Source: Nitrospirota bacterium (GTDB taxonomy: Bacteria > Nitrospirota > Leptospirillia > Leptospirillales > Leptospirillaceae). From it: DNA of 64,000 bases. Shown here one piece after another: positions 1 to 64,000 of the stretch (its first letter is position 1; the number at the start of each line of letters is the position of its first letter). The stretch spans positions 1 through 64,000 of the forward strand of contig JAJZHW010000001.1 of NCBI GenBank assembly GCA_021810805.1. Direction: 5' to 3'. Both the position numbers and the translations under genes were made by a program. Below the pieces are notes generated by a model that saw only the letters and a program-made list of their open reading frames with translations, did not search any database and was not told the DNA's origin.

Positions 1-291
1 CTCTGCATCGCCCGGGCCCTGGCGGTGGAGCCGGAGGTCATCCTTCTCGACGAGCCGGCCTCGGCCCTCGACCCCATCTCCACCGCCCGGATCGAGGAGC
101 TCATGCAGGATCTCAAGGACAGGTATACAATAGCGATTGTGACGCACAACATGCAGCAGGCCGCCCGGGTGTCGGACTACACCGCCTTCTTTCTCGACGG
201 CACGCTGGTGGAGGTGGGGGAGACCACCAAGATCTTCACCAATCCGGACGACTCTCGAACGGAAGACTACATTACGGGCCGGTTCGGCTGA
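1..291 (+). CDS. pstB: Phosphate ABC transporter ATP-binding protein PstB (C-terminal fragment)
   Basis: The reading frame is open from the first base and ends at TGA 289-291, so the true start lies outside the window. The visible 96 residues begin inside the ABC signature region ([11 protein letters not shown]) and continue into Walker B ([12 protein letters not shown]) and the switch histidine ([15 protein letters not shown]). This order, and the wording of the D-loop and H-loop, is that of PstB, the ATPase that energises high-affinity phosphate uptake through PstCA. phoU follows 20 bp downstream, the usual pst operon order, which supports PstB over other ABC ATPases. The N-terminal Walker A region cannot be assessed. 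Confidence 0.93.
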
Positions 292-311
292 GGCAAGGGA
301 AGGGACGGGAG

Positions 312-965
312 TTGCAGAGACATCTCGATGTGGAGCTTGAGCAGCTCAAGGGCCGGATCACGGAAATGGGCCGCATGGTCGAACTCCAGATGCAGGAGTC
401 CATTGACGCGCTGATGGCCCGGGATCCCGAAAAGGCTCGCCAGGTCATCGACCGCGACCACCAGGTGAATGCCATGGAGGTGGGGATCGACGAGGACTGC
501 GTCCGGATGATCGCCCTTCACCAGCCGGAGGCCCGGGACCTGCGCTTTGTCATCACCGCCATGAAGATCATCACCGACCTCGAGAGAATGAGCGACCTTG
601 CGGCGAATGTTTCCGAGCGGGTGGTGGAGCTTTGCGACGAGCCTGCGGTCGCGATCCCTCCGGCCATCGTGGAGATGTCCACCATCGGGCGCGCCATGTT
701 GACGAATGCCCTGGAGGCCTTTGTCAGCCGGAACACCGCCATGGCCAAGGAGGTGACCCTCGAAGACGAGAAGGTCAACGTCCTCCATCGCGCCCTGGTG
801 CGGACCATCGTCGAAAATCTTCGCCAGCATACAGGGGAGACGAGCCCCATCATCCGGATCCTCTTCATCTCCCGCTCTCTCGAGCGCTTTGCCGACCATG
901 CCACCAATGTGGCCGAGATCATCATGTACATGGTGGAAGGGAAGATCATCCGCCACATGGTCTGA
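312..965 (+). CDS. phoU: Phosphate transport system regulator PhoU
   Basis: This 217-residue all-helical protein has the two PhoU repeats. Each carries the metal-binding/helix signature, seen as ITDLERMSDLAANVSE in the first half and ISRSLERFADHATNVAE in the second. PhoU is a cytoplasmic, membrane-associated negative regulator that links PstSCAB to the PhoR kinase. The start is a TTG at 312 behind an AGGGACGGGAG purine stretch; the start HLDVELEQLKGRI fits the family N-terminus. It is 20 bp after pstB and clearly in the same operon. A hairpin at 971-1003 probably ends the transcript. Confidence 0.95.
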   Translation: MQRHLDVELEQLKGRITEMGRMVELQMQESIDALMARDPEKARQVIDRDHQVNAMEVGIDEDCVRMIALHQPEARDLRFVITAMKIITDLERMSDLAANVSERVVELCDEPAVAIPPAIVEMSTIGRAMLTNALEAFVSRNTAMAKEVTLEDEKVNVLHRALVRTIVENLRQHTGETSPIIRILFISRSLERFADHATNVAEIIMYMVEGKIIRHMV

Positions 966-970
966 GCCCG

Positions 971-1003
971 GAGCCTCCCCATTATTCCTCCCGGGGGAGG
1001 CTC
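971..1003 (+). terminator. Hairpin terminator after pst-phoU
   Basis: A perfect 10-bp stem (GAGCCTCCCC at 971-980 with GGGGAGGCTC at 994-1003) encloses a 13-nt loop and is followed by TTT. It lies 5 bp after the phoU stop. The U-tract is short, so termination may be partial. Confidence 0.6.
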
Positions 1004-1167
1004 TTTCCCGCGTCATCTTTCTTCGCAATCCCTCCCTTTCCCTGCGGCTTTCCCCCTTGGCGTCTCCTCTTCGCGTCGCGCCGCTGTCTTCTTTGAGGAC
1101 CAAGTCTCTGTCAATCCATATATTTGTTTTTAAACAACCCTCGGTGGGAGCGTCATGGGGCAAGGGC

Positions 1168-1199
1168 TTGACTCTGGATCTAGGTCCAGGGTTTATCCT
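1168..1199 (+). promoter_or_regulatory. MerR-family promoter/operator upstream of the mercury operon
   Basis: TTGACT (1168-1173) and TATCCT (1194-1199) are separated by 20 bp, longer than the sigma-70 optimum. Between them lies the dyad CTGGA-N6-TCCAG (1174-1189), which extends imperfectly on both sides as ACTCTGGA/TCCAGGGT. An overlong spacer with a central dyad is the hallmark of promoters activated by DNA distortion by MerR-family regulators. The 20-bp spacer and dyad wording resemble ZntR-type zntA promoters more than classical 19-bp merT promoters. The first gene starts 65 bp downstream, at 1264. Confidence 0.85.
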
Positions 1200-1263
1200 T
1201 AAAACAGGATCGAAGTCGGCCTCCGATTCCTCGAAGACCCACAGGTGACCCGGGAGGGAGCAG

Positions 1264-1683
1264 ATGGAAAAAAACAAGACGGAACGCGGCGGGAAAGAGC
1301 CTCTTGCTCTGGGGACAACGGTGGCGGCAAGCATCGTCTCCCTTGTGGCGGTTCTTTGCTGTCTGGGGATCCCCTCGATGCTCTCCTTCATGGGGGCGCT
1401 GGGGCTGGGGGTCCTCGTCAAAAAGCATCTTCTCTTTCCCCTGATGGTGGGATCCCTCCTTCTGGGGGGCTGGGGGGCCTATGTGAGTTATCGCCGACGG
1501 CGGAGCGTCCCCATTTTGGTGGCCTATCTTGCTTCGGCACTGGCCCTTCCCCTCGGGATGAAGTTCTTCCATCCGGCCATGGATGCCGGACTTGCGGGGC
1601 TGCTCCTGCTGACCGGAGAGGATCTTTGGCGGCGGATGGTCTCAGCCCGCTCCGGGGCCTCGTGCAAGAGGGAGTCCCTTTAA
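1264..1683 (+). CDS. Small Cys-Cys membrane protein, probable mercury importer (MerF/MerC-like)
   Basis: A 139-residue hydrophobic protein with about four predicted membrane segments. The first contains an adjacent cysteine pair (LVAVLCCLGIPSML), followed by a Gly-rich stretch (GALGLGVLV). Paired cysteines in the first membrane helix are the Hg(II)-binding feature of MerT, MerF and MerC, which hand mercuric ions to cytoplasmic MerA. It is the first gene after the MerR-type promoter and lies 66 bp before merA. The ATG at 1264 is preceded by GGGAGGGAG. I cannot assign it to MerF, MerC or MerT; another metal-related membrane protein is possible. Confidence 0.65.
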   Translation: MEKNKTERGGKEPLALGTTVAASIVSLVAVLCCLGIPSMLSFMGALGLGVLVKKHLLFPLMVGSLLLGGWGAYVSYRRRRSVPILVAYLASALALPLGMKFFHPAMDAGLAGLLLLTGEDLWRRMVSARSGASCKRESL

Positions 1684-1749
1684 GGGTTGCAGGAAAGTCG
1701 TGGGAGGGAAGGTCGTGTCGGCCAAGGAGAATCGAGAAGGAGGAAGACA

Positions 1750-3426
1750 ATGGAGACCGTGAATTTTTTTGTCGAGGGAATGACCTGCGACCACTGCGCC
1801 CGAAGCGTGGAGAAGGCTCTTCGGGGGGTTCCCGGGGTTATCTCGGCCGAGGTGGACTATGAGGCCAAGTCGGGTGAGGTCAAGGCGGAGACCGGAACGG
1901 ACTACGAGGCGATGCAGAAGGCGGTGCGCCAGTCCGGGTACGACCTTCGGCCCAAAGGGGACGGTCCGGTCCAAGGGGCCCAAGTTGGACAGATCGACCC
2001 CCGATCCGGAGAAGGGGGATCCTCTCCCCGTCACCTCGTGATCATCGGGGCGGGCTCCGGGGCCGTCGCCGCCGCTCTCCGGGCCACCGATCTCGGCGCC
2101 CGCGTGACTCTGGTTGAGCGGGGAACCCTGGGGGGGACCTGCGTCAATGTGGGGTGCGTCCCCTCGAAGATCCTGGTGCGCCAGGGCCATCAGGCGCACA
2201 CGGTCAAGAACCTTCCCTTTTCGGGGATCGCGCCGCACTCTCCCACGATCAATCCAGGTCTCCTTGCCGACGAGCGAACCCGGAGGGTTCTCGAGCTTCG
2301 GGAGGAGAAATACTCCCGGATCCTCCGGGAGACACCGGGGGTCGAGCTCCTGAGCGGAGAGGCGAGGCTTGAGGGGGCCCGGACGGTGGTCGTAAAGGAG
2401 GGCGGTGGGGGAGAGAGAAGGCTGACGGCCGACGGGATCCTGATCGCCACGGGCTCACAGCCTCATGTTCCGGAGATCCCCGGTCTGGCCGAGACCCCCT
2501 TCTGGAGCTCGACCGAGGCGCTCTTTGCCAAAGAGCTTCCCCGACATCTGATCGTCTTCGGAGGAGGCTTTGTGGCCCTGGAGATCGGTCAGGCCTGGCG
2601 ACGGCTGGGGGCCGAGGTGACCCTTGTGATCCGGGGAGAGCGGATCCTCTCGAAAATGGAGGAGGATCTGGGACGGGATCTGGGGGATTCTCTGGAAGGG
2701 GAGGGAGTGAAGATCGTCTCTCGTGTGACCCCCACCCGGGTGGACCATCGGGACGGGATTTTTTCCGTGACGCTGTCCAACGGCCGAGTGCTGGCAGGAG
2801 ATGCCCTTCTTGTGGCCACGGGGAGGCATCCCAATACGCGTGGGCTTGGCCTCGACAGCGTGGGCGTCAGGAGCAATGCGGCAGGAGAGATCGTGGTCGA
2901 CAGCCGTCTTGAGACCAGCGTCCCCGGGATCTTTGCCGCGGGAGACTGCACGACGCTCCCGAAGTTCGTCTATGTGGCGGCGGCGTCGGGAACCCGGGCG
3001 GCCACCCACATGATGGGGGCGGGAGAGGATCCTCTGGATCTTGCGGTTTTGCCCGAGGTCATCTTCACCGACCCGCAGGTGGCCCGGGTAGGGCTCACCG
3101 AAGACGAGGCCCGGGAGAGGGGGTATTCTCCGGTAGTCAGGACGCTTCCCTTCGACAAGGTCCCCCGGGCGCTGGTCAACTTCGATCCCCGGGGGTGGGT
3201 CCGGATGGTGGCGGACGAAAATACCGGAAAGCTTCTGGGCTGCACCGTGCTGGCTCCCGAAGGGGGGGAGGTCGTCATGTCGGCGGCCATGGCCCTGGCC
3301 TCAGGGCTGACCGTTCAGGAGATCGGCCGGATGTTTTTTCCGTATCTCACCATGGTGGAGAGCCTCAAGCTCTGTGCCCAGTCATTCAGCAAGGATGTGG
3401 GACGCCTCTCCTGCTGCGCGGGGTAG
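1750..3426 (+). CDS. merA: Mercuric reductase MerA with N-terminal heavy-metal-associated domain
   Basis: This 558-residue flavoprotein reduces Hg(II) to volatile Hg(0) with NADPH. Residues 4-68 form an HMA domain with the GMTCDHC metal site (C13, C16). An acidic/Gly linker leads to the FAD domain (VIIGAGSGAVAAA, about 97-109), the redox-active disulfide motif GTCVNVGCVPSK (C131, C136), an NAD(P)-binding segment and the dimerisation domain. The C-terminal pair C555-C556 in LSCCAG is the second Hg-binding site specific to MerA, which excludes ordinary dihydrolipoamide or glutathione reductases. The ATG at 1750 is chosen for the AAGGAGGAA site just upstream and because it opens the HMA domain. 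merR follows after 34 bp. Confidence 0.97.
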   Translation: METVNFFVEGMTCDHCARSVEKALRGVPGVISAEVDYEAKSGEVKAETGTDYEAMQKAVRQSGYDLRPKGDGPVQGAQVGQIDPRSGEGGSSPRHLVIIGAGSGAVAAALRATDLGARVTLVERGTLGGTCVNVGCVPSKILVRQGHQAHTVKNLPFSGIAPHSPTINPGLLADERTRRVLELREEKYSRILRETPGVELLSGEARLEGARTVVVKEGGGGERRLTADGILIATGSQPHVPEIPGLAETPFWSSTEALFAKELPRHLIVFGGGFVALEIGQAWRRLGAEVTLVIRGERILSKMEEDLGRDLGDSLEGEGVKIVSRVTPTRVDHRDGIFSVTLSNGRVLAGDALLVATGRHPNTRGLGLDSVGVRSNAAGEIVVDSRLETSVPGIFAAGDCTTLPKFVYVAAASGTRAATHMMGAGEDPLDLAVLPEVIFTDPQVARVGLTEDEARERGYSPVVRTLPFDKVPRALVNFDPRGWVRMVADENTGKLLGCTVLAPEGGEVVMSAAMALASGLTVQEIGRMFFPYLTMVESLKLCAQSFSKDVGRLSCCAG

Positions 3427-3460
3427 GGAAGTCTTTTTATACGGGGAAGGAGGCGGACAA

Positions 3461-3886
3461 GTGGGGCTTTCGATCGGCAAGGTGGCACGCGCCGCGGGAG
3501 TGAGCGTCGATGCGGTCCGTTTTTACGAAAGGGAAGGGCTGATCCCGCCCGTTCGGCGAACGGAGTCGGGCTATCGCGACTACGGCCCGGAGACCGTACG
3601 CCGGCTCCAGTTCATTCGCCGGGCCAAGGAGACGGGATTTTCCCTGGAGGAGATCCGGGAGCTTCTGGATCTACGCACGGAGCCGGGAAGTCCCTGCGCC
3701 TCGGTTCTGACCCTGGCCCGGGAGAAGCTCGACCTTGTCCGGGCCAAGATCCGGGATCTTCAACGAATGGAGGAGGCGCTGGAAAGCCTGGTGGCCGATT
3801 GTCTTCTTCCCAACCACGGGGAGGCGTGCCCGCTTCTCGAGCGGCTGGTCGGACATAGTGACCAACCGGACAGGCGCCAACTCTGA
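3461..3886 (+). CDS. merR: MerR-family mercury-responsive regulator
   Basis: A 141-residue regulator with the MerR winged helix (SIGKVARAAGVSVDAVRFYE) and a coiled dimerisation helix. Cysteines at 79, 114 and 123 match the spacing of the Hg(II) ligands of MerR: one Cys before the dimer helix, then C-N8-C at the end. It presumably represses and, with Hg, activates the promoter at 1168-1199. The GTG at 3461 is chosen because GGAAGGAGG precedes it by 7 bp and because the winged helix begins at residue 4. Being downstream of merA and co-directional, it may be co-transcribed, unlike the divergent merR of Tn501/Tn21. Confidence 0.9.
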   Translation: MGLSIGKVARAAGVSVDAVRFYEREGLIPPVRRTESGYRDYGPETVRRLQFIRRAKETGFSLEEIRELLDLRTEPGSPCASVLTLAREKLDLVRAKIRDLQRMEEALESLVADCLLPNHGEACPLLERLVGHSDQPDRRQL

Positions 3887-3890
3887 CTTT

Positions 3891-3938
3891 GTGGTCGAAT
3901 CGACCACTGACGAAGACACCGATCGAAACTCGTCGATC
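3891..3938. repeat. Two adjacent inverted repeats downstream of merR
   Basis: GTGGTCGA-A-TCGACCAC (3891-3907) is a perfect 17-bp interrupted palindrome. Fourteen bases on, GATCGA-N6-TCGATC (3921-3938) forms a second perfect repeat. The single-base centre of the first makes it a poor RNA hairpin and more like a protein-binding site. No T-tract follows. The rest of 3887-4244 holds no recognisable gene. Confidence 0.35.
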
Positions 3939-4244
3939 AGCATTTTGAATAACGTAGTCGTGTTGTCTTGAGAGCAATCACGAAATTCAGATTATGGAAG
4001 GGGGCGCCGGATCCTGGTGTTGGGGGGAAGACCGAGTCATCTGTCGAGGCTTTTCCACTCCTGGGCCCCGGGGATGAAGAGAGAAACAGTCCGGAAAGAA
4101 AAAAGAGGAAGGGCGATGCCCAGATGCAAGAGCGAGAATCAATGACGGTCAACGTTTCTTGATTGCACAGGAGTGAGAGTGGCTGTTAGGATGGAGGGTC
4201 TGTTTTTCGACAGGAACCTCTATCCGTTCAGGGAGCATTCTCGC

Positions 4245-5354
4245 ATGTCCAACCCCATTCCAACTCAACTCAACCGGAGACAGGTCGTGGCGGCCGTCCT
4301 TCTCGCGGCCGTTCTTCTCGTCCCGGGGGGGAGAGTGGCGGCCTTGGCCGATCAGCTCTCCCAGGGAAACCCAAGCCCCCCCGCTTCCGCCGCCGCTCCC
4401 CAATCTCCGCCTCCGGCTTCTTCGACATCTTCGTCGGGAGGGCTGGTCGACCACCCCGGAGCCCTCTCGCCCGGCGGCAGTCCCGGCACGACCACCGGGA
4501 TGCTGGCCAGCGGTCTGGCCCATGCCGGAAACAGGATTTTTCTTGAGCCGATCATCGTCAAGGACGGAGACATCGACAACCAACTCACCCTGATGCCGGC
4601 CTACGGGGGCATGCCGGGGCAGAGCAGTGCCTTGACCACGCCGGTGATGCTGGAAAAGCGGCTGACCCACCACTTCAGCCTGCGGGTCGATACCCATTAC
4701 ATTGCCCTCTGGACCCCCGGAAAGACGTACGAGGGACTCCAGTATGCGGGTCTTCAGGGAAAGCTGCTCCTTTACGAGAACGATCCCCACGAGATCTTCA
4801 CGACCTTCATCATGCGGGGGATCACTCCGGTCGGCGGCTCCGCGGTGGGACAGGGCAACCCCTTCACCCTCTACTCCTATCTGGTCTTCAACAAGGGGCT
4901 GGGCGACCTCTCCTCCCGCTATCTCCGGCCCTTTGCCCTGCAGACCGACATTGCCGGGATCGTTCCCTTCGGGGACGGCCCCATGCCCCTGTCCGACTTC
5001 ATGGGAACCACCGATTACGGGAACTCCTTCCGCTTCGACGGAGCCCTCGAATACAGCCTGATGTATCTCCATGACATCGAGGGGGTCAAGATGCCCGACT
5101 TTTTGGCCCATCTGACCCCGGCGATCGAGTCTCGCACCCTCGTCAACCTCTCGAACAACGGCTACTACGGACTGACCGAGGGGTATCTCTCCTACGAGAT
5201 GAACTACCAGGCGGACTGGTACCAGGTGAGCGTGGCCTATCAAGAGCCCTACGGAGCGGACTCCTCCTTCATGGGGCAGCGGTATGTCCTCTACACCACC
5301 TTCTTCTACGGCTGGCTGCTGAAAAAGATGGGGTACCACGCCACGCCCTATTGA
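4245..5354 (+). CDS. Exported protein, probable outer-membrane beta-barrel, unknown function
   Basis: A 369-residue protein with a signal peptide (positively charged start, hydrophobic core VVAAVLLAAVLLVPGG, cleavage near ALADQ). A low-complexity Pro/Ala/Ser linker follows, to about residue 80. The remainder is rich in alternating aromatic and polar residues, with many Tyr/Phe strands and an aromatic-rich C-terminus, as expected of an outer-membrane barrel. I do not recognise the family. The ATG at 4245 is preferred over an upstream GTG at 4173 because GGGAG lies upstream and the signal peptide starts there. It is convergent with thyX. Confidence 0.7.
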   Translation: MSNPIPTQLNRRQVVAAVLLAAVLLVPGGRVAALADQLSQGNPSPPASAAAPQSPPPASSTSSSGGLVDHPGALSPGGSPGTTTGMLASGLAHAGNRIFLEPIIVKDGDIDNQLTLMPAYGGMPGQSSALTTPVMLEKRLTHHFSLRVDTHYIALWTPGKTYEGLQYAGLQGKLLLYENDPHEIFTTFIMRGITPVGGSAVGQGNPFTLYSYLVFNKGLGDLSSRYLRPFALQTDIAGIVPFGDGPMPLSDFMGTTDYGNSFRFDGALEYSLMYLHDIEGVKMPDFLAHLTPAIESRTLVNLSNNGYYGLTEGYLSYEMNYQADWYQVSVAYQEPYGADSSFMGQRYVLYTTFFYGWLLKKMGYHATPY

Positions 5355-5419
5355 TCGGCCCAAGGTCTCCGAAAAGGCTTGTCTTGGGGTGCCAAAAGAG
5401 GGAACGACGACAGGGAGTG

Positions 5420-6232
5420 TCAGTCCGGGGCGTTTCCGGCCTTTTTGTAGAGATCGGAGAGAAGGGGAAATTTTCGGGCGAAGAGGTCGTAGGCGGCCCG
5501 GGCGTACTCCCGGATCTCATACTGGGCGTTTTCTTTGGTGCGGAGGTCGAAGAAGTTCATGAGCGAGCGGAAGTTGACGGTCCAGTAGACATCGCTGTAG
5601 GCAGAGACGGGCATCGCCGAACGAAGAAGCTCCCGCGCCCGAGCCCGATAGGGGTTCCGGGCGGCGGGATCTTTCTTTTCTCCGGAGAGCCTCCCTTGGA
5701 AGGCCGCCTCGTCGATGCGCCGGCAGGACTCCTGGTACTCGGCTTCGTAGAAGGCGAAGATCTGCTCCATCAGCGCCGCATAGCGCTCGATCTGGTCGGG
5801 GGTCAGCACGGGAAACCCCTCTACCGTCACGGCCGCACTGTCCGGAACGTAATAGGCGGAGATGGGCTTTCGGTAGCGCATGGAAAACTCGTTCCAGGTC
5901 GAGATCCTGTGTTTGACCCACTGGCGGAGGACGAAGATGGGGGCGATGAAGCGGAAGCGAAAGTAGACCGTTTCGAAGGGGGTTCCGTGGTGCTGGGAGA
6001 GCAGGTGAAAAAGGAGGTTGCGATCCTTTTCGGTCAGATCTTCCACTCTCCGGATCCGTCGGTTGGATGTCGACACCCGGGCGGTATTGAGGATGGTTGT
6101 CTCGTCGCCCCACGTGTCTTCAAGTTCGATGAAGCCGAACTCTCCCAGGCGTCTTGAAAACTCAGGGTTTTCCCGAAGCCGGGCGTCGATTTCTTCGGCG
6201 ATCTCCCGGGTTCCTTCATTGAATGTGGCCAT
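5420..6232 (-). CDS. thyX: Flavin-dependent thymidylate synthase ThyX
   Basis: ThyX makes dTMP from dUMP using FAD, NADPH and methylene-tetrahydrofolate. The 270-residue protein carries the ThyX signature as KHRISTWNEFSMR (residues 107-119), flanked by RQWV and Y120. Relative to the usual RHRxxSxNExSxR, the first Arg is Lys and the first Ser is Thr. An upstream His-rich segment (LSQHHGTPFE) matches the family substrate-binding region. The ATG at 6232 is chosen because GGGGAGA lies 5-6 bp upstream; an in-frame ATG at 6256 has no such site. Confidence 0.93.
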   Translation of the reverse strand: MATFNEGTREIAEEIDARLRENPEFSRRLGEFGFIELEDTWGDETTILNTARVSTSNRRIRRVEDLTEKDRNLLFHLLSQHHGTPFETVYFRFRFIAPIFVLRQWVKHRISTWNEFSMRYRKPISAYYVPDSAAVTVEGFPVLTPDQIERYAALMEQIFAFYEAEYQESCRRIDEAAFQGRLSGEKKDPAARNPYRARARELLRSAMPVSAYSDVYWTVNFRSLMNFFDLRTKENAQYEIREYARAAYDLFARKFPLLSDLYKKAGNAPD

Positions 6233-6490
6233 CGCGCTCTCCCCTGACGTTGACATCGAACGAATCTTCGGGATGAGATCCTATCACGATTGCCGGGTTC
6301 GGACAAAATGAAAAGGGGGACCTTTCGGATACATAGACTCTGCAGGGCTTTGTGAAAAAGAGGGGGAGAATCGGCTGCGGATCGAAGCCGTCTCTCCGGC
6401 ATATCCTTGGAGAGTACGGTGTCGCAAAACAGAAAAGATCTCGAAACGAAAACCCTTGATGAGGTGGGAACTCCATCCTGACCTCCGCCC

Positions 6491-6512
6491 CCCCCTTCCG
6501 AATGGAAGGGGG
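6491..6512 (-). terminator. Hairpin downstream of the 6551-7198 gene
   Basis: A 9-bp perfect stem (CCCCCTTCC 6491-6499, GGAAGGGGG 6504-6512) with a GAAT tetraloop lies 39 bp after the stop of the minus-strand gene. No T-run follows on that strand, so it may be an mRNA 3' stabiliser rather than an intrinsic terminator. Nothing else is evident in 6233-6550. Confidence 0.4.
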
Positions 6513-6550
6513 CGGTCGGGACGGCAGGCCAGGATAGAAGGAGGGGAGAG

Positions 6551-7198
6551 TCAGGCAGGCTGTCCAGGGTGTGCCGAGCGGGAAGCGGGCAGAAGGGAGT
6601 GTCCGCTTCTGTTTTTGCTTCGGGGCTCCGACCCTTTCCAGGTAAAGGGCACCGCGCCTTTGGCAGGGGAAGTCCGTGCCCAGAGTTCGACGAGCCCCTT
6701 CTGGAACTCATCGGTTTTCTTTGCCATGAGAGAGCTGTCTTCTATTGAGATCGAGGGCTCAATCTTGCTTTGTGCCAGATCGATGTCATCGGGGGCGACA
6801 GTGACGCACTCTCCCGGAACGATGTTCCGGGGGGTGACGTCTCCGGGGGATTCCATCACGATCATCGAGCTCTTGAGACGTGCCTTGTCGGAGAGAAAAA
6901 TGCCCCCCACGGATTCGACGGTAAGAATGCGACCGGTGGGCGCATTGCAGATCGGCTCTCCCCCCTTGTCCATCCGGGTCTCCCTGATGACAAGAGACAT
7001 GTTCTTGCTTCCCGGAACATGGTGAACGGTCAACACGACCCCTCCCACAAAGACCGGGGTCTTTTTATCGGGGGCTGTTGCTCCCGAGAGATCTCCCGCC
7101 GAGGCCACTTCCATCCCGGACAGCCCCGAGAGGGTTGACCCGACCCAGAGTCCCACGGCCGCCATGATCTTTCCCATTGTTCCCTTCAGTCTTTCCAC
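6551..7198 (-). CDS. Exported protein of unknown function under a sigma-54-type promoter
   Basis: A 215-residue protein with an N-terminal signal peptide (hydrophobic segment around IMAAVGLWVGSTLSGLSG, probable cleavage after VASAG). No catalytic motif or known domain is recognised. The mature part contains two Cys and a basic, Ser/Pro-rich C-terminus. The GTG at 7198 is preceded by AAGGAG at 9-bp spacing. Upstream lies a well-matched -24/-12 promoter (7279-7296) with inverted repeats further up, so expression probably depends on sigma-54 and an enhancer-binding activator. A nitrogen-related role is only inferred from the shared upstream element with the amt operon. Confidence 0.7.
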   Translation of the reverse strand: MERLKGTMGKIMAAVGLWVGSTLSGLSGMEVASAGDLSGATAPDKKTPVFVGGVVLTVHHVPGSKNMSLVIRETRMDKGGEPICNAPTGRILTVESVGGIFLSDKARLKSSMIVMESPGDVTPRNIVPGECVTVAPDDIDLAQSKIEPSISIEDSSLMAKKTDEFQKGLVELWARTSPAKGAVPFTWKGSEPRSKNRSGHSLLPASRSAHPGQPA

Positions 7199-7278
7199 GA
7201 GTGATATCTCCTTATCGAGCTCATATGGTTCTTGGGTGCGGACATATTTTTTATTTCAAGCTATTCGTATTCAAATCA

Positions 7279-7296
7279 AGCAAATCTCGTGCCTAA
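7279..7296 (-). promoter_or_regulatory. Sigma-54-type (-24/-12) promoter for the 6551-7198 gene
   Basis: On the minus strand this reads TTAGGCACGAGATTTGCT. It carries the GG and GC dinucleotides exactly 10 bp apart, the GGCACG core, N4 and TTGC. Only one base, A for T just before GG, departs from the TGGCACG-N4-TTGC consensus. The predicted transcript would start about 70 bp before the GTG at 7198. No other sigma-54-like match was seen near this gene. Confidence 0.75.
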
Positions 7297-7372
7297 AACA
7301 AATATCTTTTTTATTCTAAATACTTAATTGTTTTTGTCTCGAGGGGGTCTCGGGAGTTTTGTTCAGATTTGT

Positions 7373-7413
7373 GACACTTGTGTCCACCGGTGCGGACAAA
7401 AATGTCAATTGAC
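7373..7413. promoter_or_regulatory. Cluster of inverted repeats, candidate enhancer (UAS) for the sigma-54 promoter
   Basis: Within 41 bp lie GACAC-TT-GTGTC (7373-7384), TGTCC-N8-GGACA (7381-7398, centred on the palindrome CACCGGTG), GACA-N4-TGTC (7395-7406) and the perfect palindrome GTCAATTGAC (7404-7413). The cluster is about 80-120 bp upstream of the -24 element, the usual location of activator sites for sigma-54 promoters. The 12-mer GGACAAAAATGT (7394-7405) recurs twice upstream of the other sigma-54 promoter. Confidence 0.6.
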
Positions 7414-7476
7414 TGTCGTGGGGATGTGTCCGGGAACGTCTCATGAAAGAGGCGCCCCCGGGACGTAAGGAAACGA

Positions 7477-8088
7477 TCAAAGATAATAGTGGAATCCTAG
7501 CATCACATTCATGAGGGAGCCCATGAAAATGACGCTGGTGGCATTGGGGCCGCCGGAGGGAAAGTTCCAGTTGAGGGAGACGGGGTTCCACTGGGCAAAC
7601 CAGGCAAGCCTCGGGATGTCGGTGATCTGGCTTTCGATGCCGATCCCTGCCGACAGTGTCAGGGCAGAGGGAAGTCCGGCACCCGTATTGAGTGCCGGGA
7701 CGAGATCGACGTTGGCGTAAAGGATCGAGTGCTGGCGAGTGACAAGCGCGAGCATGGGCTCCACATTCATCGTCACAAGAAGGCTCGACTGGGGGGAGAC
7801 CTGGGGAAGGCCCAGCCCGATCCCTCCATCGATGCCAAATTTGTCGTTGAACCAGTAGCGGGCATCCACGAATCCCGTATTGGTGAAGACATCCGATCCC
7901 CCCTGCACCATGTCCATGGGGGCCCAGGCCAGGCCGACGCCAAACTTCCCGGTATCGGAGTAGGTAGTGTTTGACGATTGGGCGTCACCGCTGTCGGCCA
8001 AGGCCCGATGGGGGAAGGGGGAAAGGGCGAGAAGGGCGGCGAGGGCAAAAATTCCGAAGGCTGAAAGGACAATGCGCGAGCGATTCAC
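7477..8088 (-). CDS. Exported outer-membrane barrel-like protein, unknown function
   Basis: A 203-residue protein with a clear signal peptide (IVLSAFGIFALAALLALS, cleavage near ALADS). The mature part consists of short amphipathic beta-strand-like segments, Gly- and aromatic-rich, ending in GFHYYL with a C-terminal hydrophobic residue, as in small OmpX/OmpW-type barrels. The GTG at 8088 is chosen because it directly opens the signal peptide and has GAGG upstream; earlier in-frame starts would add a charged tail. It resembles the exported proteins at 18272 and 44014 in style, though homology was not established. Confidence 0.65.
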   Translation of the reverse strand: MNRSRIVLSAFGIFALAALLALSPFPHRALADSGDAQSSNTTYSDTGKFGVGLAWAPMDMVQGGSDVFTNTGFVDARYWFNDKFGIDGGIGLGLPQVSPQSSLLVTMNVEPMLALVTRQHSILYANVDLVPALNTGAGLPSALTLSAGIGIESQITDIPRLAWFAQWNPVSLNWNFPSGGPNATSVIFMGSLMNVMLGFHYYL

Positions 8089-8199
8089 GGTCGGACCTCG
8101 ATGCGATAAAGGTTTTTGAGAAAAGTTCTGACTCTGTTCATTTTCGGCGAATTCCCACTCCCGGTCAGTGCTCGTCCTCACGGGGCGATGTGTCGGCAA

Positions 8200-8874
8200 T
8201 CACAGGGAGAGGACGGTGTCGGGAGAAAGGTTCCGGATATGGCCGACGACGAGATCGGCCTGGGCGAGATCGGCAAGCGGATAGGTGTGGCCAATCCCGA
8301 TGGCCTTGAGCCCCGCTCCTTTGGCCGCCTCGATTCCCTGCACGGAATCTTCGATCACGGCAATGTGTTCGGGGCCGCCACGATGGAGGCCTCGCCGGAG
8401 AAGCTCTTGCCGGGCCAATAGATAGCCGGAGGGGTCGGGCTTTCCTCGCGGAGTGTCCTCCGCGCTGATGATAAAGGCAAAGTGGGAGGCGAGCGAGTGT
8501 CGTGCCAGGGCGTTTTCGATCTCGGGACGGAGGGCGCCCGAGACGATCGCCAGGGGAACCTTGCCTGCCAGTGCCCGGATCAGCTCTGCGGCTCCGTCGT
8601 AGAGGGGAAGCCCCGCTTCCATTTTCTTTTCGTAAAGGGAGGATTTGGCCTCGATCAGCTCCGCCAGCGTCTTCTCGGGAATTCCGGATCCCTTTGCCGC
8701 ACTCCAGGCTGCCGAGAGACATCCTCGATCATCCATTCCGAGGTAGAGATGTTCGTAGTCTTCGTTCGAAAGCGGGACGCCTAAGGGAGCGAGCACCTGA
8801 ATGAAGAGGTCCCGATGGATGGTTTCGTCGTCGATGATGACCCCGTTGAAGTCGAAGATGACCGATGAAATCAT
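8200..8874 (-). CDS. HAD-superfamily phosphatase/phosphoglucomutase-like hydrolase
   Basis: A 224-residue subfamily I HAD enzyme with all four motifs: DFNGVIIDDE (motif I, D8), IVSGA (motif II Ser), GKPDPSGY (motif III Lys) and VIEDSVQGIEAAKGAG (motif IV acids). The helical cap between motifs I and II is of the beta-phosphoglucomutase/phosphoglycolate phosphatase type. Motif I reads D-x-N rather than D-x-D, so the usual general acid/base Asp is Asn10. The ATG at 8874 opens the first beta strand. It lies downstream of prx, separated by that gene's terminator, so it probably has its own promoter. Confidence 0.85.
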   Translation of the reverse strand: MISSVIFDFNGVIIDDETIHRDLFIQVLAPLGVPLSNEDYEHLYLGMDDRGCLSAAWSAAKGSGIPEKTLAELIEAKSSLYEKKMEAGLPLYDGAAELIRALAGKVPLAIVSGALRPEIENALARHSLASHFAFIISAEDTPRGKPDPSGYLLARQELLRRGLHRGGPEHIAVIEDSVQGIEAAKGAGLKAIGIGHTYPLADLAQADLVVGHIRNLSPDTVLSL

Positions 8875-8942
8875 GGGGATTGGGTCCTGTCTGAGAGGAT
8901 TGCGGAGAACATTTCTTTCTGGTTCCTGAAGGGGGTGAGGGC

Positions 8943-8974
8943 AAAAAAAGGGTCCCTGACACGACCAGGGACCC
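8943..8974 (-). terminator. Rho-independent terminator of the peroxiredoxin gene
   Basis: On the minus strand a perfect 9-bp stem (GGGTCCCTG/CAGGGACCC, 8966-8974 with 8950-8958) with a 7-nt loop is followed directly by seven T (8949-8943). It is 28 bp after the peroxiredoxin stop codon. Confidence 0.92.
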
Positions 8975-9002
8975 CGATGAGGATATGGATGAAGCGAGAG
9001 TC

Positions 9003-9605
9003 CTAGAGCTCTTTGGCGTGCTTGGCCAGGTAGTCGGCAACGCCGGCGGTGGAGGCCTTCATGGCGGGCTTTCCTTTCTGCCATCCTGCCGGGCAGACTT
9101 CGCCGTGCTGCTCGGTGTACTGGAGCGCATCGACCATGCGGAGCATTTCGTCCACATTGCGGCCCAGCGGCAGATCGTTGATCACCTGGTGGCGGACGAT
9201 GCGGTTCTTGTCGATCAGGAACGATCCGCGAAGAGCCAGCTTGTCGCCGATGAGAACATCATAGTCGCGGCTGATGCTCTTGGTCAGGTCGGCCACCATG
9301 GGGAAGTTCACATGGCCGAGTCCGCCCTTTTCCACGGGGGTGTTCTTCCAGGCGAGGTGGGAGAAGTGGGAGTCGATGCTGACCGAGATCACTTCCACGT
9401 TCCGGGAATGAAATTCCTTCAGGCGATGCTCGAAGGCCAGGATTTCGGAGGGGCAGACGAAGGTGAAGTCGAGAGGATAGAAGAAGAGGACGCCATATTT
9501 CCCTTTCAGCACTTCCGAGAGGGTAAACTTGTCGTTGAAGGAGTTGTCGCCCATGACGGCGGTGGCGGTAAAGTCGGGTGCAGTTTTTCCAACAAGAACG
9601 GACAT
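9003..9605 (-). CDS. Typical 2-Cys peroxiredoxin (AhpC/Prx1 type)
   Basis: This 200-residue thiol peroxidase reduces H2O2 and organic peroxides. The peroxidatic Cys51 lies in DFTFVCPSE, and the resolving Cys171 in EVCPAGW near the C-terminus; the catalytic Thr and Arg context (PLDFTFVCP, ALRGSFLID) is intact. The long C-terminal tail identifies the typical 2-Cys (Prx1/AhpC) class rather than BCP or Prx5. The ATG at 9605 has GGAGG at good spacing. A sigma-70-type promoter sits at 9799-9827 and a strong terminator follows, so it is monocistronic. It likely works with a thioredoxin; one is encoded at 45940. Confidence 0.95.
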   Translation of the reverse strand: MSVLVGKTAPDFTATAVMGDNSFNDKFTLSEVLKGKYGVLFFYPLDFTFVCPSEILAFEHRLKEFHSRNVEVISVSIDSHFSHLAWKNTPVEKGGLGHVNFPMVADLTKSISRDYDVLIGDKLALRGSFLIDKNRIVRHQVINDLPLGRNVDEMLRMVDALQYTEQHGEVCPAGWQKGKPAMKASTAGVADYLAKHAKEL

Positions 9606-9798
9606 GATATTGGTCCTCCTGAAGATCGGCAGTCGATCATTCGTTGAGTGTGAAGGATGGATGGAAGAATCTCGGTCCGGCCTTGCGCCCCCGGCACAGA
9701 CTGTCTGGCAAGGGCAGGACCAAGGTCCCTAATGCCCAGGCTTCTTGGGTCGGAGAGTGCTAAGGACGAACCGGACGCGGGTCAAAAAACCTTTCTAC

Positions 9799-9827
9799 AT
9801 TATACGACAGCCCCTCTCCGGAGTCGA
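9799..9827 (-). promoter_or_regulatory. Sigma-70-type promoter upstream of peroxiredoxin
   Basis: On the minus strand a consensus TATAAT (9804-9799) is preceded at 17 bp by TCGACT (9827-9822), which matches the TTGACA consensus at four of six positions. It lies about 195 bp upstream of the prx start. The rest of 9606-9984 shows only a weak hairpin, CGCCC-N7-GGGCG, at 9918-9934. Confidence 0.55.
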
Positions 9828-9984
9828 CAGCCGATTTTTGCGCTTCGGAATCTCTCATCGTTTTTTCCCGACGAGGTGAAACGGCTTCGGGAGGACTTCG
9901 GTCATATCTGAAGCATTCGCCCTCCCCAAGGGCGAGGGATGAACCCAGGATCCCTGTCGGGCCAGGGGAGCTCCGTCCCTGCCC

Positions 9985-10842
9985 CTAGTGAGGGAGCATT
10001 GGTGCGTTCAGATTGAGGGAGGCCTCGCGGACGAGACCTTCGATGAGTGGAAGGTCCGGCTCGAACTGGAGCTCCGCCTCCGTCCCGTGGTCGTCAGAGT
10101 CGGGCAAGACGATCCGGCCGTTTTCCCGAAGAAGGGTCGTCCTGTATCCGCACTTGCGGCAGTAAACGAATTCTCCCGTCTTCTGGTCTCGCCTGACCAC
10201 GATGGTCGGGCCGCATTCGGGACACTCCTGAATGGGAATCCCCATGTCGGTGTGCCCCACGATGTGGTCAAGGGCTCCTTCCTTGCCCAGGGTCAGAAAA
10301 TATGCGCCGAGCCTTCCGTCGAACTGGCGGTCCAGGGCTTCTTCGATAATGGAGAGGGCCTTGACTGTCGGCATCCCCTTCCTGTACGGACGGGAGCTCG
10401 TCATGGCATCGAAGGCGTCCGACAAAGAGACGATCCGGGCGTCGAGCGGAATGCTCTCTCCCCGAAGGCCGTGGGGATAGCCCCGGCCGTCTGGCGTCTC
10501 GTGGTGGCAGAGGACGGCGGCCCGGACGAGGTCCGCCAGCGGGTGGCCGGATAAAAGCCGGTGACCCACCTCCGGATGGGTCCGGATGACGGCGTACTCC
10601 TCCTCGGTCAGTCGCGATGGCTTGTTTAAAATGGCATCGGGGACTGCGACCTTGCCGAGGTCGTGCAGGAAGCCTCCGAGACTGATTCGGGCCACATCGT
10701 TGGGGGGGAGTCCCAAGGACGTTGCCAAAAGGCCGGAAAACTGGGCCACTCTCCATAAATGTCCCCCAGTGTAAGGGTCCCGGGCCTCTACGAAGGAGGC
10801 CATCATAAACAGACTCTTGAGAAGCTCTTCAAGATAGCTCAT
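9985..10842 (-). CDS. HD-GYP domain phosphodiesterase with C-terminal zinc ribbon
   Basis: HD-GYP proteins hydrolyse cyclic di-GMP. This 285-residue protein has the complete metal/catalytic set: H28 in TGGHLWRV, H60-D61 with K64 (HDLGK), H89, HHE at 113-115 and DGRGYP at 118-123, so it is probably active. No receiver or sensor domain precedes it. Residues 207-231 form a zinc ribbon (CPEC-N17-CRKC), which is unusual for this family. The ATG at 10842 is preferred to the GTG four codons upstream. Its partner cyclases could include the GGDEF protein at 54923. Confidence 0.9.
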   Translation of the reverse strand: MSYLEELLKSLFMMASFVEARDPYTGGHLWRVAQFSGLLATSLGLPPNDVARISLGGFLHDLGKVAVPDAILNKPSRLTEEEYAVIRTHPEVGHRLLSGHPLADLVRAAVLCHHETPDGRGYPHGLRGESIPLDARIVSLSDAFDAMTSSRPYRKGMPTVKALSIIEEALDRQFDGRLGAYFLTLGKEGALDHIVGHTDMGIPIQECPECGPTIVVRRDQKTGEFVYCRKCGYRTTLLRENGRIVLPDSDDHGTEAELQFEPDLPLIEGLVREASLNLNAPMLPH

Positions 10843-10949
10843 CCCGTGCCCCACTTTTTTTGTGGGATCAAGGCATTTTTCAAGGATGTCCCTCCCTGTC
10901 CTCTTTCCCGAATCCGGCGGGAGCCGGAAGGGTCACGAGAGGAAGAATG

Positions 10950-11612
10950 TCATTTCGCGAGAGACCACCCCGTCACGGAGTTGTAATGGTATCCCGCGGC
11001 TTCAAGTTCGCTTTTGGGGTGGAAGACGTAGGCGCCGGAGCGAAGCATCTCCGTCATGGAGTTTTCATCCTGCTGGATGATCGCTCCTCCCAGCGGCCCC
11101 CGGGCCTTGGCCGGGAGGGTGACGGAGTGTCCCCGGGCACTTTCCCGGGCGGCCTTCTTCTCGCGCTTGATGGCTTTGCGATGCTCCCAGGCCTTTTCCT
11201 CTTCCCAGTCCTTGGGGAAGGCGACAAATTTTCCGGTGTAGAGGTACCGGTAGGGGCGCCCTCCCATCGGCCGGATCCAGCGATAAGGCCTCTCCGGCTC
11301 CCCTTCGGCATAGATCTTCTTTCGACGGAAGTCCATGAGGTAGAGCTTGCCATAGTCCCTGTAGGGACGAGGCTTGGCCTCCCGGATGAAGTCGAGGGCC
11401 GACATCCGCACCTTTGTCTCGAGACGGACCTTTTTCACGATCACGAGGCCTTTGTCCGAGGATGGGACGGGAATTGTGTGGACATAGTTGGGTTCGGAGC
11501 GGGCGCTGATCAGATAGTCTCCCTGCCTGTCATCCTTGCCGGAGCTGTAGAGGTGGCAGGAGGCGAGAAGGATCAGCGAGGCGACCGGAAGAGTTCGGAA
11601 CGTTCTGAACAT
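10950..11612 (-). CDS. Putative lipoprotein of unknown function
   Basis: A 220-residue protein starting with a short lipoprotein signal peptide and lipobox (LILLASC, Cys at about residue 19), so it is probably anchored to a membrane. The mature protein is rich in Arg, Lys and Tyr, with a charged coiled stretch (WEEEKAWEHRKAIKREKK). No domain is recognised. It is divergent from the gamma-carbonic anhydrase gene and lies upstream of the HD-GYP gene on the same strand (107 bp apart), so a shared transcript is possible. Confidence 0.65.
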   Translation of the reverse strand: MFRTFRTLPVASLILLASCHLYSSGKDDRQGDYLISARSEPNYVHTIPVPSSDKGLVIVKKVRLETKVRMSALDFIREAKPRPYRDYGKLYLMDFRRKKIYAEGEPERPYRWIRPMGGRPYRYLYTGKFVAFPKDWEEEKAWEHRKAIKREKKAARESARGHSVTLPAKARGPLGGAIIQQDENSMTEMLRSGAYVFHPKSELEAAGYHYNSVTGWSLAK

Positions 11613-11804
11613 GCGTCAGCTCCCTCAAAAGAGAGGCGGTGAGTGGGGGACCGTCTCCGTCCGTCGGCGGATGGGGGGCCTGATCCCGGGTCATTTAGAT
11701 TTGGGGCGGTATGGGGCAAAATATGGGGGATAGTTTTTCTCGCCCGTCAGTCAGTGTCGCAGGTCAATGTTAAGACAGTCTCAAGATCGAGAAAAGGGGG
11801 GGCC

Positions 11805-12332
11805 ATGTTAAAGTCCTGGAAGGGGATTCGTCCGAATGTCGATCCCACGGTCTGGGTTGCCGAGAACGCCGTGATCGTCGGGGATGTGACGATCGGATCC
11901 GAGTCGGGGATCTGGTATGGAGCGGTCGTGCGAGGGGATGTGAACAAGATCACGATCGGAACGCGAACCAATGTGCAGGATCTCTCCCTCCTGCATGTGA
12001 CCCGGGAGAGATTTTCCCTCTCGCTGGGAGACGATGTTACGGTGGGCCACCGGGTGATCCTTCATGGGGCCTCCCTGGGAAGCCGGATTCTGGTGGGGAT
12101 GGGAAGCATCGTCATGGACGGAGCCAACATAGGAGATGATGTCATCATTGGCGCAGGCTCCCTCGTGACCGAAGGGACGGAGATTCCATCGGGAATGCTG
12201 GCCTTCGGATCCCCCTGCCGGGTGCGGAGAGAGCTGACGGAGCCGGAGCGCCAATGGATTCGGGAGTCATCCCGGCACTATGTTCTCTACCGGCTGGAGC
12301 ATGCCCGGGAAGAGAACCGGATCTCCGGATAA
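11805..12332 (+). CDS. Gamma-class carbonic anhydrase-like left-handed beta-helix protein
   Basis: A 175-residue hexapeptide-repeat protein. The three metal-binding histidines of the gamma-carbonic anhydrase family are present at H64 (NVQDLSLLHV), H82 and H87 (GHRVILHG). Members hydrate CO2 or have related metal-dependent roles (YrdA/CaiE/PaaY group). The C-terminal helix packs on the beta-helix. The ATG at 11805 is chosen because GGGGGG lies just upstream and the family N-terminus begins here. The histidine kinase gene starts 5 bp after its stop, suggesting co-transcription. True carbonic anhydrase activity is not certain in this branch. Confidence 0.87.
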   Translation: MLKSWKGIRPNVDPTVWVAENAVIVGDVTIGSESGIWYGAVVRGDVNKITIGTRTNVQDLSLLHVTRERFSLSLGDDVTVGHRVILHGASLGSRILVGMGSIVMDGANIGDDVIIGAGSLVTEGTEIPSGMLAFGSPCRVRRELTEPERQWIRESSRHYVLYRLEHAREENRISG

Positions 12333-12337
12333 GACGG

Positions 12338-13969
12338 ATGGTGAGCCGCTCTCCTGGCATCCGGATTCTCCTGGCGGTCGCCATCGGATTGATGGTGGTG
12401 ATCCTTGTGGCCGTTCTCGGGGCGGTCGACGAGGTCCTCGTGCGCCACAATGCCTTCAAGACCCTGTCCCGGGAGGGGCGGCTTGTGGCTCAGGAGTTTG
12501 CCTTCGGGATCGAAATGCGCCACGAGGCCGATCGCTTCCTGACCTCTCTTCCCCCCTCCACTGCCAACAGTGTGGCCCAGGTCGGCGAACTGGTGGCCAT
12601 CCGCCGAGAGATGGCGGCAGTGCTGGCCATCCGGCACAATGTCACCCGGGTCGACCTGCTCTCCCGCCAGGAGGGATTGCCCCAGCGGGTCTCGACATCG
12701 GGAGCCGAGATGACGGCCAAGGAAGGGGAGGCCCACCGTCAGGTGGTGGCCAAACGACTTCCCTGGGTCTCGGTTCGATTGGGAAAGGGGCAAGGGGTTT
12801 ATGTCGTCGTCCCCTTTCTCCACAAGGGGACGATCCTGGGGACGGTGGGGGTTCGTCTCTCGACCTACGAGGCCAATCGCCTGGTCAAGGACGAGAAGCG
12901 GCGGATGGCCCTGATCCTTCTTGCAGGCTTTCTCGCTCTGGTGACGGTCCTGAGCCTTGTGCTGAAACGGTGGCTCATCGATCCCCTCGAACGTTTGGGG
13001 GAGTCGATGAAAGAGGTGGGAATGGGCGCGTTGGATCAGGATCTGGAGGTGAGCGGCTCCGTCGAGGTGAGGAGCGCAGGGGAGGCCTTCAACCGGATGG
13101 TGGCGATGCTTCGGGAGCAATCCCGGGAACGGGACCGGCTTCTCAAGGAGATTCGGGACCTCAATGAAGGTCTCAAGGACAGAATTACCGACAAGACCCG
13201 GGAGCTTGAGGAGAAGAACAGGGCTCTGGCCACGACCAACCAGGAGATGTATTTTCTTCAGCGGCGACTTACGGAACTGGAGCGGAGGGCGGCCCTCGGA
13301 GAGGGGTTGGCCGTCGTCGCCCATGAGCTGGGGAATCCCCTTCACTCCATCTCCGGCCATCTCGAACTTCTTCTGGAGGATCCGGCCCTTCCGAAGAAGG
13401 TCAAGCGTCCCCTTCAGATTGTCTCCAGCCAGGCCGACCGGATGATCAAGGTGCTGAAGACCCTCCTGGCCATATTTCGAAGTTCGGAGCCGGCCCGAGA
13501 GCCGGTGGATATCCTCTCCCTTGTCGAGGAGGTGGCGGAGCTCGCCGAACCGAGGCTCAGGGCGGCAGAGGTCTCCGTCTCCATTGTTCCGGTTGGGAGA
13601 CTGCCCAATGTCATGGCCGATCCCCATGCCCTCCAGGGACTCTTCATCAATCTTCTGGAAAATGCGCTCGATGCCATCGGACAGGGAGGGAGCGTGTCGA
13701 TTCGCCTCGAGGCGGGAGAACGGGGGATCACCGTTCATGTGAGGGATTCGGGACCCGGGATTCCCGAGTCGCTCCAGAACCGGATATTCGATCCATTTTT
13801 CACCACAAAGCCGCGGGGGACAGGGTTGGGGCTGGCGGTGTGCCGAAAGATCGTGGACGATCTGGGGGGAGAGATCCACCTGGGGGATCTTCCGGGGGGA
13901 CATCTGGTGGTGCAGCTTCCCTACGGAGTCGAGCCACAATCTTCCCGGGTGCGAGGCGCTTCCCTGTGA
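12338..13969 (+). CDS. Membrane sensor histidine kinase
   Basis: A 543-residue kinase: first membrane segment at about 8-30, a periplasmic sensor region to about 185, a second membrane segment, a HAMP domain, a coiled coil, the phosphoacceptor helix and a HATPase domain. The phosphorylated His is H329 in VAHELGNPLHS. N-, G1-, F- and G2-boxes are intact (NLLENALDAIG, DSGPGIP, FDPFFTTKPRGTGLGL). The HELGNP wording resembles NtrB/AtoS-like kinases that often control sigma-54 activators, but no such activator is nearby. The ATG at 12338 has no strong ribosome site. The following response regulator (57 bp away) is the likely partner. Confidence 0.93.
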   Translation: MVSRSPGIRILLAVAIGLMVVILVAVLGAVDEVLVRHNAFKTLSREGRLVAQEFAFGIEMRHEADRFLTSLPPSTANSVAQVGELVAIRREMAAVLAIRHNVTRVDLLSRQEGLPQRVSTSGAEMTAKEGEAHRQVVAKRLPWVSVRLGKGQGVYVVVPFLHKGTILGTVGVRLSTYEANRLVKDEKRRMALILLAGFLALVTVLSLVLKRWLIDPLERLGESMKEVGMGALDQDLEVSGSVEVRSAGEAFNRMVAMLREQSRERDRLLKEIRDLNEGLKDRITDKTRELEEKNRALATTNQEMYFLQRRLTELERRAALGEGLAVVAHELGNPLHSISGHLELLLEDPALPKKVKRPLQIVSSQADRMIKVLKTLLAIFRSSEPAREPVDILSLVEEVAELAEPRLRAAEVSVSIVPVGRLPNVMADPHALQGLFINLLENALDAIGQGGSVSIRLEAGERGITVHVRDSGPGIPESLQNRIFDPFFTTKPRGTGLGLAVCRKIVDDLGGEIHLGDLPGGHLVVQLPYGVEPQSSRVRGASL

Positions 13970-14026
13970 TTTCCCCGAGCCCGGGGCGCTCTTGAACACG
14001 GGCGAGAGGATCTGTTACTGTGAGTC

Positions 14027-14446
14027 ATGACTTCAAATTCTGGCAGAAAATACACAATGCATCTTGTCTCGGATGAAAAAACCGAAAAGAAGTCGATTCT
14101 CGTCGTCGAGGATGACGACGTGGCTCTCGATCTTCTGGCCGAGATACTTCGTCGGCATCATTTTAATGTCTTGACGGCCTCTTCGGTCGTCTTCGCCCTT
14201 GAGCTCATTAAAAAGACTCCTGTGGATCTTGTCCTCTCGGATATCCGGATGCCGGAAAAAGGGGGAATGGATCTGCTGAAACATATTCGGGAAGCGCATT
14301 CCCGGATTCCTGTCGTTCTCCTCTCGGCTTTTGGCGACGAGCACCTTTGGGTTGAGGCGCTCTCTGCCGGAGCCGTTGATCTCATTCCGAAACCCTTCAA
14401 GAAGCAGGAAATCATCGACGTCATCAACAAGACTCTCGCCGGATAG
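14027..14446 (+). CDS. Single-domain response regulator (receiver only)
   Basis: A 139-residue protein consisting of one REC domain: acidic pair in VVEDDD (about 27-31), phosphoacceptor D72 in LVLSDIRMP, Ser in VVLLSA and Lys in IPKPFK. No output domain follows, so it signals by protein contact, as CheY or Spo0F do. The first 20 residues are a basic, non-conserved extension; an ATG at 14057 is an alternative start. It sits directly after the kinase gene, and degP follows after 66 bp, which fits an envelope-stress circuit. That link is inference. Confidence 0.92.
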   Translation: MTSNSGRKYTMHLVSDEKTEKKSILVVEDDDVALDLLAEILRRHHFNVLTASSVVFALELIKKTPVDLVLSDIRMPEKGGMDLLKHIREAHSRIPVVLLSAFGDEHLWVEALSAGAVDLIPKPFKKQEIIDVINKTLAG

Positions 14447-14512
14447 GGGCTCCTCCGGGACCCTTCTGTTCGGCCCATTCTCAACGTTCCATTCAGAACG
14501 AGGTGATTTTCT

Positions 14513-16021
14513 ATGGTGCAATCTGGCATTGTTGGATCCTCGAGACAGTCCTTCCGCAAGCTTGGTCTCTCGGCGCTCCTGTCCGCGCTGCTTCTTTCAC
14601 TGACCGGGGCTTTTCCCGGCTTTGCGCGGGCCCAAGACGCTTCTCCTGTTCCGGAAAAGGATGTGGCGGCCGGATTGGCCCTCCAGAAAAGTTTTGAAGC
14701 GGTCTCGAAGGCCATTCTCCCTGCCGTGGTGAATATTTCGACGACGGCCCTCGTCTCGAGCCAGCCGCATCTCCCCCCCATGTTCGATGATCCCTTCTTC
14801 AAGCGCTTCTTTGGAACGCCTCCTTTCGGGAACGGGAACCAGGCCCCCCAGAAGCATGTGGAACGAAGCCTGGGCTCGGGATTCATCATCAGCTCCGACG
14901 GAACCATCGTGACCAACAACCATGTGGTCAAGAACGCCACCAAGGTCACTGTCCTTCTGAACAATCGCAAGTCCTACCAGGCGAAGGTGATCGGAACGGA
15001 CCCCATGACGGACATTGCCGTCATCAAGATCAATGCCCGAACACCCCTTCCCACGGTCACCTGGGGTGACTCCAAAAATGTGGACGTGGGAACCATCGTC
15101 CTGGCGATGGGCTCTCCCTTCGGACTGACCCAGTCGGTCACCATGGGGATCGTCTCCGCCCTCAAGCGAAGCAACATGGGGATCGAGCAGTACGAGAACT
15201 TCATCCAGACAGATGCCGCCATCAACCCCGGGAACTCCGGAGGCCCTCTCGTCAATCTGCGGGGTGAGGTTGTGGGAATGAACACGGCCATCTACACCAC
15301 CAACGGGGGCTATGAGGGGATCGGATTTGCGATTCCCGTCACCATGGTCCGCCAGGTCGTGCAGGATCTCCTCACCAAGGGGAAGGTGGTCCGGGGGTGG
15401 CTGGGAATCTCCATCCAGAACGTGACCCCTGTGATTGCCAAGCAGTTCGGGCTCAAAAAGAACTCCGGTGTGCTTGTGAGCGATGTCCTTCCCGGAAGTC
15501 CGGCGGAGGCCTCCCACCTCAAACGAGGGGATGTGATCACCGCATTGAACGGAACCTCCGTCGAGGATGCCAACGATCTTCGGATGCATGTGGCCCGGAT
15601 CCCGCCCGGCAAGACCGCCACGCTGACTCTTGTCAGAGAGGGGAAGGTTCGGACCGTCGACGTGCAGGTTGGGGAACTCCCCAAGAAGCTCGCCATGAAC
15701 CAGGAGCGTCATGAGGGCAGCGCCGGGAACTTCAAGAATGTTCTCCGGGGCCTCAGAATCCTCGACATCAACGGGGACATTCGCCAGCAGCTGGGGATCC
15801 CCGAAAGCGTCCATGGAGTGGTCGTTCAGGCGGTTCAGCCCGGATCGGCCGTGGAGGCGGCCGGCCTTCGCCGGGGAGATCTCATCGTGGAGGTCGACCG
15901 CAAGCCTGTGCGCTCGGTCCGTGAGTTTGTCCGGGTGGCCCGGAAGATTCCGGCTGATACGGAAGTGTTGCTGACGATTCTCCATGATGGCCGTCACAGC
16001 TATGTCTCTGTCTCCCCCTGA
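14513..16021 (+). CDS. degP: Periplasmic serine protease DegP/HtrA (Do family)
   Basis: A 502-residue HtrA protease for periplasmic quality control. A signal peptide (core ALLSALLLSLTGAF) is followed by a trypsin-like domain with the catalytic triad H137 (TNNHV), D167 (DIAVIK) and S242 (NPGNSGGPL). Two PDZ domains follow (about 290-380 and 410-500), the second opening with LGIPESVHGVVV. Two PDZ domains place it with DegP/DegQ rather than DegS. GAGGTGAT precedes the ATG at 14513. ruvC begins 7 bp after the stop. Confidence 0.96.
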   Translation: MVQSGIVGSSRQSFRKLGLSALLSALLLSLTGAFPGFARAQDASPVPEKDVAAGLALQKSFEAVSKAILPAVVNISTTALVSSQPHLPPMFDDPFFKRFFGTPPFGNGNQAPQKHVERSLGSGFIISSDGTIVTNNHVVKNATKVTVLLNNRKSYQAKVIGTDPMTDIAVIKINARTPLPTVTWGDSKNVDVGTIVLAMGSPFGLTQSVTMGIVSALKRSNMGIEQYENFIQTDAAINPGNSGGPLVNLRGEVVGMNTAIYTTNGGYEGIGFAIPVTMVRQVVQDLLTKGKVVRGWLGISIQNVTPVIAKQFGLKKNSGVLVSDVLPGSPAEASHLKRGDVITALNGTSVEDANDLRMHVARIPPGKTATLTLVREGKVRTVDVQVGELPKKLAMNQERHEGSAGNFKNVLRGLRILDINGDIRQQLGIPESVHGVVVQAVQPGSAVEAAGLRRGDLIVEVDRKPVRSVREFVRVARKIPADTEVLLTILHDGRHSYVSVSP

Positions 16022-16028
16022 TGGCGGC

Positions 16029-16568
16029 ATGACAAAGGAGAGGGGCGCCTCGGCCCCCTCTCCCCCAATTCGTCCCGTCCGCCGGATCGCGGTCATGGGC
16101 ATTGATCCGGGTCTGGCTCGCACCGGATGGGCGGTTGTCTCCGGAGAGACCTTCCAGAGACTTTCCTTCGATGCCGGAGGGACGATCAAGACGGCGCCGG
16201 GAGTTCCACTGCATGAGAGAATCGGGGCGATCGCTCAAGAGCTCGAAGAGGCGATCCAATGCCACAGGGTGTCGGCTTTGGCCGTCGAAGACCATTTCTC
16301 CCGGCGCAACGCTCCGGGGGTTGGTCATCTTTTGGGTCCTGTCATCGGGGCCGTGGCCCTTCTTGCCTTTCGAAACCGTCTCTCCTTTCTTCTGATTCCC
16401 CCTCGGGAGCTCAAACATCGGGTGACCGGAACGGGGGCGGCAGGCAAGGCCGCCCTGATCCATTCCCTCTCTTTTTGGTTTGGTCCGGGTCTTGAGATCG
16501 GGACGACCCACGAAGGGGATGCCCTGGGACTTGCCTTTCTCGGATTCGGGAGACTCGACCGCCCATGA
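16029..16568 (+). CDS. ruvC: Holliday junction resolvase RuvC
   Basis: A 179-residue RNase H-fold endonuclease that cuts Holliday junctions. The acidic centre is visible as D26 (GIDPGLARTGW), E87 (LAVEDHF) and D164 (HEGDALGLA). The fourth position is H161 instead of the Asp of E. coli RuvC. The His form is known from Thermus thermophilus RuvC, so activity is expected. The start at ATG 16029 gives a 20-residue N-terminal extension; a later ATG (16095) is possible. It overlaps ruvA by 4 bp (ATGA), forming degP-ruvC-ruvA-ruvB. Confidence 0.94.
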   Translation: MTKERGASAPSPPIRPVRRIAVMGIDPGLARTGWAVVSGETFQRLSFDAGGTIKTAPGVPLHERIGAIAQELEEAIQCHRVSALAVEDHFSRRNAPGVGHLLGPVIGAVALLAFRNRLSFLLIPPRELKHRVTGTGAAGKAALIHSLSFWFGPGLEIGTTHEGDALGLAFLGFGRLDRP

Positions 16569-17203
16569 TCGCCAGACTTTTTGGAACCGTTGAAGAGACA
16601 GGTCCTGACTGGGCAATTCTCCGGGCCGGCTCCGTGGGGTACCGTGTTCTTCTCTCTCCCCATGCCATGTCTCAGATGTCTCCGCGGGAGCGCGAGATCT
16701 CCCTTCGGACCTTTCTCCTGTGGGGAGAGCACCAGGAGTCTCCGAGCCTCGTTGGATTCCTCGATGCCGCAGAAGAGGATCTTTTTCATGAGATCCGGCG
16801 GATCGGCGGGTTGGGGCCGACCAAGGCCATCCGAATGATTTCGATCCCGCCCCAGAGCTTTTGGGAGGCGATCGCCGCGGGGGATGTGGGACGACTTCGC
16901 AAGCTGAAGGGAGTCGGAGAGACGACCGCCAAGAAGCTTGTCTCGGAGCTTCGTGATCGCGTTCCCTCATCGTTTTCAGCCCCATCTTTTCCCGAATCCC
17001 CCCTCTCCGGAGGGGCTGGATCCTCCGAGGGAGGCTCCTCGCCCCGGGGAGCCGTTGCGGCCGTTCGGGAGGTGCTTGTCTCCCAGTTTGGCCACTCTCC
17101 GTCCGAGGCCGATACCCTGATTCGCCGCGCACTGTCCCGAAACCCGTCTGCCCGCACCGAGGAGGAGCTCTTCCATGAAGTTTACCGACACGGAGTGGAC
17201 TGA
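16565..17203 (+). CDS. ruvA: Holliday junction DNA helicase subunit RuvA
   Basis: A 212-residue protein with the three RuvA domains: an N-terminal OB fold ([11 protein letters not shown]), tandem helix-hairpin-helix motifs ([12 protein letters not shown] and [16 protein letters not shown]) and, after a Ser/Gly/Pro-rich linker, the C-terminal three-helix domain that contacts RuvB (about 160-205). It tetramerises on Holliday junctions. The start overlaps the end of ruvC by 4 bp and its 3' end overlaps ruvB by 29 bp, so translation is coupled. Confidence 0.96.
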
Positions 17204-18215
17204 CCCCGCTCCGGGTCCTCTCGACCTTCCCGATCTCCCCTCTCCCGAGTCCGGCCCCGGAATCCGCCCTCGTTCCTTCGATGAGTATGTCGGCCAGGAG
17301 ACTGTCATCGAGGGGCTCAAAATCAGCATCGAGGCGGCCACCGCCCGGGAGGAGAGTCTCGACCACATCCTGCTCCATGGGCCACCGGGGCTGGGGAAGA
17401 CCACCCTCGCCAGCCTGATTGCCGGGGCGATGGATGTCCCCTTCCTGACGACCTCGGGCCCTGTCCTGGAAAAGGGGGGCGATCTGGTGGGAATTCTCTC
17501 CCGCCTGGCTCCCCGAACCGTTCTCTTTATCGACGAGATTCATCGGCTTCCCCGGCCGGTGGAGGAGATTCTCTATGGGGCGATGGAAGACTTTGCCATC
17601 GATGTGATCTTTGACCGGGGTCCGTCGGCCCGCACCTTCCGCCATCAGCTCCCCCCCTTTACCCTCGTGGGCGCCACCACCCGGGCGGGGCTTCTCTCGG
17701 CCCCCTTGCGGGACAGGTTCGGAATCTTTCAGGATCTCGATTTCTACCGCCCCGACGAACTTGTCAGAATTCTTCTCCGCTCCGCCACCGTGCTGGGATT
17801 TCCCCTGCCGGAAGAGGCGGCCCTCGAGATCGGCTGCCGGTCGCGGGGGACCCCGCGGATAGCCAATCGCCTTCTCCGTCGGGTAAGGGACTATGCCCAG
17901 GTCCGGGCTCGGGGCGTGGTGACCCGGGCTCTGGCCATCGAGGCGCTCCGCATCGAGGGGATCGACGATCTGGGGCTCAATCGGGTGGACAGGAAGGTCC
18001 TGTCCACCATCGGGACGGTCTACGGAGGGGGCCCTGTGGGAGTCGAGGCGCTGGCGGCCACCCTTCAGATCGAAGTCGACACGATCATCGATGTGGTGGA
18101 GCCCTATCTCCTCAAGGAGGGGCTGATTGCCAGAACGCCCTCCGGACGCAGACTCACCGAGTATGGACAGAAAAGGCTCTCGCAATCGGAGTTTGCCGGG
18201 GAAGGGTGGTCCTGA
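17175..18215 (+). CDS. ruvB: Holliday junction branch-migration ATPase RuvB
   Basis: A 346-residue AAA+ motor with Walker [10 protein letters not shown] (K75), Walker B LFIDEIH (D120, E121), sensor/arginine-finger segment [18 protein letters not shown] and the C-terminal winged helix (about 265-340, ending [16 protein letters not shown]). It drives branch migration with RuvA. The ATG lies inside the end of ruvA. The stop codon is embedded in a tandem palindromic repeat (18211-18236) that separates it from the convergent gene. Confidence 0.97.
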
Positions 18216-18236
18216 GCCTCAGGCCTGAGCCTCAGG
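18211..18236. repeat. Tandem 13-bp palindromic repeat at the ruvB stop codon
   Basis: CCTGAGCCTCAGG occurs twice head to tail (18211-18223, 18224-18236). Each copy is an inverted repeat (CCTGA-GCC-TCAGG), and the first contains the ruvB TGA. Together they can form a long hairpin between convergent genes, perhaps a terminator without a T-tract. Confidence 0.5.
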
Positions 18237-18271
18237 GTGGATCCTTGGGCGCAATCGGGAGGGGGGAGATC

Positions 18272-18988
18272 TCAGGGCTTTGCGGGAATTCCGTAGTTGT
18301 AGGTCACCCCCACCATCACCGGAAGGGTCCACATTGACCCGGAGGAGACATTGGTGCCGGTGGCCACGTTCTGGGAGGAGACGGGTCCCTGAATGAGGGT
18401 GGGGAGCACCTCGGCATAGACGGAAAACATGGGAGAGAGGGGGTAGAGCGCTCCCACGCCGGCATCAACCGTCAGGGAGACGGAGCCGGCATTGCCCGAG
18501 TTGGCCGAGAGGGTGTTGAAGGAAGGTCCAATATCGGCCGCCAGATAGGGGACGATTCCGCCGGTGGCATATCGGGGGTCGACAAGGGGAACCGTCGCGC
18601 CGGCCGTCAGCGGAAGGGCCGACAGCCCATGAAACCCCATGCTCGGGGCAAAGGCCATATACCCCACGGAGAATCGGAGCCCCAGATGGGGAGCCACCTG
18701 GGAGCTCCATCGAAGATGGAAGTCGAGTCCCGTGTTTTCCAGGTCTCCCAGACTCTGCGAGGGAAGGGGGCTGCCGTCGATGGTTCCGCTGATGGGACCG
18801 GAGAGAATGGGGGCCACGCCCCCGTCGAAGGACAGGCTCTGCCAGGAGAATGGTCCATCTTGTGCGGCCCGGGCGGGAGAGGCCCCGAAAAGAAGGATCA
18901 GGAGGGCCAGGCAAAGGCCCATCTGACCCGCTGCGAGGCCCTTGCCGGTGGCCTTCTGAGGTGTGTGGGAGGAATTCATGGGGGACAT
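18272..18988 (-). CDS. Exported outer-membrane barrel-like protein, unknown function
   Basis: A 238-residue protein with a signal peptide (GLCLALLILLFGASPARA). The mature region has repeated beta-strand-like segments (GLRFSVGYMAF, VPYLAADIGPSF, VSLTVDAGVGALYPL, FSVYAEVLPTL), typical of small outer-membrane barrels. No family was recognised. The start is taken as ATG 18988, with ATG 18979 an alternative. Only 20 bp separate it from the divergent protease start at 19009, so each promoter probably overlaps the other gene, or one start lies further in. Confidence 0.65.
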   Translation of the reverse strand: MSPMNSSHTPQKATGKGLAAGQMGLCLALLILLFGASPARAAQDGPFSWQSLSFDGGVAPILSGPISGTIDGSPLPSQSLGDLENTGLDFHLRWSSQVAPHLGLRFSVGYMAFAPSMGFHGLSALPLTAGATVPLVDPRYATGGIVPYLAADIGPSFNTLSANSGNAGSVSLTVDAGVGALYPLSPMFSVYAEVLPTLIQGPVSSQNVATGTNVSSGSMWTLPVMVGVTYNYGIPAKP

Positions 18989-19008
18989 TTTCCGCGCCCC
19001 GACGAAGA

Positions 19009-19881
19009 ATGTCAAACGCCATCGTCCGGGGATCCTTCCGACGGCGTGTTGAGGAGAAGATCGTGCAGATTGGAAATCTTCTGTGGCTGTTCTTTATCGT
19101 CCTGATGCTCCAGCCCGTGATTTCGCGGAGGATGCTCGAATATGCCCGGGCCCAGGCTCTTCGGAACCTCGAGCGCTCTCGGGGAAGTCGCGCCATTGCC
19201 CTGGTTCACCGACAGGAGACCATGAACCTCCTGGGTTTTCCCATCCTCCGATACATCAATGTGGAGGATTCGGAGGAGATCCTTCGGGCCATCAAGCTGA
19301 CCGATCCCCAGACCCCCATTGACCTGATCGTCCACTCCCCCGGAGGGCTGGTTCTTGCGGCCATGCAGATTGCCCACGCCCTGGCAAACCGGAAGGCGCC
19401 GGTGACGGTTTTTGTTCCCCACTTTGCCATGAGCGGAGGAACATTGATTGCCCTGTCGGCCTCCCATATCGTGATGGACGAAAACGCCGTTCTCGGCCCC
19501 GTCGATCCTCAGATCGGAGAGTATCCCGCGGCCTCGATCCTCCGGGTTCTCGAACGGAAAAGCCACGACGAGATCGACGATCGGACCCTGATCCTGGCCG
19601 ATGTGGCCGAAAAGGCCATCCGCCAGCTGGCGCTGGGCGTTACGGCCCTTCTCTCCAAGCGTCTGCCGGGAGAAAAGGCCCAAAGGCTGGCGGAGCTTCT
19701 CGCCACGGGTCACTTTACCCATGATTACCCCCTGACGGTGGAGGAGCTCCGTCGCCTCGACATTCCGGTCTCCACGGAGATGCCCGAAGAGGTGACTCTC
19801 TTCATGCGGCTCTTCCCCCAGCCCAAGCAGCTGACGCCCTCCGTCAGCTATTTGCCCACTCTGCCGGGACGACGGGCGTGA
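19009..19881 (+). CDS. Membrane-anchored ClpP-class serine protease (SDH family)
   Basis: A 290-residue protein of the SDH-type (serine dehydrogenase proteinase, SppA/ClpP-fold) family. It has one N-terminal membrane helix (NLLWLFFIVLMLQPVI), the substrate-strand motif IDLIVHSPGGLVLAAMQIA, the nucleophile segment FAMSGGTLIALSA and DENAVLGPVDPQIGEYP. The usual catalytic Ser is in MSGGT. Members are thought to degrade membrane or signal-peptide remnants; the physiological substrate is unknown. ATG 19009 is weakly supported by a ribosome site, and starts within the next 60 codons would remove the anchor. Confidence 0.85.
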   Translation: MSNAIVRGSFRRRVEEKIVQIGNLLWLFFIVLMLQPVISRRMLEYARAQALRNLERSRGSRAIALVHRQETMNLLGFPILRYINVEDSEEILRAIKLTDPQTPIDLIVHSPGGLVLAAMQIAHALANRKAPVTVFVPHFAMSGGTLIALSASHIVMDENAVLGPVDPQIGEYPAASILRVLERKSHDEIDDRTLILADVAEKAIRQLALGVTALLSKRLPGEKAQRLAELLATGHFTHDYPLTVEELRRLDIPVSTEMPEEVTLFMRLFPQPKQLTPSVSYLPTLPGRRA

Positions 19882-19981
19882 GGCCCTTTCTCTCCTGACC
19901 CTGTCGTTTTTTCCGGCCTTGGGCTGGTAGAATGAACGGGAGAGATTTTGTAGATCCTCCCCTTTTAGAAAGGATTTTTCG

Positions 19982-20293
19982 ATGGTTGTTGTGGCCAACA
20001 GAATTCGGGTGGCTCCCGGATATGAAAAGGACTTTGAAGAGCGATTTAGAAACCGCAAGGGAAAGATCGACGGCTTCCCGGGCTTCATCCGGAACCTCAT
20101 CCTTCGCCCGGTGGACTCCGAGTATTACTCCGTCATGACCTTCTGGGAGTCGGTCGAGGCCTTTGAGGCCTGGACCCGATCGGACTCCTTTAAGGAGGCT
20201 CACAGCGGGGAGCGTCCTCCCCGGGAGATGTTCTCCGGCCCCAATGTTCTGGAGATTCATGAGGTGATCATGGATACGGCAGGTCATGTCTAA
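19982..20293 (+). CDS. Antibiotic biosynthesis monooxygenase (ABM)-domain protein, HmoA/IsdG-like
   Basis: A 103-residue ferredoxin-like ABM domain: MVVVANRIRVAPGYE strand, FRNRKGKIDGFPGFIRN helix and strand, and YYSVMTFWESVEAFEAW, a wording typical of heme-degrading monooxygenase-like small proteins. Such proteins act as dimers. Heme degradation is possible, but the key ligand cannot be fixed by eye. AAAGGA lies 10 bp before ATG 19982. Its last 8 bases overlap the PP-loop gene, so the two are translationally coupled. Confidence 0.8.
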   Translation: MVVVANRIRVAPGYEKDFEERFRNRKGKIDGFPGFIRNLILRPVDSEYYSVMTFWESVEAFEAWTRSDSFKEAHSGERPPREMFSGPNVLEIHEVIMDTAGHV

Positions 20294-21320
20294 AGGCGTC
20301 CTTCTGCTCTCGGGAGGCCTCGACTCTTCCCTGTCGGGGCTCCTGCTCAAACGGATGGGGGTCGACCTTGTGGCCCTCCACCTCGAAAGTCCCTTCGGAT
20401 GCGACTCCATGGCGGAGACGATGGCCCGGGAAATTGGGGTTCCCCTCGTTGTCCGCCCGAAGGGCGAGACCTTCCTCGAGATGCTGGCCCACCCCCGCTA
20501 CGGTTACGGCAGTGCCATGAATCCCTGTGTGGACTGCCGGATCCACATGTTTCGCCTGGGACGCGCCTTCATGGATGAAGTCGGGGCCTCTTTTCTCGTG
20601 ACGGGAGAAGTTCTGGGGCAGCGTCCCATGTCCCAGAAAAAACGGGCGATCGTCTCCATCGATGCCGATTCCGGGATGGAGGGGCTCGTGTTGAGACCGC
20701 TTTCCGCGCGCCTTCTTCCCGAGACTCTCCCGGAAAAGGACGGGACGGTCGACCGGAAAAAGTTGTTCGGGTGGGCGGGCCGCTCCCGGAAGCCTCAGCT
20801 GGAGTTGGCGCGGCGTCTGGGGCTTTCCGTGGTCCCCTCGCCCGCCGGGGGATGCCTGCTCACCGATTCCCACTTCAACGATCGCATCGAAGACTTCGTG
20901 AAGATCGACTGGTCCTCCGGAGAGGGGGGAGGGGGCCGACGCGAAGCCATGGCGGGAATTCTTCGTTATGGCCGGCATTTTCGCTTTGAAGAAGGCGAGT
21001 GGGTCGTGGTGGGAAGATCCCTCGAGGACAACCAAAACCTCGAGCGTCACATTCGGGGGGCCGGGGTGGCCTTTCGCCCCCAAGGCTTCGATGGTCCCCT
21101 CGTCTGTCTTCTCTCCGATCCTCCGGTCCCCGTCTCCCGGATGGAGGCGCTTGCCGCGGGAGCCCTCCATGCCTTTGGCGGGGGAAAGGTGCCGGACGGA
21201 CCCCTTCCGGTGACCCTTTTGACGTCGGAGGGGGAGCGCTCCCACACCCTTCCCCGGCTCTCCCCCGATCTCCATCACCTTCGGGACAAGACGGTGTGGA
21301 TGGCCCGGTGGAGAAAGTGA
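20286..21320 (+). CDS. PP-loop ATPase, predicted tRNA thiolation-type enzyme
   Basis: A 344-residue protein with an N-terminal PP-loop (LLSGGLDSS, residues 8-15), which adenylates tRNA or another substrate before sulfur transfer. A conserved Cys pair at C81/C84 (NPCVDCRIH) and C190 (PAGGCLLTD) resemble the MnmA/ThiI-related group of short bacterial homologues, some carrying a C-terminal NFACT-like domain, which may correspond to residues 215-340. The exact modification is unknown. It overlaps the ABM gene by 8 bp and shares one base with the radical SAM gene, forming a tightly coupled set. Confidence 0.75.
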   Translation: MSKGVLLLSGGLDSSLSGLLLKRMGVDLVALHLESPFGCDSMAETMAREIGVPLVVRPKGETFLEMLAHPRYGYGSAMNPCVDCRIHMFRLGRAFMDEVGASFLVTGEVLGQRPMSQKKRAIVSIDADSGMEGLVLRPLSARLLPETLPEKDGTVDRKKLFGWAGRSRKPQLELARRLGLSVVPSPAGGCLLTDSHFNDRIEDFVKIDWSSGEGGGGRREAMAGILRYGRHFRFEEGEWVVVGRSLEDNQNLERHIRGAGVAFRPQGFDGPLVCLLSDPPVPVSRMEALAAGALHAFGGGKVPDGPLPVTLLTSEGERSHTLPRLSPDLHHLRDKTVWMARWRK

Positions 21321-22228
21321 TGGCCACCGTCCGGGAGCTTGTCGCCGACCACAGTCGACAGTATGTCCTTCGGGGTCGTCCCTTCGTCTCGGTCTACCCG
21401 GTTTTTTCCCGGCGCGCCGGAGGAATCTCGGTGGGCGTCAACCTGAACCTCGATCGAGGATGCAATTTCGATTGTATTTACTGCCAGGTGGACAGGACGG
21501 GTCCCCTCTCCCCCCAGATGCCGTCCTTCAGGGACCTTCCCGGAGTGGTCGAAGAGGAGCTCTCCCTTCTGTTTGAGTCGATCGCCTCCGGAGAGTTTTT
21601 TTCCTCGCCTCCCTTCGAAGATCTGCCTGTGAACCTGAGGAAGGTGAAGGATATCGCCTTTTCCGGCGACGGCGAGCCGACCCTCTCTCCGGTCTTTGGC
21701 GAGGTGGCACTCCTGGCCCGAAACTTTCTCTCCCGGCATTTTCCTTCCGGAGACTCCCCCCTTCTCCGACTGATCACCAACGGGACCGGTCTTTTCGGAC
21801 GGGAGCTCCGGACAAGGACGGAGGAGATCTTTCTTGTGCCGGGAGCGGGGGAGGTCTGGCTCAAGCTTGATGCGGCCACCCCGGCGGCCTTCGACCGGAT
21901 CGATCGCTCCCGGATCCCGTTTCTCCGGATGATGGAAGGGCTCGAAGAGATCGTGATGAGCCTGCCCGTGACCCTTCAGACCATGGTGCTCGACTTTGGG
22001 GCTCCCGGGACTCCGGGGTCCTTTGCCGCCGACCGGTCCTTCTGGGAGCCCCTTCTTGACCGAGTCGAGCGCTGGAGCCTTCAAGGTGCAAAGATTCGCG
22101 CCTGGCATCTCTATGGGGTGGCGAGAACTCCGGCTCTTGCAGAGGTGAGACGGGTCGATCCTTTACGCCTGCAGGCCTATGCCGGAGAGGCCAGGGTGCG
22201 CCTCCCCTTTCCCGTCGAGGTTTTTTGA
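21320..22228 (+). CDS. Radical SAM protein
   Basis: A 302-residue radical SAM enzyme with the iron-sulfur motif CNFDCIYC (C48, C52, C55), then a Gly-rich SAM-binding segment (IAFSGDGEPTLSP) and a strand LRLITNGTG. SGDGEPTL resembles a small family of uncharacterised radical SAM proteins (COG0731-like, related to wybutosine enzymes). The start at ATG 21320 overlaps the preceding stop by one base, and the stop overlaps the next start by one base. The PP-loop neighbour suggests a shared role in RNA modification; this is inference. Confidence 0.85.
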   Translation: MATVRELVADHSRQYVLRGRPFVSVYPVFSRRAGGISVGVNLNLDRGCNFDCIYCQVDRTGPLSPQMPSFRDLPGVVEEELSLLFESIASGEFFSSPPFEDLPVNLRKVKDIAFSGDGEPTLSPVFGEVALLARNFLSRHFPSGDSPLLRLITNGTGLFGRELRTRTEEIFLVPGAGEVWLKLDAATPAAFDRIDRSRIPFLRMMEGLEEIVMSLPVTLQTMVLDFGAPGTPGSFAADRSFWEPLLDRVERWSLQGAKIRAWHLYGVARTPALAEVRRVDPLRLQAYAGEARVRLPFPVEVF

Positions 22229-23175
22229 TGGCCTCGGTCCTCCCCGAATTTTTTGCCGGGTATGCCGGCCTCTCCCATGACAGCGGCCCCGGCCACCCCG
22301 AATCGCCGGGACGCCTTTCGGCGGTCTTCGATGTCGGGGAGCGGCTGGTGGCGGAGGGGAGGGCGTGCTTTGCCAGTGCGAAGGCGGAAGAGGACCTTGC
22401 CCTGGCACGGACCGTCCACGAGGGAGGCTATGTCGATTTTCTCGAAGGACTCTCTCCGGGCACGCCCTCCCGGGCGATCGACGGGGACACGCGCGTGGGA
22501 GGCGCCACCGTGGCGGCATTAAAAGAGACCCTGGGAATGGTCAGGGCGCTGGCGGCGACTCCCCACGGAGCCAATCGGCAGACATTTCTGGCGATGAGGC
22601 CCCCCGGCCACCATGCCCATTCGGGGGGCGGGATGGGTTTCTGCGCCGTGAACCCCCTGGCCATCCTGTGTGCCCTCCGCAGGGAGAGTGATCCCTCTGA
22701 ACGCCTGGCTGTTCTCGACTTCGATGTGCACCACGGCAACGGGACCGAGGAGATTCTTCGGGGTCTCCCCGGACGGGAGAGGCTTCTGTTTGTGAGTACC
22801 CATCGCTATCCGTTCTACCCCGGTACCGGGTCGGGCCAGGAAAACTGGGAGGGAGGATCGGGAGAGGGAATTCTGGATTTGCCCCTTCCTGCGGGAACGG
22901 ACGATGAGGCCTATGGACAGATTCTGGAGGAGATTGTCTTTCCGAGATTTTCGCATTTTTCCCCCCAGACGATACTTGTCAGTGCCGGCTTCGATGCCCA
23001 CCGGGACGACCCCTTGGGAGACATGGCCCTGACCGAAGAGAGCTATCAGCGCCTTGGCGCCTGGCTCAAGGGGTCGTCGGCCGGCCTGTGTGCCGCCTTC
23101 CTGGAGGGCGGGTACGATCTTGGAGCCCTTCGCCGGTCGACAATGGCCTTTCTCTCGGCATGGTTCGGGAAGTGA
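22228..23175 (+). CDS. Histone deacetylase-fold amidohydrolase (AcuC/acetylpolyamine amidohydrolase-like)
   Basis: A 315-residue zinc deacetylase. Family hallmarks are present: SHDSGPGHPESPGRL at the N-terminus, the His pair and Gly loop PPGHHAHSGGGMGFC, the zinc site DFDVHHGNGTEE, the second Asp region SAGFDAHRDDPLG and the final EGGYDL. Substrates in bacteria include acetyl-CoA synthetase Lys residues and acetylpolyamines; the sequence does not say which. ATG 22228 overlaps the radical SAM stop. A 122-bp gap follows before the next gene. Confidence 0.92.
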   Translation: MASVLPEFFAGYAGLSHDSGPGHPESPGRLSAVFDVGERLVAEGRACFASAKAEEDLALARTVHEGGYVDFLEGLSPGTPSRAIDGDTRVGGATVAALKETLGMVRALAATPHGANRQTFLAMRPPGHHAHSGGGMGFCAVNPLAILCALRRESDPSERLAVLDFDVHHGNGTEEILRGLPGRERLLFVSTHRYPFYPGTGSGQENWEGGSGEGILDLPLPAGTDDEAYGQILEEIVFPRFSHFSPQTILVSAGFDAHRDDPLGDMALTEESYQRLGAWLKGSSAGLCAAFLEGGYDLGALRRSTMAFLSAWFGK

Positions 23176-23245
23176 ACGGAGAGGACTGTGGCGGGGGAAG
23201 CCGGTGTGCACAAGTCTGACGGAACGGAGTAGAATAGGGGGCAGA

Positions 23246-23262
23246 CCCGGGGAAATCCCGGG
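23246..23262 (+). other. GC-rich inverted repeat in the 5' region of the 23298 gene
   Basis: CCCGGG-GAAAT-CCCGGG (23246-23262) is a perfect 6-bp inverted repeat with a 5-nt loop. It lies 36 bp before GTG 23298 and could be a mild attenuator after the deacetylase gene. A TAGAAT -10-like box (23230-23235) sits just upstream. Confidence 0.3.
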
Positions 23263-23297
23263 GGGAGCCCCACGGAAAATCGCATGACCTCAAAGGG

Positions 23298-23741
23298 GTG
23301 TCTTTGGAGAATTTAGTTTCGGACCTCACAGAGGGGACCCGGCAGCTCGTTCGAACGGTCCCGGTGGTGACGGTCAAAATGGAGGACGGTCGCGACGAGT
23401 GGTGCTTTGCTCCCCAAGAGGAGCATCATCTGGAGATGTCACGTCTTGAAACCCTCTTTGACCGGTGGGAGAAGGAGTTTCTTCCGGCCATGGCGGAGCG
23501 TCATCCCGGTCGGGAAGGGGAGATCCGGGAACTCTTGCGGATTGTCAGGTCAAAGATTCTTTTGAATAGGTCCAATAGACATTTTCTGGGATATGTTCCT
23601 CGAGGCGGGACGGTTGAAGATGGCCGGGCCTTCTATCTGACGACATTTGAGAGGACGTTTGTTCACTTGACCGGTCTTTTGTCCCAATCGACGAAGCCCG
23701 GCCTGTCCGGAGACCCCTCCGGACGCACCAAAGGATCTTGA
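23298..23741 (+). CDS. Conserved-looking cytoplasmic protein of unknown function
   Basis: A 147-residue soluble protein without signal peptide or membrane segment. It is helical and charged (MSRLETLFDRWEKEFLPAM; GEIRELLRIVRSKILLN), with a single Cys. I recognise no domain. It starts at GTG 23298 behind AAAGGGG. It ends one base before the zinc-ribbon-like gene at 23743, which in turn overlaps fbp, so the three are probably co-transcribed. Confidence 0.6.
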   Translation: MSLENLVSDLTEGTRQLVRTVPVVTVKMEDGRDEWCFAPQEEHHLEMSRLETLFDRWEKEFLPAMAERHPGREGEIRELLRIVRSKILLNRSNRHFLGYVPRGGTVEDGRAFYLTTFERTFVHLTGLLSQSTKPGLSGDPSGRTKGS

Positions 23742-23742
23742 G

Positions 23743-24180
23743 ATGGAACCCTCACACGAAAGCGGCCACTGTGATTCTTGTGGGAGAAGCAATGTCGTTC
23801 TCTACAAGGTCTCTCTTGGCCACGACTTCTTTGAACGCCCCTACGACAGGCTCACGGCTCCGGGAGACCTCTTCCCTCGCTGGTACTGCGAAGAGTGCTC
23901 CCGGGAGAAGGACTTCCAGCGAGATGTGCGAGCCATCAGGGAAGAATTTGTCAAACTTCGTTGCGGGCAGCGATCCCTGCTCGATCCTCCTTCGGTCTTC
24001 TCCCGGGCCCGGCGACGGATTGCCGAAATCGACCAGAGCGTCAAGAGGGGGCGGAGCCCGCATGTCATTCTCGCACCGCGAGAGGTTGCGCATCTTCTGA
24101 TGGAGATGGATTCCTGGGCGGAAGCGCACGACTCTGGGGAGAATGGGGTCAAAAGCGAAACGGTCGGCAAGGGGGGGTGA
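23743..24180 (+). CDS. Small protein with N-terminal zinc-ribbon-like cysteine pairs, unknown function
   Basis: A 145-residue protein with C10-x2-C13 (HCDSCG) and C49-x2-C52 (YCEECS), a likely structural zinc site across about 40 residues. The rest is a charged helical region with one further Cys (LRCGQRS). No enzyme motif is seen. The ATG at 23743 follows the preceding stop by one base, and its TGA overlaps the fbp ATG (24178-24182). A regulatory or RNA-binding role is possible but unsupported. Confidence 0.6.
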   Translation: MEPSHESGHCDSCGRSNVVLYKVSLGHDFFERPYDRLTAPGDLFPRWYCEECSREKDFQRDVRAIREEFVKLRCGQRSLLDPPSVFSRARRRIAEIDQSVKRGRSPHVILAPREVAHLLMEMDSWAEAHDSGENGVKSETVGKGG

Positions 24181-25184
24181 TGGACGATCGGGTGAGTCTT
24201 GATGATCTGGTGAAGGGGGCAAAGGGTCTTTCGGCCGAGGAGAAGACAGCGGCACGGCGGATCCTTCTGGCAATTTCCTCCGGTGGCCGTGAAATGGCGC
24301 AGCTTCTGGCCACCGGTCCCCTGCGAGGACTGACCGGAGCCGCCGGAGCGGTCAATGTTCAGGGGGAAGAGGTTCAGGCCTTTGACGAGATCGCTCAGGA
24401 GGTCTTTACCCGGACACTTCGGGAATCTGCCTCTGTGGCGCTTCTCGTGTCGGAGGAACGGGCGGACCCCGAATCCCTGGGCGGGGGAACCGGCTCCTTT
24501 CATGTGGCGATGGATCCTCTTGACGGATCCTCGAACCTTGCCGTCTCCGGGCCCGTGGGATCGATCTTTTGTGCCTATAGGCCTGCCCCCTCCAAGTCCG
24601 CAGATCTGGCCCCGGAAGTGCTGGCCTCTGTGGCGGCTCCCGTGATGGCCGCCTATGTGCTCTACAGTGTGTCGACTCTTCTGGTGGTCTCCTTCGGCTC
24701 AGAGGTTCGCCAGTATGCCCTCGATCCCTCCCGGGGAGAGTTCCTCCCCCTTCCCGGAGCGGTAAGGTTCCCGGAAAAGGGAAGCCGGATGATCAGCCTC
24801 AACGCCGGAAATGCGTCCCGGTGGAGGGAGGGGGACCAGCGATATCTTCGCTCTCTGGACGGCACATCCTACACCGCCCGCTATGTCGGAGCCCTTGTGA
24901 TGGATTTTCATCGGAACCTGCTGAAGGGAGGCCTCTACCTCTACCCGGGAGATCTCCCCAAGGAGTCCAAGGGTGCTGGGACAGCTCACCCTGAAGGAAA
25001 GCTCCGCCTTCTTTACGAAGCGATTCCGATGGCGTTGATTGCCCGGGCGGCCGGAGGGGAGGCTGTGGACGGCCATCGCCCTATACTTGAGGTTCCCCCG
25101 GTCCATATCCACCAGCGCGTTCCCCTCGTTGTCGGAACCGCCTCCTTGGTGGCCGAGTATCTCCGCATTGTCTCGTCCCCCTGA
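24180..25184 (+). CDS. fbp: Fructose-1,6-bisphosphatase class I
   Basis: A 334-residue class I FBPase, which removes the 1-phosphate from fructose-1,6-bisphosphate in gluconeogenesis or the Calvin-type regeneration pathway. The metal/catalytic motif is DPLDGSSNL (D112-L120) preceded by SEE (about 91-93). The substrate-binding stretches YVGALVMDFHRNLLKGGLYLYP (in part) and KLRLLYEAIPMALI match the family. ATG 24180 shares one base with the preceding stop. A hairpin at 25189-25217 separates it from the convergent aldehyde dehydrogenase. Confidence 0.94.
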   Translation: MDDRVSLDDLVKGAKGLSAEEKTAARRILLAISSGGREMAQLLATGPLRGLTGAAGAVNVQGEEVQAFDEIAQEVFTRTLRESASVALLVSEERADPESLGGGTGSFHVAMDPLDGSSNLAVSGPVGSIFCAYRPAPSKSADLAPEVLASVAAPVMAAYVLYSVSTLLVVSFGSEVRQYALDPSRGEFLPLPGAVRFPEKGSRMISLNAGNASRWREGDQRYLRSLDGTSYTARYVGALVMDFHRNLLKGGLYLYPGDLPKESKGAGTAHPEGKLRLLYEAIPMALIARAAGGEAVDGHRPILEVPPVHIHQRVPLVVGTASLVAEYLRIVSSP

Positions 25185-25188
25185 TCCG

Positions 25189-25217
25189 CCTCCTTCTCAA
25201 TATCCCCGTGAAGGAGG
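25189..25217. terminator. Hairpin between convergent fbp and aldehyde dehydrogenase genes
   Basis: CCTCCTTC (25189-25196) and GAAGGAGG (25210-25217) form an 8-bp perfect stem with a 13-nt loop, midway between the two stop codons. There is no T-tract on either side, so its strength as a terminator is doubtful. Confidence 0.45.
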
Positions 25218-25223
25218 AGCGCG

Positions 25224-26723
25224 TTAGCTCCCGGAAGGAAGCCGCAGGGCCAAGAGCCGTGGCCGGCTCATCTCCTCCATGGCATAGCCCACCCCCTCAA
25301 ATCCGCTTCCGGACTCCTTGACCCCGCCATAAGGCCAATGATCAAGCCTAAATGTGGGAATCTCATTGATGAGAACACCTCCGGCATCGATCGCCCGAGC
25401 CCACCCAAAGGCTCGATCAATGTCCCGCGTAAAGATTCCCGCCTGAATTCCGAACCGTGACCGGTTGATCCGATCGATTGCCTCCTGAGGGGTGTCGAAG
25501 GGGTTCACTGTGGCCACGGGCCCAAAGACCTCCTCCTGTTCGATGGGCCAATCGGCCCCGGTCTTTGTCAAAAAAACCGGAGATAGAGTTGCCCCGTTTT
25601 GTCGAAGAGGGGTAAGCGGTTCGGCTCCCGATCCAATGGCCGCTTCAATCTTTTGTCGTACATTGTCCGCGTGGGCCTGAGAGATCAGGGGACCCACCAG
25701 TGTCCGGGGGGAATCGGGAGAGCCGATGCGCCCCTCGCTTTCAAGGGCCAGGGACTTTTCCCGGAGCCTTGTACACAACGTCTCAAAGAGGGGGCGGGCC
25801 ACAAGGATCCTCTGGATGGAGATGCAGACCTGTCCCGAGTAGGCGAAGGCCCCGGCAATCAGTCGGTCCGGAAGGTCTGGGGTCATGCCATCTTCGAGGA
25901 TCATGACCGCGGCCACCCCTCCCAGCTCGAGCAGGACTTTTTTTCGGGGAACCCGGTCGCGGATCTGCCAGCCGACGGTGGCCGATCCGGTAAAGGAAAT
26001 GACGGGTAGGGCCGGATGGTCGATCAGGCGCTGGGTGTCGGGCAAGTCGCACGGAAGAATGGAAAGGGCCTCCGGGGGGAGCCCAGCGGCGAGAAGAATG
26101 GCCCCCAGAACGAGGGCCGTTGTCATGCCCCGAGGGGCCGGCTTGACGATGAGCGCGCTTCCTGTGGCGATGGCCGGCGCGACCTTGTGGGCCAGAAGGT
26201 TCAACGGAAAGTTGTAGGGGGTGATGGCAAGGACGGGACCGGCCGAGACCCGCTCCACAAGACCGACCATGCCCACCCCCTGAGGAACGAGGGACCCCGG
26301 AAGAAAGCCGTAGCCACTGGTGGCGGCAAGATCGGCGGCGACCCGAAAGGTGGCAATCGCCCGGTCGACTTCAAACAGGGCCGCCGAGGCGGGCTTTCCC
26401 ACTTCGGCAGTGATGAGATGGGCGAGAAGGGACCTGTGCTGCTCCAGCCCTCGGGCGGTCTCTTCAAGGATCGCGCGCCTCCGATGGGGGGGAAGGGTTG
26501 AAAGGATCGCCTGCCCCTTGGGGAGGACCGCAAGTGCCGACTCTATCTGGGTGGGGGCCGGTCGGGCGACCTTCCATCCGGAAGGGGCTCCTGAAGGGGA
26601 GAGAAGGGGCGAGGGATTTTGCTCGCTAAAGCTCTGAATGTCGTGAGGAGGAAGAGTCCCGGACTCCCAGCGGCCTCCGACGAGAAAGGGAACGGGGGTG
26701 CGGGAAAGAAGGGTCTCTGGCAT
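25224..26723 (-). CDS. NAD(P)-dependent aldehyde dehydrogenase
   Basis: A 499-residue ALDH-superfamily enzyme. Catalytic Cys300 lies in YSGQVCISIQR, the general base Glu266 in LLELGG, and the conserved Asn171 in PYNFPLNL. The cofactor Lys is in IVKPA and the dinucleotide turn in FTGSATVG. The QVCISIQR wording is common in lactaldehyde, succinate-semialdehyde and non-phosphorylating glyceraldehyde-3-phosphate dehydrogenase relatives, so the substrate cannot be fixed. AAAGGAT precedes the ATG at 26723. The gene is alone on its strand here. Confidence 0.93.
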   Translation of the reverse strand: MPETLLSRTPVPFLVGGRWESGTLPPHDIQSFSEQNPSPLLSPSGAPSGWKVARPAPTQIESALAVLPKGQAILSTLPPHRRRAILEETARGLEQHRSLLAHLITAEVGKPASAALFEVDRAIATFRVAADLAATSGYGFLPGSLVPQGVGMVGLVERVSAGPVLAITPYNFPLNLLAHKVAPAIATGSALIVKPAPRGMTTALVLGAILLAAGLPPEALSILPCDLPDTQRLIDHPALPVISFTGSATVGWQIRDRVPRKKVLLELGGVAAVMILEDGMTPDLPDRLIAGAFAYSGQVCISIQRILVARPLFETLCTRLREKSLALESEGRIGSPDSPRTLVGPLISQAHADNVRQKIEAAIGSGAEPLTPLRQNGATLSPVFLTKTGADWPIEQEEVFGPVATVNPFDTPQEAIDRINRSRFGIQAGIFTRDIDRAFGWARAIDAGGVLINEIPTFRLDHWPYGGVKESGSGFEGVGYAMEEMSRPRLLALRLPSGS

Positions 26724-26883
26724 GAGAAGATCCTTTCGGTGGGGAGAGGGCTCGTGAGGGGTTCGTGATGGCTAGAATACCACTGGAAGAAATTCCCGAA
26801 AAGAGGGAGAGGTGTCAGGGAGAGAGGCGAAGCGAAGTACGCGGAAGAAATTTCCTACAAGGGCGAGAGGTCAGGAGAAAAGG

Positions 26884-26922
26884 GGGAGCCGGTGACCCGT
26901 CGCACGAAGCGGGGCGGCTCCC
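26884..26922 (-). terminator. Terminator-like hairpin after the 43-residue membrane protein gene
   Basis: On the minus strand GGGAGCCG (26922-26915) pairs with CGGCTCCC (26891-26884) across a 23-nt loop, then CCTTTTCT follows. It begins 10 bp after the small gene's stop codon, which supports that gene being real. Confidence 0.55.
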
Positions 26923-26932
26923 TCTTTGCCAA

Positions 26933-27064
26933 TCAGAAACCTTTGTGGGGATGTTTGCTGCGGGAATCGGTCATTCCGAAAGCGAAGGCGAGGCCGCTTG
27001 AAATGAGGAAAAAGGCAACGATAACAAGAACGATCATTGCCGGATTGGCAGAAGGTCCCAACAT
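26933..27064 (-). CDS. 43-residue single-pass membrane protein
   Basis: A short open frame encodes 43 residues: a polar start (MLGPSANPA), one strongly hydrophobic helix (MIVLVIVAFFLISSGLAFAF, about residues 10-29) and a basic tail with three His/Lys-rich residues (SRSKHPHKGF). AAAGGA lies 9 bp before ATG 27064 and a terminator-like hairpin follows. Ribosome site, clean helix and terminator together argue for a real gene despite its size. Size and topology recall small subunits of respiratory complexes, but no family is recognised and no oxidase genes are adjacent. Confidence 0.6.
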   Translation of the reverse strand: MLGPSANPAMIVLVIVAFFLISSGLAFAFGMTDSRSKHPHKGF

Positions 27065-27377
27065 GTGTGTTGTCCTTTCGTGTGAGGGTGTGTTCGCCGG
27101 TGAAGTTCCAAAATTTATCCCGGTATCTATGAGTCTAGGGCAGTCTACTTTTTCTCTTCAAGACAATGATTTATTAATCACAAACTAACCATGGCGAGCC
27201 GAAGGAAGGCGTTCCGTGCCGGAAAACAATGTTCCTGTGAAAATGAGGGACTTTCTCCATTTCCGGCAAATGACGGGGGAGGGAGTCAAAGAAAGAAGGT
27301 CTGTGATATAGTGACCTTCAAATTCTTTCCATTCTCGGGATTGTCTTGACCGCCAACCCTTTGACCTGGAATGTGCC

Positions 27378-28655
27378 GTGTTCCTCTCCCGACTGATTTT
27401 GCCTTTCTCTAGGACCGCCCAAAAGGCCCTTCTGGCCTCTGTCATTCTTCCGGCAACGATGGTGCCGGGTCAGGGGGCCGTACCTTCTGCTGACTCTCAT
27501 CATCTCGCGGCTCTCCCCCTTCCTTCCGGAGCGCAGATTCGATCTTCGGATGTCTTTGGGGCCGGGGCTCCCGGACAGTATTATTTTCTGGAGCGGGGCG
27601 ACCGACTCCGTCTCTTTCGCCTTGATCTTGCCCACCCCATGGGTGCACAGGATCTCTGGATGGAGACTTGGCGCTCGATCCGCGTCCCCGCCCTTTCAGG
27701 GCAGGAGCATCTTCGGACGGCCGCGGTAGGGATGCAGCATCTGTTCCTTGCTGGCGAGGTGGCAGGCGGTGCCCCCTTTATCCGAAGCTACCAAATAGGA
27801 AAAAAAAGGGGAGAGGGTGGCGGGTCTGTTCCGACATTAACCGGCCGTGTCGACTATTTTCCCGAGTCGGATACCACGCCCATTCGACGCCTGTATTTTG
27901 ATGCAAAGTCCAAGACACTCTGGCTTGCCTATGACAGCGGACGGATTGAGTCAGGGCGTCCTTATCTTGTTCTTCACGATCGGATCCTGTGGTCCGACCC
28001 TGCCGGATATCTTCCCCTGCCGGACGAGACAGCACTTTCCCGAGGACCCTCTCCCCTTCTCACCCCCAGGAGCCTTTCGAAAGCCTCCAATAACTGTTTT
28101 TCTTGCCGATACTATCTGGTCTCCCGGCAGGAGCCGGAGGGGGGAAATCGCCCGAGTCTTCCGGTGCGCTCACCGGAGAATCTCGACAGTGCGCTGGGGA
28201 TCCTTCCCATGGGGTCGGGGCTGGGGCTTTTTATGGGAAGAGATGCCATGGTGTGCAGGGTTCCCCATCCGGGGCCCCATGCCCGACTCAAGGACTGCGC
28301 GGGCGTCCCCCTCAAGGACTTGCCTGTGGCCGCCTCCTGGTGGGGCAATCAACTCGCCTATCTTTACCCTCCGGGGAGATTTTCCTGGAGCCGGCATCGG
28401 TGGACGATCGTCGCCATCAATCCGGCTCTTATCGACAATGCCCGGCTCAAGCTCTCCCCCGGAAAGCCCTTTGCCTTTCGGGATCTCCTGTCCTCATCCG
28501 GCCAATACTATCTTCTTCCTGAAGGCTCACGACCGAGGCCGAAGACATTTTTTACCGACGGCCACCGACTGATTCTTTTCGGAGCTTCTCACCTCTACTT
28601 TCTGGAGTCGCGGGCTGTTTTACGTAAGACTTCGAGGAAGGAGGAGGGAGATTAG
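27378..28655 (+). CDS. Exported protein of unknown function
   Basis: A 425-residue protein with an N-terminal signal peptide (basic start, hydrophobic stretch ALLASVILPATMVPGQGA). The mature part is beta-rich with several short WxxxxRV/YL strands and a CFSC motif in NNCFSCRYY; no heme-binding CxxCH is present. The overall pattern could be a propeller-like fold, but no repeat signature is clear. GTG 27378 is the first plausible start; the ribosome site is weak. It precedes the Ycf48-like gene by 324 bp on the same strand. The gap 28656-28979 shows no gene, only weak stem-loops. Confidence 0.6.
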   Translation: MFLSRLILPFSRTAQKALLASVILPATMVPGQGAVPSADSHHLAALPLPSGAQIRSSDVFGAGAPGQYYFLERGDRLRLFRLDLAHPMGAQDLWMETWRSIRVPALSGQEHLRTAAVGMQHLFLAGEVAGGAPFIRSYQIGKKRGEGGGSVPTLTGRVDYFPESDTTPIRRLYFDAKSKTLWLAYDSGRIESGRPYLVLHDRILWSDPAGYLPLPDETALSRGPSPLLTPRSLSKASNNCFSCRYYLVSRQEPEGGNRPSLPVRSPENLDSALGILPMGSGLGLFMGRDAMVCRVPHPGPHARLKDCAGVPLKDLPVAASWWGNQLAYLYPPGRFSWSRHRWTIVAINPALIDNARLKLSPGKPFAFRDLLSSSGQYYLLPEGSRPRPKTFFTDGHRLILFGASHLYFLESRAVLRKTSRKEEGD

Positions 28656-28979
28656 CTCCTTCAGAAGGCAAGAACGACTCTTGTGGAAGGCGTTTGTTGC
28701 GGGTGGGGAAGACCGTTGCATTGAGGTTCAAATATCGATACAATCAAGCTCATTTTCAGACGAAATCTTAACATGACCATGGAAGCCCCGTTGCACCGCT
28801 GACCGGGAGTGAAGCTTCTGCGCTTCCCTTCTGCACCTTTCTGCCGGAACGTTATGCGGAAGGAGTTGGGGTGTGTCCCCTCTCCCTTCAAAATGTAGAC
28901 GAAGTCCCTCCGCCAGGGAAGACAAGGGCAGTCAGTCGGGAGTCGAATCGAAATAAACATTAAGATCTGGAGGGTGTTT

Positions 28980-30026
28980 ATGGAGTCATATGTGGGAGGA
29001 AAGTCGGGTTCGGGAAAAGGGATTTCCCGGCAGGTCCTTTCGTTGGCCATGGGAGGCCTGTTGGGCCTTCTGACGCTCGCTCCGGTCACGAAATCCGCGC
29101 CGGCTGCCTTGGCCGCCTCCGCAGAGAACTGGCAGTTTGCCGACTCTCTGGGGATCGGAGTCCCCTTTGACGGGGTCTATTTTTTGAGTGCCACCGAAGG
29201 GTGGGTGACGGGAGCCTCCGGGGTTATCCTCCACACCTCAGATGCCGGAAAGAACTGGACGCCTCTGAGCACGGGAACGACCCATTGGGTTCACTCCGTC
29301 GATTTTCTTGACGCCAATCGTGGATGGGCTGTCGGCAACAATGGGCTGATTCTGTCGACGACCGACGGGGGGAAGAGCTGGTCGACCCAGAACGCCGGAA
29401 TCCCTTTTGATCTTTATTCGGTGACCTTCTTGGACAAGGATAATGGGTGGGTGTCGGGCTTCGCCGGGACACTCCTTCACACCACTGATGGCGGGGAAAC
29501 ATGGTCGAAGGTCTCCATCGATACGGCCCAGTGGATCATGAAGGTCACCTTCCTGAAAGGCGACGCCTCTCACGGTTGGGCTGTCGGGCAGGATGGACTG
29601 ATCCTGACCACCACCGATGGGGGGGCCACGTGGAAAAAGCAAAACAATCCCGTGCGCAAGGATCTCTACGGTGTAAACTTCATTGATGCCAGCAATGGAT
29701 GGGTTGTGGGGACTCACGGGATCATAGAGTACACATCGAATGGCGGACAAAGCTGGGTCATCCAGAATGGTCCCGGCCGTCCTCCCCTGAACTGGGGTGT
29801 GGCAGGGATGGAGAGAGAGTCGAATGACCTTCACTCTGTTGTCTTTGTGAATAAAAATGTCGGATACGTGACCGGTGTTCTGGGGATCTTCCTGAAGACC
29901 ACAGACGGGGGAAATACCTGGACCCGGATCAAGAGTGGAACCAATCTCGACCTCTACGGACTCACCTTTCCCGACAATTCCCACGGATGGGCCGTCGGTG
30001 TCGGTGGGATGATCCTTCATTCCTGA
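28980..30026 (+). CDS. Ycf48/BNR-type beta-propeller protein, exported
   Basis: A 348-residue protein with a signal peptide (LSLAMGGLLGLLTLAP) and about seven repeats of the Ycf48/HCF136 type. The recurrent pattern is GWAVGxxGxIxxTTDGGxxW, as in GWAVGNNGLILSTTDGGKSW, GWAVGQDGLILTTTDGGATW and VGYVTGVLGIFLKTTDGG. Ycf48 assists photosystem II assembly in phototrophs; homologues in non-phototrophs have unknown roles, perhaps in assembling envelope redox proteins. ATG 28980 is chosen for GGAGG at 6 bp. A short hairpin (30052-30075) follows before the next gene. Confidence 0.85.
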   Translation: MESYVGGKSGSGKGISRQVLSLAMGGLLGLLTLAPVTKSAPAALAASAENWQFADSLGIGVPFDGVYFLSATEGWVTGASGVILHTSDAGKNWTPLSTGTTHWVHSVDFLDANRGWAVGNNGLILSTTDGGKSWSTQNAGIPFDLYSVTFLDKDNGWVSGFAGTLLHTTDGGETWSKVSIDTAQWIMKVTFLKGDASHGWAVGQDGLILTTTDGGATWKKQNNPVRKDLYGVNFIDASNGWVVGTHGIIEYTSNGGQSWVIQNGPGRPPLNWGVAGMERESNDLHSVVFVNKNVGYVTGVLGIFLKTTDGGNTWTRIKSGTNLDLYGLTFPDNSHGWAVGVGGMILHS

Positions 30027-30051
30027 CGTTTTCCTTCCAATCATTCCGGCG

Positions 30052-30075
30052 GGGAGAGAGAATCCTCTCTCTCCC
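30052..30075 (+). terminator. Hairpin between the Ycf48-like gene and the DsrE-like operon
   Basis: GGGAGAGAG (30052-30060) pairs with CTCTCTCCC (30067-30075) around AATCCT. It is 25 bp after the Ycf48-like stop. Only TT follows, so termination may be partial. Confidence 0.45.
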
Positions 30076-30098
30076 TTGACGGATCTCGAGGCTTTTTC

Positions 30099-30773
30099 AT
30101 GATCAGCTATATCCCTCTGACATTTTTTGGCATTATCGGTGTTGTCGGACTTGCCTTTTTTGTCCACGGATTTGTCAATCGGCAGAAGATCTTTGCCGCT
30201 TTTTCGGATCTGGCGTCAGGGCTGTCAGGCAGTGCGGGGCGTTCGGCCATCTGGGCCTACCCCTATCTCTCCGGATCCTATGAGGGACGCCCTCTCAAGA
30301 TTTTCTTTCATACTTCAGAAAACCACACCGTCAGTGTTCTCAACCTCGTTGTGGAGATGGGCCTCTCCTCTCCCGACCGCCTTCTCCTGCTCCAGAAGGA
30401 GGGATTCCGGGAGCCGAAGCCGGAAGGAAAGGCTCGTCTGGAGGAGGAGGTGGGAACGGTTGTCCCGGTCTCCGATCTCGCATTCGATGTTCGAGCCAAG
30501 GATCCCTCCCGGGCGCAGGAACTCCTTGCTCCGCAGGATCTTCGTCGCGAGCTTGCGGGGTTTTCTCCCTATAATCAGATCCTTCTCTGGGATGGGTCCT
30601 TGATCGCCGGAAAGCAGTTTGAGGGGGTCTCCGAGACAATGCCCCAGGCGATGATGGAGACATTGGGTCGCCTTGGAAAGCTGGCCCGGCATTTCGAGGC
30701 GCTGGCTCCGAAGAATTCATCGGGGAGAAGTGACGGGACGGGAGATTCCCACTCCGTCCGACAGGGGACATGA
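30099..30773 (+). CDS. Membrane-anchored protein of unknown function, first gene of the DsrE-like operon
   Basis: A 224-residue protein with one N-terminal membrane helix (LTFFGIIGVVGLAFFVHGFV) and a soluble remainder of about 195 residues, predicted cytoplasmic. No motif or Cys is recognised. A phrase such as AIWAYPYLSGSYEGRPLKIFF suggests a beta-rich domain. The TGA overlaps the ATG of the DsrE-like gene by 4 bases (30770-30773), so it is the first member of a coupled operon with the sulfur-relay-like proteins and permeases. Confidence 0.65.
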   Translation: MISYIPLTFFGIIGVVGLAFFVHGFVNRQKIFAAFSDLASGLSGSAGRSAIWAYPYLSGSYEGRPLKIFFHTSENHTVSVLNLVVEMGLSSPDRLLLLQKEGFREPKPEGKARLEEEVGTVVPVSDLAFDVRAKDPSRAQELLAPQDLRRELAGFSPYNQILLWDGSLIAGKQFEGVSETMPQAMMETLGRLGKLARHFEALAPKNSSGRSDGTGDSHSVRQGT

Positions 30774-31126
30774 CGGACTCTCCGTCTCCCCGCGCCTTGA
30801 TTCTTCTGCTTCGAAGTCCTGAATGGACCCCCTACCATACGGTTTTGCGCTTGGCGGATGCCCTCTTGGACCAAGGTTGCCGTGTTACACTTTTTTTGAT
30901 GGACGATGCCGTTCTCGGCCTTGTGGCTCCTCATGGCAAATCTCGGGACTCTGCCCCAATTGCTCCGCTTCTGGCCCGGGGGGCGGAGGTGGCGGTGTGC
31001 CAGTCAACGGCAGAGATCCGTGGTTTGGGTTCCGACGACCTTCCCCCGGGCGCTCGCTTCGAGACGCAGGTTCAGTTGGGGCACCTGGCCGGAAGCGTCG
31101 ATCTCTTTCTCCCCTTTGTGAATTAA
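30770..31126 (+). CDS. DsrE/TusD-like sulfur-relay protein
   Basis: A 118-residue alpha/beta protein of the DsrE-like fold: strand ALILLLRSPEWT, helix TVLRLADALLDQG, strand RVTLFLMDDAV and the conserved segment GAEVAVCQSTAEIRGL. Cys77 in AVCQST occupies the position of the persulfide-carrying Cys (Cys78) of DsrE/TusD. It could accept sulfur from a sulfurtransferase. No DsrC, TusE, rhodanese or DsrAB gene is in the window, so the partner is unknown. Translation is coupled to the preceding gene. Confidence 0.7.
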   Translation: MTDSPSPRALILLLRSPEWTPYHTVLRLADALLDQGCRVTLFLMDDAVLGLVAPHGKSRDSAPIAPLLARGAEVAVCQSTAEIRGLGSDDLPPGARFETQVQLGHLAGSVDLFLPFVN

Positions 31127-31139
31127 GGGGGGCCTCTCC

Positions 31140-31511
31140 GTGACTCCAAAACATGTCCTGTTTGTTTATTCGGCCTCTCCAACGACCCATCTCCGTTTCT
31201 TTGAGGGGCTTCGCATGGCCCTGGGATTTTCTGTCTCCCATCGGCCGGTCACCCTACTTCTGTTGGGCGAGGGAGTGAGGGTATTGATGCCCCTGAACCC
31301 GTCCGTCCTGGGTCTCCCGGGAGAGATCACCGAGGTTATTCCCCTTTTGCGGGAGCTCGGTGTGAAGGTGTGTGCCGAAAGCCAGGCTTTGGACTCTTTT
31401 TTCCTTGATCGCCCCTTTCCGGACTTCGTTTTGCCCGTCTCCGGCAATGAGGTGTCGGGGCTTCTTTCGGAGGCCGAAATCGTCCTTCCCTTTCTCCGGA
31501 GGCTTGAGTGA
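31140..31511 (+). CDS. DsrF/DsrE-like protein
   Basis: A 123-residue protein with the same DsrE-like fold pattern: VLFVYSASPTTHLRFFEGLRMA, a strand VTLLLLGEGV and LLRELGVKVCAESQAL with Cys78. It follows the DsrE-like gene by 13 bp and shares bases with the next gene (GTG 31508 overlaps TGA 31509-31511). In Dsr/Tus systems E, F and H form a heterohexamer; the order here (E-, F-, H-like) fits that, but the assignment to F is by position and length. Confidence 0.6.
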   Translation: MTPKHVLFVYSASPTTHLRFFEGLRMALGFSVSHRPVTLLLLGEGVRVLMPLNPSVLGLPGEITEVIPLLRELGVKVCAESQALDSFFLDRPFPDFVLPVSGNEVSGLLSEAEIVLPFLRRLE

Positions 31512-31771
31512 GCACCGTGGCTTCCCCGACCACACTTCTTCTTGTCGGACTTTCGCCCCTCCCGGACATTCTCCTTCCACTCGTCTCCCGTCCCGGAACG
31601 GTGGTGATCTTCTACGGGGAGGGGGTCAACACCCCCTGGAAGGGGGAATCCCATTTTTACTATCTCGAATCCGATGTCCTGGGACGGGGTCGGTCACCAT
31701 TTTCCCAGTGCATTGACGAAGGAGAGGTCGCACGGAGACTTCTCTTGGCCGAACGAGTCCTGACCTTTTGA
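31508..31771 (+). CDS. DsrH/TusB-like small protein
   Basis: An 87-residue protein of DsrH/TusB size following the E- and F-like genes. It shows strand-turn patterns (TTLLLVGLSPLPDILLPL, VVIFYGEGVN) and a C-terminal amphipathic helix (DEGEVARRLLLAERVL). The only Cys is C68; the Cys near residue 20 typical of DsrH is missing. GTG 31508 overlaps the previous stop. The assignment rests on order and size, so confidence is moderate. Confidence 0.5.
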   Translation: MSTVASPTTLLLVGLSPLPDILLPLVSRPGTVVIFYGEGVNTPWKGESHFYYLESDVLGRGRSPFSQCIDEGEVARRLLLAERVLTF

Positions 31772-31781
31772 GGAGAAGGCG

Positions 31782-32612
31782 TTGATCCGACAAGGCCCGA
31801 TCTTGAGCCGGTCTTTTTGGAGTGCGACCCTTCCCTTCCTGTTATTGTTAACCTTGGTTCTTTTGGCTCTTCTTCCCTCCCGCCTCACAGGCATTGACCC
31901 CCTGAGCCAGCATGCCCGACTGGTCCTGGCCCCCCCGCTTACATCCGGCCACCCTCTCGGATGCGACTTTCTTGGACGAGACCTCTGGTCTCGTCTTGTT
32001 TCGGGCAGCTTGGTCTCCCTCACCGCCGGCCTTGGCGTGGGACTTCTGTCCACTCTTATCGGGGGGATCTGGGGGATCCTTTCAGGCTTTCTTGGTCGTC
32101 CCTGGGATCCGGTCATGATGAGAACGCTTGAGATCTGGTATGCCCTTCCGGAAATACTGATCGCCACCTTGCTGATGCTCTTTCTCGGCCACGGCCTTTT
32201 GGCCGTCGTTGTCGCCCTGTCCATCGGGGGGTGGATGGGGGTTGCCCGTGTGCTGCGGGCCGAGACATTGCGTCTCCGGGAGGCGATGTTCATGGATTCG
32301 GCGAGGGCCACAGGAGTCTCTCCCCTGCGCCTGGTTCTTCGCCACTTCCTTCCCAATGTCATGCCGGTTGTTGCGGTCATGGTTCTCTTCAGAATTCCGG
32401 GGGGGATTCTGGGGGAGTCCACCCTTTCATTTCTGGGTCTGGGGCTGGCCCCTCCCCAAGCGAGTTGGGGCGTGCTGGTCAACGAGGGGTGGAAGGCTCT
32501 GCCAGTGTCGGCCTTCATGCTTGTCTGGCCCGCCGCCTTTATCGTCCTCTCCCTTGTGAGCTTCCAGCTTCTGGCCGATCGTCTCGGGCGGCGATTCGGG
32601 GTGGGCCGATGA
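31782..32612 (+). CDS. ABC transporter permease, DppC/OppC type
   Basis: A 276-residue inner-membrane permease with an N-terminal helix (SFWSATLPFLLLLTLVLL), the OppC-type N-terminal motif HPLGCDFLGRDLWSRLVSG and five further helices. The cytoplasmic EAA loop is in REAMFMDSARATGVSPLRLVLRHFLPN (in part). The TTG at 31782 has AGGAG upstream. It lies 10 bp after the DsrH-like gene and overlaps the next permease by 4 bases. The partner ATPases and a binding protein are absent from the window. The substrate (peptide, nickel or another small solute) cannot be told. Confidence 0.88.
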   Translation: MIRQGPILSRSFWSATLPFLLLLTLVLLALLPSRLTGIDPLSQHARLVLAPPLTSGHPLGCDFLGRDLWSRLVSGSLVSLTAGLGVGLLSTLIGGIWGILSGFLGRPWDPVMMRTLEIWYALPEILIATLLMLFLGHGLLAVVVALSIGGWMGVARVLRAETLRLREAMFMDSARATGVSPLRLVLRHFLPNVMPVVAVMVLFRIPGGILGESTLSFLGLGLAPPQASWGVLVNEGWKALPVSAFMLVWPAAFIVLSLVSFQLLADRLGRRFGVGR

Positions 32613-33520
32613 GAAGGATCCTTGGGAGACTTCTGTCATCGGTGATTCTTCTTTGGGCGGTCTTTACCCTGACCTTTCTCCTGACCCGATTCGCTCCCGG
32701 CAACCCCTTTGCCCAGGGGAGGCACATGCCTCCCGAGGTCATGGCCAACCTCATGAAGGTTTACCACCTGGACCAGCCCTTGTGGGTCCAATACCTTCTG
32801 ACGTTGCGTCAAACGCTGGAAGGGGATCTGGGAGTCTCCTACAAGGCGGCGGGCATTCCGGTCTCGGAGATCCTCCTGCAGACCCTGCCCGTCTCCCTCA
32901 CGCTGGGGGCCGCCGCCCTTCTTGTTTCCGTCCTTATGGGGCTGCTTGGAGGTCTTCTGATCGGGATTGGCTCCCCGATCCTGTCGCGCACGCTTCGCTG
33001 GACAACGACCCTTCTTGTCGGACTCCCGTCCTTTCTTCTGGCCGCTGTTCTGATCGATCTGCTGGCTCTCCGGGGAGGCTTGCTTCCGGTGGCACTGTGG
33101 GAAGGATGGCGTTCGGCGGTGCTTCCGGTGATCGCGCTCTCTGTGGCTCCGGCCGGCTACCTGGCCCGAGTCTTTGCGGCTTCGATGGAAGAGACCCTTG
33201 ATAGCCCTTTTTACCGGACTGCGGTAGCCAAGGGGCTCGATCCTCTAAGACGAATCGTCTTTCACCTGGTTCTTCCCTCACTCAATGCGGTCCTCTCCCT
33301 GCTGGGGCCCCTGGCGGCAGCATTCCTGACGGGATCCTTTGTGGTGGAGACGGTCTTTGCCATTCCGGGAATGGGACGGGTCTTTGTCCTCTCCGTCATG
33401 AACCGGGACTATCCCCTTATCATGGGAACGACGCTGGTCTACACCGTCTTCCTCACGGTGGCGGTATTGCTGGGAGACTTTCTTTCGGAGGCCGTGGATC
33501 CCCGGGTTCGGGCGGTCTAG
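32609..33520 (+). CDS. ABC transporter permease, DppB/OppB type
   Basis: A 303-residue permease with the OppB N-terminus (ILLWAVFTLTFLLTRFAPGNPF), a periplasmic stretch LDQPLWVQYLLTL and the EAA-loop region YRTAVAKGLDPLRRIVFHLVLPS (in part). Six membrane helices are evident. ATG 32609 overlaps the TGA of the DppC-like gene (ATGA). The C-before-B order is the reverse of most opp/dpp operons, where B comes first. The transcript may end near 33520; the following gene is convergent. Confidence 0.88.
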   Translation: MRRILGRLLSSVILLWAVFTLTFLLTRFAPGNPFAQGRHMPPEVMANLMKVYHLDQPLWVQYLLTLRQTLEGDLGVSYKAAGIPVSEILLQTLPVSLTLGAAALLVSVLMGLLGGLLIGIGSPILSRTLRWTTTLLVGLPSFLLAAVLIDLLALRGGLLPVALWEGWRSAVLPVIALSVAPAGYLARVFAASMEETLDSPFYRTAVAKGLDPLRRIVFHLVLPSLNAVLSLLGPLAAAFLTGSFVVETVFAIPGMGRVFVLSVMNRDYPLIMGTTLVYTVFLTVAVLLGDFLSEAVDPRVRAV

Positions 33521-33554
33521 CCGCGAGCCCGGGGCACGGTCAGGACAGGAGGCA

Positions 33555-34586
33555 CTAAGAGGAAAAGGGGAGCCATTCGGAGGGGGTGGTTTTCTTGAAA
33601 AGGGCGAGAACCTGGCGGTTGAGCCCCTGCCGCTCGCATTCGGTGGAGACCTTCCGGAGCAGATCCCCGAAAAGTTCCTGGGTTGGGTTGCTATAGATCA
33701 CGACCTCTTCAAGGAGCATTCTCACAGCGGTGAGAAGAGCATTTTCGCGGGTTCCCAACGGGAAGTCCGGGGGGGAGATCATCCCCAGCAGCTTGGTGTG
33801 GGTGACCTTCTTCCTTCTTGAAAGGTGAGGAAGGACTTCGTCGCTGCCGGCAGCGGACGTGTTGCGGGGAAGGTCGTGGAGAAGGATCCAGAAGGTCACC
33901 AGCTCCTGTTCGTCGTCGTCGATCCGGAGTTTCTTGCCCATTTTTCGGGCCGTTTCGGCGGCCGCCTTGCGGATGCCTTCGGGCTCGTGGCGGGTGCGTT
34001 CGAGGAAGGCGGAGATATGGTCGATGGCATCTCCCGGCAGGTTCTGGACGATGGCCACCATCGTGGGCAGAGAAAGGCTCTTGTCGAGAAAGTTGCGGAT
34101 GGAGAAGATCGGTCCCCCACAGATTCGCGCGGCCTCCCCTGAAAGAATTGCCGTACTCATCAGGTCGTCGGCACGATAGATCCCGTCATCGATCCCGCTG
34201 ATGCCGATGTAGAGGTTCTTGATCGGTCCCGAGGGGCGGACAATGTCCTTGACAATGCGTCGGGCCATGACCAAGGCGCCATCGGGCATTGTTTCAGGAA
34301 GCAGGATAAAGGAGTGGCTCTCCGTATCCTCTTCGACGGTGTCGGTGCTCCTCAGATGTTTTCTGAGAAGGGTTTCCATCTTCGATGTTCCCGAGCTGAT
34401 TGCAGTGGTTCCCGAAAAGTCTGCCGACACGGAAAGCAGGGAGAGGGGGCGACGGTAGCGGAGGGCTCTCAGAAGCTCCTGCTGGATGGCGGTCCCGTTG
34501 GGTTGCAAGAAAGAGGCAGTCTTTTTCATCGAGTCCTCGGTAATAGGGGGCAGGGCCTGGGGGTCAAAAATTCCTTGAAAAAACAT
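33555..34586 (-). CDS. Degenerate GGDEF-domain protein with uncharacterised C-terminal region
   Basis: A 343-residue protein whose residues 25-170 follow the GGDEF-domain pattern (ALRYRRPLSLLSVSADF; LLRKHLRSTDTVEED; FILLPETMPDGALVMARRI), but the signature itself is replaced by ESHSF. It therefore should not make cyclic di-GMP and may bind nucleotide or serve as a scaffold. Residues 175-343 are helical, with LLHDLPRN recalling an HD-type fold but no HD metal pair. The ATG at 34586 has GGGGAG upstream; ATG 34529 is an alternative start. It is convergent with the permeases. Confidence 0.7.
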   Translation of the reverse strand: MFFQGIFDPQALPPITEDSMKKTASFLQPNGTAIQQELLRALRYRRPLSLLSVSADFSGTTAISSGTSKMETLLRKHLRSTDTVEEDTESHSFILLPETMPDGALVMARRIVKDIVRPSGPIKNLYIGISGIDDGIYRADDLMSTAILSGEAARICGGPIFSIRNFLDKSLSLPTMVAIVQNLPGDAIDHISAFLERTRHEPEGIRKAAAETARKMGKKLRIDDDEQELVTFWILLHDLPRNTSAAGSDEVLPHLSRRKKVTHTKLLGMISPPDFPLGTRENALLTAVRMLLEEVVIYSNPTQELFGDLLRKVSTECERQGLNRQVLALFKKTTPSEWLPFSS

Positions 34587-34850
34587 CAAAGATCTTCTCC
34601 CCTAAAGGATCCTTGATGTTTGAGACCGGAAAATTTCATATTCGTATGTCGGTGGCAATAATTGGTGCCATCCTTCGCATTTCCTAGAATCGAAGAAGCA
34701 CATCACATGATAGCATAAATATTTTGTTCTTTGATACGGCTTCCTGTCGATGGCTCGTAGAGTCATCCCGTTGACGATAAAGCATTCGCTTCATGGAAGG
34801 ACGAAAAAGAGAGCCTTTCACGGCGCTGATGGCAAAGAGAGGGAGAAGAA

Positions 34851-36056
34851 ATGGAAAAAAAGAAAAAAACGGAGGAGCTCTCAGATGGTTTTGAGACGAT
34901 GGCGATTCACGGGGGGGATCTCGAGGATCCCTTTCGGGCCCTGACCTCTCCGTTGTATATGACCTCGACCTATACCTTTCCGAGTGTGGAAGAGATGTCC
35001 TCGGTCCTTTCCGGGGAGCGGTCCGGTTATGTCTACTCCCGCGCCGGAAATCCCACAGTCGGGGCAATGGAGAAGCTCGTGGCCAGACTCGAAGGAGGGG
35101 AGGCGGGAGTCGCCTTTGCCTCCGGGATGGGGGCCATTGCGGCCGTTCTCCTGCACTTTGCCAAAAGTCGACGTCCCTTGATTGTCTCCCGCCATATCTA
35201 TACGGGAACCCGCCACTTTATTTCGGGGATGCTCGAACCCCTGGGGCTTCCGGTCAAGGTCGCCGACCTTCGTGCCACCGAAGGGTTGGGAGACTTCAGG
35301 GAGCTCCTTCGGGCAGGGGCCGGAGGGGTCTTTTGTGAGACCCCGTCCAACCCCAGCCTCGACATTCTCGACCTGAAGGCCGTGGCCGATCTCTGTTCGG
35401 AGTACGGAGTTCCCTTGGCCGTGGACAACACCTTTCCCTCGCCGGCACTTCAGAAGCCCCTGCATCTTGGCGCGACACTCGTTGTCCATAGTGCCACCAA
35501 ATATCTGGGGGGCCACGGAGACCTTCTGGGAGGTGTGGCGGTGGGGAACGCGGAGGTGGTGCGAAAGATTGCCACAGTGGAGGGCCCTCTCCTGGGCGCC
35601 ACGCTCTCCCCCATGAATGCCTGGCTCATTCTTCGCGGGATCAAGACTTTGGCTCTCCGCATGGAGGCCCATACCGCGAGGGCCACCGCCCTGGCTCTAT
35701 TTTTCAAGGAGCAGTCGGCGGTGGTCGATGTCCGCTACCCTGGGCTTCCCTCCCACCCCGGCCATGAGGTCGCCTCCCGGCAGATGGCCGGAGCCGGGGG
35801 GATGCTTTCGGTGGTCTTCGACGGAGCGGAAAGGGCACGGCGCTTCATGAATGCCCTTCGAGTGATCCGGATCGGCGTGAGCCTGGGAGATCCGGCCTCG
35901 CTGGTGGAACACCCTGCCAGCATGAGCCACCGGGGGTATTCTTCCCGGGAGCGGGAGTTCATGGGTGTCCCCGAGGGGCTCGTCCGTCTTTCTGTGGGAC
36001 TTGAGAGCCCCGACGATCTCCTCGGTGATGTTGAGCAGGCCCTTCGGAGTCTTTAA
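34851..36056 (+). CDS. Cys/Met metabolism PLP-dependent enzyme
   Basis: A 401-residue enzyme of the cystathionine gamma-synthase/gamma-lyase/O-acetylhomoserine sulfhydrylase family. The PLP lysine is in SATKYLGGHGDLLGG. Phosphate-binding and ring-stacking segments GYVYSRAGNPTV and SGMGAIAAVL, and the Asp in VDNTFPSP, are intact. Family members act on homoserine esters or methionine and cysteine; the sequence does not discriminate. GAGAGGGAGAAG precedes ATG 34851, and the protein starts with a Lys-rich tail. Its end overlaps the convergent DUF2231-like gene by 4 bp. Confidence 0.92.
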   Translation: MEKKKKTEELSDGFETMAIHGGDLEDPFRALTSPLYMTSTYTFPSVEEMSSVLSGERSGYVYSRAGNPTVGAMEKLVARLEGGEAGVAFASGMGAIAAVLLHFAKSRRPLIVSRHIYTGTRHFISGMLEPLGLPVKVADLRATEGLGDFRELLRAGAGGVFCETPSNPSLDILDLKAVADLCSEYGVPLAVDNTFPSPALQKPLHLGATLVVHSATKYLGGHGDLLGGVAVGNAEVVRKIATVEGPLLGATLSPMNAWLILRGIKTLALRMEAHTARATALALFFKEQSAVVDVRYPGLPSHPGHEVASRQMAGAGGMLSVVFDGAERARRFMNALRVIRIGVSLGDPASLVEHPASMSHRGYSSREREFMGVPEGLVRLSVGLESPDDLLGDVEQALRSL

Positions 36057-36490
36057 AACCGGACCCCGGTGAGCCCCACGCCCTGAAGGAAGACGAGCCG
36101 CTCGCCCAGAAGGGCCGTTCCCAGGAGAAGAAGAAAAAGCCCCAGATCCAGCCCCGCAAAAAGATGTCGGAGCCGGAGCTTGTCGGGCCGAAGGCCTGCA
36201 AGAACCCGCCCGGTGATCCCTGCCAGAAGAAGCAGCCCCATCCCGCCATGAATCGATCCCAGAGAGATCTCATGGCCTGCGTTTTGAAGGATCCGATCGT
36301 TGGCCAGGGCGATCCATCCCGTGCCCACCCCCACAAGAACGAGCCCCACGATCCCCTCTCCGAAAAATCTCTCCCCCGGAAGAGTCGACTCAATTTTTCC
36401 CGTGAGCTTCCCGAAATCCCAGAGAAGGTAAATCAGTCCGAAGCCCACGGTGAAATGGATCAGGGCGGGGTGGAGATGGGACCAGACCAT
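36053..36490 (-). CDS. DUF2231-like multi-pass membrane protein
   Basis: A 145-residue protein with four predicted helices. The N-terminus HLHPALIHFTVGFGLIYLL and internal His residues (GHEIS, GSIHGGMG) match the pattern of DUF2231/YpfA-type membrane proteins, which may bind heme or another redox group; the function is unknown. ATG 36490 is chosen because GGAGG lies 5 bp upstream, inside an alternative longer reading from 36502. It starts just beside the upstream element of the nitrogen operon, and divergent transcription may be affected by it. Confidence 0.8.
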   Translation of the reverse strand: MVWSHLHPALIHFTVGFGLIYLLWDFGKLTGKIESTLPGERFFGEGIVGLVLVGVGTGWIALANDRILQNAGHEISLGSIHGGMGLLLLAGITGRVLAGLRPDKLRLRHLFAGLDLGLFLLLLGTALLGERLVFLQGVGLTGVRF

Positions 36491-36506
36491 GGGGGCCTCC
36501 ATGAAA

Positions 36507-36546
36507 TGTCAGTGCATGGACAAAAATGTTTGTCTTGACGTGGACA
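36507..36546 (+). promoter_or_regulatory. Tandem TGT-N10-ACA activator sites (candidate NifA-type UAS)
   Basis: Two sites fit TGT-N10-ACA: 36507-36522 and 36531-36546, each also reading TGTC-N8-GACA, with centres 24 bp apart. This is the geometry of NifA upstream activator sequences (TGT-N4-T-N5-ACA), though the central T is not matched. They lie about 84 and 108 bp before the -24 element at 36622. Each is followed by AAAAATGT, giving GGACAAAAATGT at 36518-36529 and 36542-36553, as in 7394-7405. Confidence 0.7.
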
Positions 36547-36619
36547 AAAATGTTGCGATCTGATGGCTTTGTTTCTGTCTTATTTTATTTAAATTGTTAT
36601 ATTGTAACGATATTAGATA

Positions 36620-36636
36620 TTGGCACGCTTCTTGTA
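36620..36636 (+). promoter_or_regulatory. Sigma-54-type (-24/-12) promoter of the porin-amt-glnK operon
   Basis: TTGGCACGCTTCTTGTA has GG at 36622-36623 and GT at 36634-36635, with exactly 10 bp between them. It matches TTGGCACG-N4-TTGCW except T for C in the -12 GC. The predicted start is near 36647, leaving a leader of about 240 bp before ATG 36889. Two TGT-N10-ACA sites sit upstream at enhancer distance. Confidence 0.8.
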
Positions 36637-36653
36637 TATCATGGGGCGTCCTC

Positions 36654-36691
36654 CTCCTTGCCCGCCTGGGGATCTCCCGGGCGGGAAGGAG
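36654..36691 (+). other. Strong leader hairpin before the porin gene
   Basis: CTCCTT, a bulged G and CCCGCCTGGG (36654-36670) pair with CCCGGGCGGG and AAGGAG (36676-36691) around a GATCT loop. This gives a 16-bp stem with one bulge and one T-G wobble. It would form at the 5' end of the sigma-54 transcript. The AAGGAG it hides is Shine-Dalgarno-like but is not placed near a convincing start codon. It may act as an attenuator or stability element. Confidence 0.6.
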
Positions 36692-36705
36692 AGAGACACT
36701 CCTCC

Positions 36706-36721
36706 GGAACAGTACTGTTCC
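36706..36721. promoter_or_regulatory. Perfect 16-bp palindrome in the porin leader
   Basis: GGAACAGTACTGTTCC is identical to its reverse complement over 16 bp. It lies between the predicted sigma-54 start (about 36647) and ATG 36889, where a repressor could act as a roadblock. It resembles no operator I can name with certainty. No gene is recognised in 36491-36888. Confidence 0.5.
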
Positions 36722-36888
36722 TTCAAAGGATCTTCTCGCCGACGAGATTTTTCCAATATTGCGACGGACCGTACACTCTGCCGCGATCATCTTCTCCTGT
36801 TTCTTAATGACATTATCGTGACGATTGTTGTGACGGGATCGGCGGGATCGTTTTTCCCCTCCCCACACTTACTCTCCAAGGAGATTCC

Positions 36889-38253
36889 ATGCGAGAAGAA
36901 CTTCCATTATTGCGTCTTGGCCGAACCCTTTTGGCCGGTGCCCTTCTTTTGACGGCGGGGGAGCTGTTCGTGGGGATTCATTCCGCCCTGGCGGACTCTT
37001 CCGCGCCGGCGGCCTCCTCTTCACCCAGTACGACGACCACCCCGGCTCCGGCAGCTTCTGCCGCGGCTCCCGCGGCCACCCCGGCCCCGACGGATCTCGT
37101 TCTCCCCGCCATGAACATCCATATGAAGGGCTTCATCGATGTCTACGGGCAGTACAACCCCACAAGCTCGGGGTATTCGGACTTCCGGGCCTACGACTAC
37201 GGGGCGAACTCCTTCAACGTCAACATGGCCCAGCTGAAGATCTGGCGTCCCGACGACGACGGGGTGGGATTCGTGCTCCGGGCCGACTTCGGCCCCGGCG
37301 CCTACGCCTCGGGACAGCTCTTTTCTCCAGGCTACTACGGAGCTCTCGGGGGAGGTAATGCCCAAGCCATGCCTTATACCTCGTTCTGGCTCGAGGAGGC
37401 CTACATCAACTTCCTCGTTCCCCATACCAACAAGGAGCTCGAAGTCTACGGCGGGCAGTTCCAGACCCTGGCCAACTTCGAGGTGATCCAGCCCTACGGG
37501 AACTGGATGGTCTCCGACGGCTACACCTTCTTTCTGGGACCCTACACCCACACCGGCGTCCGTCTTCACTACGCCCCCAACGCCACCACCAACTTCTACC
37601 TGGGGGTGAACAACGGGTGGAACTCGAACTTCCAGCAGAACCAGGGCTACTTTGCCCAGGATCTCGAGGTGGGGGTCGTGGCCAATCCGATCAGTTGGCT
37701 CAACATCAACTTCTCCGGCTACTTCGGACCCCAGGTCAGAAACAGCTATTTCGATGCACTGAGTCCGATGGGTGCCTGTACGACTGCAACAGGCATCTGC
37801 GCCAACGCCAACGTTCCCACCTGGCGCAACTACGGGGCCTTTGTGGTGGAAGTGGGGCCATTCGACCACTTCACCCTGGTCACCGACGACTCCTACGGAG
37901 GCCAGTCAGAAGGCACCATCTCTTCAACCGGCACCCCCACCGGGTATGCGGTTTGGTACTCGAGCGAGAATTTCGTGCGCTATGACATCAACGACACCAT
38001 GGATCTCGTGGCCCGCTACGAGGTCTACTACGATCCCAACGGCTTCATGACGGGGCTTTCCGGGACGGCGATCAACGATGAGTCGGTGGACTTCCAGTGG
38101 AACTTCTACCCGAACCTCATCAGCCGGATCGAGTATCGCCACGACAACGCAAGCACGGCGCTCTTTAATAACAGCGGCGTCAATGGCGCCAACCACGGCT
38201 CCCCGCTCAATTCGATGGACACCGTCGATCTCGAGCTGGTCTACACCTTCTGA
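36889..38253 (+). CDS. Outer-membrane porin, BBP2/OmpL-like
   Basis: A 454-residue exported protein: signal peptide (LLAGALLLTAGELFVGIHSALA), a Pro/Ala/Thr-rich linker to about residue 65, then a large beta-barrel. Features are KGFIDVYGQYNP at the barrel start, many aromatic-girdle segments (FWLEEAYINFLVP, GVRLHYAPNATTNFYLGVN), and RIEYRHDNAS ending in ELVYTF with terminal Phe. This is the style of the putative beta-barrel porin-2 family. AGGAG lies before ATG 36889. It is 75 bp before amt under the same sigma-54 promoter, so it may let ammonium or a nitrogen compound cross the outer membrane; the substrate is inferred only. Confidence 0.8.
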   Translation: MREELPLLRLGRTLLAGALLLTAGELFVGIHSALADSSAPAASSSPSTTTTPAPAASAAAPAATPAPTDLVLPAMNIHMKGFIDVYGQYNPTSSGYSDFRAYDYGANSFNVNMAQLKIWRPDDDGVGFVLRADFGPGAYASGQLFSPGYYGALGGGNAQAMPYTSFWLEEAYINFLVPHTNKELEVYGGQFQTLANFEVIQPYGNWMVSDGYTFFLGPYTHTGVRLHYAPNATTNFYLGVNNGWNSNFQQNQGYFAQDLEVGVVANPISWLNINFSGYFGPQVRNSYFDALSPMGACTTATGICANANVPTWRNYGAFVVEVGPFDHFTLVTDDSYGGQSEGTISSTGTPTGYAVWYSSENFVRYDINDTMDLVARYEVYYDPNGFMTGLSGTAINDESVDFQWNFYPNLISRIEYRHDNASTALFNNSGVNGANHGSPLNSMDTVDLELVYTF

Positions 38254-38328
38254 TCCACGAAAGACTCTGCCGGGGCCGGAGAATGTTCTTCGGCCCCCTT
38301 TATCCACCTCCTGTGAGGAGATCATTCC

Positions 38329-39798
38329 ATGAACATAGGAAAATTGCCAGGAAAGATGCTTCTTTCGGCTGTTCCGCTCCTGCTTCTTGCCGGGACGGCC
38401 AGCGCGGCGGCCGGGCCCACTCCGGCGGCGATCGCGGCCGATACCATCTGGACCGTTGTCGCAGCCGTTCTCGTCATGTTCATGCAGGCCGGGTTCGCCT
38501 TTCTCGAGGCCGGGCTCACCCGGGCCAAGAGTGCCGGCCATATCGCGGTGAAGAACATCGTGATCTTCTCCATCGCCAGTCTGGTCTTCTGGGCGGTGGG
38601 ATTTGCCGTCTGCTTCGGAACCGGCAACGCCATCTTCGGAACCTCGGGATGGGGGCTGGCCGTTCCTGACAAGGATATCAACACCGTCTTTGCCTCGCTG
38701 TCCTTCTCGGACATTCCGTTGGCTGCCAAGTATCTCTTCGAGGTGGTCTTCTGCGCGGTCAGCCTCGCCATCGTCTGGGGTGGCATGGCCGAGCGGACAA
38801 AGTTTATCGTCTACCTCGTTTTCGGTGTCGTCTTCTCGGCGGCGATCTACCCCGTCGTCGGGCACTGGATCTGGGGGGGCGGATGGCTGTCGACCCTCGG
38901 CATGCAGGACTTTGCCGGATCCACCGTCGTTCATCTTCAGGGAGCCTCGGCAGCCCTGGCCGGTGCCATCCTTCTTGGGCCCCGTATCGGAAAATACACC
39001 AAGGACGGCAAGTCCAATGCCATCGTGGGACACAACATTCCCTTCGTGGTGCTGGGAACCTTGATCCTCTGGCTCGGGTGGTTCGGATTCAACCCCGGAT
39101 CCACCATGATGGCGACGACTCCGTCGGTCGGTTATTTCGCCTACGTGGCCATGACCACCAACCTTGCGGCCGCCGCGGGAGCCCTGGCCTCCATGTTCAT
39201 GGCCTGGAAGCTTCTGGGAACGCCTGACATGTCCATGATTGCCAACGGCGCCATTGCCGCTCTTGTCGCCATCACGGCCACCTGTGCCTTCGTCGACCCC
39301 TGGGCCTCTATCGTGGTCGGTGCCATTGCTGGTATTATCGCGGTGGTGGGCGTTCTCCTGGTTGACCGTCTGAGAATCGACGATCCTGTCGGGGCGGTGG
39401 CAGTTCACGGCTTTGCCGGAGTCTGGGGAACCCTGGCCAACGGTCTCTTTGCCACACCCGATCGTGCCAAGCTCCTGGGCGTGGGTGGCCCGGGCCTCCT
39501 CTACGGTGGAGGGTTTCACCAGCTCGTCGTCCAGATCGAAGGCGTGTCAGCCTCTTTTGCCTATGTCTTCGTGATGAGCTTCCTGGTTCTTTATGTGCTC
39601 AAGATCACCGTCGGGATCCGCGTGACGGAAAAAGAAGAGCTTCAAGGGCTCGATATCAGCGAACACAAGATGTGGGGCTATCCGGAGATCTTCAACCCCT
39701 CTTTCGGCGGTTCGGGATCCATGGGGATGCCGTCGTCGGGAGCATCCGCTCCTCGCATCGAATCGGTTCAGGCCACAGGACAGACTCTTCGTCCATAG
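38329..39798 (+). CDS. amt: Ammonium transporter Amt
   Basis: A 489-residue Amt/Rh-family channel. A cleavable-looking signal segment (AVPLLLLAGTASAAAG) is followed by eleven membrane helices. The two pore histidines are in STVVHLQGASAAL and GAVAVHGFAGVWGT; the ammonium-recruiting and Phe-gate regions (FAFLEAGLTRAKSAGH) are intact. The C-terminal tail after the last helix contains ISEHKMWGYPE, which contacts PII in related channels. GAGGAG precedes ATG 38329. It sits between the porin and glnK in a sigma-54-controlled operon. Confidence 0.97.
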   Translation: MNIGKLPGKMLLSAVPLLLLAGTASAAAGPTPAAIAADTIWTVVAAVLVMFMQAGFAFLEAGLTRAKSAGHIAVKNIVIFSIASLVFWAVGFAVCFGTGNAIFGTSGWGLAVPDKDINTVFASLSFSDIPLAAKYLFEVVFCAVSLAIVWGGMAERTKFIVYLVFGVVFSAAIYPVVGHWIWGGGWLSTLGMQDFAGSTVVHLQGASAALAGAILLGPRIGKYTKDGKSNAIVGHNIPFVVLGTLILWLGWFGFNPGSTMMATTPSVGYFAYVAMTTNLAAAAGALASMFMAWKLLGTPDMSMIANGAIAALVAITATCAFVDPWASIVVGAIAGIIAVVGVLLVDRLRIDDPVGAVAVHGFAGVWGTLANGLFATPDRAKLLGVGGPGLLYGGGFHQLVVQIEGVSASFAYVFVMSFLVLYVLKITVGIRVTEKEELQGLDISEHKMWGYPEIFNPSFGGSGSMGMPSSGASAPRIESVQATGQTLRP

Positions 39799-40179
<381 letters not shown>

Positions 40180-40208
40180 GTTCAAAATGTGAGGTTTTTG
40201 TCAGGCCG

Positions 40209-40243
40209 GGGCCGGGGTCCGAAAGGATTCCGGCCCTTTTTTT
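40209..40243 (+). terminator. Rho-independent terminator after glnK
   Basis: A 12-bp stem with two G-T wobbles (40209-40220 with 40225-40236) and a GAAA tetraloop is followed by seven T (40237-40243). It ends the porin-amt-glnK transcript. Confidence 0.92.
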
Positions 40244-40284
40244 GCGGAAAAATTTCCCGGAAGAGTTTCCGGGTTCGTCGGACT

Positions 40285-41163
40285 TCAGGAAACGGTCAGG
40301 TCCAGACGACCTCCCGAAACGGGAGGGCACCAGTAATAGCCCCCGGTGACGGGGGTGGAAAAGGTGAAGAGGGCATCCCTTACCCCGTCGTCAGCTCCGG
40401 CCATCCGGCGGAGGATCCGCTCGAAGGGGTCGAGGGAGCTTCCGAAGGCAATGAATTCCAGCCCTTTTCCTTCGCCTTGGGCCCAGGGCATGGACTTTCG
40501 GTAGATAAAGGCGTCGGGAGAGAAGCTCTCCTGGGCACTCCGTTTGATGTGGGCCGAAATGGGGGCGTCATCGATCTCCCGATTCGACTCGATCTCCCGC
40601 CCTATCATCCGGTCCTGTTCCGATCTCGAGTGCTGATGGAGAAGATCGAGGTCATGCTCCCATCTCTGGACGGCCGCGAAGGAGGATCCGCGAGGAGCCG
40701 AGGTCCCATTGGAGATGGCCACCGAGAAGGCCCGCTCCCCGGAGGGGTTTTCCGTGCCGTCCACATAGCCGCTCAGATCACGCCCCTCCCGGTAGGTAAA
40801 GGTCTCCATGCGATCTTCCAGGACGAAATCATGGGCAAATAGAGCGGCGAGATTCTCCGCAATGTCGAAGATTTCCGATCGGCTCGGGGCGGTGGCAAAG
40901 GCCCAGAGGGATCCTTGCGATGACGGAATGGAGACGCCCGGTCCCGCCATTGACGGGAAGGGGCGAAGGGAGGGGAGGGTGAGGGAGAGAGACTTGAGGA
41001 GAGGGTCGCCGATCCCAAGAGTGCCCATTTTTGCATCGAATTGTGATGAGAGGGTTTTTCGGGCGCGAAGGGGATTGAAATCAGACGATTCTCTCCACGT
41101 CATGGAGAGCCCATAGGAGAGGTTGGCGGAAAGAATGCACGGCTGAGGAACGCTTCCGGACAC
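40285..41163 (-). CDS. Dyp-type heme peroxidase
   Basis: A 292-residue dye-decolourising peroxidase. The GXXDG motif with the distal Asp is GYVDGTENP (about residues 131-139), and the proximal heme His lies in DAPISAHIKRSAQ. A conserved Arg follows near DRMIGREIES. No Tat or Sec signal is seen, so it acts in the cytoplasm or in an encapsulin, none of which is nearby. GTG 41163 has GGAG at 7 bp. Cytochrome b561 follows upstream on the same strand, 73 bp away, but a functional link is unproven. Confidence 0.92.
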   Translation of the reverse strand: MSGSVPQPCILSANLSYGLSMTWRESSDFNPLRARKTLSSQFDAKMGTLGIGDPLLKSLSLTLPSLRPFPSMAGPGVSIPSSQGSLWAFATAPSRSEIFDIAENLAALFAHDFVLEDRMETFTYREGRDLSGYVDGTENPSGERAFSVAISNGTSAPRGSSFAAVQRWEHDLDLLHQHSRSEQDRMIGREIESNREIDDAPISAHIKRSAQESFSPDAFIYRKSMPWAQGEGKGLEFIAFGSSLDPFERILRRMAGADDGVRDALFTFSTPVTGGYYWCPPVSGGRLDLTVS

Positions 41164-41236
41164 GGAACACTCCTTTTTTGGAAAATCCTCAAAAAACAGG
41201 GCGATTTGTCACTCGAGCTCACTCGTAGGCCCTTTA

Positions 41237-41992
41237 TTACGGGCCAGCCACCCCGTCCGTTTCCTTCCGGTAGTTCTCCACGGCCTTTTTCGTCAGGATC
41301 TTTTTTCCATGGATCATGGAGGAGAAGAGGTCGCTGGCGAATGTCAGCTCGTACTTGACGAGCCCCAGGAGGTGGAGGGCGACAAATCCCAAAACGGCAT
41401 AGAGAATGGCCGCATGAGTGTTGGAGACGATCCATTTGGTGGCGGCAAAGGCCGGGTGCGGCAATGTGTGAAGAAACGGCAGGGGCAGCCATCCGAACTT
41501 CAGTGAGGCCCAGAGAAGGCCGGTGACCGCCTGCAGCGGAAGGATGACGGCGAGAAGGGGAAGATAGATGTAGCGGCCCAGACGATTGTGTCCGGGATCG
41601 GAATCCGGGATCGGACATCCCGCCGCATCGGTGGCCGGTTTCACATGAAGGGCGACCTCTTCCCGGAGGACGGTGGCGAATCCCTTTCCCTCGTGGCGGG
41701 GATCGAGATCCTTCCACCGGGAAAAGGGGGCGCCCCTGAAGGCCAGGTGAAGACGGGCAAGAACCAGAAAAACGAAGAGGTAGCCCAGGATGATGTGCGT
41801 CTTCTGGAAAAAGACCGTCTGAGGCTTGGGGAGGCCGAGGAGCTTATGGTTGTCGAAGATGAGGTAGGAGAGGATGAGCAGGGTGATGACGAGCAGGTTT
41901 GTCCAGTGCCAGAGGCGCAACCGTCCCTCCCAGACGGGAAGTTTTGCGCTGTAGCGATCGGGGTCGCTGCTCAGGAAGTTCCGGTCGTTCAT
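41237..41992 (-). CDS. Cytochrome b561-type di-heme membrane protein
   Basis: A 251-residue protein with four to five membrane helices and histidines placed as in b-type cytochromes: RLWHWTN in helix 1, KTHIILGYLF in helix 2, NTHAAILYAVLGFVALHLLGLV in the last (quoted in part). It resembles the b561/Ni-Fe-hydrogenase cytochrome b subunit family, which passes electrons between quinone and a periplasmic partner. The C-terminus (MIHGKKILTKKAVEN) is basic. The start at ATG 41992 has only a distant GGAG; a longer frame starts at 42064. The partner protein is unknown. Confidence 0.87.
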   Translation of the reverse strand: MNDRNFLSSDPDRYSAKLPVWEGRLRLWHWTNLLVITLLILSYLIFDNHKLLGLPKPQTVFFQKTHIILGYLFVFLVLARLHLAFRGAPFSRWKDLDPRHEGKGFATVLREEVALHVKPATDAAGCPIPDSDPGHNRLGRYIYLPLLAVILPLQAVTGLLWASLKFGWLPLPFLHTLPHPAFAATKWIVSNTHAAILYAVLGFVALHLLGLVKYELTFASDLFSSMIHGKKILTKKAVENYRKETDGVAGP

Positions 41993-42103
41993 AATCGTCG
42001 TCAGCTCCGGTGATGGGGCATTGGGGGTTCGGCATTCTGTGGTAAAATGAATCCGGTCCATCATACCACAAGGGTCGGGTGACGAATGATCAAGGGGGTG
42101 AGC

Positions 42104-43021
42104 ATGGTCAGTATCGGAGGTCGCGCTTTTCGGGGAGCGGCTGCAGGCTTCGGATGTCTTCTCTGTCTCCTCGGGTCCTCCGTCGGGGAGGCGGCGACCC
42201 TGAGCGTCACCTCTCCGGAGTCGGATCATCTCACCATTTCCCGCCTCTCCATCGACAACAATCTCAATCGGGTGATCCTGCCAATGGAGAGGCCGTCCTT
42301 TACCGGAGGACAGAATCCCCCCCTGGAGGTGACCCCCGGCAACCGCTTCATGAAGATCCTCGCGGAACATCTCAGTCTTTGGACGGCAGACCAGACGGGG
42401 CTGGCGCTCTCTCCGGACCAGAAGAAACGCCTTCGGGAGATCCTGGTCGCCACCCGCTCCGACATCATTGGAACCGATGCACAGGACTTTCGTCTCGTCG
42501 AGCTCTTCGAGGCCGCGCTCATTCAAAAACACCTCTCTCCCGAAGCCCTCTCCTCCCTCAATACACGCATCGGGGAGATCGAAGGGCGGGAGGGAATGAG
42601 ATTCGTCGCGGCTCTCAAGGAGATGCAGGCGGTCCTGACCGAGCCCCAGATCGAGATCCTTCGGGAACGAAAAACCATGGTTCTTCCCACCTCGAACGTC
42701 TCCCTGACTTCGGCCTTTCTCTTTGCCGACAGGCTGCTGGCTCTCCGGTGGCAAATCCTGATGGACCGCCCCCTCTCTCCCGCCACCCGCACCGAGATTG
42801 ACCGGCGCTATGTGAAGGCCCGGAACTGGCTTTTGAGCCTTGCCGCAGAGAAGACGGTCAATGATCGCATGGTGGAGGACATCCTGAATGAACCCTTCGT
42901 CGACATGGGGGCCTTCGACGACATGGAAAGAAAGGCCGGTCCCTTGGAGGGAAAGTTCTGGGGGACCTTCCTCCGGATCGTCAAGCTTCTCTCTCCCCCC
43001 GAGCCTTTTTCCTCCCGTTGA
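42104..43021 (+). CDS. Exported helical protein of unknown function (possible Spy/CpxP-like)
   Basis: A 305-residue protein with a signal peptide (FRGAAAGFGCLLCLLGSSVGEA). The mature part is mostly helical with two LSPDQKKRLREIL / LTEPQIEILRERK-like segments, which resemble the LTxxQ motifs of Spy/CpxP periplasmic proteins. That assignment is tentative because the protein is longer than Spy (about 160 residues). ATG 42104 is preferred for AAGGGGGTGAG upstream; 42086 is an alternative. The EamA gene begins 50 bp after its stop. Confidence 0.6.
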   Translation: MVSIGGRAFRGAAAGFGCLLCLLGSSVGEAATLSVTSPESDHLTISRLSIDNNLNRVILPMERPSFTGGQNPPLEVTPGNRFMKILAEHLSLWTADQTGLALSPDQKKRLREILVATRSDIIGTDAQDFRLVELFEAALIQKHLSPEALSSLNTRIGEIEGREGMRFVAALKEMQAVLTEPQIEILRERKTMVLPTSNVSLTSAFLFADRLLALRWQILMDRPLSPATRTEIDRRYVKARNWLLSLAAEKTVNDRMVEDILNEPFVDMGAFDDMERKAGPLEGKFWGTFLRIVKLLSPPEPFSSR

Positions 43022-43071
43022 GCCCTGAGTCCCCCCGATCGACCCTGTTGTCGAGACTTTCTTCCGGGCCA

Positions 43072-43974
43072 ATGAGGAAGGGGACTCTGGCGGCCTGGGT
43101 GGTGGTTCTCCTCTGGGGATTTCACTATGTCGTCCTCTATCGTCCCCTGCGGCTCATCGACCCCGAGCGATATCTGATCCTGCGATTTTCCTGGGCGGCG
43201 CTTCTTGTTCTCTTGTTCTCCCTTTTCTTTCCTGTTCTGAAGGGGATTTCCCGGGAGAACTGGCGAAAGCTCCTTCTCCTTTCCCTCGTGGGGATCGTGG
43301 CGTACCAGTGGGTCTTTCTGAAAGCGGCCTCGCTTCTCGATCCGGTCACTCTCGTCCTCATCCTTTCCCTGGGCCCGGTCCTGGTGGCCTTATATGGCCA
43401 TGCCAAAGGACATGAATCCTTCTCCCCCCTGCAGTGGGGGGCCATGGCCCTGATCGGCGCCGGCATCTATCTTGTGGTCCATGGGGAGCTTCCCCAGGAC
43501 GGGTCGGCCCCGGCGAGTCTCCCGGGGCAGGGGGAAGGGCTGATCATGGCCGTTCTCTCCCTCCTTTTCTTTACCCTCTGGACCCTTATGACCCGCGAAA
43601 TGAGCGGACGGGTCTCGACGCTTCAGCTGACTCTCGTCCCGGTTCTCCTGGGAGGGGTCATCCTGGTCCCGCTCCACCCCTCCTGGGTCCTACCCCCCGT
43701 GGGTCCCCACGCCGGACTGGTGATTCTCTCCCTGATGTACTCCATCGTCTTTGCCCTTTTTTTGGCCTATTACCTTTGGAATGTGGCGGTGGCCGATATC
43801 GGACCCGCCCGGGCCGGCTTGTGGACCAATGGCCAGCCTGTTGTGGCCGCCGCAGGTTCGGCCCTTTTCTTGGGACACAAGATGGGATCTCTGCAGCTGG
43901 TGGGAGGTTTGGTCGCCGTAGTCGGCTACTGGCTTTTCTTTGGGAAGGAACAGTCGGCTCCCCGAAGGAAGTGA
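43072..43974 (+). CDS. EamA/DMT-family transporter
   Basis: A 300-residue integral membrane protein with ten hydrophobic helices in two related halves, each about five helices, as in the drug/metabolite transporter family. The first half starts TLAAWVVVLLWGFHYVV and the second GLIMAVLSLLFFTLWTLM, with the typical loop ending IVFALFLAYYLWNVAVADIGPARAG and a final helix VGGLVAVVGYWLF (quoted in part). Substrates vary (amino acids, nucleotide sugars, metabolites). ATG 43072 is chosen because earlier TTG 43018 adds a polar tail. It is convergent with the barrel-like gene at 44014. Confidence 0.85.
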   Translation: MRKGTLAAWVVVLLWGFHYVVLYRPLRLIDPERYLILRFSWAALLVLLFSLFFPVLKGISRENWRKLLLLSLVGIVAYQWVFLKAASLLDPVTLVLILSLGPVLVALYGHAKGHESFSPLQWGAMALIGAGIYLVVHGELPQDGSAPASLPGQGEGLIMAVLSLLFFTLWTLMTREMSGRVSTLQLTLVPVLLGGVILVPLHPSWVLPPVGPHAGLVILSLMYSIVFALFLAYYLWNVAVADIGPARAGLWTNGQPVVAAAGSALFLGHKMGSLQLVGGLVAVVGYWLFFGKEQSAPRRK

Positions 43975-44013
43975 CATTGGAGAAACGGAGGGGAAGGGTA
44001 AGGCTTTCAGAGG

Positions 44014-44775
44014 CTAGAGATGAAATCCGATGGAGAGAGGGACGATGAAGAAGGGGTTGGTCTTCCCCCCGGTGCCCTGAAGTCCTGTGGTGCCGGTCTG
44101 AAGAGGGTTCATGAGCGCGCCATAGGAGGCTTCGAACTGGAGGGCATAGACGTTCAACCCCACCGATCCCTGGGCGTAGGTTCCCCATCCTGTTCCCACA
44201 AAGGCATTGGAGACATTCATTCCGTTGGCGGCAACCCCGCCATCGGCGGCGACATAGAGATAGACCCTGTCTCCTCCGAGCACTCTCACCTCAAGGCCCA
44301 GGAGGATGGGAATCATGGAAAAGTCCTGCCTGAGTCCCGGCCGCGAGGGGAAATTCCAGACATCGGTCTGGAACCTCACGGCAAGATTTGGGGCGAGCCA
44401 TCCTGTGATCTCGAGTCCGCCCCCGTATCCGGCAAAGACGCTTTGGGAGATCAGTGGAAGGTTCTGTGAGACGGGGATTCCGAAGGGATTGTCGGCGGTG
44501 AAGGGAATCCAGAATCCCAGGAAGGTGACGCCCACGCCGGGAAGGACCGTTGAGGTGTCATCCTCTCCGAGAGTCGGGGGGCAGGGGTGTTCGAACCAGC
44601 TCCACACCGTCCCCTCCCGGGGGGTGACCGAACCGAGTGTATCGCAGGTGGGATCGTCTGCCCGCGCCACCCCAGGGATCAGGAGCATTCCGGAGACGAG
44701 GAGCACCCCGCCGAGAAGCACCCCGCCGAGAAGCATTCCCGCTCTCCACGCCGATGTTCGGACGGCATTTCGCAT
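44014..44775 (-). CDS. Exported outer-membrane barrel-like protein, unknown function
   Basis: A 253-residue protein with a long signal peptide (AGMLLGGVLLGGVLLVSG) in which a tandem 15-bp DNA repeat (44704-44733) duplicates LLGGV. The mature part has two Cys near its start and an alternating beta pattern (RFQTDVWNF, VYLYVAADGGVA, LNVYALQFEASYG) ending IGFHL, like small outer-membrane barrels. No family is assigned. ATG 44775 has GGTGAG upstream. It is followed on the same strand upstream by the PLD-type nuclease gene. Confidence 0.65.
   Translation of the reverse strand: MRNAVRTSAWRAGMLLGGVLLGGVLLVSGMLLIPGVARADDPTCDTLGSVTPREGTVWSWFEHPCPPTLGEDDTSTVLPGVGVTFLGFWIPFTADNPFGIPVSQNLPLISQSVFAGYGGGLEITGWLAPNLAVRFQTDVWNFPSRPGLRQDFSMIPILLGLEVRVLGGDRVYLYVAADGGVAANGMNVSNAFVGTGWGTYAQGSVGLNVYALQFEASYGALMNPLQTGTTGLQGTGGKTNPFFIVPLSIGFHL
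44704..44733. repeat. Tandem 15-bp repeat within a signal peptide
   Basis: CACCCCGCCGAGAAG (plus strand) occurs twice back to back. It is in frame and lengthens the hydrophobic core of the signal peptide of the 44014 gene by five residues. Confidence 0.75.
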
Positions 44776-44863
44776 TTTTCTCACCACTCTCCCCTCCTCG
44801 AGACGTCATGGATATCCTCTCATCTTCTCTCATCGGCGAGATGAGACGATCGAAAGAGGGTCA

Positions 44864-45580
44864 TCAGTCCCGTCGCCGGCGGGGGCGTGAGAGATCCGGT
44901 GTCCAGGGAATGTTTCCATGGCGATCGGAGCGCGCGAAGATCCTGTCAAAGGTTTTTTCAAAGCGGGAGAGCTCTCCCGGATCCCGTGTGACAAAGAGAT
45001 TGTTGTCCTGCTGGCTCCAGTGGGCCCGCCTTCCTCGCCGGCAAAAGGCTCCCACCCCCGGGGGAGACCAGTTGGCTGAACCGGTGCGAAGATAGGTGTT
45101 GTCGACGGCAAAGGCCTTCAGGTGCATGATGTTGCGGGTGGAGTTGTCCTTGACCCGTACGGTGATGTGAGAGCGTCCGACCTGGGTTGAAAGGAGAAAT
45201 CGGGTCTTGTCCCCCCGGTCATGGAGCTGGGTCCTGTCCCGATAGATCCTGATCCGGACACCTCTTCTGGCCGCCCGGAGCAGGGCCTCGGCAATGTGCC
45301 GGTCGGTAAAGGCATACATGGCGATGTCGATGCGGGTTCGGGCGTGGTCGATCAGGCCGACATCGATGTCCTCGAGGTTCTCTTGGGGGGAGTAGTGCTC
45401 GCCCAGGTAGCCCCGGGGAAAATGGCGGGGAGGGGAGGTGGGGCACCCATGGGAGGCGCCATGCTCCTCCCCCCAGCGGTGGCGAGGCCAGGCGCTCGCG
45501 TTCGTGGGGGGGAGAAGGGAAAGAAGAAGGACTCCCACAAAGAATATGGGGGGGCATAAGCGGGGAAGGATCGGGGGCAT
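44864..45580 (-). CDS. Secreted phospholipase D-superfamily nuclease (single HKD motif)
   Basis: A 238-residue protein with a signal peptide (FFVGVLLLSLLPPTNASA) and one PLD/HKD motif, HLKAFAVDNTYLRTGSANWS (H-x-K-x4-D, then GSAN). One motif per chain, with ARTRIDIAMYAFTDRHIAEALL upstream (in part), is the Nuc/EndA type, which dimerises to form one active site and cleaves nucleic acids non-specifically. Basic C-terminus (SRPRRRRD). ATG 45580 has GGAGG at 8 bp; an upstream TTG is in frame. It may scavenge external DNA or phosphate. Confidence 0.85.
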   Translation of the reverse strand: MPPILPRLCPPIFFVGVLLLSLLPPTNASAWPRHRWGEEHGASHGCPTSPPRHFPRGYLGEHYSPQENLEDIDVGLIDHARTRIDIAMYAFTDRHIAEALLRAARRGVRIRIYRDRTQLHDRGDKTRFLLSTQVGRSHITVRVKDNSTRNIMHLKAFAVDNTYLRTGSANWSPPGVGAFCRRGRRAHWSQQDNNLFVTRDPGELSRFEKTFDRIFARSDRHGNIPWTPDLSRPRRRRD

Positions 45581-45939
45581 GGGAGATTCCTCCGGCAATG
45601 GGGGGCTCGAGGCTCGGGGATCCCCGGTCCGGGGCCTCCGGCTTGGCAGGATCCGTGGTTGGCTGACATCCTACCACGTTCGGGAGGTCTCTGAAATCTC
45701 AGGAGCGTCTCCCACTCTCAAGGGCGCGTCGGGATGTGCCACCTTGCCGTCCGACGGGAGGGAAGGATATCATCAGAGGAGAGAAAAGGACCCCTCCCGG
45801 ACCTGTCGTGAAGGCTCGAGTGGCGACGCAGTGCCGTGAGATGGATCCCCCCGAATCTTTTCTCCTGGCTCCGTACCTAAAAGACGCAGGAAAAAATTTT
45901 GTTAACGAATTCTTACATGTTTTTAAGGAGGAGCTCTCC

Positions 45940-46404
45940 GTGAGCGAAGGCTCGCCCGTAGTCAGGTGTCCGGTGTGCGGGACACTCAACAAAGTGAAGA
46001 CGGGAAGAGATTTGGAACAAGCCCGTTGCGGCCAGTGCCATGCAAGCCTGACGGGGGCTGTCGCCGCAAACTCCCATGCGCCGTCGGCTCCGGTGACGGT
46101 GACCGATGCCGATTTCTCCGAGCGGGTCATCCACTCCTCCCTCCCGGTTCTGGTGGACTTTTGGGCTCCCTGGTGCGGCCCTTGTCGACAGGTGGCTCCC
46201 GTCCTGGAAGAGCTGGCAGAAAAATATCGGGGCCGTCTGATCGTGGCAAAGCTGAACGTCGACGAAAACGGATACACTGCCAGTGAGTTCCGGGTGGCCA
46301 GCATCCCCACCTTGATTCTCATCAAGGATGGGAACGAGCTCAATCGCATGGTCGGGGCCGAGTCCCCTGCCCGGATCGAACAATTTCTCTCCATGGTGGT
46401 GTAG
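45940..46404 (+). CDS. Thioredoxin 2 (TrxC-like) with N-terminal zinc ribbon
   Basis: A 154-residue thioredoxin. Residues 8-36 form a zinc ribbon (CPVC at 10-13 and CGQC at 30-33), the mark of the TrxC/Trx2 group, known to be redox-sensitive. The active site is WCGPC (C79, C82) with the cis-Pro in ASIPTLILI. GTG 45940 is chosen because AAGGAGG lies 8 bp before it and it opens directly into the ribbon. It can supply electrons to the peroxiredoxin at 9003 or other thiol enzymes. Confidence 0.92.
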   Translation: MSEGSPVVRCPVCGTLNKVKTGRDLEQARCGQCHASLTGAVAANSHAPSAPVTVTDADFSERVIHSSLPVLVDFWAPWCGPCRQVAPVLEELAEKYRGRLIVAKLNVDENGYTASEFRVASIPTLILIKDGNELNRMVGAESPARIEQFLSMVV

Positions 46405-46479
46405 TCCCGGGAGTGCCTTTCCCCACTGTTTCGGTCACCTCAACCCTTCCCTCGCCCCTTCTTGTCTAAAGGATCATTC

Positions 46480-49080
46480 ATGGATACAGAGAGTCTTTTT
46501 CAGCTTCCCGACGACATCTTTCCCCGCCATTACGACCTCTACCTCGCCCCCAATCGGGAGTTTTCCCACCTTGATGGCACTGTCTCCATTGAGGTGGAGA
46601 TCCACCGGAGCACGATCGAGTTCGTTCTCAATGCCAAAGATCTCCGGATCTCCCGGGCCGTGGCTCGCTATGAGGGGGTGGACTTTCCCCTGTCGGTGAG
46701 AATGCTCCCCTCCGAGGAGCGGGTCGTGCTCTCTGGAACGCGGCTCTTTGAGTCCGGAAAGCGGGCGACGCTCCTGCTCGACTTCTCGCGGGAGGTGGAC
46801 GATCTTCTGGCCGGCTTCTACCGTTGTCGGGGACTCTCCTCCTCCGGAGAAACCTTCCTTATGGCCACGACTCAGTTTGAGGCCACCGATGCACGTCGGG
46901 CCTTCCCCTGCTTTGACGAGCCGAGGATGAAGGCCACATTCGCTCTGTCTGTCTCGGTGCCGCCCGGTTATTCGGCCGTGTCCAACATGCCGGAGGAGGG
47001 TCGGGAGGAAGAGGACGGGGGAGGGTACCGCCTTGTCTTTGCCCGATCCCCTCGCATGTCAACCTATCTTCTTCATCTCTCCATCGGCCGCTGGGACAGG
47101 GTCTCGACGGTGGCGGCCGGGGTCGAGATCTCCGTCTATGCCCCGCCGGGGCGTTCCGGAGACGGAGAGTTTGCCCTTGAGGTGGCCCGACGGCTTCTTC
47201 CCTGGTACAACGACTACTTCGGCACCCCCTATCCCCTTCCCAAACTGGATCTTCTCGCCATTCCGGACTTTGCGGCGGGAGCCATGGAGAACTGGGGAGC
47301 GATGACCTTTCGCGAGACGGCGCTTCTGGCCCCCCATGAGGGGGCTTCCGCCCGCAACCTCCAGCGGGTGGCGGTGGTGGTGGCCCACGAGATGGCCCAT
47401 CAGTGGTTCGGAGATCTGGTGACCATGGCCTGGTGGGACGATCTCTGGCTCAACGAGGGATTCGCCTCGTGGATGGAGGTCAAGGCGGTCGATGCCCTCT
47501 TCCCGGAGTGGGGAATGTGGGAGCTTTTCCAGAGCGAAGACAGGAATGAGGCGCTGGAGATGGATGCCTTGGCGGAAACCCATCCCATCGAGGTTCCGGT
47601 GGGAGATCCCGGAGAGATCAACGAGATCTTCGATGCCATCAGCTATACCAAGGGGGGATCCCTTCTCCGGATGCTGGAGAGCGCTTTGGGAGTCGAAAAG
47701 TTTCAGCGTTCCCTGGCGGCCTATTTCAAGCGCCATGCCTATGGGAATGCCACGACCGCGGACCTCTGGAGGAGCCTGTCCGACCCCTCCTTCGATTCTC
47801 TCGGGGGATTGGGGAAGGTCATGAGCGCATGGACCACCCTTCCGGGCTACTCATGGGTCTCCGTCGTTCGGGAGAATCGCCACCTCAAGGTCACGCAGCG
47901 CCCTTTCCGGATCCGGCGAACCGATCGGGAGTCCCTGGAATCGGCCTCCGACTCTCCCGTCTGGCCGCTCTTTCTCTCGGTCTCCCTCAATGGGGAAATG
48001 CCCATACGGCATACGGTGTCTGAGCGCTCTTTCGCCCTCCCCCTTCCCGACCCGGCTCCCTCTTGGGTCAACATCAATGAGGGGCAGACAGGATATTTTC
48101 GTGTCCTCTACTCGGCCGAACTCCGTCTGGGAATCCTGGAGGCGATGGAGGGGGGAAAACTCTCGGTTCTTGATCGTCTGGCCCTGGAAAACGACATGTA
48201 TGCCTTCTTTCGTTCCGGCATCGTCTCCGTTGACGACTATCTGAACCTCGTGGAGCGGTTCGGAAAAGAAAGTGCCTATGCCGTCTGGGCCGATATCCTT
48301 GCCAACCTTCTGGAGATCGATGCCCTGTGGGCCGGGGATCCGGATCAGGGCGCCTTCCGGAAATGGGCCATCGCGCTCATTCGTCCGGCCTTTCTTCGTT
48401 CGGGCTGGGAGCCGGCCGCCAATGAGTCCCATCAGGCTCGACTCCTCCGTTCGGCTCTCTTGGGAGCCTTGGTTCGATTGGGCGACTCGGAGGCCCTTTC
48501 CGCCTGCCTGCCCCGATTTGAGGACTATCGACGGGATCCCGCCTCCCTTCCGGCAGACCTTCGCCTGGGGGTTTTCTCCGGGGCGGTGGCCTCGGGTTCC
48601 CCGGAGGTCTTTCGTGCCGTGATGGATCTCGCCGCCGTTCAAGGCGACCAGGAAGAGAAAAATCGGCTGCTGCATGCCCTGTCGCTCACCCCCGACCCGA
48701 CGCTTCTTGATCAGGCCCTTTCCGCCACGCTGACTCCGCTGGTGCGGATCCAGGATGCCGTGGGTGTGGTGGGATCTCTGGCGAGAAATCCCGTCGGACG
48801 TCGTCGGACCTACGACTTCGTGACGGCGCATTGGGAGGTGTTCTATGGACGGTACGAGTCCGGGGGCTTTGCGCTCAACAGGCTCATTCGGGGGATCTCC
48901 GACCCCTTCCGGACCGAGGAGGAGCGGGCGATGGTCGAGAGGTTTTTTGAGGCCCACCCTGTTCCGGCGGCCCGGCGGGCGGTGGCACAGGCCCTGGAAA
49001 CCATCCGGGCAAACGGGGAGATTTTTGATTCCAACCGGGAGGCGCTTTCCCGGTGGCTTGGAAAGATGTCTACCCGATAA
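46480..49080 (+). CDS. pepN: M1-family aminopeptidase N
   Basis: An 866-residue zinc metallopeptidase that removes N-terminal amino acids. Substrate-binding motif GAMENWGA (about residue 268), zinc motif HEMAH (H303, E304, H307) and third ligand E326 in WLNEGFASW are intact. The N-terminal beta domain and a helical C-terminal region (ERAP1-like, about 520-850) complete the M1 fold. No signal peptide, so it is cytoplasmic. ATG 46480 has AAAGGA upstream. Its end overlaps the convergent YHS-SLOG gene by 11 bp. Confidence 0.95.
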   Translation: MDTESLFQLPDDIFPRHYDLYLAPNREFSHLDGTVSIEVEIHRSTIEFVLNAKDLRISRAVARYEGVDFPLSVRMLPSEERVVLSGTRLFESGKRATLLLDFSREVDDLLAGFYRCRGLSSSGETFLMATTQFEATDARRAFPCFDEPRMKATFALSVSVPPGYSAVSNMPEEGREEEDGGGYRLVFARSPRMSTYLLHLSIGRWDRVSTVAAGVEISVYAPPGRSGDGEFALEVARRLLPWYNDYFGTPYPLPKLDLLAIPDFAAGAMENWGAMTFRETALLAPHEGASARNLQRVAVVVAHEMAHQWFGDLVTMAWWDDLWLNEGFASWMEVKAVDALFPEWGMWELFQSEDRNEALEMDALAETHPIEVPVGDPGEINEIFDAISYTKGGSLLRMLESALGVEKFQRSLAAYFKRHAYGNATTADLWRSLSDPSFDSLGGLGKVMSAWTTLPGYSWVSVVRENRHLKVTQRPFRIRRTDRESLESASDSPVWPLFLSVSLNGEMPIRHTVSERSFALPLPDPAPSWVNINEGQTGYFRVLYSAELRLGILEAMEGGKLSVLDRLALENDMYAFFRSGIVSVDDYLNLVERFGKESAYAVWADILANLLEIDALWAGDPDQGAFRKWAIALIRPAFLRSGWEPAANESHQARLLRSALLGALVRLGDSEALSACLPRFEDYRRDPASLPADLRLGVFSGAVASGSPEVFRAVMDLAAVQGDQEEKNRLLHALSLTPDPTLLDQALSATLTPLVRIQDAVGVVGSLARNPVGRRRTYDFVTAHWEVFYGRYESGGFALNRLIRGISDPFRTEEERAMVERFFEAHPVPAARRAVAQALETIRANGEIFDSNREALSRWLGKMSTR

Positions 49081-49792
49081 AGACCGACGGTTTCCGGAAG
49101 TGGGTCGAGGTGTAGTGTTCGACCATCCGGTCAAGGAGGGCTGCCGGAGAGGAATCCTTGATGATTGTGCTCCCGGTGGGCTTCGCCACCGCCTCCACGA
49201 CCCTGTCGAGGATGGTGGTGATTCCTCCACTTCCCTCCACAACCCCGATAAGTTTTCCTTCGTCATAGGCAATGGAGAACTCTCCGAGGGTTCCCGAGTG
49301 TCCGCCCAAGATCACGACAAAGTCGCTCGAACGGATGTTGATGACCTCGCGGCCCATGAGTCCTGAGCCGGTGAAGATGATCATGTCGTAAAGGTCATTG
49401 GGAGAGTGAAATCGGTGAAGGTGTTCCTCCTCCGAAAGGGCGGGGGAGATCCCCACTGAAAACCCTCCCACCTCCTTGAATCCTCGGCAGGCCTCCCAGG
49501 GAAGCCCCGGGCACGCTCCCGTAATGAGTCCAAACTTCTTTCGGGCAGTGGCTCGTCCCATCTCCCTGGCGAGCTCCGTCACCTCCGGCGAAAATTGTCC
49601 GGAGGCGGCTCCCATGACTCCCACGGTGAGCGTACGTCCCGGGGAGTTGGCGATGTATTGTTCGGGGTTTTTGTCGAAGGTTTCCCGACAGGCGAGGCTA
49701 TCGAAGTAGTAGAGGTGACCCCCAAAGATACGAATGGCCGGGGCGGCATGGTGTTTTTCGATGGGACGCTTGCAGACGGGATCGATGGTCAT
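49070..49792 (-). CDS. YHS domain fused to a SLOG/LOG-like Rossmann protein
   Basis: A 240-residue fusion. Residues 1-50 have the YHS pattern (MTIDPVCKRPIE; HLYYFDSLACRETFDKNPEQY) seen in metal-related proteins. Residues 56-240 form a Rossmann-type SLOG/TIGR00725-like domain: VGVMGAASG, GLITGACPGLPWEACRG, FTGSGLMGREVINIRSSDFVVILGGHSGTLGEFSIA (quoted in part). SLOG proteins include cytokinin-activating LOG phosphoribohydrolases and nucleotide sensors. The fusion is uncommon and suggests metal-linked sensing. AAGGAG precedes ATG 49792. Confidence 0.8.
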   Translation of the reverse strand: MTIDPVCKRPIEKHHAAPAIRIFGGHLYYFDSLACRETFDKNPEQYIANSPGRTLTVGVMGAASGQFSPEVTELAREMGRATARKKFGLITGACPGLPWEACRGFKEVGGFSVGISPALSEEEHLHRFHSPNDLYDMIIFTGSGLMGREVINIRSSDFVVILGGHSGTLGEFSIAYDEGKLIGVVEGSGGITTILDRVVEAVAKPTGSTIIKDSSPAALLDRMVEHYTSTHFRKPSVFIG

Positions 49793-49923
49793 GGGTCTCC
49801 TTAATGATAAATTCTGCGCGGGGAAGTTTCTGAAACTTTGGACGATTGCCCCGGGCTCTGTCAAGCCAGGACGAAGGGGATTCGGCGGGGAGATTGGGCA
49901 ATGACTGGAGAGGGGCAACGGCA

Positions 49924-50244
49924 GTGAAGATCGTTATCTTGATGGTGCTCTCGGGGATCCTTGAGGTGGGGGGAGGCTATGGAGTCTGGCGATGGATGAG
50001 GGAGCATGCTCCTGTGTCCATCGGGATCCTGGGGCTCGTTGGGCTCATGCTTTACGGGGTTGTGGCGGCCCTTGAACCCCTGCCGTTTGGCCGGGCCTAT
50101 GCGGCCTATGGCGGTGTGTTTGTCCTCATATCGCTTCTCTTTGCGGCATGGGTCGATGGCTTTCGTCCGGACCGGTGGGATCTCTTGGGAGCAGCCTTCG
50201 TGGGGGCAGGGGTGGTGATGATGGTTCACGGAGCCGGACGATGA
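49924..50244 (+). CDS. YnfA-like (UPF0060) small membrane protein
   Basis: A 106-residue protein of four helices, matching UPF0060/YnfA length and wording ([58 protein letters not shown], quoted in part). YnfA proteins belong to the DMT-like efflux group; substrates are debated. GTG 49924 is chosen because it gives the family N-terminus and GAGGGG lies upstream. Its stop overlaps the uvrB ATG (50241-50244), so translation is coupled. Confidence 0.87.
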
Positions 50245-52337
50245 GCCCGGAGAGGGGGCCGGTGCGTCAGGGGACGTTTCGCCTGGTCTCCGACTATGCC
50301 CCGTGCGGAGACCAGGGCAAGGCCATCGATCGCCTGACCCGAGGGGTCACGGACCGCGAGAGGTTTCAGACGCTTCTTGGCGTTACGGGTTCCGGCAAGA
50401 CCTTTACCGTGGCCAATGTCATTGCCAACGCCGGAAAGCCGTCACTTGTCCTGGCTCCCAACAAGACACTGGCGGCGCAGCTCTACCGGGAATTTCGGGA
50501 GTTCTTTCCCGACAACCGCGTGGAGTACTTCGTCAGCTATTACGACTACTACCAGCCGGAAGCCTACCTCCCCACCACCGACACCTACATCGAAAAGGAT
50601 TCGGCGGTCAACGACCTCATCGACCGCATGCGCCACAGTGCCACCACGGCCCTCCTCGAGCGTCTCGACACCATTGTGGTCGCCTCCGTCTCCTGCATCT
50701 ACGGCCTGGGATCTCCCGATTCCTATCTCAAAATGCACCTCTATCTCGAGCAGGGAATGGAGATCCGCCGCCAGCGCCTTCTGGAGAGGCTTGTGGAAAT
50801 CCAGTACGAGCGCAACGAAATCGACTTTCACCGGGGAACCTTCCGGGTGAAGGGCGACGTGGTCGATATCTTTCCCTCGTCCTATGAGGAGCGGGCGCTT
50901 CGGGTGGAGTTCTGGGGTGATACGGTGGAGCGCATCCGGGAGATCGATCCCCTCACGGGAAAGGAGCTGACCCAGATTCCGTCGATCATCATCTATCCGG
51001 CAACCCATTATGTTCTCCCCCCGGACAAGCTCGAAGGGGCCCTGGCGGCCATCGAGGAAGAACTGGTGGAGCGAATCGACTATTTCCGGAAGAACAACAA
51101 GCTTGTGGAGGCCCAGAGAATCGAGCAGAGAACCCTCTTCGACCTTGAGATGATCCGGGAGGTCGGCTTTTGCCACGGCATTGAAAATTATTCCCGCCAC
51201 CTCTCAGGACGCGCCCCGGGAGAGCCTCCGCCGACCCTTTTCGACTACTTTCCCCAGGATTACCTTCTGGTCATCGACGAAAGCCACGTTGCCGTTCCCC
51301 AGGTGGGAGGAATGTACCAGGGAGATCATTCCCGGAAAAAAAGTCTGGTCGACTACGGCTTCCGTCTTCCTTCGGCCTTCGACAACCGTCCATTGACGGC
51401 CCAGGAGTTCGAAACGGTCATGAAGCAGGTGATCTTTGTCTCGGCGACCCCCGGGCCCTACGAGCTTGCCGCCTCGAAGGGGGTGACCGTGGAGCAGGTC
51501 ATCCGGCCCACCGGGCTCGTCGACCCCGAGGTCGAGGTCGTGCCGGCAGTCCATCAGGTGGACCATCTTCTGGGTGAGGTGCGAAAGACCGCCTCCGCAG
51601 GAGACCGGGTATTGGTGACGACCCTGACCAAACGCATGGCGGAAAATCTGACCGAGTATCTCGAGGAGCGGGGAGTGCGCGTCCGTTATCTGCATTCGGA
51701 AATCGAGACGATCGAGAGGATGGAGATCATTCGGGATCTTCGGCGGGGCGAGTTCGATGTGCTGGTCGGCATCAACCTCCTGCGAGAGGGTCTGGACCTT
51801 CCCGAGGTCTCTCTGGTGGCGATCCTCGATGCGGACAAGGAAGGCTTCCTGAGGTCTCGCCGCTCTCTCATCCAGACCGCCGGACGGGCGGCCCGCAATC
51901 TTCGCGGTCGGGTGATTTTCTATGCCGACAGCGTCACCGGGTCGATGCGGGAGGCGATCGACGAAATGAAGCGGCGGCGCGAGATCCAGCTGGCCTACAA
52001 CAAAGAGAACGGGATCGTCCCCCAGGGGATCCGCAAGAACATCCCGGAGGCCCTCTATCATGTGTCCGAAAGCGACTATGTGACGGTCGACGTGGCTTTG
52101 GATGAGCCGGAGGAGTCCTTGCCCCACTCCCTGGGAGAGGCGGAGATCCGGGCCCGCATGGTGGAGGCGGCAGAGGCCCTTGATTTTGAAAAGGCTGCTT
52201 ATTTTCGCGATCTTCTTCGGGCCCGGGGAGAGCGTCCCACAGGGGAGGGAATCGAGATCGGTTCCGGGAAGGGACGAAAGCGAAAGGAGCGGGGGAAGGG
52301 AGCGCCGGGGGGAGGGTCGTCAGGGAGACGGCGCTAA
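50241..52337 (+). CDS. uvrB: Excinuclease ABC subunit UvrB
   Basis: A 698-residue DNA repair helicase-like protein. Walker A GVTGSGKT (K53), the DNA-clamping beta-hairpin [10 protein letters not shown], Walker B VIDESHV, motif [17 protein letters not shown] and QTAGRAARN are present. The C-terminal UVR domain (about 630-665) that binds UvrC is followed by a basic Lys/Arg/Gly-rich tail. It recognises bulky lesions with UvrA. ATG 50241 overlaps the end of the YnfA-like gene by 4 bases. uvrA and uvrC are not in this window. Confidence 0.97.
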
Positions 52338-52426
52338 ACCCCTATTTCCGAGAAAGGTCCTTGGGGCGGGAGGAAGGACTCGAAGATGGGACATCCGGCC
52401 CCAGGAGCCATCGTTGTGAGGAGAAG

Positions 52427-52696
52427 TCAGGAGTTTCTGTAGATGTAGTATCCGAGAAAAAGACCAAGAATATTCAGGATGTTGATGTGAATGGCCAGCC
52501 CCAGGGAGAGGTCCAGAAGGACCAGGTGAAATGTCGCGGGGGAGGCGCTGCCGATGGAGACGCTGGAGAGAAAGATCCGGGCCAGGGGACCTGAGGGGAG
52601 AAAGGCATTGAAGATGAGGGTGAGCACAGATCCTGCCACCGTCCCCGCAAGGAGGAGAAAGAGAAGAAGTCCGGTACCTTTTCTGATTTGTGCCAC
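52427..52696 (-). CDS. Small two-helix membrane protein (DUF4321-like)
   Basis: An 89-residue protein with two hydrophobic helices (GTGLLLFLLLAGTVAGSVLTLIF; FHLVLLDLSLGLAIHINILNILGLFLGYYIY, both quoted in part) and a short loop, matching the general pattern of DUF4321 proteins. Function unknown. GTG 52696 is chosen because AAGG lies at 7 bp; a TTG at 52711 is in frame. A good promoter lies at 52783-52812. It is convergent with uvrB. Confidence 0.65.
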   Translation of the reverse strand: MAQIRKGTGLLLFLLLAGTVAGSVLTLIFNAFLPSGPLARIFLSSVSIGSASPATFHLVLLDLSLGLAIHINILNILGLFLGYYIYRNS

Positions 52697-52782
52697 GGAG
52701 AACCTTTCCAAAGACGTTGTCTGACGGAAGTGCCCGGGAGAAGCCGGCGGATGGTTTGATCGGGAGCCCTTTTGCCCGATTC

Positions 52783-52812
52783 ATTCTAGATGGGAGAGGA
52801 AGGGAGGGTCAA
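52783..52812 (-). promoter_or_regulatory. Sigma-70-type promoter for the DUF4321-like gene
   Basis: On the minus strand TTGACC (52812-52807) and TAGAAT (52788-52783) are separated by 18 bp. Each differs from consensus by one base. It is about 87 bp before GTG 52696. Confidence 0.65.
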
Positions 52813-52945
52813 GTTTTTCCAAGGCGCAAGAGAAAGTATTGAACTTGTCGGTCGCATTGCGGAGCCACACCGCGTCTCTTCTCGGCCAATGCCCGGCTCG
52901 TGACCAGCAATTTTAAATTTGCCCTCTTCCTCGGCGGGATCACAC

Positions 52946-52976
52946 TCGGAGAGGGGGAACGGCTCCCCCTGACCGA
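52946..52976 (-). terminator. Strong hairpin near the IS left end
   Basis: AGGGGGA-ACGGC-TCCCCCT (52952-52970), extended by TCGG/CCGA (52946-52949, 52973-52976) across an AG/GA internal loop. It is 190 bp after the transposase stop and could shield the element or its neighbours from read-through. No T-tract is present. The space between it and the transposase (52977-53162) holds no gene I trust. Confidence 0.5.
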
Positions 52977-53162
52977 GGAAAATGTGGTCACATCCTCATG
53001 TCAACAGAGGGGGCCAAAGGGCGCACGATCCCCGTGGCAGGCTTTCTTGGGGCGAACCCCCAAAAAAACCGCCTGTTTTCTCGGGGAACTCTGTGCGAAG
53101 ACGCAGGAAGAGTGTGGACGTGGAAAGTACGAGGATTCTCTTCAGGACATCAGTAAGGGGGG

Positions 53163-54545
53163 TCAGCTGGTATCGATGCGGAGTTTGGCGAACATGACGG
53201 CGATGACATGGTCCCAGTTGTCGAAGAGGAACCAATTCAAAAGAGTCGTCAGTTCCTGGAAGAAGGAAACGCGGGAGCCGTAGCGAAAGCGGAGGGTGCG
53301 ATAGCGCGCATCAAGAAGTTCCAGGGCCGTATGCAGGAGAAAGGCCAGAATGTTGAGGGAGGCGAGCAGATTGGAGAGGTGGCGCTTCCCATGGCCGAAG
53401 TTATGCTCGAGGTGATAGCCCCCGAGCTTGAGCGTCTGGATGGTCTCATTTTCGATCTTCCACCTTGCCCGTCCGGAGAGGGCCAGCGCGACGAGCGAGT
53501 CGGGGGAGAGCGGATGGGTTGTGATCCACGAGTTGTGATAGAGACGCGTGCCCGCCTCGAGATCCGTGACCGTGAGTTCAAGCCAATTCGCCGTCATGGC
53601 ATCATCGGTATCCCGAAGGGGAACGGTTTCAAGAAAGCGGAAGGCCCAACGTTCCCGGATGACTTTGGGGATCCTCTTGCCCTTGGGCTTTCCCTGGCTT
53701 CTCTCAATCACCGTCTCAAAGGTTCCCAAGGTCCGGGTGCGTTCGAAGTCGTCGACCCACTCGGCAATGGTGGGGTGAGAGGAGAGCTTGCAGGTGAAGA
53801 GGAAGTGGAACCCGGCCTCCGTTGCCTTCTGGCAAAAGGGCTGATGGGCATAGAGGTCGTCTCCGAGAAGCGTGATGCCTCGAGGGGCATAACGGGCCCC
53901 CCAGAGGTCGATCCATCGGGAGGCGGCCCGGATCTCGCAGTCCTGCTTGCCGGGACCATCGGACTGGACAACGAACTCGGGAGGAAGAGGAATGACCCGG
54001 GAGATTCCCGGAGCGACCAGGGCCGGGGTGACGGCGATATGGCGATGCTGGACGCGTCCGTCGGAGTGGCGGGTGACATGACACGCCGGGCAATGAATCC
54101 CGCTCTCCGAGGAAAAGGTGTCGGTTCCATCGAGAGCCAGAAGAAAGGTGCCATTCAACACCCGATAGTCGGCAAGACAGTTCTGCTCCCACAAGACCTC
54201 TCCCACGCGCCCGATGAGAGGCGCCACATGGCCGGGCGAAATGGGGTCGAGGATGTTCCGGATCTGAACATCCGTCGGGACATGATGGATGCCGAACAGG
54301 GAGTGGACGTTGCTTCGACCGGTGTTGCGTTCCAGGGTCCGCTGAAAGGACAGAAAGGACGGAGACTGGGTGAAGAAGACCGAAAAGGCGGAACAGGCGG
54401 CATCGGATACGGAACACTTTCGGTTGTTCCCGGGTTTTCGTTCATCGGGAAACGACTGAAAGGCCACGGAGATCTCGTCGATCAGTCCTTGAGCGGCTGT
54501 CTTGGCCATCTCGGGGGTGGGGTGAGGGATTCTCAAGGGTTCCAT
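53163..54545 (-). CDS. DDE-type transposase (IS4-like/unclassified)
   Basis: A 460-residue transposase with the RNase H-type catalytic acids: the first Asp in LALDGTDTFSSE, the second in ITLLGDDLYAHQPF and the Glu in RARWKIENETIQTLK, the latter resembling the Y-R-E-K box of IS4-like enzymes. The N-terminal region contains the HTH-like segment. An intact frame suggests the element is, or recently was, mobile. The ISfinder family (IS4, ISNCY or other) cannot be settled by eye. It is flanked by the 16-bp inverted repeats. Confidence 0.88.
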   Translation of the reverse strand: MEPLRIPHPTPEMAKTAAQGLIDEISVAFQSFPDERKPGNNRKCSVSDAACSAFSVFFTQSPSFLSFQRTLERNTGRSNVHSLFGIHHVPTDVQIRNILDPISPGHVAPLIGRVGEVLWEQNCLADYRVLNGTFLLALDGTDTFSSESGIHCPACHVTRHSDGRVQHRHIAVTPALVAPGISRVIPLPPEFVVQSDGPGKQDCEIRAASRWIDLWGARYAPRGITLLGDDLYAHQPFCQKATEAGFHFLFTCKLSSHPTIAEWVDDFERTRTLGTFETVIERSQGKPKGKRIPKVIRERWAFRFLETVPLRDTDDAMTANWLELTVTDLEAGTRLYHNSWITTHPLSPDSLVALALSGRARWKIENETIQTLKLGGYHLEHNFGHGKRHLSNLLASLNILAFLLHTALELLDARYRTLRFRYGSRVSFFQELTTLLNWFLFDNWDHVIAVMFAKLRIDTS

Positions 54546-54832
54546 GCCCCTAGACTACCTCAAAAAACCCTGCATGTCCAGCGAACACGTCGGGATGGAC
54601 TAACTCTTCATCGCGAAATCAGTTTTTAAATTTAGAATTGCTGATGGAGGGGCGGGACCAGGTCAAGAAAACAGCCATAGGTTGTCCGGCGCCAAAAACA
54701 GGCATGATGTGACAAAACGGCCAAGTTAGGGCTTGTTTTCACAGTCCCGGCCGATACCGCCTCCCCATGGCGACCGACCATCGGGGAATCGCGATCTCCC
54801 TTCCGCCATTTCTTCCGTGAAATGAGCCTCCT

Positions 54833-54853
54833 CTCTCAACAAAAAATTGAGAG
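54833..54853. other. Short AT-rich hairpin before the GGDEF gene
   Basis: CTCTCAA (54833-54839) and TTGAGAG (54847-54853) form a 7-bp stem around an A-rich loop. It lies between the IS and the GTG at 54923. Nothing else is recognised in 54644-54922. Confidence 0.3.
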
Positions 54854-54922
54854 TCATCCGTGGTTTTTTCTCTCCAAACGGGGTAGTGTGAATCATGCGG
54901 GCTTTCGGCCCGGACTGAGGTC

Positions 54923-56320
54923 GTGGTGAGGTTTTCTGCCCCGATCTTCAGCCACTTGGAATGCCTTCCCCGAAAGGACGATCTCGTGAACTTTTCCTCC
55001 CATATTGACCCCTCTGATTCTCCGGCGGGAACGGGCTGCGTCGAAATGCTTGCCCATTGTCCTCTCTTGAGGGAGGCAATCGACCACGAGGTGGGGGAGA
55101 GTTCAGCGCCTTCTGTCCCCTGCACCCTTCTCTCGCTCCTCCCCTGTTTTAAGGGGGCGCCCGAAGAGAGCTCCGAAAGCCTTGCCCCCGAGGCTCTGTC
55201 CGGGAATGCGACATCTGCCTCCTTTCTCTTAAGGTGTGAAAAGGACTGCCTGACGCCATCCTCCTCCGCCTCCCAATCCAGAAGGAGCAATCGATGGGAG
55301 AAGTGGATACTCGAGAGCGTCGGGGGGCAAAACCGTCTTCTCGAAGATCTTTTGATGGCGGAGACGGAAGAGCAGATCTTTGCGTCCTTGGCCCACTGGT
55401 TTTCTAAAGAGCCGTCTTTTCTTGTTCTCGAACTGGTGACGGACCGTTTGGCCCGACGCGCTCGTCCTCGCCGGGATGCGGGGGCGGAGCACCTCCCTCG
55501 CCGATCCCTGGTGTATGAGGCCTATCGCTCGGGTGTCTTTCAGCCTCTCGAGCGATCTGATCCAGCCGCGGCTTCCTTTGTTGAAGCGAACCGCTTTCCG
55601 GCCCTTCCGGATACCTTGTGCCTGGCCGCCTGGCCGATCGGACAGCCGGAAGCCGACCCCCTCGCCATCGTTCTCCTGGGAGGACGGGAGACGGCGCCCT
55701 TTGAGGATCCCCTGTGCCGTGAACTCCTTCTGAAGGTCGGCCGATGGGCGGCGATCGCCCTTACAAGAATCAGAAAGAAGGCAGAGCTCGAAACCCTGTG
55801 TATCCGGGATCCCTTGACGGGGCTCCTGAACCGGTACGGTCTGTCGGTAGCCTTCGAAACATTTGTTGGCCACCTCCGACGCCAGCGCTTCGAGGGACTT
55901 CTTGGGATCCTGGATCTCGATGACTTTAAGCCGGTCAATGACACGTGGGGACACCCGGCAGGGGATGCGCTCCTTGAAGACGTGGCCATGCGGTTGCGAA
56001 AGACCTTTCGCGGGAGTGACCTGCTCGGAAGGCTGGGGGGAGACGAGTTTGTCTTTGTCGCTGAGTCTCCGAACAGGGGATCCTTTCCCTTACTTATGGA
56101 GAGAATTTCCCGAGCCTTCGGTCGCCCCTTTGTCCTGCCGGAGGGGCAGGAGATGCATCTTGGACTTTCCGCCGGACTTCACTTGTTCTCTCCCGAATCG
56201 CCCCGTCTTGAGGATCTCCTGAGAGAGGCCGACACGGCCCTTTACACGGCCAAGCGGAGAAAGGGGAATCGGGACTCCTTCTTCGTTCTTTGTGAGGGCC
56301 CTCCAGGAGGGGGAAGATGA
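54923..56320 (+). CDS. Diguanylate cyclase with GAF-like N-terminal region
   Basis: A 465-residue protein. The first 120 residues are Ser/Cys-rich and poorly ordered; residues 125-285 fit a GAF-type sensor domain; residues 292-455 form a GGDEF domain with LGGDEFVFV (GGDEF at 372-376), DLDDFKPVND, and GHPAGDALL. The inhibitory I-site RGSD (363-366), five residues before GGDEF, is present, so product feedback is likely. GTG 54923 is an uncertain start; the true N-terminus may be later. Its stop overlaps the ATG of the next gene, which suggests a dedicated partner. Confidence 0.9.
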   Translation: MVRFSAPIFSHLECLPRKDDLVNFSSHIDPSDSPAGTGCVEMLAHCPLLREAIDHEVGESSAPSVPCTLLSLLPCFKGAPEESSESLAPEALSGNATSASFLLRCEKDCLTPSSSASQSRRSNRWEKWILESVGGQNRLLEDLLMAETEEQIFASLAHWFSKEPSFLVLELVTDRLARRARPRRDAGAEHLPRRSLVYEAYRSGVFQPLERSDPAAASFVEANRFPALPDTLCLAAWPIGQPEADPLAIVLLGGRETAPFEDPLCRELLLKVGRWAAIALTRIRKKAELETLCIRDPLTGLLNRYGLSVAFETFVGHLRRQRFEGLLGILDLDDFKPVNDTWGHPAGDALLEDVAMRLRKTFRGSDLLGRLGGDEFVFVAESPNRGSFPLLMERISRAFGRPFVLPEGQEMHLGLSAGLHLFSPESPRLEDLLREADTALYTAKRRKGNRDSFFVLCEGPPGGGR

Positions 56321-57654
56321 ACGAGTGGATTGAAAGTCGACTCGACGATGCCATCTTTGAGTCGGCCCTGCTGCCCCTGCTGGGACGGTCCCTGGAAAAA
56401 GCCTTCTTCGGACGGGAGGAGGGACAACCGCATGACGGATCCTTTCTGGGAGGCATTCTCATTCTGCACCGCCATCTTGGCCTGATCCTTCAGAATGGGG
56501 AGTCCCGGCGGATCTACCCCAAGACCATTCCTGGACTCTCGGTGGAGGAGATGGAAGCGATGGTGGCCGCCACCCTTCCTCCCTCCTCGCGTTCATCCTT
56601 TACGGCCCTCTGTGCCTCGACGGATCTCTCGATCTCTGGCGGATTTCCGGTCCTCCCTGACCGGATCAGCGACGCCGGAAGTCTTTTCTTTTGGGAAGGA
56701 CGATTCGATTGGGGAAAGGTTGTCGTACTCCGGACGGGAAGGGGCGACGACATGGAATCCTACCAGGCACCGTTTCTCAAGGAAGGGGATGACCCGGACT
56801 CCTTCCTCCGGAAGATCCTTGATGCCTGGATGTTTGATACCACGATGGAGGTCTTCTGGGGACGGATCCTGGCCCACATTCCCTCAGAGTTTCTTCCGGC
56901 GGATGATGGAGTCTCTGCCCAGTGGCGCCGACGTGTGTTCATCCCCCTCGGCACAGAAACCGAAAGGGAAGACCGGTGCGTCGTGGCCGAGTATCGGAGG
57001 GATTTCGAGAACGGATGGAGGCGGAGCCTTCGCTACGAGAAAAAGGGGGGAACGATAACTCGTCCTCTTGCCCATCGGGGAGGGAAGGAGAAATCTTCTG
57101 CACTGGATGTTCCGGTGGGGTTCTGGGGATTTCTTCCTCTCGGGGTTGTCCGTTTTCCCGAAGGGCTTGTTCGCAAGCTTGATGTTTCACAGTTTCTCGG
57201 CCGTCTGCGATGGGGCCGAGCCATGGCGCTTCGGACGCTCTATCGCCATCTCCTGTATCCCGGCCCTCTGGAAATTCTTGGGGCATGGGTGCCGGAAAAC
57301 GAGTGCTTTGCCCCTGAGGTACTCCGACAACTCCCCCTCGTTTTGGGCGAGTCGGTTCTGGAGGATGCCCTTGTCTCTCTGAGGGTGTCATCGCCGGGCT
57401 ATCGAAAAAGTGTGGAGGGACGGATTCGTCCGGAGGATATGCTGGTGTCCGAGACCCGCCATACCAGTCGACTCATGCTTCTTCTACGCTCCTGCCCTCT
57501 TGAACAGGCAAAGAGCGCGGTCTTTTCCCGACTCTCGTCCCTTGAAGGGGTCGAGCCCGATACCTTGGATGCCACCTTGTTGCGGGACCACCTGGCGGCC
57601 TCGGGTGTGGGGGGCCATGAACCCTCTCCCGCGTCTGCTCATGCCTCTGAGTGA
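56317..57654 (+). CDS. Unknown protein coupled to the diguanylate cyclase
   Basis: A 445-residue soluble-looking protein with no signal peptide, membrane helix or recognised domain. It has no EAL, PilZ or HD-GYP motif. Phrases such as SSLEGVEPDTLDATLLRDHL near the C-terminus suggest a helical bundle, while the middle is beta-rich (FWGFLPLGVVRFPEGL). ATG 56317 overlaps the cyclase stop (ATGA), so expression is coupled and the protein may be an effector or a regulator of the cyclase. The downstream ArsR gene is separated by 172 bp. Confidence 0.65.
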   Translation: MNEWIESRLDDAIFESALLPLLGRSLEKAFFGREEGQPHDGSFLGGILILHRHLGLILQNGESRRIYPKTIPGLSVEEMEAMVAATLPPSSRSSFTALCASTDLSISGGFPVLPDRISDAGSLFFWEGRFDWGKVVVLRTGRGDDMESYQAPFLKEGDDPDSFLRKILDAWMFDTTMEVFWGRILAHIPSEFLPADDGVSAQWRRRVFIPLGTETEREDRCVVAEYRRDFENGWRRSLRYEKKGGTITRPLAHRGGKEKSSALDVPVGFWGFLPLGVVRFPEGLVRKLDVSQFLGRLRWGRAMALRTLYRHLLYPGPLEILGAWVPENECFAPEVLRQLPLVLGESVLEDALVSLRVSSPGYRKSVEGRIRPEDMLVSETRHTSRLMLLLRSCPLEQAKSAVFSRLSSLEGVEPDTLDATLLRDHLAASGVGGHEPSPASAHASE

Positions 57655-57790
57655 TCGGGAATCTTTTCTCTTCTCCCTCTTTCCCTCTGCCTCGCCGCCC
57701 TTCCTCTTCCCCGATCGATTGATGGAAAATCATATTTTGTAGGGTCTTGCGTTGAAGATCCCGTGGCTTGATGGCGGGACTTTTGGAGAC

Positions 57791-57825
57791 TTGACAAACA
57801 TTCTAATATTTTAATATTCTAATAT
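57791..57825 (+). promoter_or_regulatory. Promoter and AT-rich repeat operator of the ArsR-RND operon
   Basis: TTGACA (57791-57796) is followed by overlapping -10-like boxes (TAATAT at 57812-57817, TATTCT at 57815-57820). The 10-mer ATTCTAATAT is repeated with a 16-bp period (57800-57809, 57816-57825), and AATATT-TT-AATATT (57805-57818) forms a dyad. ArsR-family repressors often bind such AT-rich repeats over the promoter; autoregulation by the adjacent gene is likely. The space to ATG 57827 is so short that the transcript may be nearly leaderless. Confidence 0.65.
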
Positions 57826-57826
57826 C

Positions 57827-58126
57827 ATGGATATTGAAGAAAAGCTTGATGAAAAAAAGGTGATGCGGGGGGCCCGGTGTTTGAGGGTCTTGGGGCATCC
57901 CGTCCGCCTCCAGCTTCTTCTGGAGCTGATGGAAGGGGAGCGGAGCGTAAACGATCTGGCTCGGGCCTTGGGAGTCACCCAGTCGAACCTCTCCCAGCAT
58001 CTCGCTCTTCTTCGGGAAAAAGGGATTCTCGCTTCCCGGAGAGAGGGGCATCAGGTCTTTTACTCCTTGGGCGACGCTCGCATTCCGCATTTCTTTTCCC
58101 TTATGGAGGAGATCTTTTGTCGATGA
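57827..58126 (+). CDS. ArsR/SmtB-family repressor
   Basis: A 99-residue winged-helix regulator with the ArsR pattern (LGHPVRLQLLLELMEGERSVNDLARALGVTQSNLSQHLALLREKGILASRREGHQVFYSL, quoted in part). It has two cysteines, C18 at the start of the HPVR helix and C98 near the C-terminus. It lacks the alpha3 CxC site of arsenic/cadmium sensors. Two distant Cys recall thiol-based members such as BigR/SqrR, but the first is at a different position. Its stop overlaps the outer-membrane factor ATG, so it leads the efflux operon. Confidence 0.9.
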   Translation: MDIEEKLDEKKVMRGARCLRVLGHPVRLQLLLELMEGERSVNDLARALGVTQSNLSQHLALLREKGILASRREGHQVFYSLGDARIPHFFSLMEEIFCR

Positions 58127-59559
58127 AAAATCTGGGACGCACACAAGCCGTGGTCTGGTCGATTCTGTGGGGAGGGCTGCTGTCTCTCTGGAGTGCAAGC
58201 AGTGGAGCGATGACCTTGACGGAGGCGATCGACCAGGCGCTCAAGAACAATCCGGGACTTCGTTCTGAAAAGGTTCGGGAAAAAATCGACGAGACGCGTC
58301 TGGTCGAGGCGGCGGGAAGCTATCTGCCGGTGGTCGCCGTTGGTGAAAGCTTCATCTCGACAAACAATCCTCTCAATGCCTTCGGGATTCTTCTCAACGA
58401 AGCGCTGGTGACATCAAGCTCGTTCTCCAATCTGAACTCGCTCAACAACCCGGCCAATACCCAGACCTTTGGATTTCAGGCCCAGGTGTCGGAGACGATC
58501 TTTTCCGGGGGGGGGAGGTTCCACCGGACCCGGTCGGCCTCGCATGCCACGAAGTCGCGGCGGCTGGCAGTTCGATGGAAGGAGGAGGAGTTGGTTTTTC
58601 AGACCTCCCAGGCCTTCCTTGACACCCTTCTGGCCGCTGACCGAGTGGAACTCCTCGATGAAATGGTCCAGATGGCTCAGGAAGAGGAAAAAATTGCCCG
58701 GGATCATGTGGCCACCGGACGTTCCGTCCGGGCCGAGCTTCTCTCGGCCGACGTTCACCTGAACCATCAAAAGACCCGACTGCTGGAGGCACAGAAAGAG
58801 GCGGAGCTCTCCAGGGTCCGTCTGGCAAGGCTGCTAGGCGGAGAGAATCTTCCCGGCGCTCCCCAGCCAGATGCAGCGCTTCTCGCTCGGGCCCAAGTTG
58901 TCTATCAAAACCTTCGGGAAGAAAGCGTGAAGAGCCTTGTGGCAAAAGCCCTCGAGAGCCGTCCCGATTACCTTTCCTTGAGCCGGGCCATTGCGGCGAG
59001 AAAGGAGATGGCCAGTGCCCAGTTGGCGGGATTCCTTCCCCAGGTCAGTGCCCAGGGGCTTTATAACGAATACAATCCCACGCTGGCATGGGGGAAGCAG
59101 GACTATACCGTGATCGGGCAAGTGCAGTGGAACCTTTTTAACGGGTTTTCCGATCGGGAAAAACGGCAGCGCGCCTCTCTGGCAGTTCTGGAGTCGCTCT
59201 ATCGGCAGCAGGACCTCAAGAATACTCTGGTATATGAGGTGCGCTCCGCTCGGGCGGAGGCTCGCACCCTTCACGATGCACTCAAGGTCGACAAAGAAAG
59301 AGTGGCCGAAGAGGCGGAGGAGCGACGGATTGTCCATGAGCGCTACCAGGTGGGTCTCGTACAGATGGCCGACATGTTGCGCTCTGATGTGGCCTATCGT
59401 CGGGCGCGTCTGCGCCTCCTGACCGACAGGACCCGATTTGTCGAGGCCGTTCTGGCAGAGCGCCGGGCCATCGGAGAGCTTTCCGGAAACGACCCGGTTC
59501 TGAGAAGCACCGCCAACCCGGCAGCCTCGGATAACGCTCAGGGGAAGGTCCACTCATGA
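58123..59559 (+). CDS. TolC-family outer-membrane efflux protein
   Basis: A 478-residue protein with a signal peptide (VVWSILWGGLLSLWSASSG) and two tandem outer-membrane-factor repeats (TLTEAIDQALKNNPGLRS; YLPVVAVGESF; long coiled helices rich in Ala/Glu/Leu around 150-240 and 370-460). It forms the exit duct of a tripartite pump. ATG 58123 overlaps the ArsR stop; GGAGG lies farther upstream. The membrane fusion and pump genes follow without gaps. Confidence 0.93.
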   Translation: MKNLGRTQAVVWSILWGGLLSLWSASSGAMTLTEAIDQALKNNPGLRSEKVREKIDETRLVEAAGSYLPVVAVGESFISTNNPLNAFGILLNEALVTSSSFSNLNSLNNPANTQTFGFQAQVSETIFSGGGRFHRTRSASHATKSRRLAVRWKEEELVFQTSQAFLDTLLAADRVELLDEMVQMAQEEEKIARDHVATGRSVRAELLSADVHLNHQKTRLLEAQKEAELSRVRLARLLGGENLPGAPQPDAALLARAQVVYQNLREESVKSLVAKALESRPDYLSLSRAIAARKEMASAQLAGFLPQVSAQGLYNEYNPTLAWGKQDYTVIGQVQWNLFNGFSDREKRQRASLAVLESLYRQQDLKNTLVYEVRSARAEARTLHDALKVDKERVAEEAEERRIVHERYQVGLVQMADMLRSDVAYRRARLRLLTDRTRFVEAVLAERRAIGELSGNDPVLRSTANPAASDNAQGKVHS

Positions 59560-59633
59560 CGGCATTTCACCAAAAAAGACTGACGACAACACGCGATGGA
59601 AATGACGGACCGGAGCAGGAAAGAGGAGAGAGA

Positions 59634-60698
59634 ATGAAGGGTGTGAAAGGGACGGGTCTATGGTTTGTTCTTCTTGCATTCATCACCCCCTTGGGGCTGA
59701 TGGGGTGCCGCCACTCCTCCTCGCCTCATGCGGGGAAGGCTTCCGCTCCCATAAGCGTTCAAACGGTGCGACCGGAGAGCACGGGGGGGACCCGTGAGAT
59801 GGGGGTGGCCGGCGTCATCCGGGGAATCCATGAAGCCCTCCTGTCGGCGCGCGTGGCGGGAGAGGTTCAGAGGGTGAATGTGCGTCTGGGGGAGAGGGTC
59901 GTTAAGGGCCAGGCGCTTCTCACGCTCTCCTCGCGAACATTGGGGGCCGATCTCTCCCAGGCCGCGGCTCGGCGGGACTTTGCTGCCAGCAACTATGCCC
60001 GCATCGATCGTCTCTATCAGGACAAGAGCGCCTCCCGGGCCGAATGGGAGGCCGCCCGCCAGTCCCGCGACGAGGCGGAGGCCGCCTATCATGCGGCAAA
60101 GGCCCGGCTTGGCTGGACCACCATTATCTCCCCCTTTCCCGGGCGCATCGTCTCTCGGGTGGCTCAGGAAGGAGAGGAAGTTCAGCCGGGGACCCCTCTG
60201 TTGACGGTTGCTGACGACCGGAGGCTGGAGGTGGTGGCTCATGTGCCGGATGCCTTGGTATCTGGGCTGGCCCCCGCCTCTCCGGTGCGATTTGTCTCTC
60301 ATGGCCATGAGTATGCCGGGCGTCTGGTGGAGATTTCGTCGGGCTCCGATCCGGTCACTCATACCGTTCCGGTGAAGGTGCTTCTTGCCCGCACACGGAA
60401 GGCGACGGCGAAGGATCGAAACGCTGGCCTGCGTCCGGGGGGCTTCGGCAAGCTCTACATTCCTGTTCCCGGTCGGGCTGCCATTCGTGTGCCGGCCAAG
60501 GCCCTCATTGACCATGAGGGCCTCCATGAACTCTTTGTCGTCACATCGGGCCATGCCGAACTCCGTTATGTCAGGGTGGGGCGATCTGTCGGCGACATGG
60601 TGGAGATCCTCTCGGGCCTGTCTCCGACAGAAGAGGTCGTGTTGGATCCCCCCTCCACGCTTGTTGACGGGATGGCCGTTTCCGGGGGAGTGCGATGA
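59634..60698 (+). CDS. RND efflux membrane fusion protein (periplasmic adaptor)
   Basis: A 354-residue adaptor with a lipoprotein signal (LLAFITPLGLMGC), a barrel-sandwich/lipoyl domain (ALLSARVAGEVQRVNVRLGERVVKGQALL), a coiled hairpin (RIDRLYQDKSASRAEWEAARQSRDEAEAAYHAAKARL, quoted in part) and the beta-barrel. ATG 59634 is preferred because AGAGGAGAG lies upstream and it opens the signal peptide; an earlier ATG (59556) overlaps the previous stop. It joins the TolC-like duct to the RND pump that follows. Confidence 0.92.
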   Translation: MKGVKGTGLWFVLLAFITPLGLMGCRHSSSPHAGKASAPISVQTVRPESTGGTREMGVAGVIRGIHEALLSARVAGEVQRVNVRLGERVVKGQALLTLSSRTLGADLSQAAARRDFAASNYARIDRLYQDKSASRAEWEAARQSRDEAEAAYHAAKARLGWTTIISPFPGRIVSRVAQEGEEVQPGTPLLTVADDRRLEVVAHVPDALVSGLAPASPVRFVSHGHEYAGRLVEISSGSDPVTHTVPVKVLLARTRKATAKDRNAGLRPGGFGKLYIPVPGRAAIRVPAKALIDHEGLHELFVVTSGHAELRYVRVGRSVGDMVEILSGLSPTEEVVLDPPSTLVDGMAVSGGVR

Positions 60699-63600
60699 GT
60701 CAGGACGACGTCTCTTCGAGGAAAAATCAAGAAGGTCATCCACCTTCAGGGAAAATCGGGATTGCCGGTACGGTTGCCCGCTTCTTCATCGACAGTCGTC
60801 TGACCCCGATCTTTGTCATCGTCGCCCTTCTTGTGGGAGGGCTCGCCGTCATGAGGACGCCCCGGGAGGAGGATCCTCAGATCCGGGTTCCCATGATGGA
60901 TCTCTTTATCCCCTATCCGGGCGCCTCTCCCCGGGAGGTGGAGAAGAGCGTCACCGAGCCGATCGAACGCCATCTCGACCGCATGAAGGGCGTCAAGGCC
61001 GTCTACTCCCAGTCCATGAGGGGAGAAGCCCTGGTGACAGTCCGCTTCCGGGTGGGGCAGTCCATGGGAGAGAGCCTGGTCAAGGTCTATAATGAAGTGA
61101 TGAAGGCCCGAGCCTATCTGCCGACGGGAACGGGCTCCATTCTCGTCCGTCCCAAGGACATCAATGACGTGCCGGTCCTGGCGGTGACCCTCTCTTCCCG
61201 GACACTGTCGGACTTTGACCTGACCCGCATTGCCTCGCGGATCGTTAGTCGCCTCAAGAGAATTCCCGGGACTGGTTCGGTCTACACCATCGGAGGCCGC
61301 CATCGGATGATCCGGATTCGGCTTGATCCGTCGGCCATGAAGGCCTTCGATCGGTCTCCCCTCGATGTGGCAGGGGCCCTGGCCCGCTCCAATGTGAGCC
61401 TGGCCCTGGGAAGCTTCGACCGAAACGATACCTCCTTTCGTGTGGGGCTCTCCGGCAGCCTCAAGACGGCCGATGATGTGAAGAATCTCGTGGTAGGGGT
61501 TTCGGACGGACACACTATCCGGCTTTCCCAGATTTCCCGGATTACCGACGGACCCGAGCCGGTCTCGCACTATGTCTGGAAGGGATATGGCGGAGCACGC
61601 GCCCCTCTTCCGGACGAGACGGCGGTGACCATTGTCTTGGCCAAGAAGAAGGGGATCAATGCGGTCACCGTGGCCCATGCGGTCCTCCGGAAGGTCCACG
61701 ACCTTCAGGGAACGATCATTCCTTCGGGGGTCACGGTCACGGTGCCCCGAAACTATGGCCATACGGCCAACGAAAAGGCCAACGACCTTCTCCTTCACCT
61801 GATGGTCGCCACGGCTTCGGTGATCCTTCTGATCGGGCTGGCCCTGGGGATCCGGGAGACGGGGATCGTGGCGGTGGCCATTCCGGTGACACTGTCCCTC
61901 ACCCTGTTCATCTCGATGATGATCGGCTACACGATCAATCGGGTGACCCTCTTCGCCCTGATCTTTTCCATCGGAATTCTGGTGGATGATGCCATCGTCA
62001 TCGTGGAGAACATCTATCGACACTTCCACTTTCTGGGGGGCCATCGGGATCGCCAGACCCTTATCGACCGTGCCATCGTGGCCGTCTCCGAGGTCGGCAA
62101 TCCGACCATTCTGGCCACCTTCACGGTGATCGGGGCGCTCCTTCCCATGGCCTTTGTCAGCGGGCTGATGGGGCCCTACATGCGCCCCATTCCCGTCAAC
62201 GCCTCCCTGGCCATGATCGGATCCCTTCTGGTGGCACTGATCGTGACCCCCTACATGGCCGTTCGCCTGATCCGGCCAGGAGTCCACGCGGCGAAGGCCA
62301 CCGGGAAGCTCGAACTCAGGATTCGCCATTTCTATCGACTGCTCATGGAGCCCCTCATCGATTCCGGGAAAAAGCGGATGCTCTTTCTGGGAGGGGTCGT
62401 GGTGTTGACGGTAGGGTCGATGCTGTTCTTCTATTCCCGGACGATCCTGCTCAAGATGCTCCCCTTCGACAACAAGAGCGAGATCGATGTCGTGGTGGAC
62501 ATGCCGGCGGGAACGACCCTCGAGCGCACGGCCGCCGTGGTGCGCGATCTGGAGAGGATTGCTCGGGAGAATCCTTCCGTCCAGGGTTATGAGGCCTATG
62601 TGGGCACGGCCGCCCCCTTCGACTTTAACGGGTTGGTCCGCCATTACTATCTGCGGGCAGGGAAGAACGTGGGAGAGCTTCACCTCGATCTCCTCCCCAA
62701 GTCCCGAAGAGAGAAGGGGAGCCATGCCATTGCCATGGAGGTCGAACGGAGTCTGGCCGTCCCCTCCCGGCAGCTGGGAGCCCGGATCAAGGTGGTTGAG
62801 GTTCCCCCGGGTCCCCCGGTTTACGCTCCCATCACCGCAGAGATCTATGGCTCCGACTATGGGCGCCTCACTGCGGAAGGTCTTCACATGGCCGATCTCT
62901 TCCGTAAAACGCCGGGAATCATTGATGTCGACACCTCGGTGCGCGATCCCCAGACCCGATATCGGGTGGTCGTCGATCAGGAAAAGGCGGCCCTCTCCGG
63001 GGTGAGTGCCGTAGAGATCGGCCAGGCCCTCTCCCTGGCCCTGCACGGAGAGAGCGGGACCCTCCATACGACCACCGGGAAGGGGCACGTGCCCATTCTG
63101 CTCGAGTATCCCGAGCGGGACCGTTCGAGCATTCGTGACCTTGCCACGGTCTTTGTGCGCGGAGGAACCGGACGCCTCGTTCCTGTGCGCTCCCTTGTCC
63201 ATGTGGAAAAGGTTCCCACGGAGCAGCCCATTAACCGTAAAAATCTTCGCCCGGTCGTCTATGTCACCGGGAATACCATTGGTTCATCGAGAAGTCCTGT
63301 CTATGCGGCGGTGGACCTCTCGCGGGTCGTCGCGGCAGATGCCCGCTCCCGAGGGGTGGAGCTCCGACAGATCTTCACCGGATATCCCTGGTCCACCGAC
63401 CACATGACGGTGCGGTGGGGAGGGGAGTGGCAGGTGACCTTTGTCACCTTCCGGGACATGGGGATCGCCTTCGGGGCGGCGATCATTCTCATTTACCTTC
63501 TCATTGTCGCCGAGTTCGAGAGCTTCATCACGCCCCTTGTGATCATGAGCCCCATCCCCCTGGCCCTTATCGGAGTCATTCCGGGCCACATTCTTCTGGG

Positions 63601-63964
63601 GTCGAACTTCACGGCGACCTCGATGATCGGATTCATCGCGCTGGCCGGAATCATGGTGCGGAACTCGATTCTTCTCGTGGATTTTCTTCATGCGAAAAAG
63701 GCGGAGGGGGTGCCGATTCGCCAGGCCATCCTCGAAACCGGCGCCGTGAGGACCCGTCCCATCCTGCTGACGGCTGCGGCCCTCATTGCAGGCTCCTTCG
63801 TCATTCTCTCCGATCCGATTTTTCGGGGTATGGCCATTGCCCTGCTCTACGGATCGGTGGTCTCGACGCTTCTGACACTCTTCGTCGTCCCTCTTCTGAT
63901 CCTGATGGTGGAAGGGCGCAGCTGGCCAAACCGGAGCCATGAATCCGGACAACGATCATCCTGA
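60695..63964 (+). CDS. RND-family efflux pump (AcrB/HAE-like permease)
   Basis: A 1089-residue proton-driven pump with twelve membrane helices and two large periplasmic loops. Proton-relay residues are in helix 4, GILVDDAIVIVENIYRHF (Asp-Asp). The N-terminal motif reads TPREEDPQIRVPMMDLFIPYPGAS and the porter-domain start EVEKSVTEPIERHL, typical of one RND subgroup. Lack of the Met-cluster of CusA or the CzcA signature leaves the substrate open. ATG 60695 overlaps the adaptor stop (ATGA), so the three pump genes are coupled. A 1.09-kb-residue length is normal for RND. Confidence 0.95.
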   Translation: MSQDDVSSRKNQEGHPPSGKIGIAGTVARFFIDSRLTPIFVIVALLVGGLAVMRTPREEDPQIRVPMMDLFIPYPGASPREVEKSVTEPIERHLDRMKGVKAVYSQSMRGEALVTVRFRVGQSMGESLVKVYNEVMKARAYLPTGTGSILVRPKDINDVPVLAVTLSSRTLSDFDLTRIASRIVSRLKRIPGTGSVYTIGGRHRMIRIRLDPSAMKAFDRSPLDVAGALARSNVSLALGSFDRNDTSFRVGLSGSLKTADDVKNLVVGVSDGHTIRLSQISRITDGPEPVSHYVWKGYGGARAPLPDETAVTIVLAKKKGINAVTVAHAVLRKVHDLQGTIIPSGVTVTVPRNYGHTANEKANDLLLHLMVATASVILLIGLALGIRETGIVAVAIPVTLSLTLFISMMIGYTINRVTLFALIFSIGILVDDAIVIVENIYRHFHFLGGHRDRQTLIDRAIVAVSEVGNPTILATFTVIGALLPMAFVSGLMGPYMRPIPVNASLAMIGSLLVALIVTPYMAVRLIRPGVHAAKATGKLELRIRHFYRLLMEPLIDSGKKRMLFLGGVVVLTVGSMLFFYSRTILLKMLPFDNKSEIDVVVDMPAGTTLERTAAVVRDLERIARENPSVQGYEAYVGTAAPFDFNGLVRHYYLRAGKNVGELHLDLLPKSRREKGSHAIAMEVERSLAVPSRQLGARIKVVEVPPGPPVYAPITAEIYGSDYGRLTAEGLHMADLFRKTPGIIDVDTSVRDPQTRYRVVVDQEKAALSGVSAVEIGQALSLALHGESGTLHTTTGKGHVPILLEYPERDRSSIRDLATVFVRGGTGRLVPVRSLVHVEKVPTEQPINRKNLRPVVYVTGNTIGSSRSPVYAAVDLSRVVAADARSRGVELRQIFTGYPWSTDHMTVRWGGEWQVTFVTFRDMGIAFGAAIILIYLLIVAEFESFITPLVIMSPIPLALIGVIPGHILLGSNFTATSMIGFIALAGIMVRNSILLVDFLHAKKAEGVPIRQAILETGAVRTRPILLTAAALIAGSFVILSDPIFRGMAIALLYGSVVSTLLTLFVVPLLILMVEGRSWPNRSHESGQRSS

Positions 63965-64000
63965 TTCTTCGGGGGAAGCCTTATCGGATTCCCCCACCGA
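63939..64000 (+). CDS. Possible next gene of the RND operon, N-terminus only
   Basis: From ATG 63939 the frame stays open to the end of the window: 20 complete codons and two bases, reading MNPDNDHPDSSGEALSDS and on. It overlaps the pump gene by 26 bp. The residues are acidic and polar with no recognisable motif, and GGAG lies too close for a normal ribosome site, so a chance frame is possible. Confidence 0.3.
   Translation, partial: MNPDNDHPDSSGEALSDSPT

Follow-up and report, generated by a model that had tools for sequence, protein, structure and literature searches.

Evidence for a NifA-type sigma-54 switch in front of porin, ammonium transporter and P-II genes in a Leptospirillum relative

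NifA is usually seen as the activator of nitrogen fixation, and NtrC as the regulator that runs ammonium uptake. Which activator, then, acts on the sigma-54-like promoter that precedes a porin gene, an ammonium transporter gene (amt) and a P-II gene (glnK) in a member of the Leptospirillaceae? We addressed this question in the window, that is, the whole 64,000-nucleotide stretch of DNA analysed, and in the genomes of its relatives. The features of the locus are collected in Table 1.

Table 1. Features of the porin-amt-glnK locus (positions in the window)
Feature	Position	Strand	Basis
DUF2231-like membrane protein, divergent gene	36053-36502	-	just below Pfam cut-off
Distal NifA-type box TGTCAGTGCATGGACAAAAATGT (TGT-N10-ACA-N4-TGT)	36507-36529	+	pattern search; kept in relatives
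Proximal NifA-type box TGTCTTGACGTGGACAAAAATGT	36531-36553	+	24 bp after distal; pattern search; kept in relatives
Sigma-54 (-24/-12) promoter TGGCACGCTTCTTGTA	36621-36636	+	pattern match; kept before orthologous genes in relatives
Leader hairpins GGAAC-N6-GTTCC and TCTC-N6-GAGA	36706-36721, 36734-36747	+	family-conserved; ANTAR-target-like in part
Outer-membrane beta-barrel porin, BBP2/OmpL-like, 454 aa	36889-38253	+	PF07642
Ammonium transporter Amt	38329-39798	+	PF00909, TIGR00836
P-II protein, GlnK-type	39841-40179	+	PF00543
Intrinsic terminator-like hairpin with T-run, end of unit	40208-40237	+	strong, right after glnK

Firstly, we examined the promoter. A sequence-only reading had proposed a -24/-12 element with GG and GT 10 bp apart, and these were found at 36622-36623 and 36634-36635; the GG-N10-GC signature of sigma-54 promoters is present here as GG-N10-GT, in a TGGCACG-N4-TTG context. 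A T in place of the C of the -12 element is a tolerated variant. No other match to TGGCACNNNNNTTGYW occurs in the window (shuffled sequences give 0.04 on average), and the promoter would place the transcript start of porin-amt-glnK at about 36646-36648. A sigma-70 promoter-like site overlapping it at 36614-36642 was set aside, since its frequency is at chance level.

Secondly, we analysed the upstream sites. The two TGT-N10-ACA sites described in the same reading are indeed present at 36507-36522 and 36531-36546, spaced by 24 bp and centred 108 and 84 bp upstream of the promoter GG, and both proved longer than first noted, extending over 23 bp as TGT-N10-ACA-N4-TGT. TGT-N10-ACA alone is not rare in the window (3 copies vs 4.1 expected), whereas the 23-bp form is (2 vs 0.06 expected; two copies were never reached in 100 shuffles), and the whole 1.87-Mb assembly holds three copies of it. 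The third (G000:C24:33577) lies ∼100 bp before a sigma-54-like promoter, TGGCCCAGTAATTGCT, followed by an operon with genes for an RND transporter and a small protein that looks secreted (L135:1501-3022), and this layout recurs before the same genes in relatives within the genus. Some distant relatives showed ACA-N4-TGT only, which at first suggested that the palindrome ACAAAAATGT is the real site and that TGT-N10-ACA stands there by accident; this reading was rejected, as the position tests described below make both parts of one box. On reading 36480-36640, no NtrC-type GCAC...GTGC dyad was seen.

Thirdly, we delimited the transcription unit. Pfam confirmed the order porin, Amt, P-II; the gaps between the genes are short and a strong terminator-like hairpin follows glnK, for which the ATG at 39841 is preferred over the listed TTG at 39799. 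This agrees with the earlier proposal that the porin shares a switch with amt and glnK, and the porin is assigned to a predicted porin-amt-glnK unit ending at the 40208 terminator. The two leader hairpins are found in 7/7 distinct family leaders and nowhere else among the loci examined, and a search of the leader against Rfam gave no match. Reading them as an ANTAR target requires A1 and G4 in both hexaloops; the first loop has both in most species (A at position 4 in the window), but the second has G4 without A1, and this reading was therefore dropped. The hairpins are a possible second regulatory layer.

Relatives show boxes, promoter, leader and porin in the same order. Promoter and boxes are kept where the locus is kept, within the genus (L043, L044, L046) and in other genera (L182, L183), with two TGT-N10-ACA sites in L043 and L044 and at least one in the other three. 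At L043, which belongs to a fragmented MAG, the porin gene carries promoter and boxes while amt is not next to it, and the porin itself therefore seems, tentatively, to be a target of the switch. The amt boxes of genus g3 (L181) are degenerate or weak, so that g3 may differ from the rest of the family; in G003 the order is kdp-porin-amt and a promoter of the 36621-36636 type is missing.

We then searched for the same architecture at other promoters. Within the family (21 genomes), TGT-N10-ACA 60-90 bp upstream of a sigma-54 promoter gave 30 matches vs 0 for the reversed pattern, which is a weak null, and the chance number estimated from promoter density and site density is below one; the genome counts are not phylogenetically independent. 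The genes behind these matches include nifH, a MOT1-like molybdate transporter gene, CP-ATP-grasp, NuoL-like and RND-linked genes and others. Thirteen nifH promoters of the family have sufficient sequence upstream, and in 9 of them TGT-N10-ACA precedes the -24 element by about 80-93 bp; the nif promoters of close relatives thus carry the same site, as a NifA regulon would require. Across the phylum (246 genomes), the half-box ACA-WWWW-TGT was found 50-80 bp before a sigma-54 promoter in 55 genomes, and the reversed pattern in none. Outside the family, nifH lies behind 21 of 58 half-box promoters and nifB behind 15, with amt, P-II and nrfH genes among the others. Extended in this way to the phylum, the genome scan that the sequence-only reading had put forward returned mostly nifH, nifB and amt promoters. 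Two blind tests restricted to positions outside the selection pattern joined the parts of the box: sites picked on ACA-WWWW-TGT in the phylum have TGT at -13 in 36/87 cases (background 1.4) and, reciprocally, sites picked on TGT-N10-ACA have a further TGT at +20 in 14/29 (background 0.4), a large effect, for which formal p-values are too small as the sites include related genomes.

Two sets of genes with such promoters are recorded here in their own right. At L114, L122, L123, L126 and L128, a MOT1-like molybdate transporter gene stands behind a NifA-type box and a sigma-54 promoter. A half-box sigma-54 promoter also precedes a gene encoding a molybdopterin oxidoreductase domain fused to a P-II domain (PF00174 + PF00543; L142:272-1420), and a similar gene is found at L140.

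To which activator do the boxes point? The genome encodes six activators whose sigma-54 interaction domain is complete. One of them (G000:C16:12208-13821) is identified as NifA: it has a GAF domain, an AAA+ domain and a Fis-type HTH, passes the NCBIfam NifA model TIGR01817 (543.3 bits against a cut-off of 528.85), and shares with the NifA of PDB 9qq6 a TPRQ segment in the HTH. Cysteine pairs are described for redox-sensing alpha/beta NifA (PMC10590331); since only two cysteines (145 and 262) are present here, this NifA is without pairs of that type. None of the five activators scored (the sixth is on C17) reached the NtrC cut-off of 558.6, the best candidates having 441 and 354 bits, in a genome that is 88.7% complete. 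Enhancer control had been proposed to be of NifA or NtrC type: the NifA half of this proposal gained support from the box shared with nif genes and the presence of an encoded NifA, while NtrC control was rejected, because no GCAC/GTGC dyad was seen and none of the scored activators passed the cut-off.

The distribution of nifA bears on the same point. A NifA ortholog (threshold E<=1e-112) is found in 47/55 genomes with the half-box vs 79/191 lacking it (Fisher p 5e-9). The link is supported independently by gene order: G030 and G038 have amt-glnK-nifA, in G049 nifA adjoins a glnK-amt operon, and in G039 it lies within a few kb of amt genes; in G125 and G193, nifA stands beside nifH with half-box sites. 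Eight genomes have the half-box without a NifA ortholog, namely G001 (66% complete), G212 (half-box before nif genes), G085 and G091 of family f6, and G073, G126, G142 and G219 of family f10 (half-box before amt). Because the last six lack the ortholog, a similar box may be recognised by a different activator in families f10 and f6. The amt promoters at L153-L156, in family f10 genomes without a NifA ortholog, carry the full TGT-N10-ACA-N4-TGT box.

No nifH was detected in the present assembly (88.7% complete), and it is absent also from G012 (95% complete) and G017 (99% complete), both of which have NifA. Hence, the family probably does include genomes that have NifA but no nifH, and the NifA switch probably works even where nitrogen-fixation genes are absent.

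Conservation of the locus, boxes shared with nif genes, the presence of NifA and the nifA-amt linkage together support a NifA-type sigma-54 enhancer, and a NifA-type switch at 36507-36636 can be regarded as well supported on comparative grounds. This relative of Leptospirillum, an acid-loving iron oxidiser, thus appears to use NifA, and not the usual NtrC, for a porin, an ammonium importer and a sensor. The following mechanism, in which the genome's NifA drives porin-amt-glnK from 36507-36636, is one that we hold to be quite probable. Low fixed nitrogen, presumably sensed as ammonium, would be the trigger; the single NifA would bind both tandem boxes and, by DNA looping, open the sigma-54 holoenzyme at TGGCACG-N4-TTGTA; one transcript ending near 40237 would encode porin, Amt and GlnK; and the porin would let ammonium, and probably K+ too, through the outer membrane.

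Other activators were weighed against NifA. NtrX, of the NtrYX pair, could bind the boxes and control ammonium uptake in its place: the boxes bear a loose resemblance to the CAA...TTG half-sites of alphaproteobacterial NtrX, and the genome has NtrY/NtrX-like genes (L058). For L. ferriphilum, moreover, NtrYX has been proposed to control the uptake of ammonia (PMC2607301). However, the same box is a conserved element of nifH and nifB promoters, which are expected NifA targets, the L058 protein scores 475 vs an NtrX cut-off of 600, and the gene seen beside amt is nifA; on these comparisons NtrX is the worse fit, and we judge its involvement unlikely. For Leptospirillum, NifA control is thus a concrete alternative to the NtrYX proposal in the literature, and for the family the genomic evidence favours NifA. 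Equally improbable is that a PAS- or receiver-type activator (L057, L060, L061) uses the boxes, with NifA confined to nif. The genome does hold six activators, and in family f10 the box precedes amt although no NifA ortholog was detected, but amt and nif promoters have the box in common, its occurrence follows that of NifA, and the gene to which amt is linked is nifA. A chance resemblance, with promoter or boxes non-functional, would accommodate the chance frequency of TGT-N10-ACA alone, but it can be dismissed almost entirely, as two unexpected 23-bp boxes are conserved between species at a typical spacing.

The porin raises the matter of cation entry. In most genomes of the family, as well as in two further families (G028, G029), the gene immediately before amt encodes a BBP2 porin; in other families, unrelated secreted-looking proteins take its place before amt, and one secreted-looking protein, weakly TorF-like, precedes a P-II gene. 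Porin twins also stand behind kdp potassium-pump genes in the family (L045, L048, L051, L055), and in a tree a kdp-linked porin clusters with the amt-linked one of its own genome (L051 with L052, L044 with L045). These kdp-linked twins point to a putative channel for small monovalent cations, K+/NH4+. The BBP2 porin gene KSMBR1_3177 of Kuenenia rises strongly under ammonium limitation (PMC7438415), and together with the twins this gives circumstantial support to a role of the porin in ammonium entry through the outer membrane. Such links, before amt and behind kdp, make outer-membrane NH4+/K+ entry directly testable.

Across the phylum, nif genes and ammonium scavenging are tied together by one box, and a NifA that runs ammonium uptake would explain NifA in genomes without nifH. 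We offer, as a tentative generalization to which we give somewhat less than even chances, that NifA of Nitrospirota is a general nitrogen-scavenging activator acting through all or part of an extended box, ACA-N4-TGT-N10-ACA-N4-TGT, and was kept after nitrogenase loss for ammonium uptake, including an outer-membrane small-cation channel shared with Kdp. A literature search covering few subscription journals found no report of NifA control of amt in Nitrospirota.

Three known systems can be compared with this locus. Kuenenia KSMBR1_3177, from another phylum, is likewise an outer-membrane porin of the BBP2 type with a link to ammonium limitation, and is not reported as part of an amt operon (PMC7438415). 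The NtrC-controlled glnK-amtB of Proteobacteria similarly places amt and P-II under a nitrogen-responsive sigma-54 enhancer, whereas here an NtrC dyad was not seen, none of the scored activators passes the NtrC cut-off, and the order is porin-amt-glnK with a leading porin. Finally, while the NifA-dependent nif promoters of Klebsiella and Azotobacter differ from this one in that the target here is porin-amt-glnK, nifH was not detected and the box has a fixed extra N4-TGT half-site, they have in common with it the TGT-N10-ACA dyad, its range of distances, the sigma-54 promoter and an encoded NifA.
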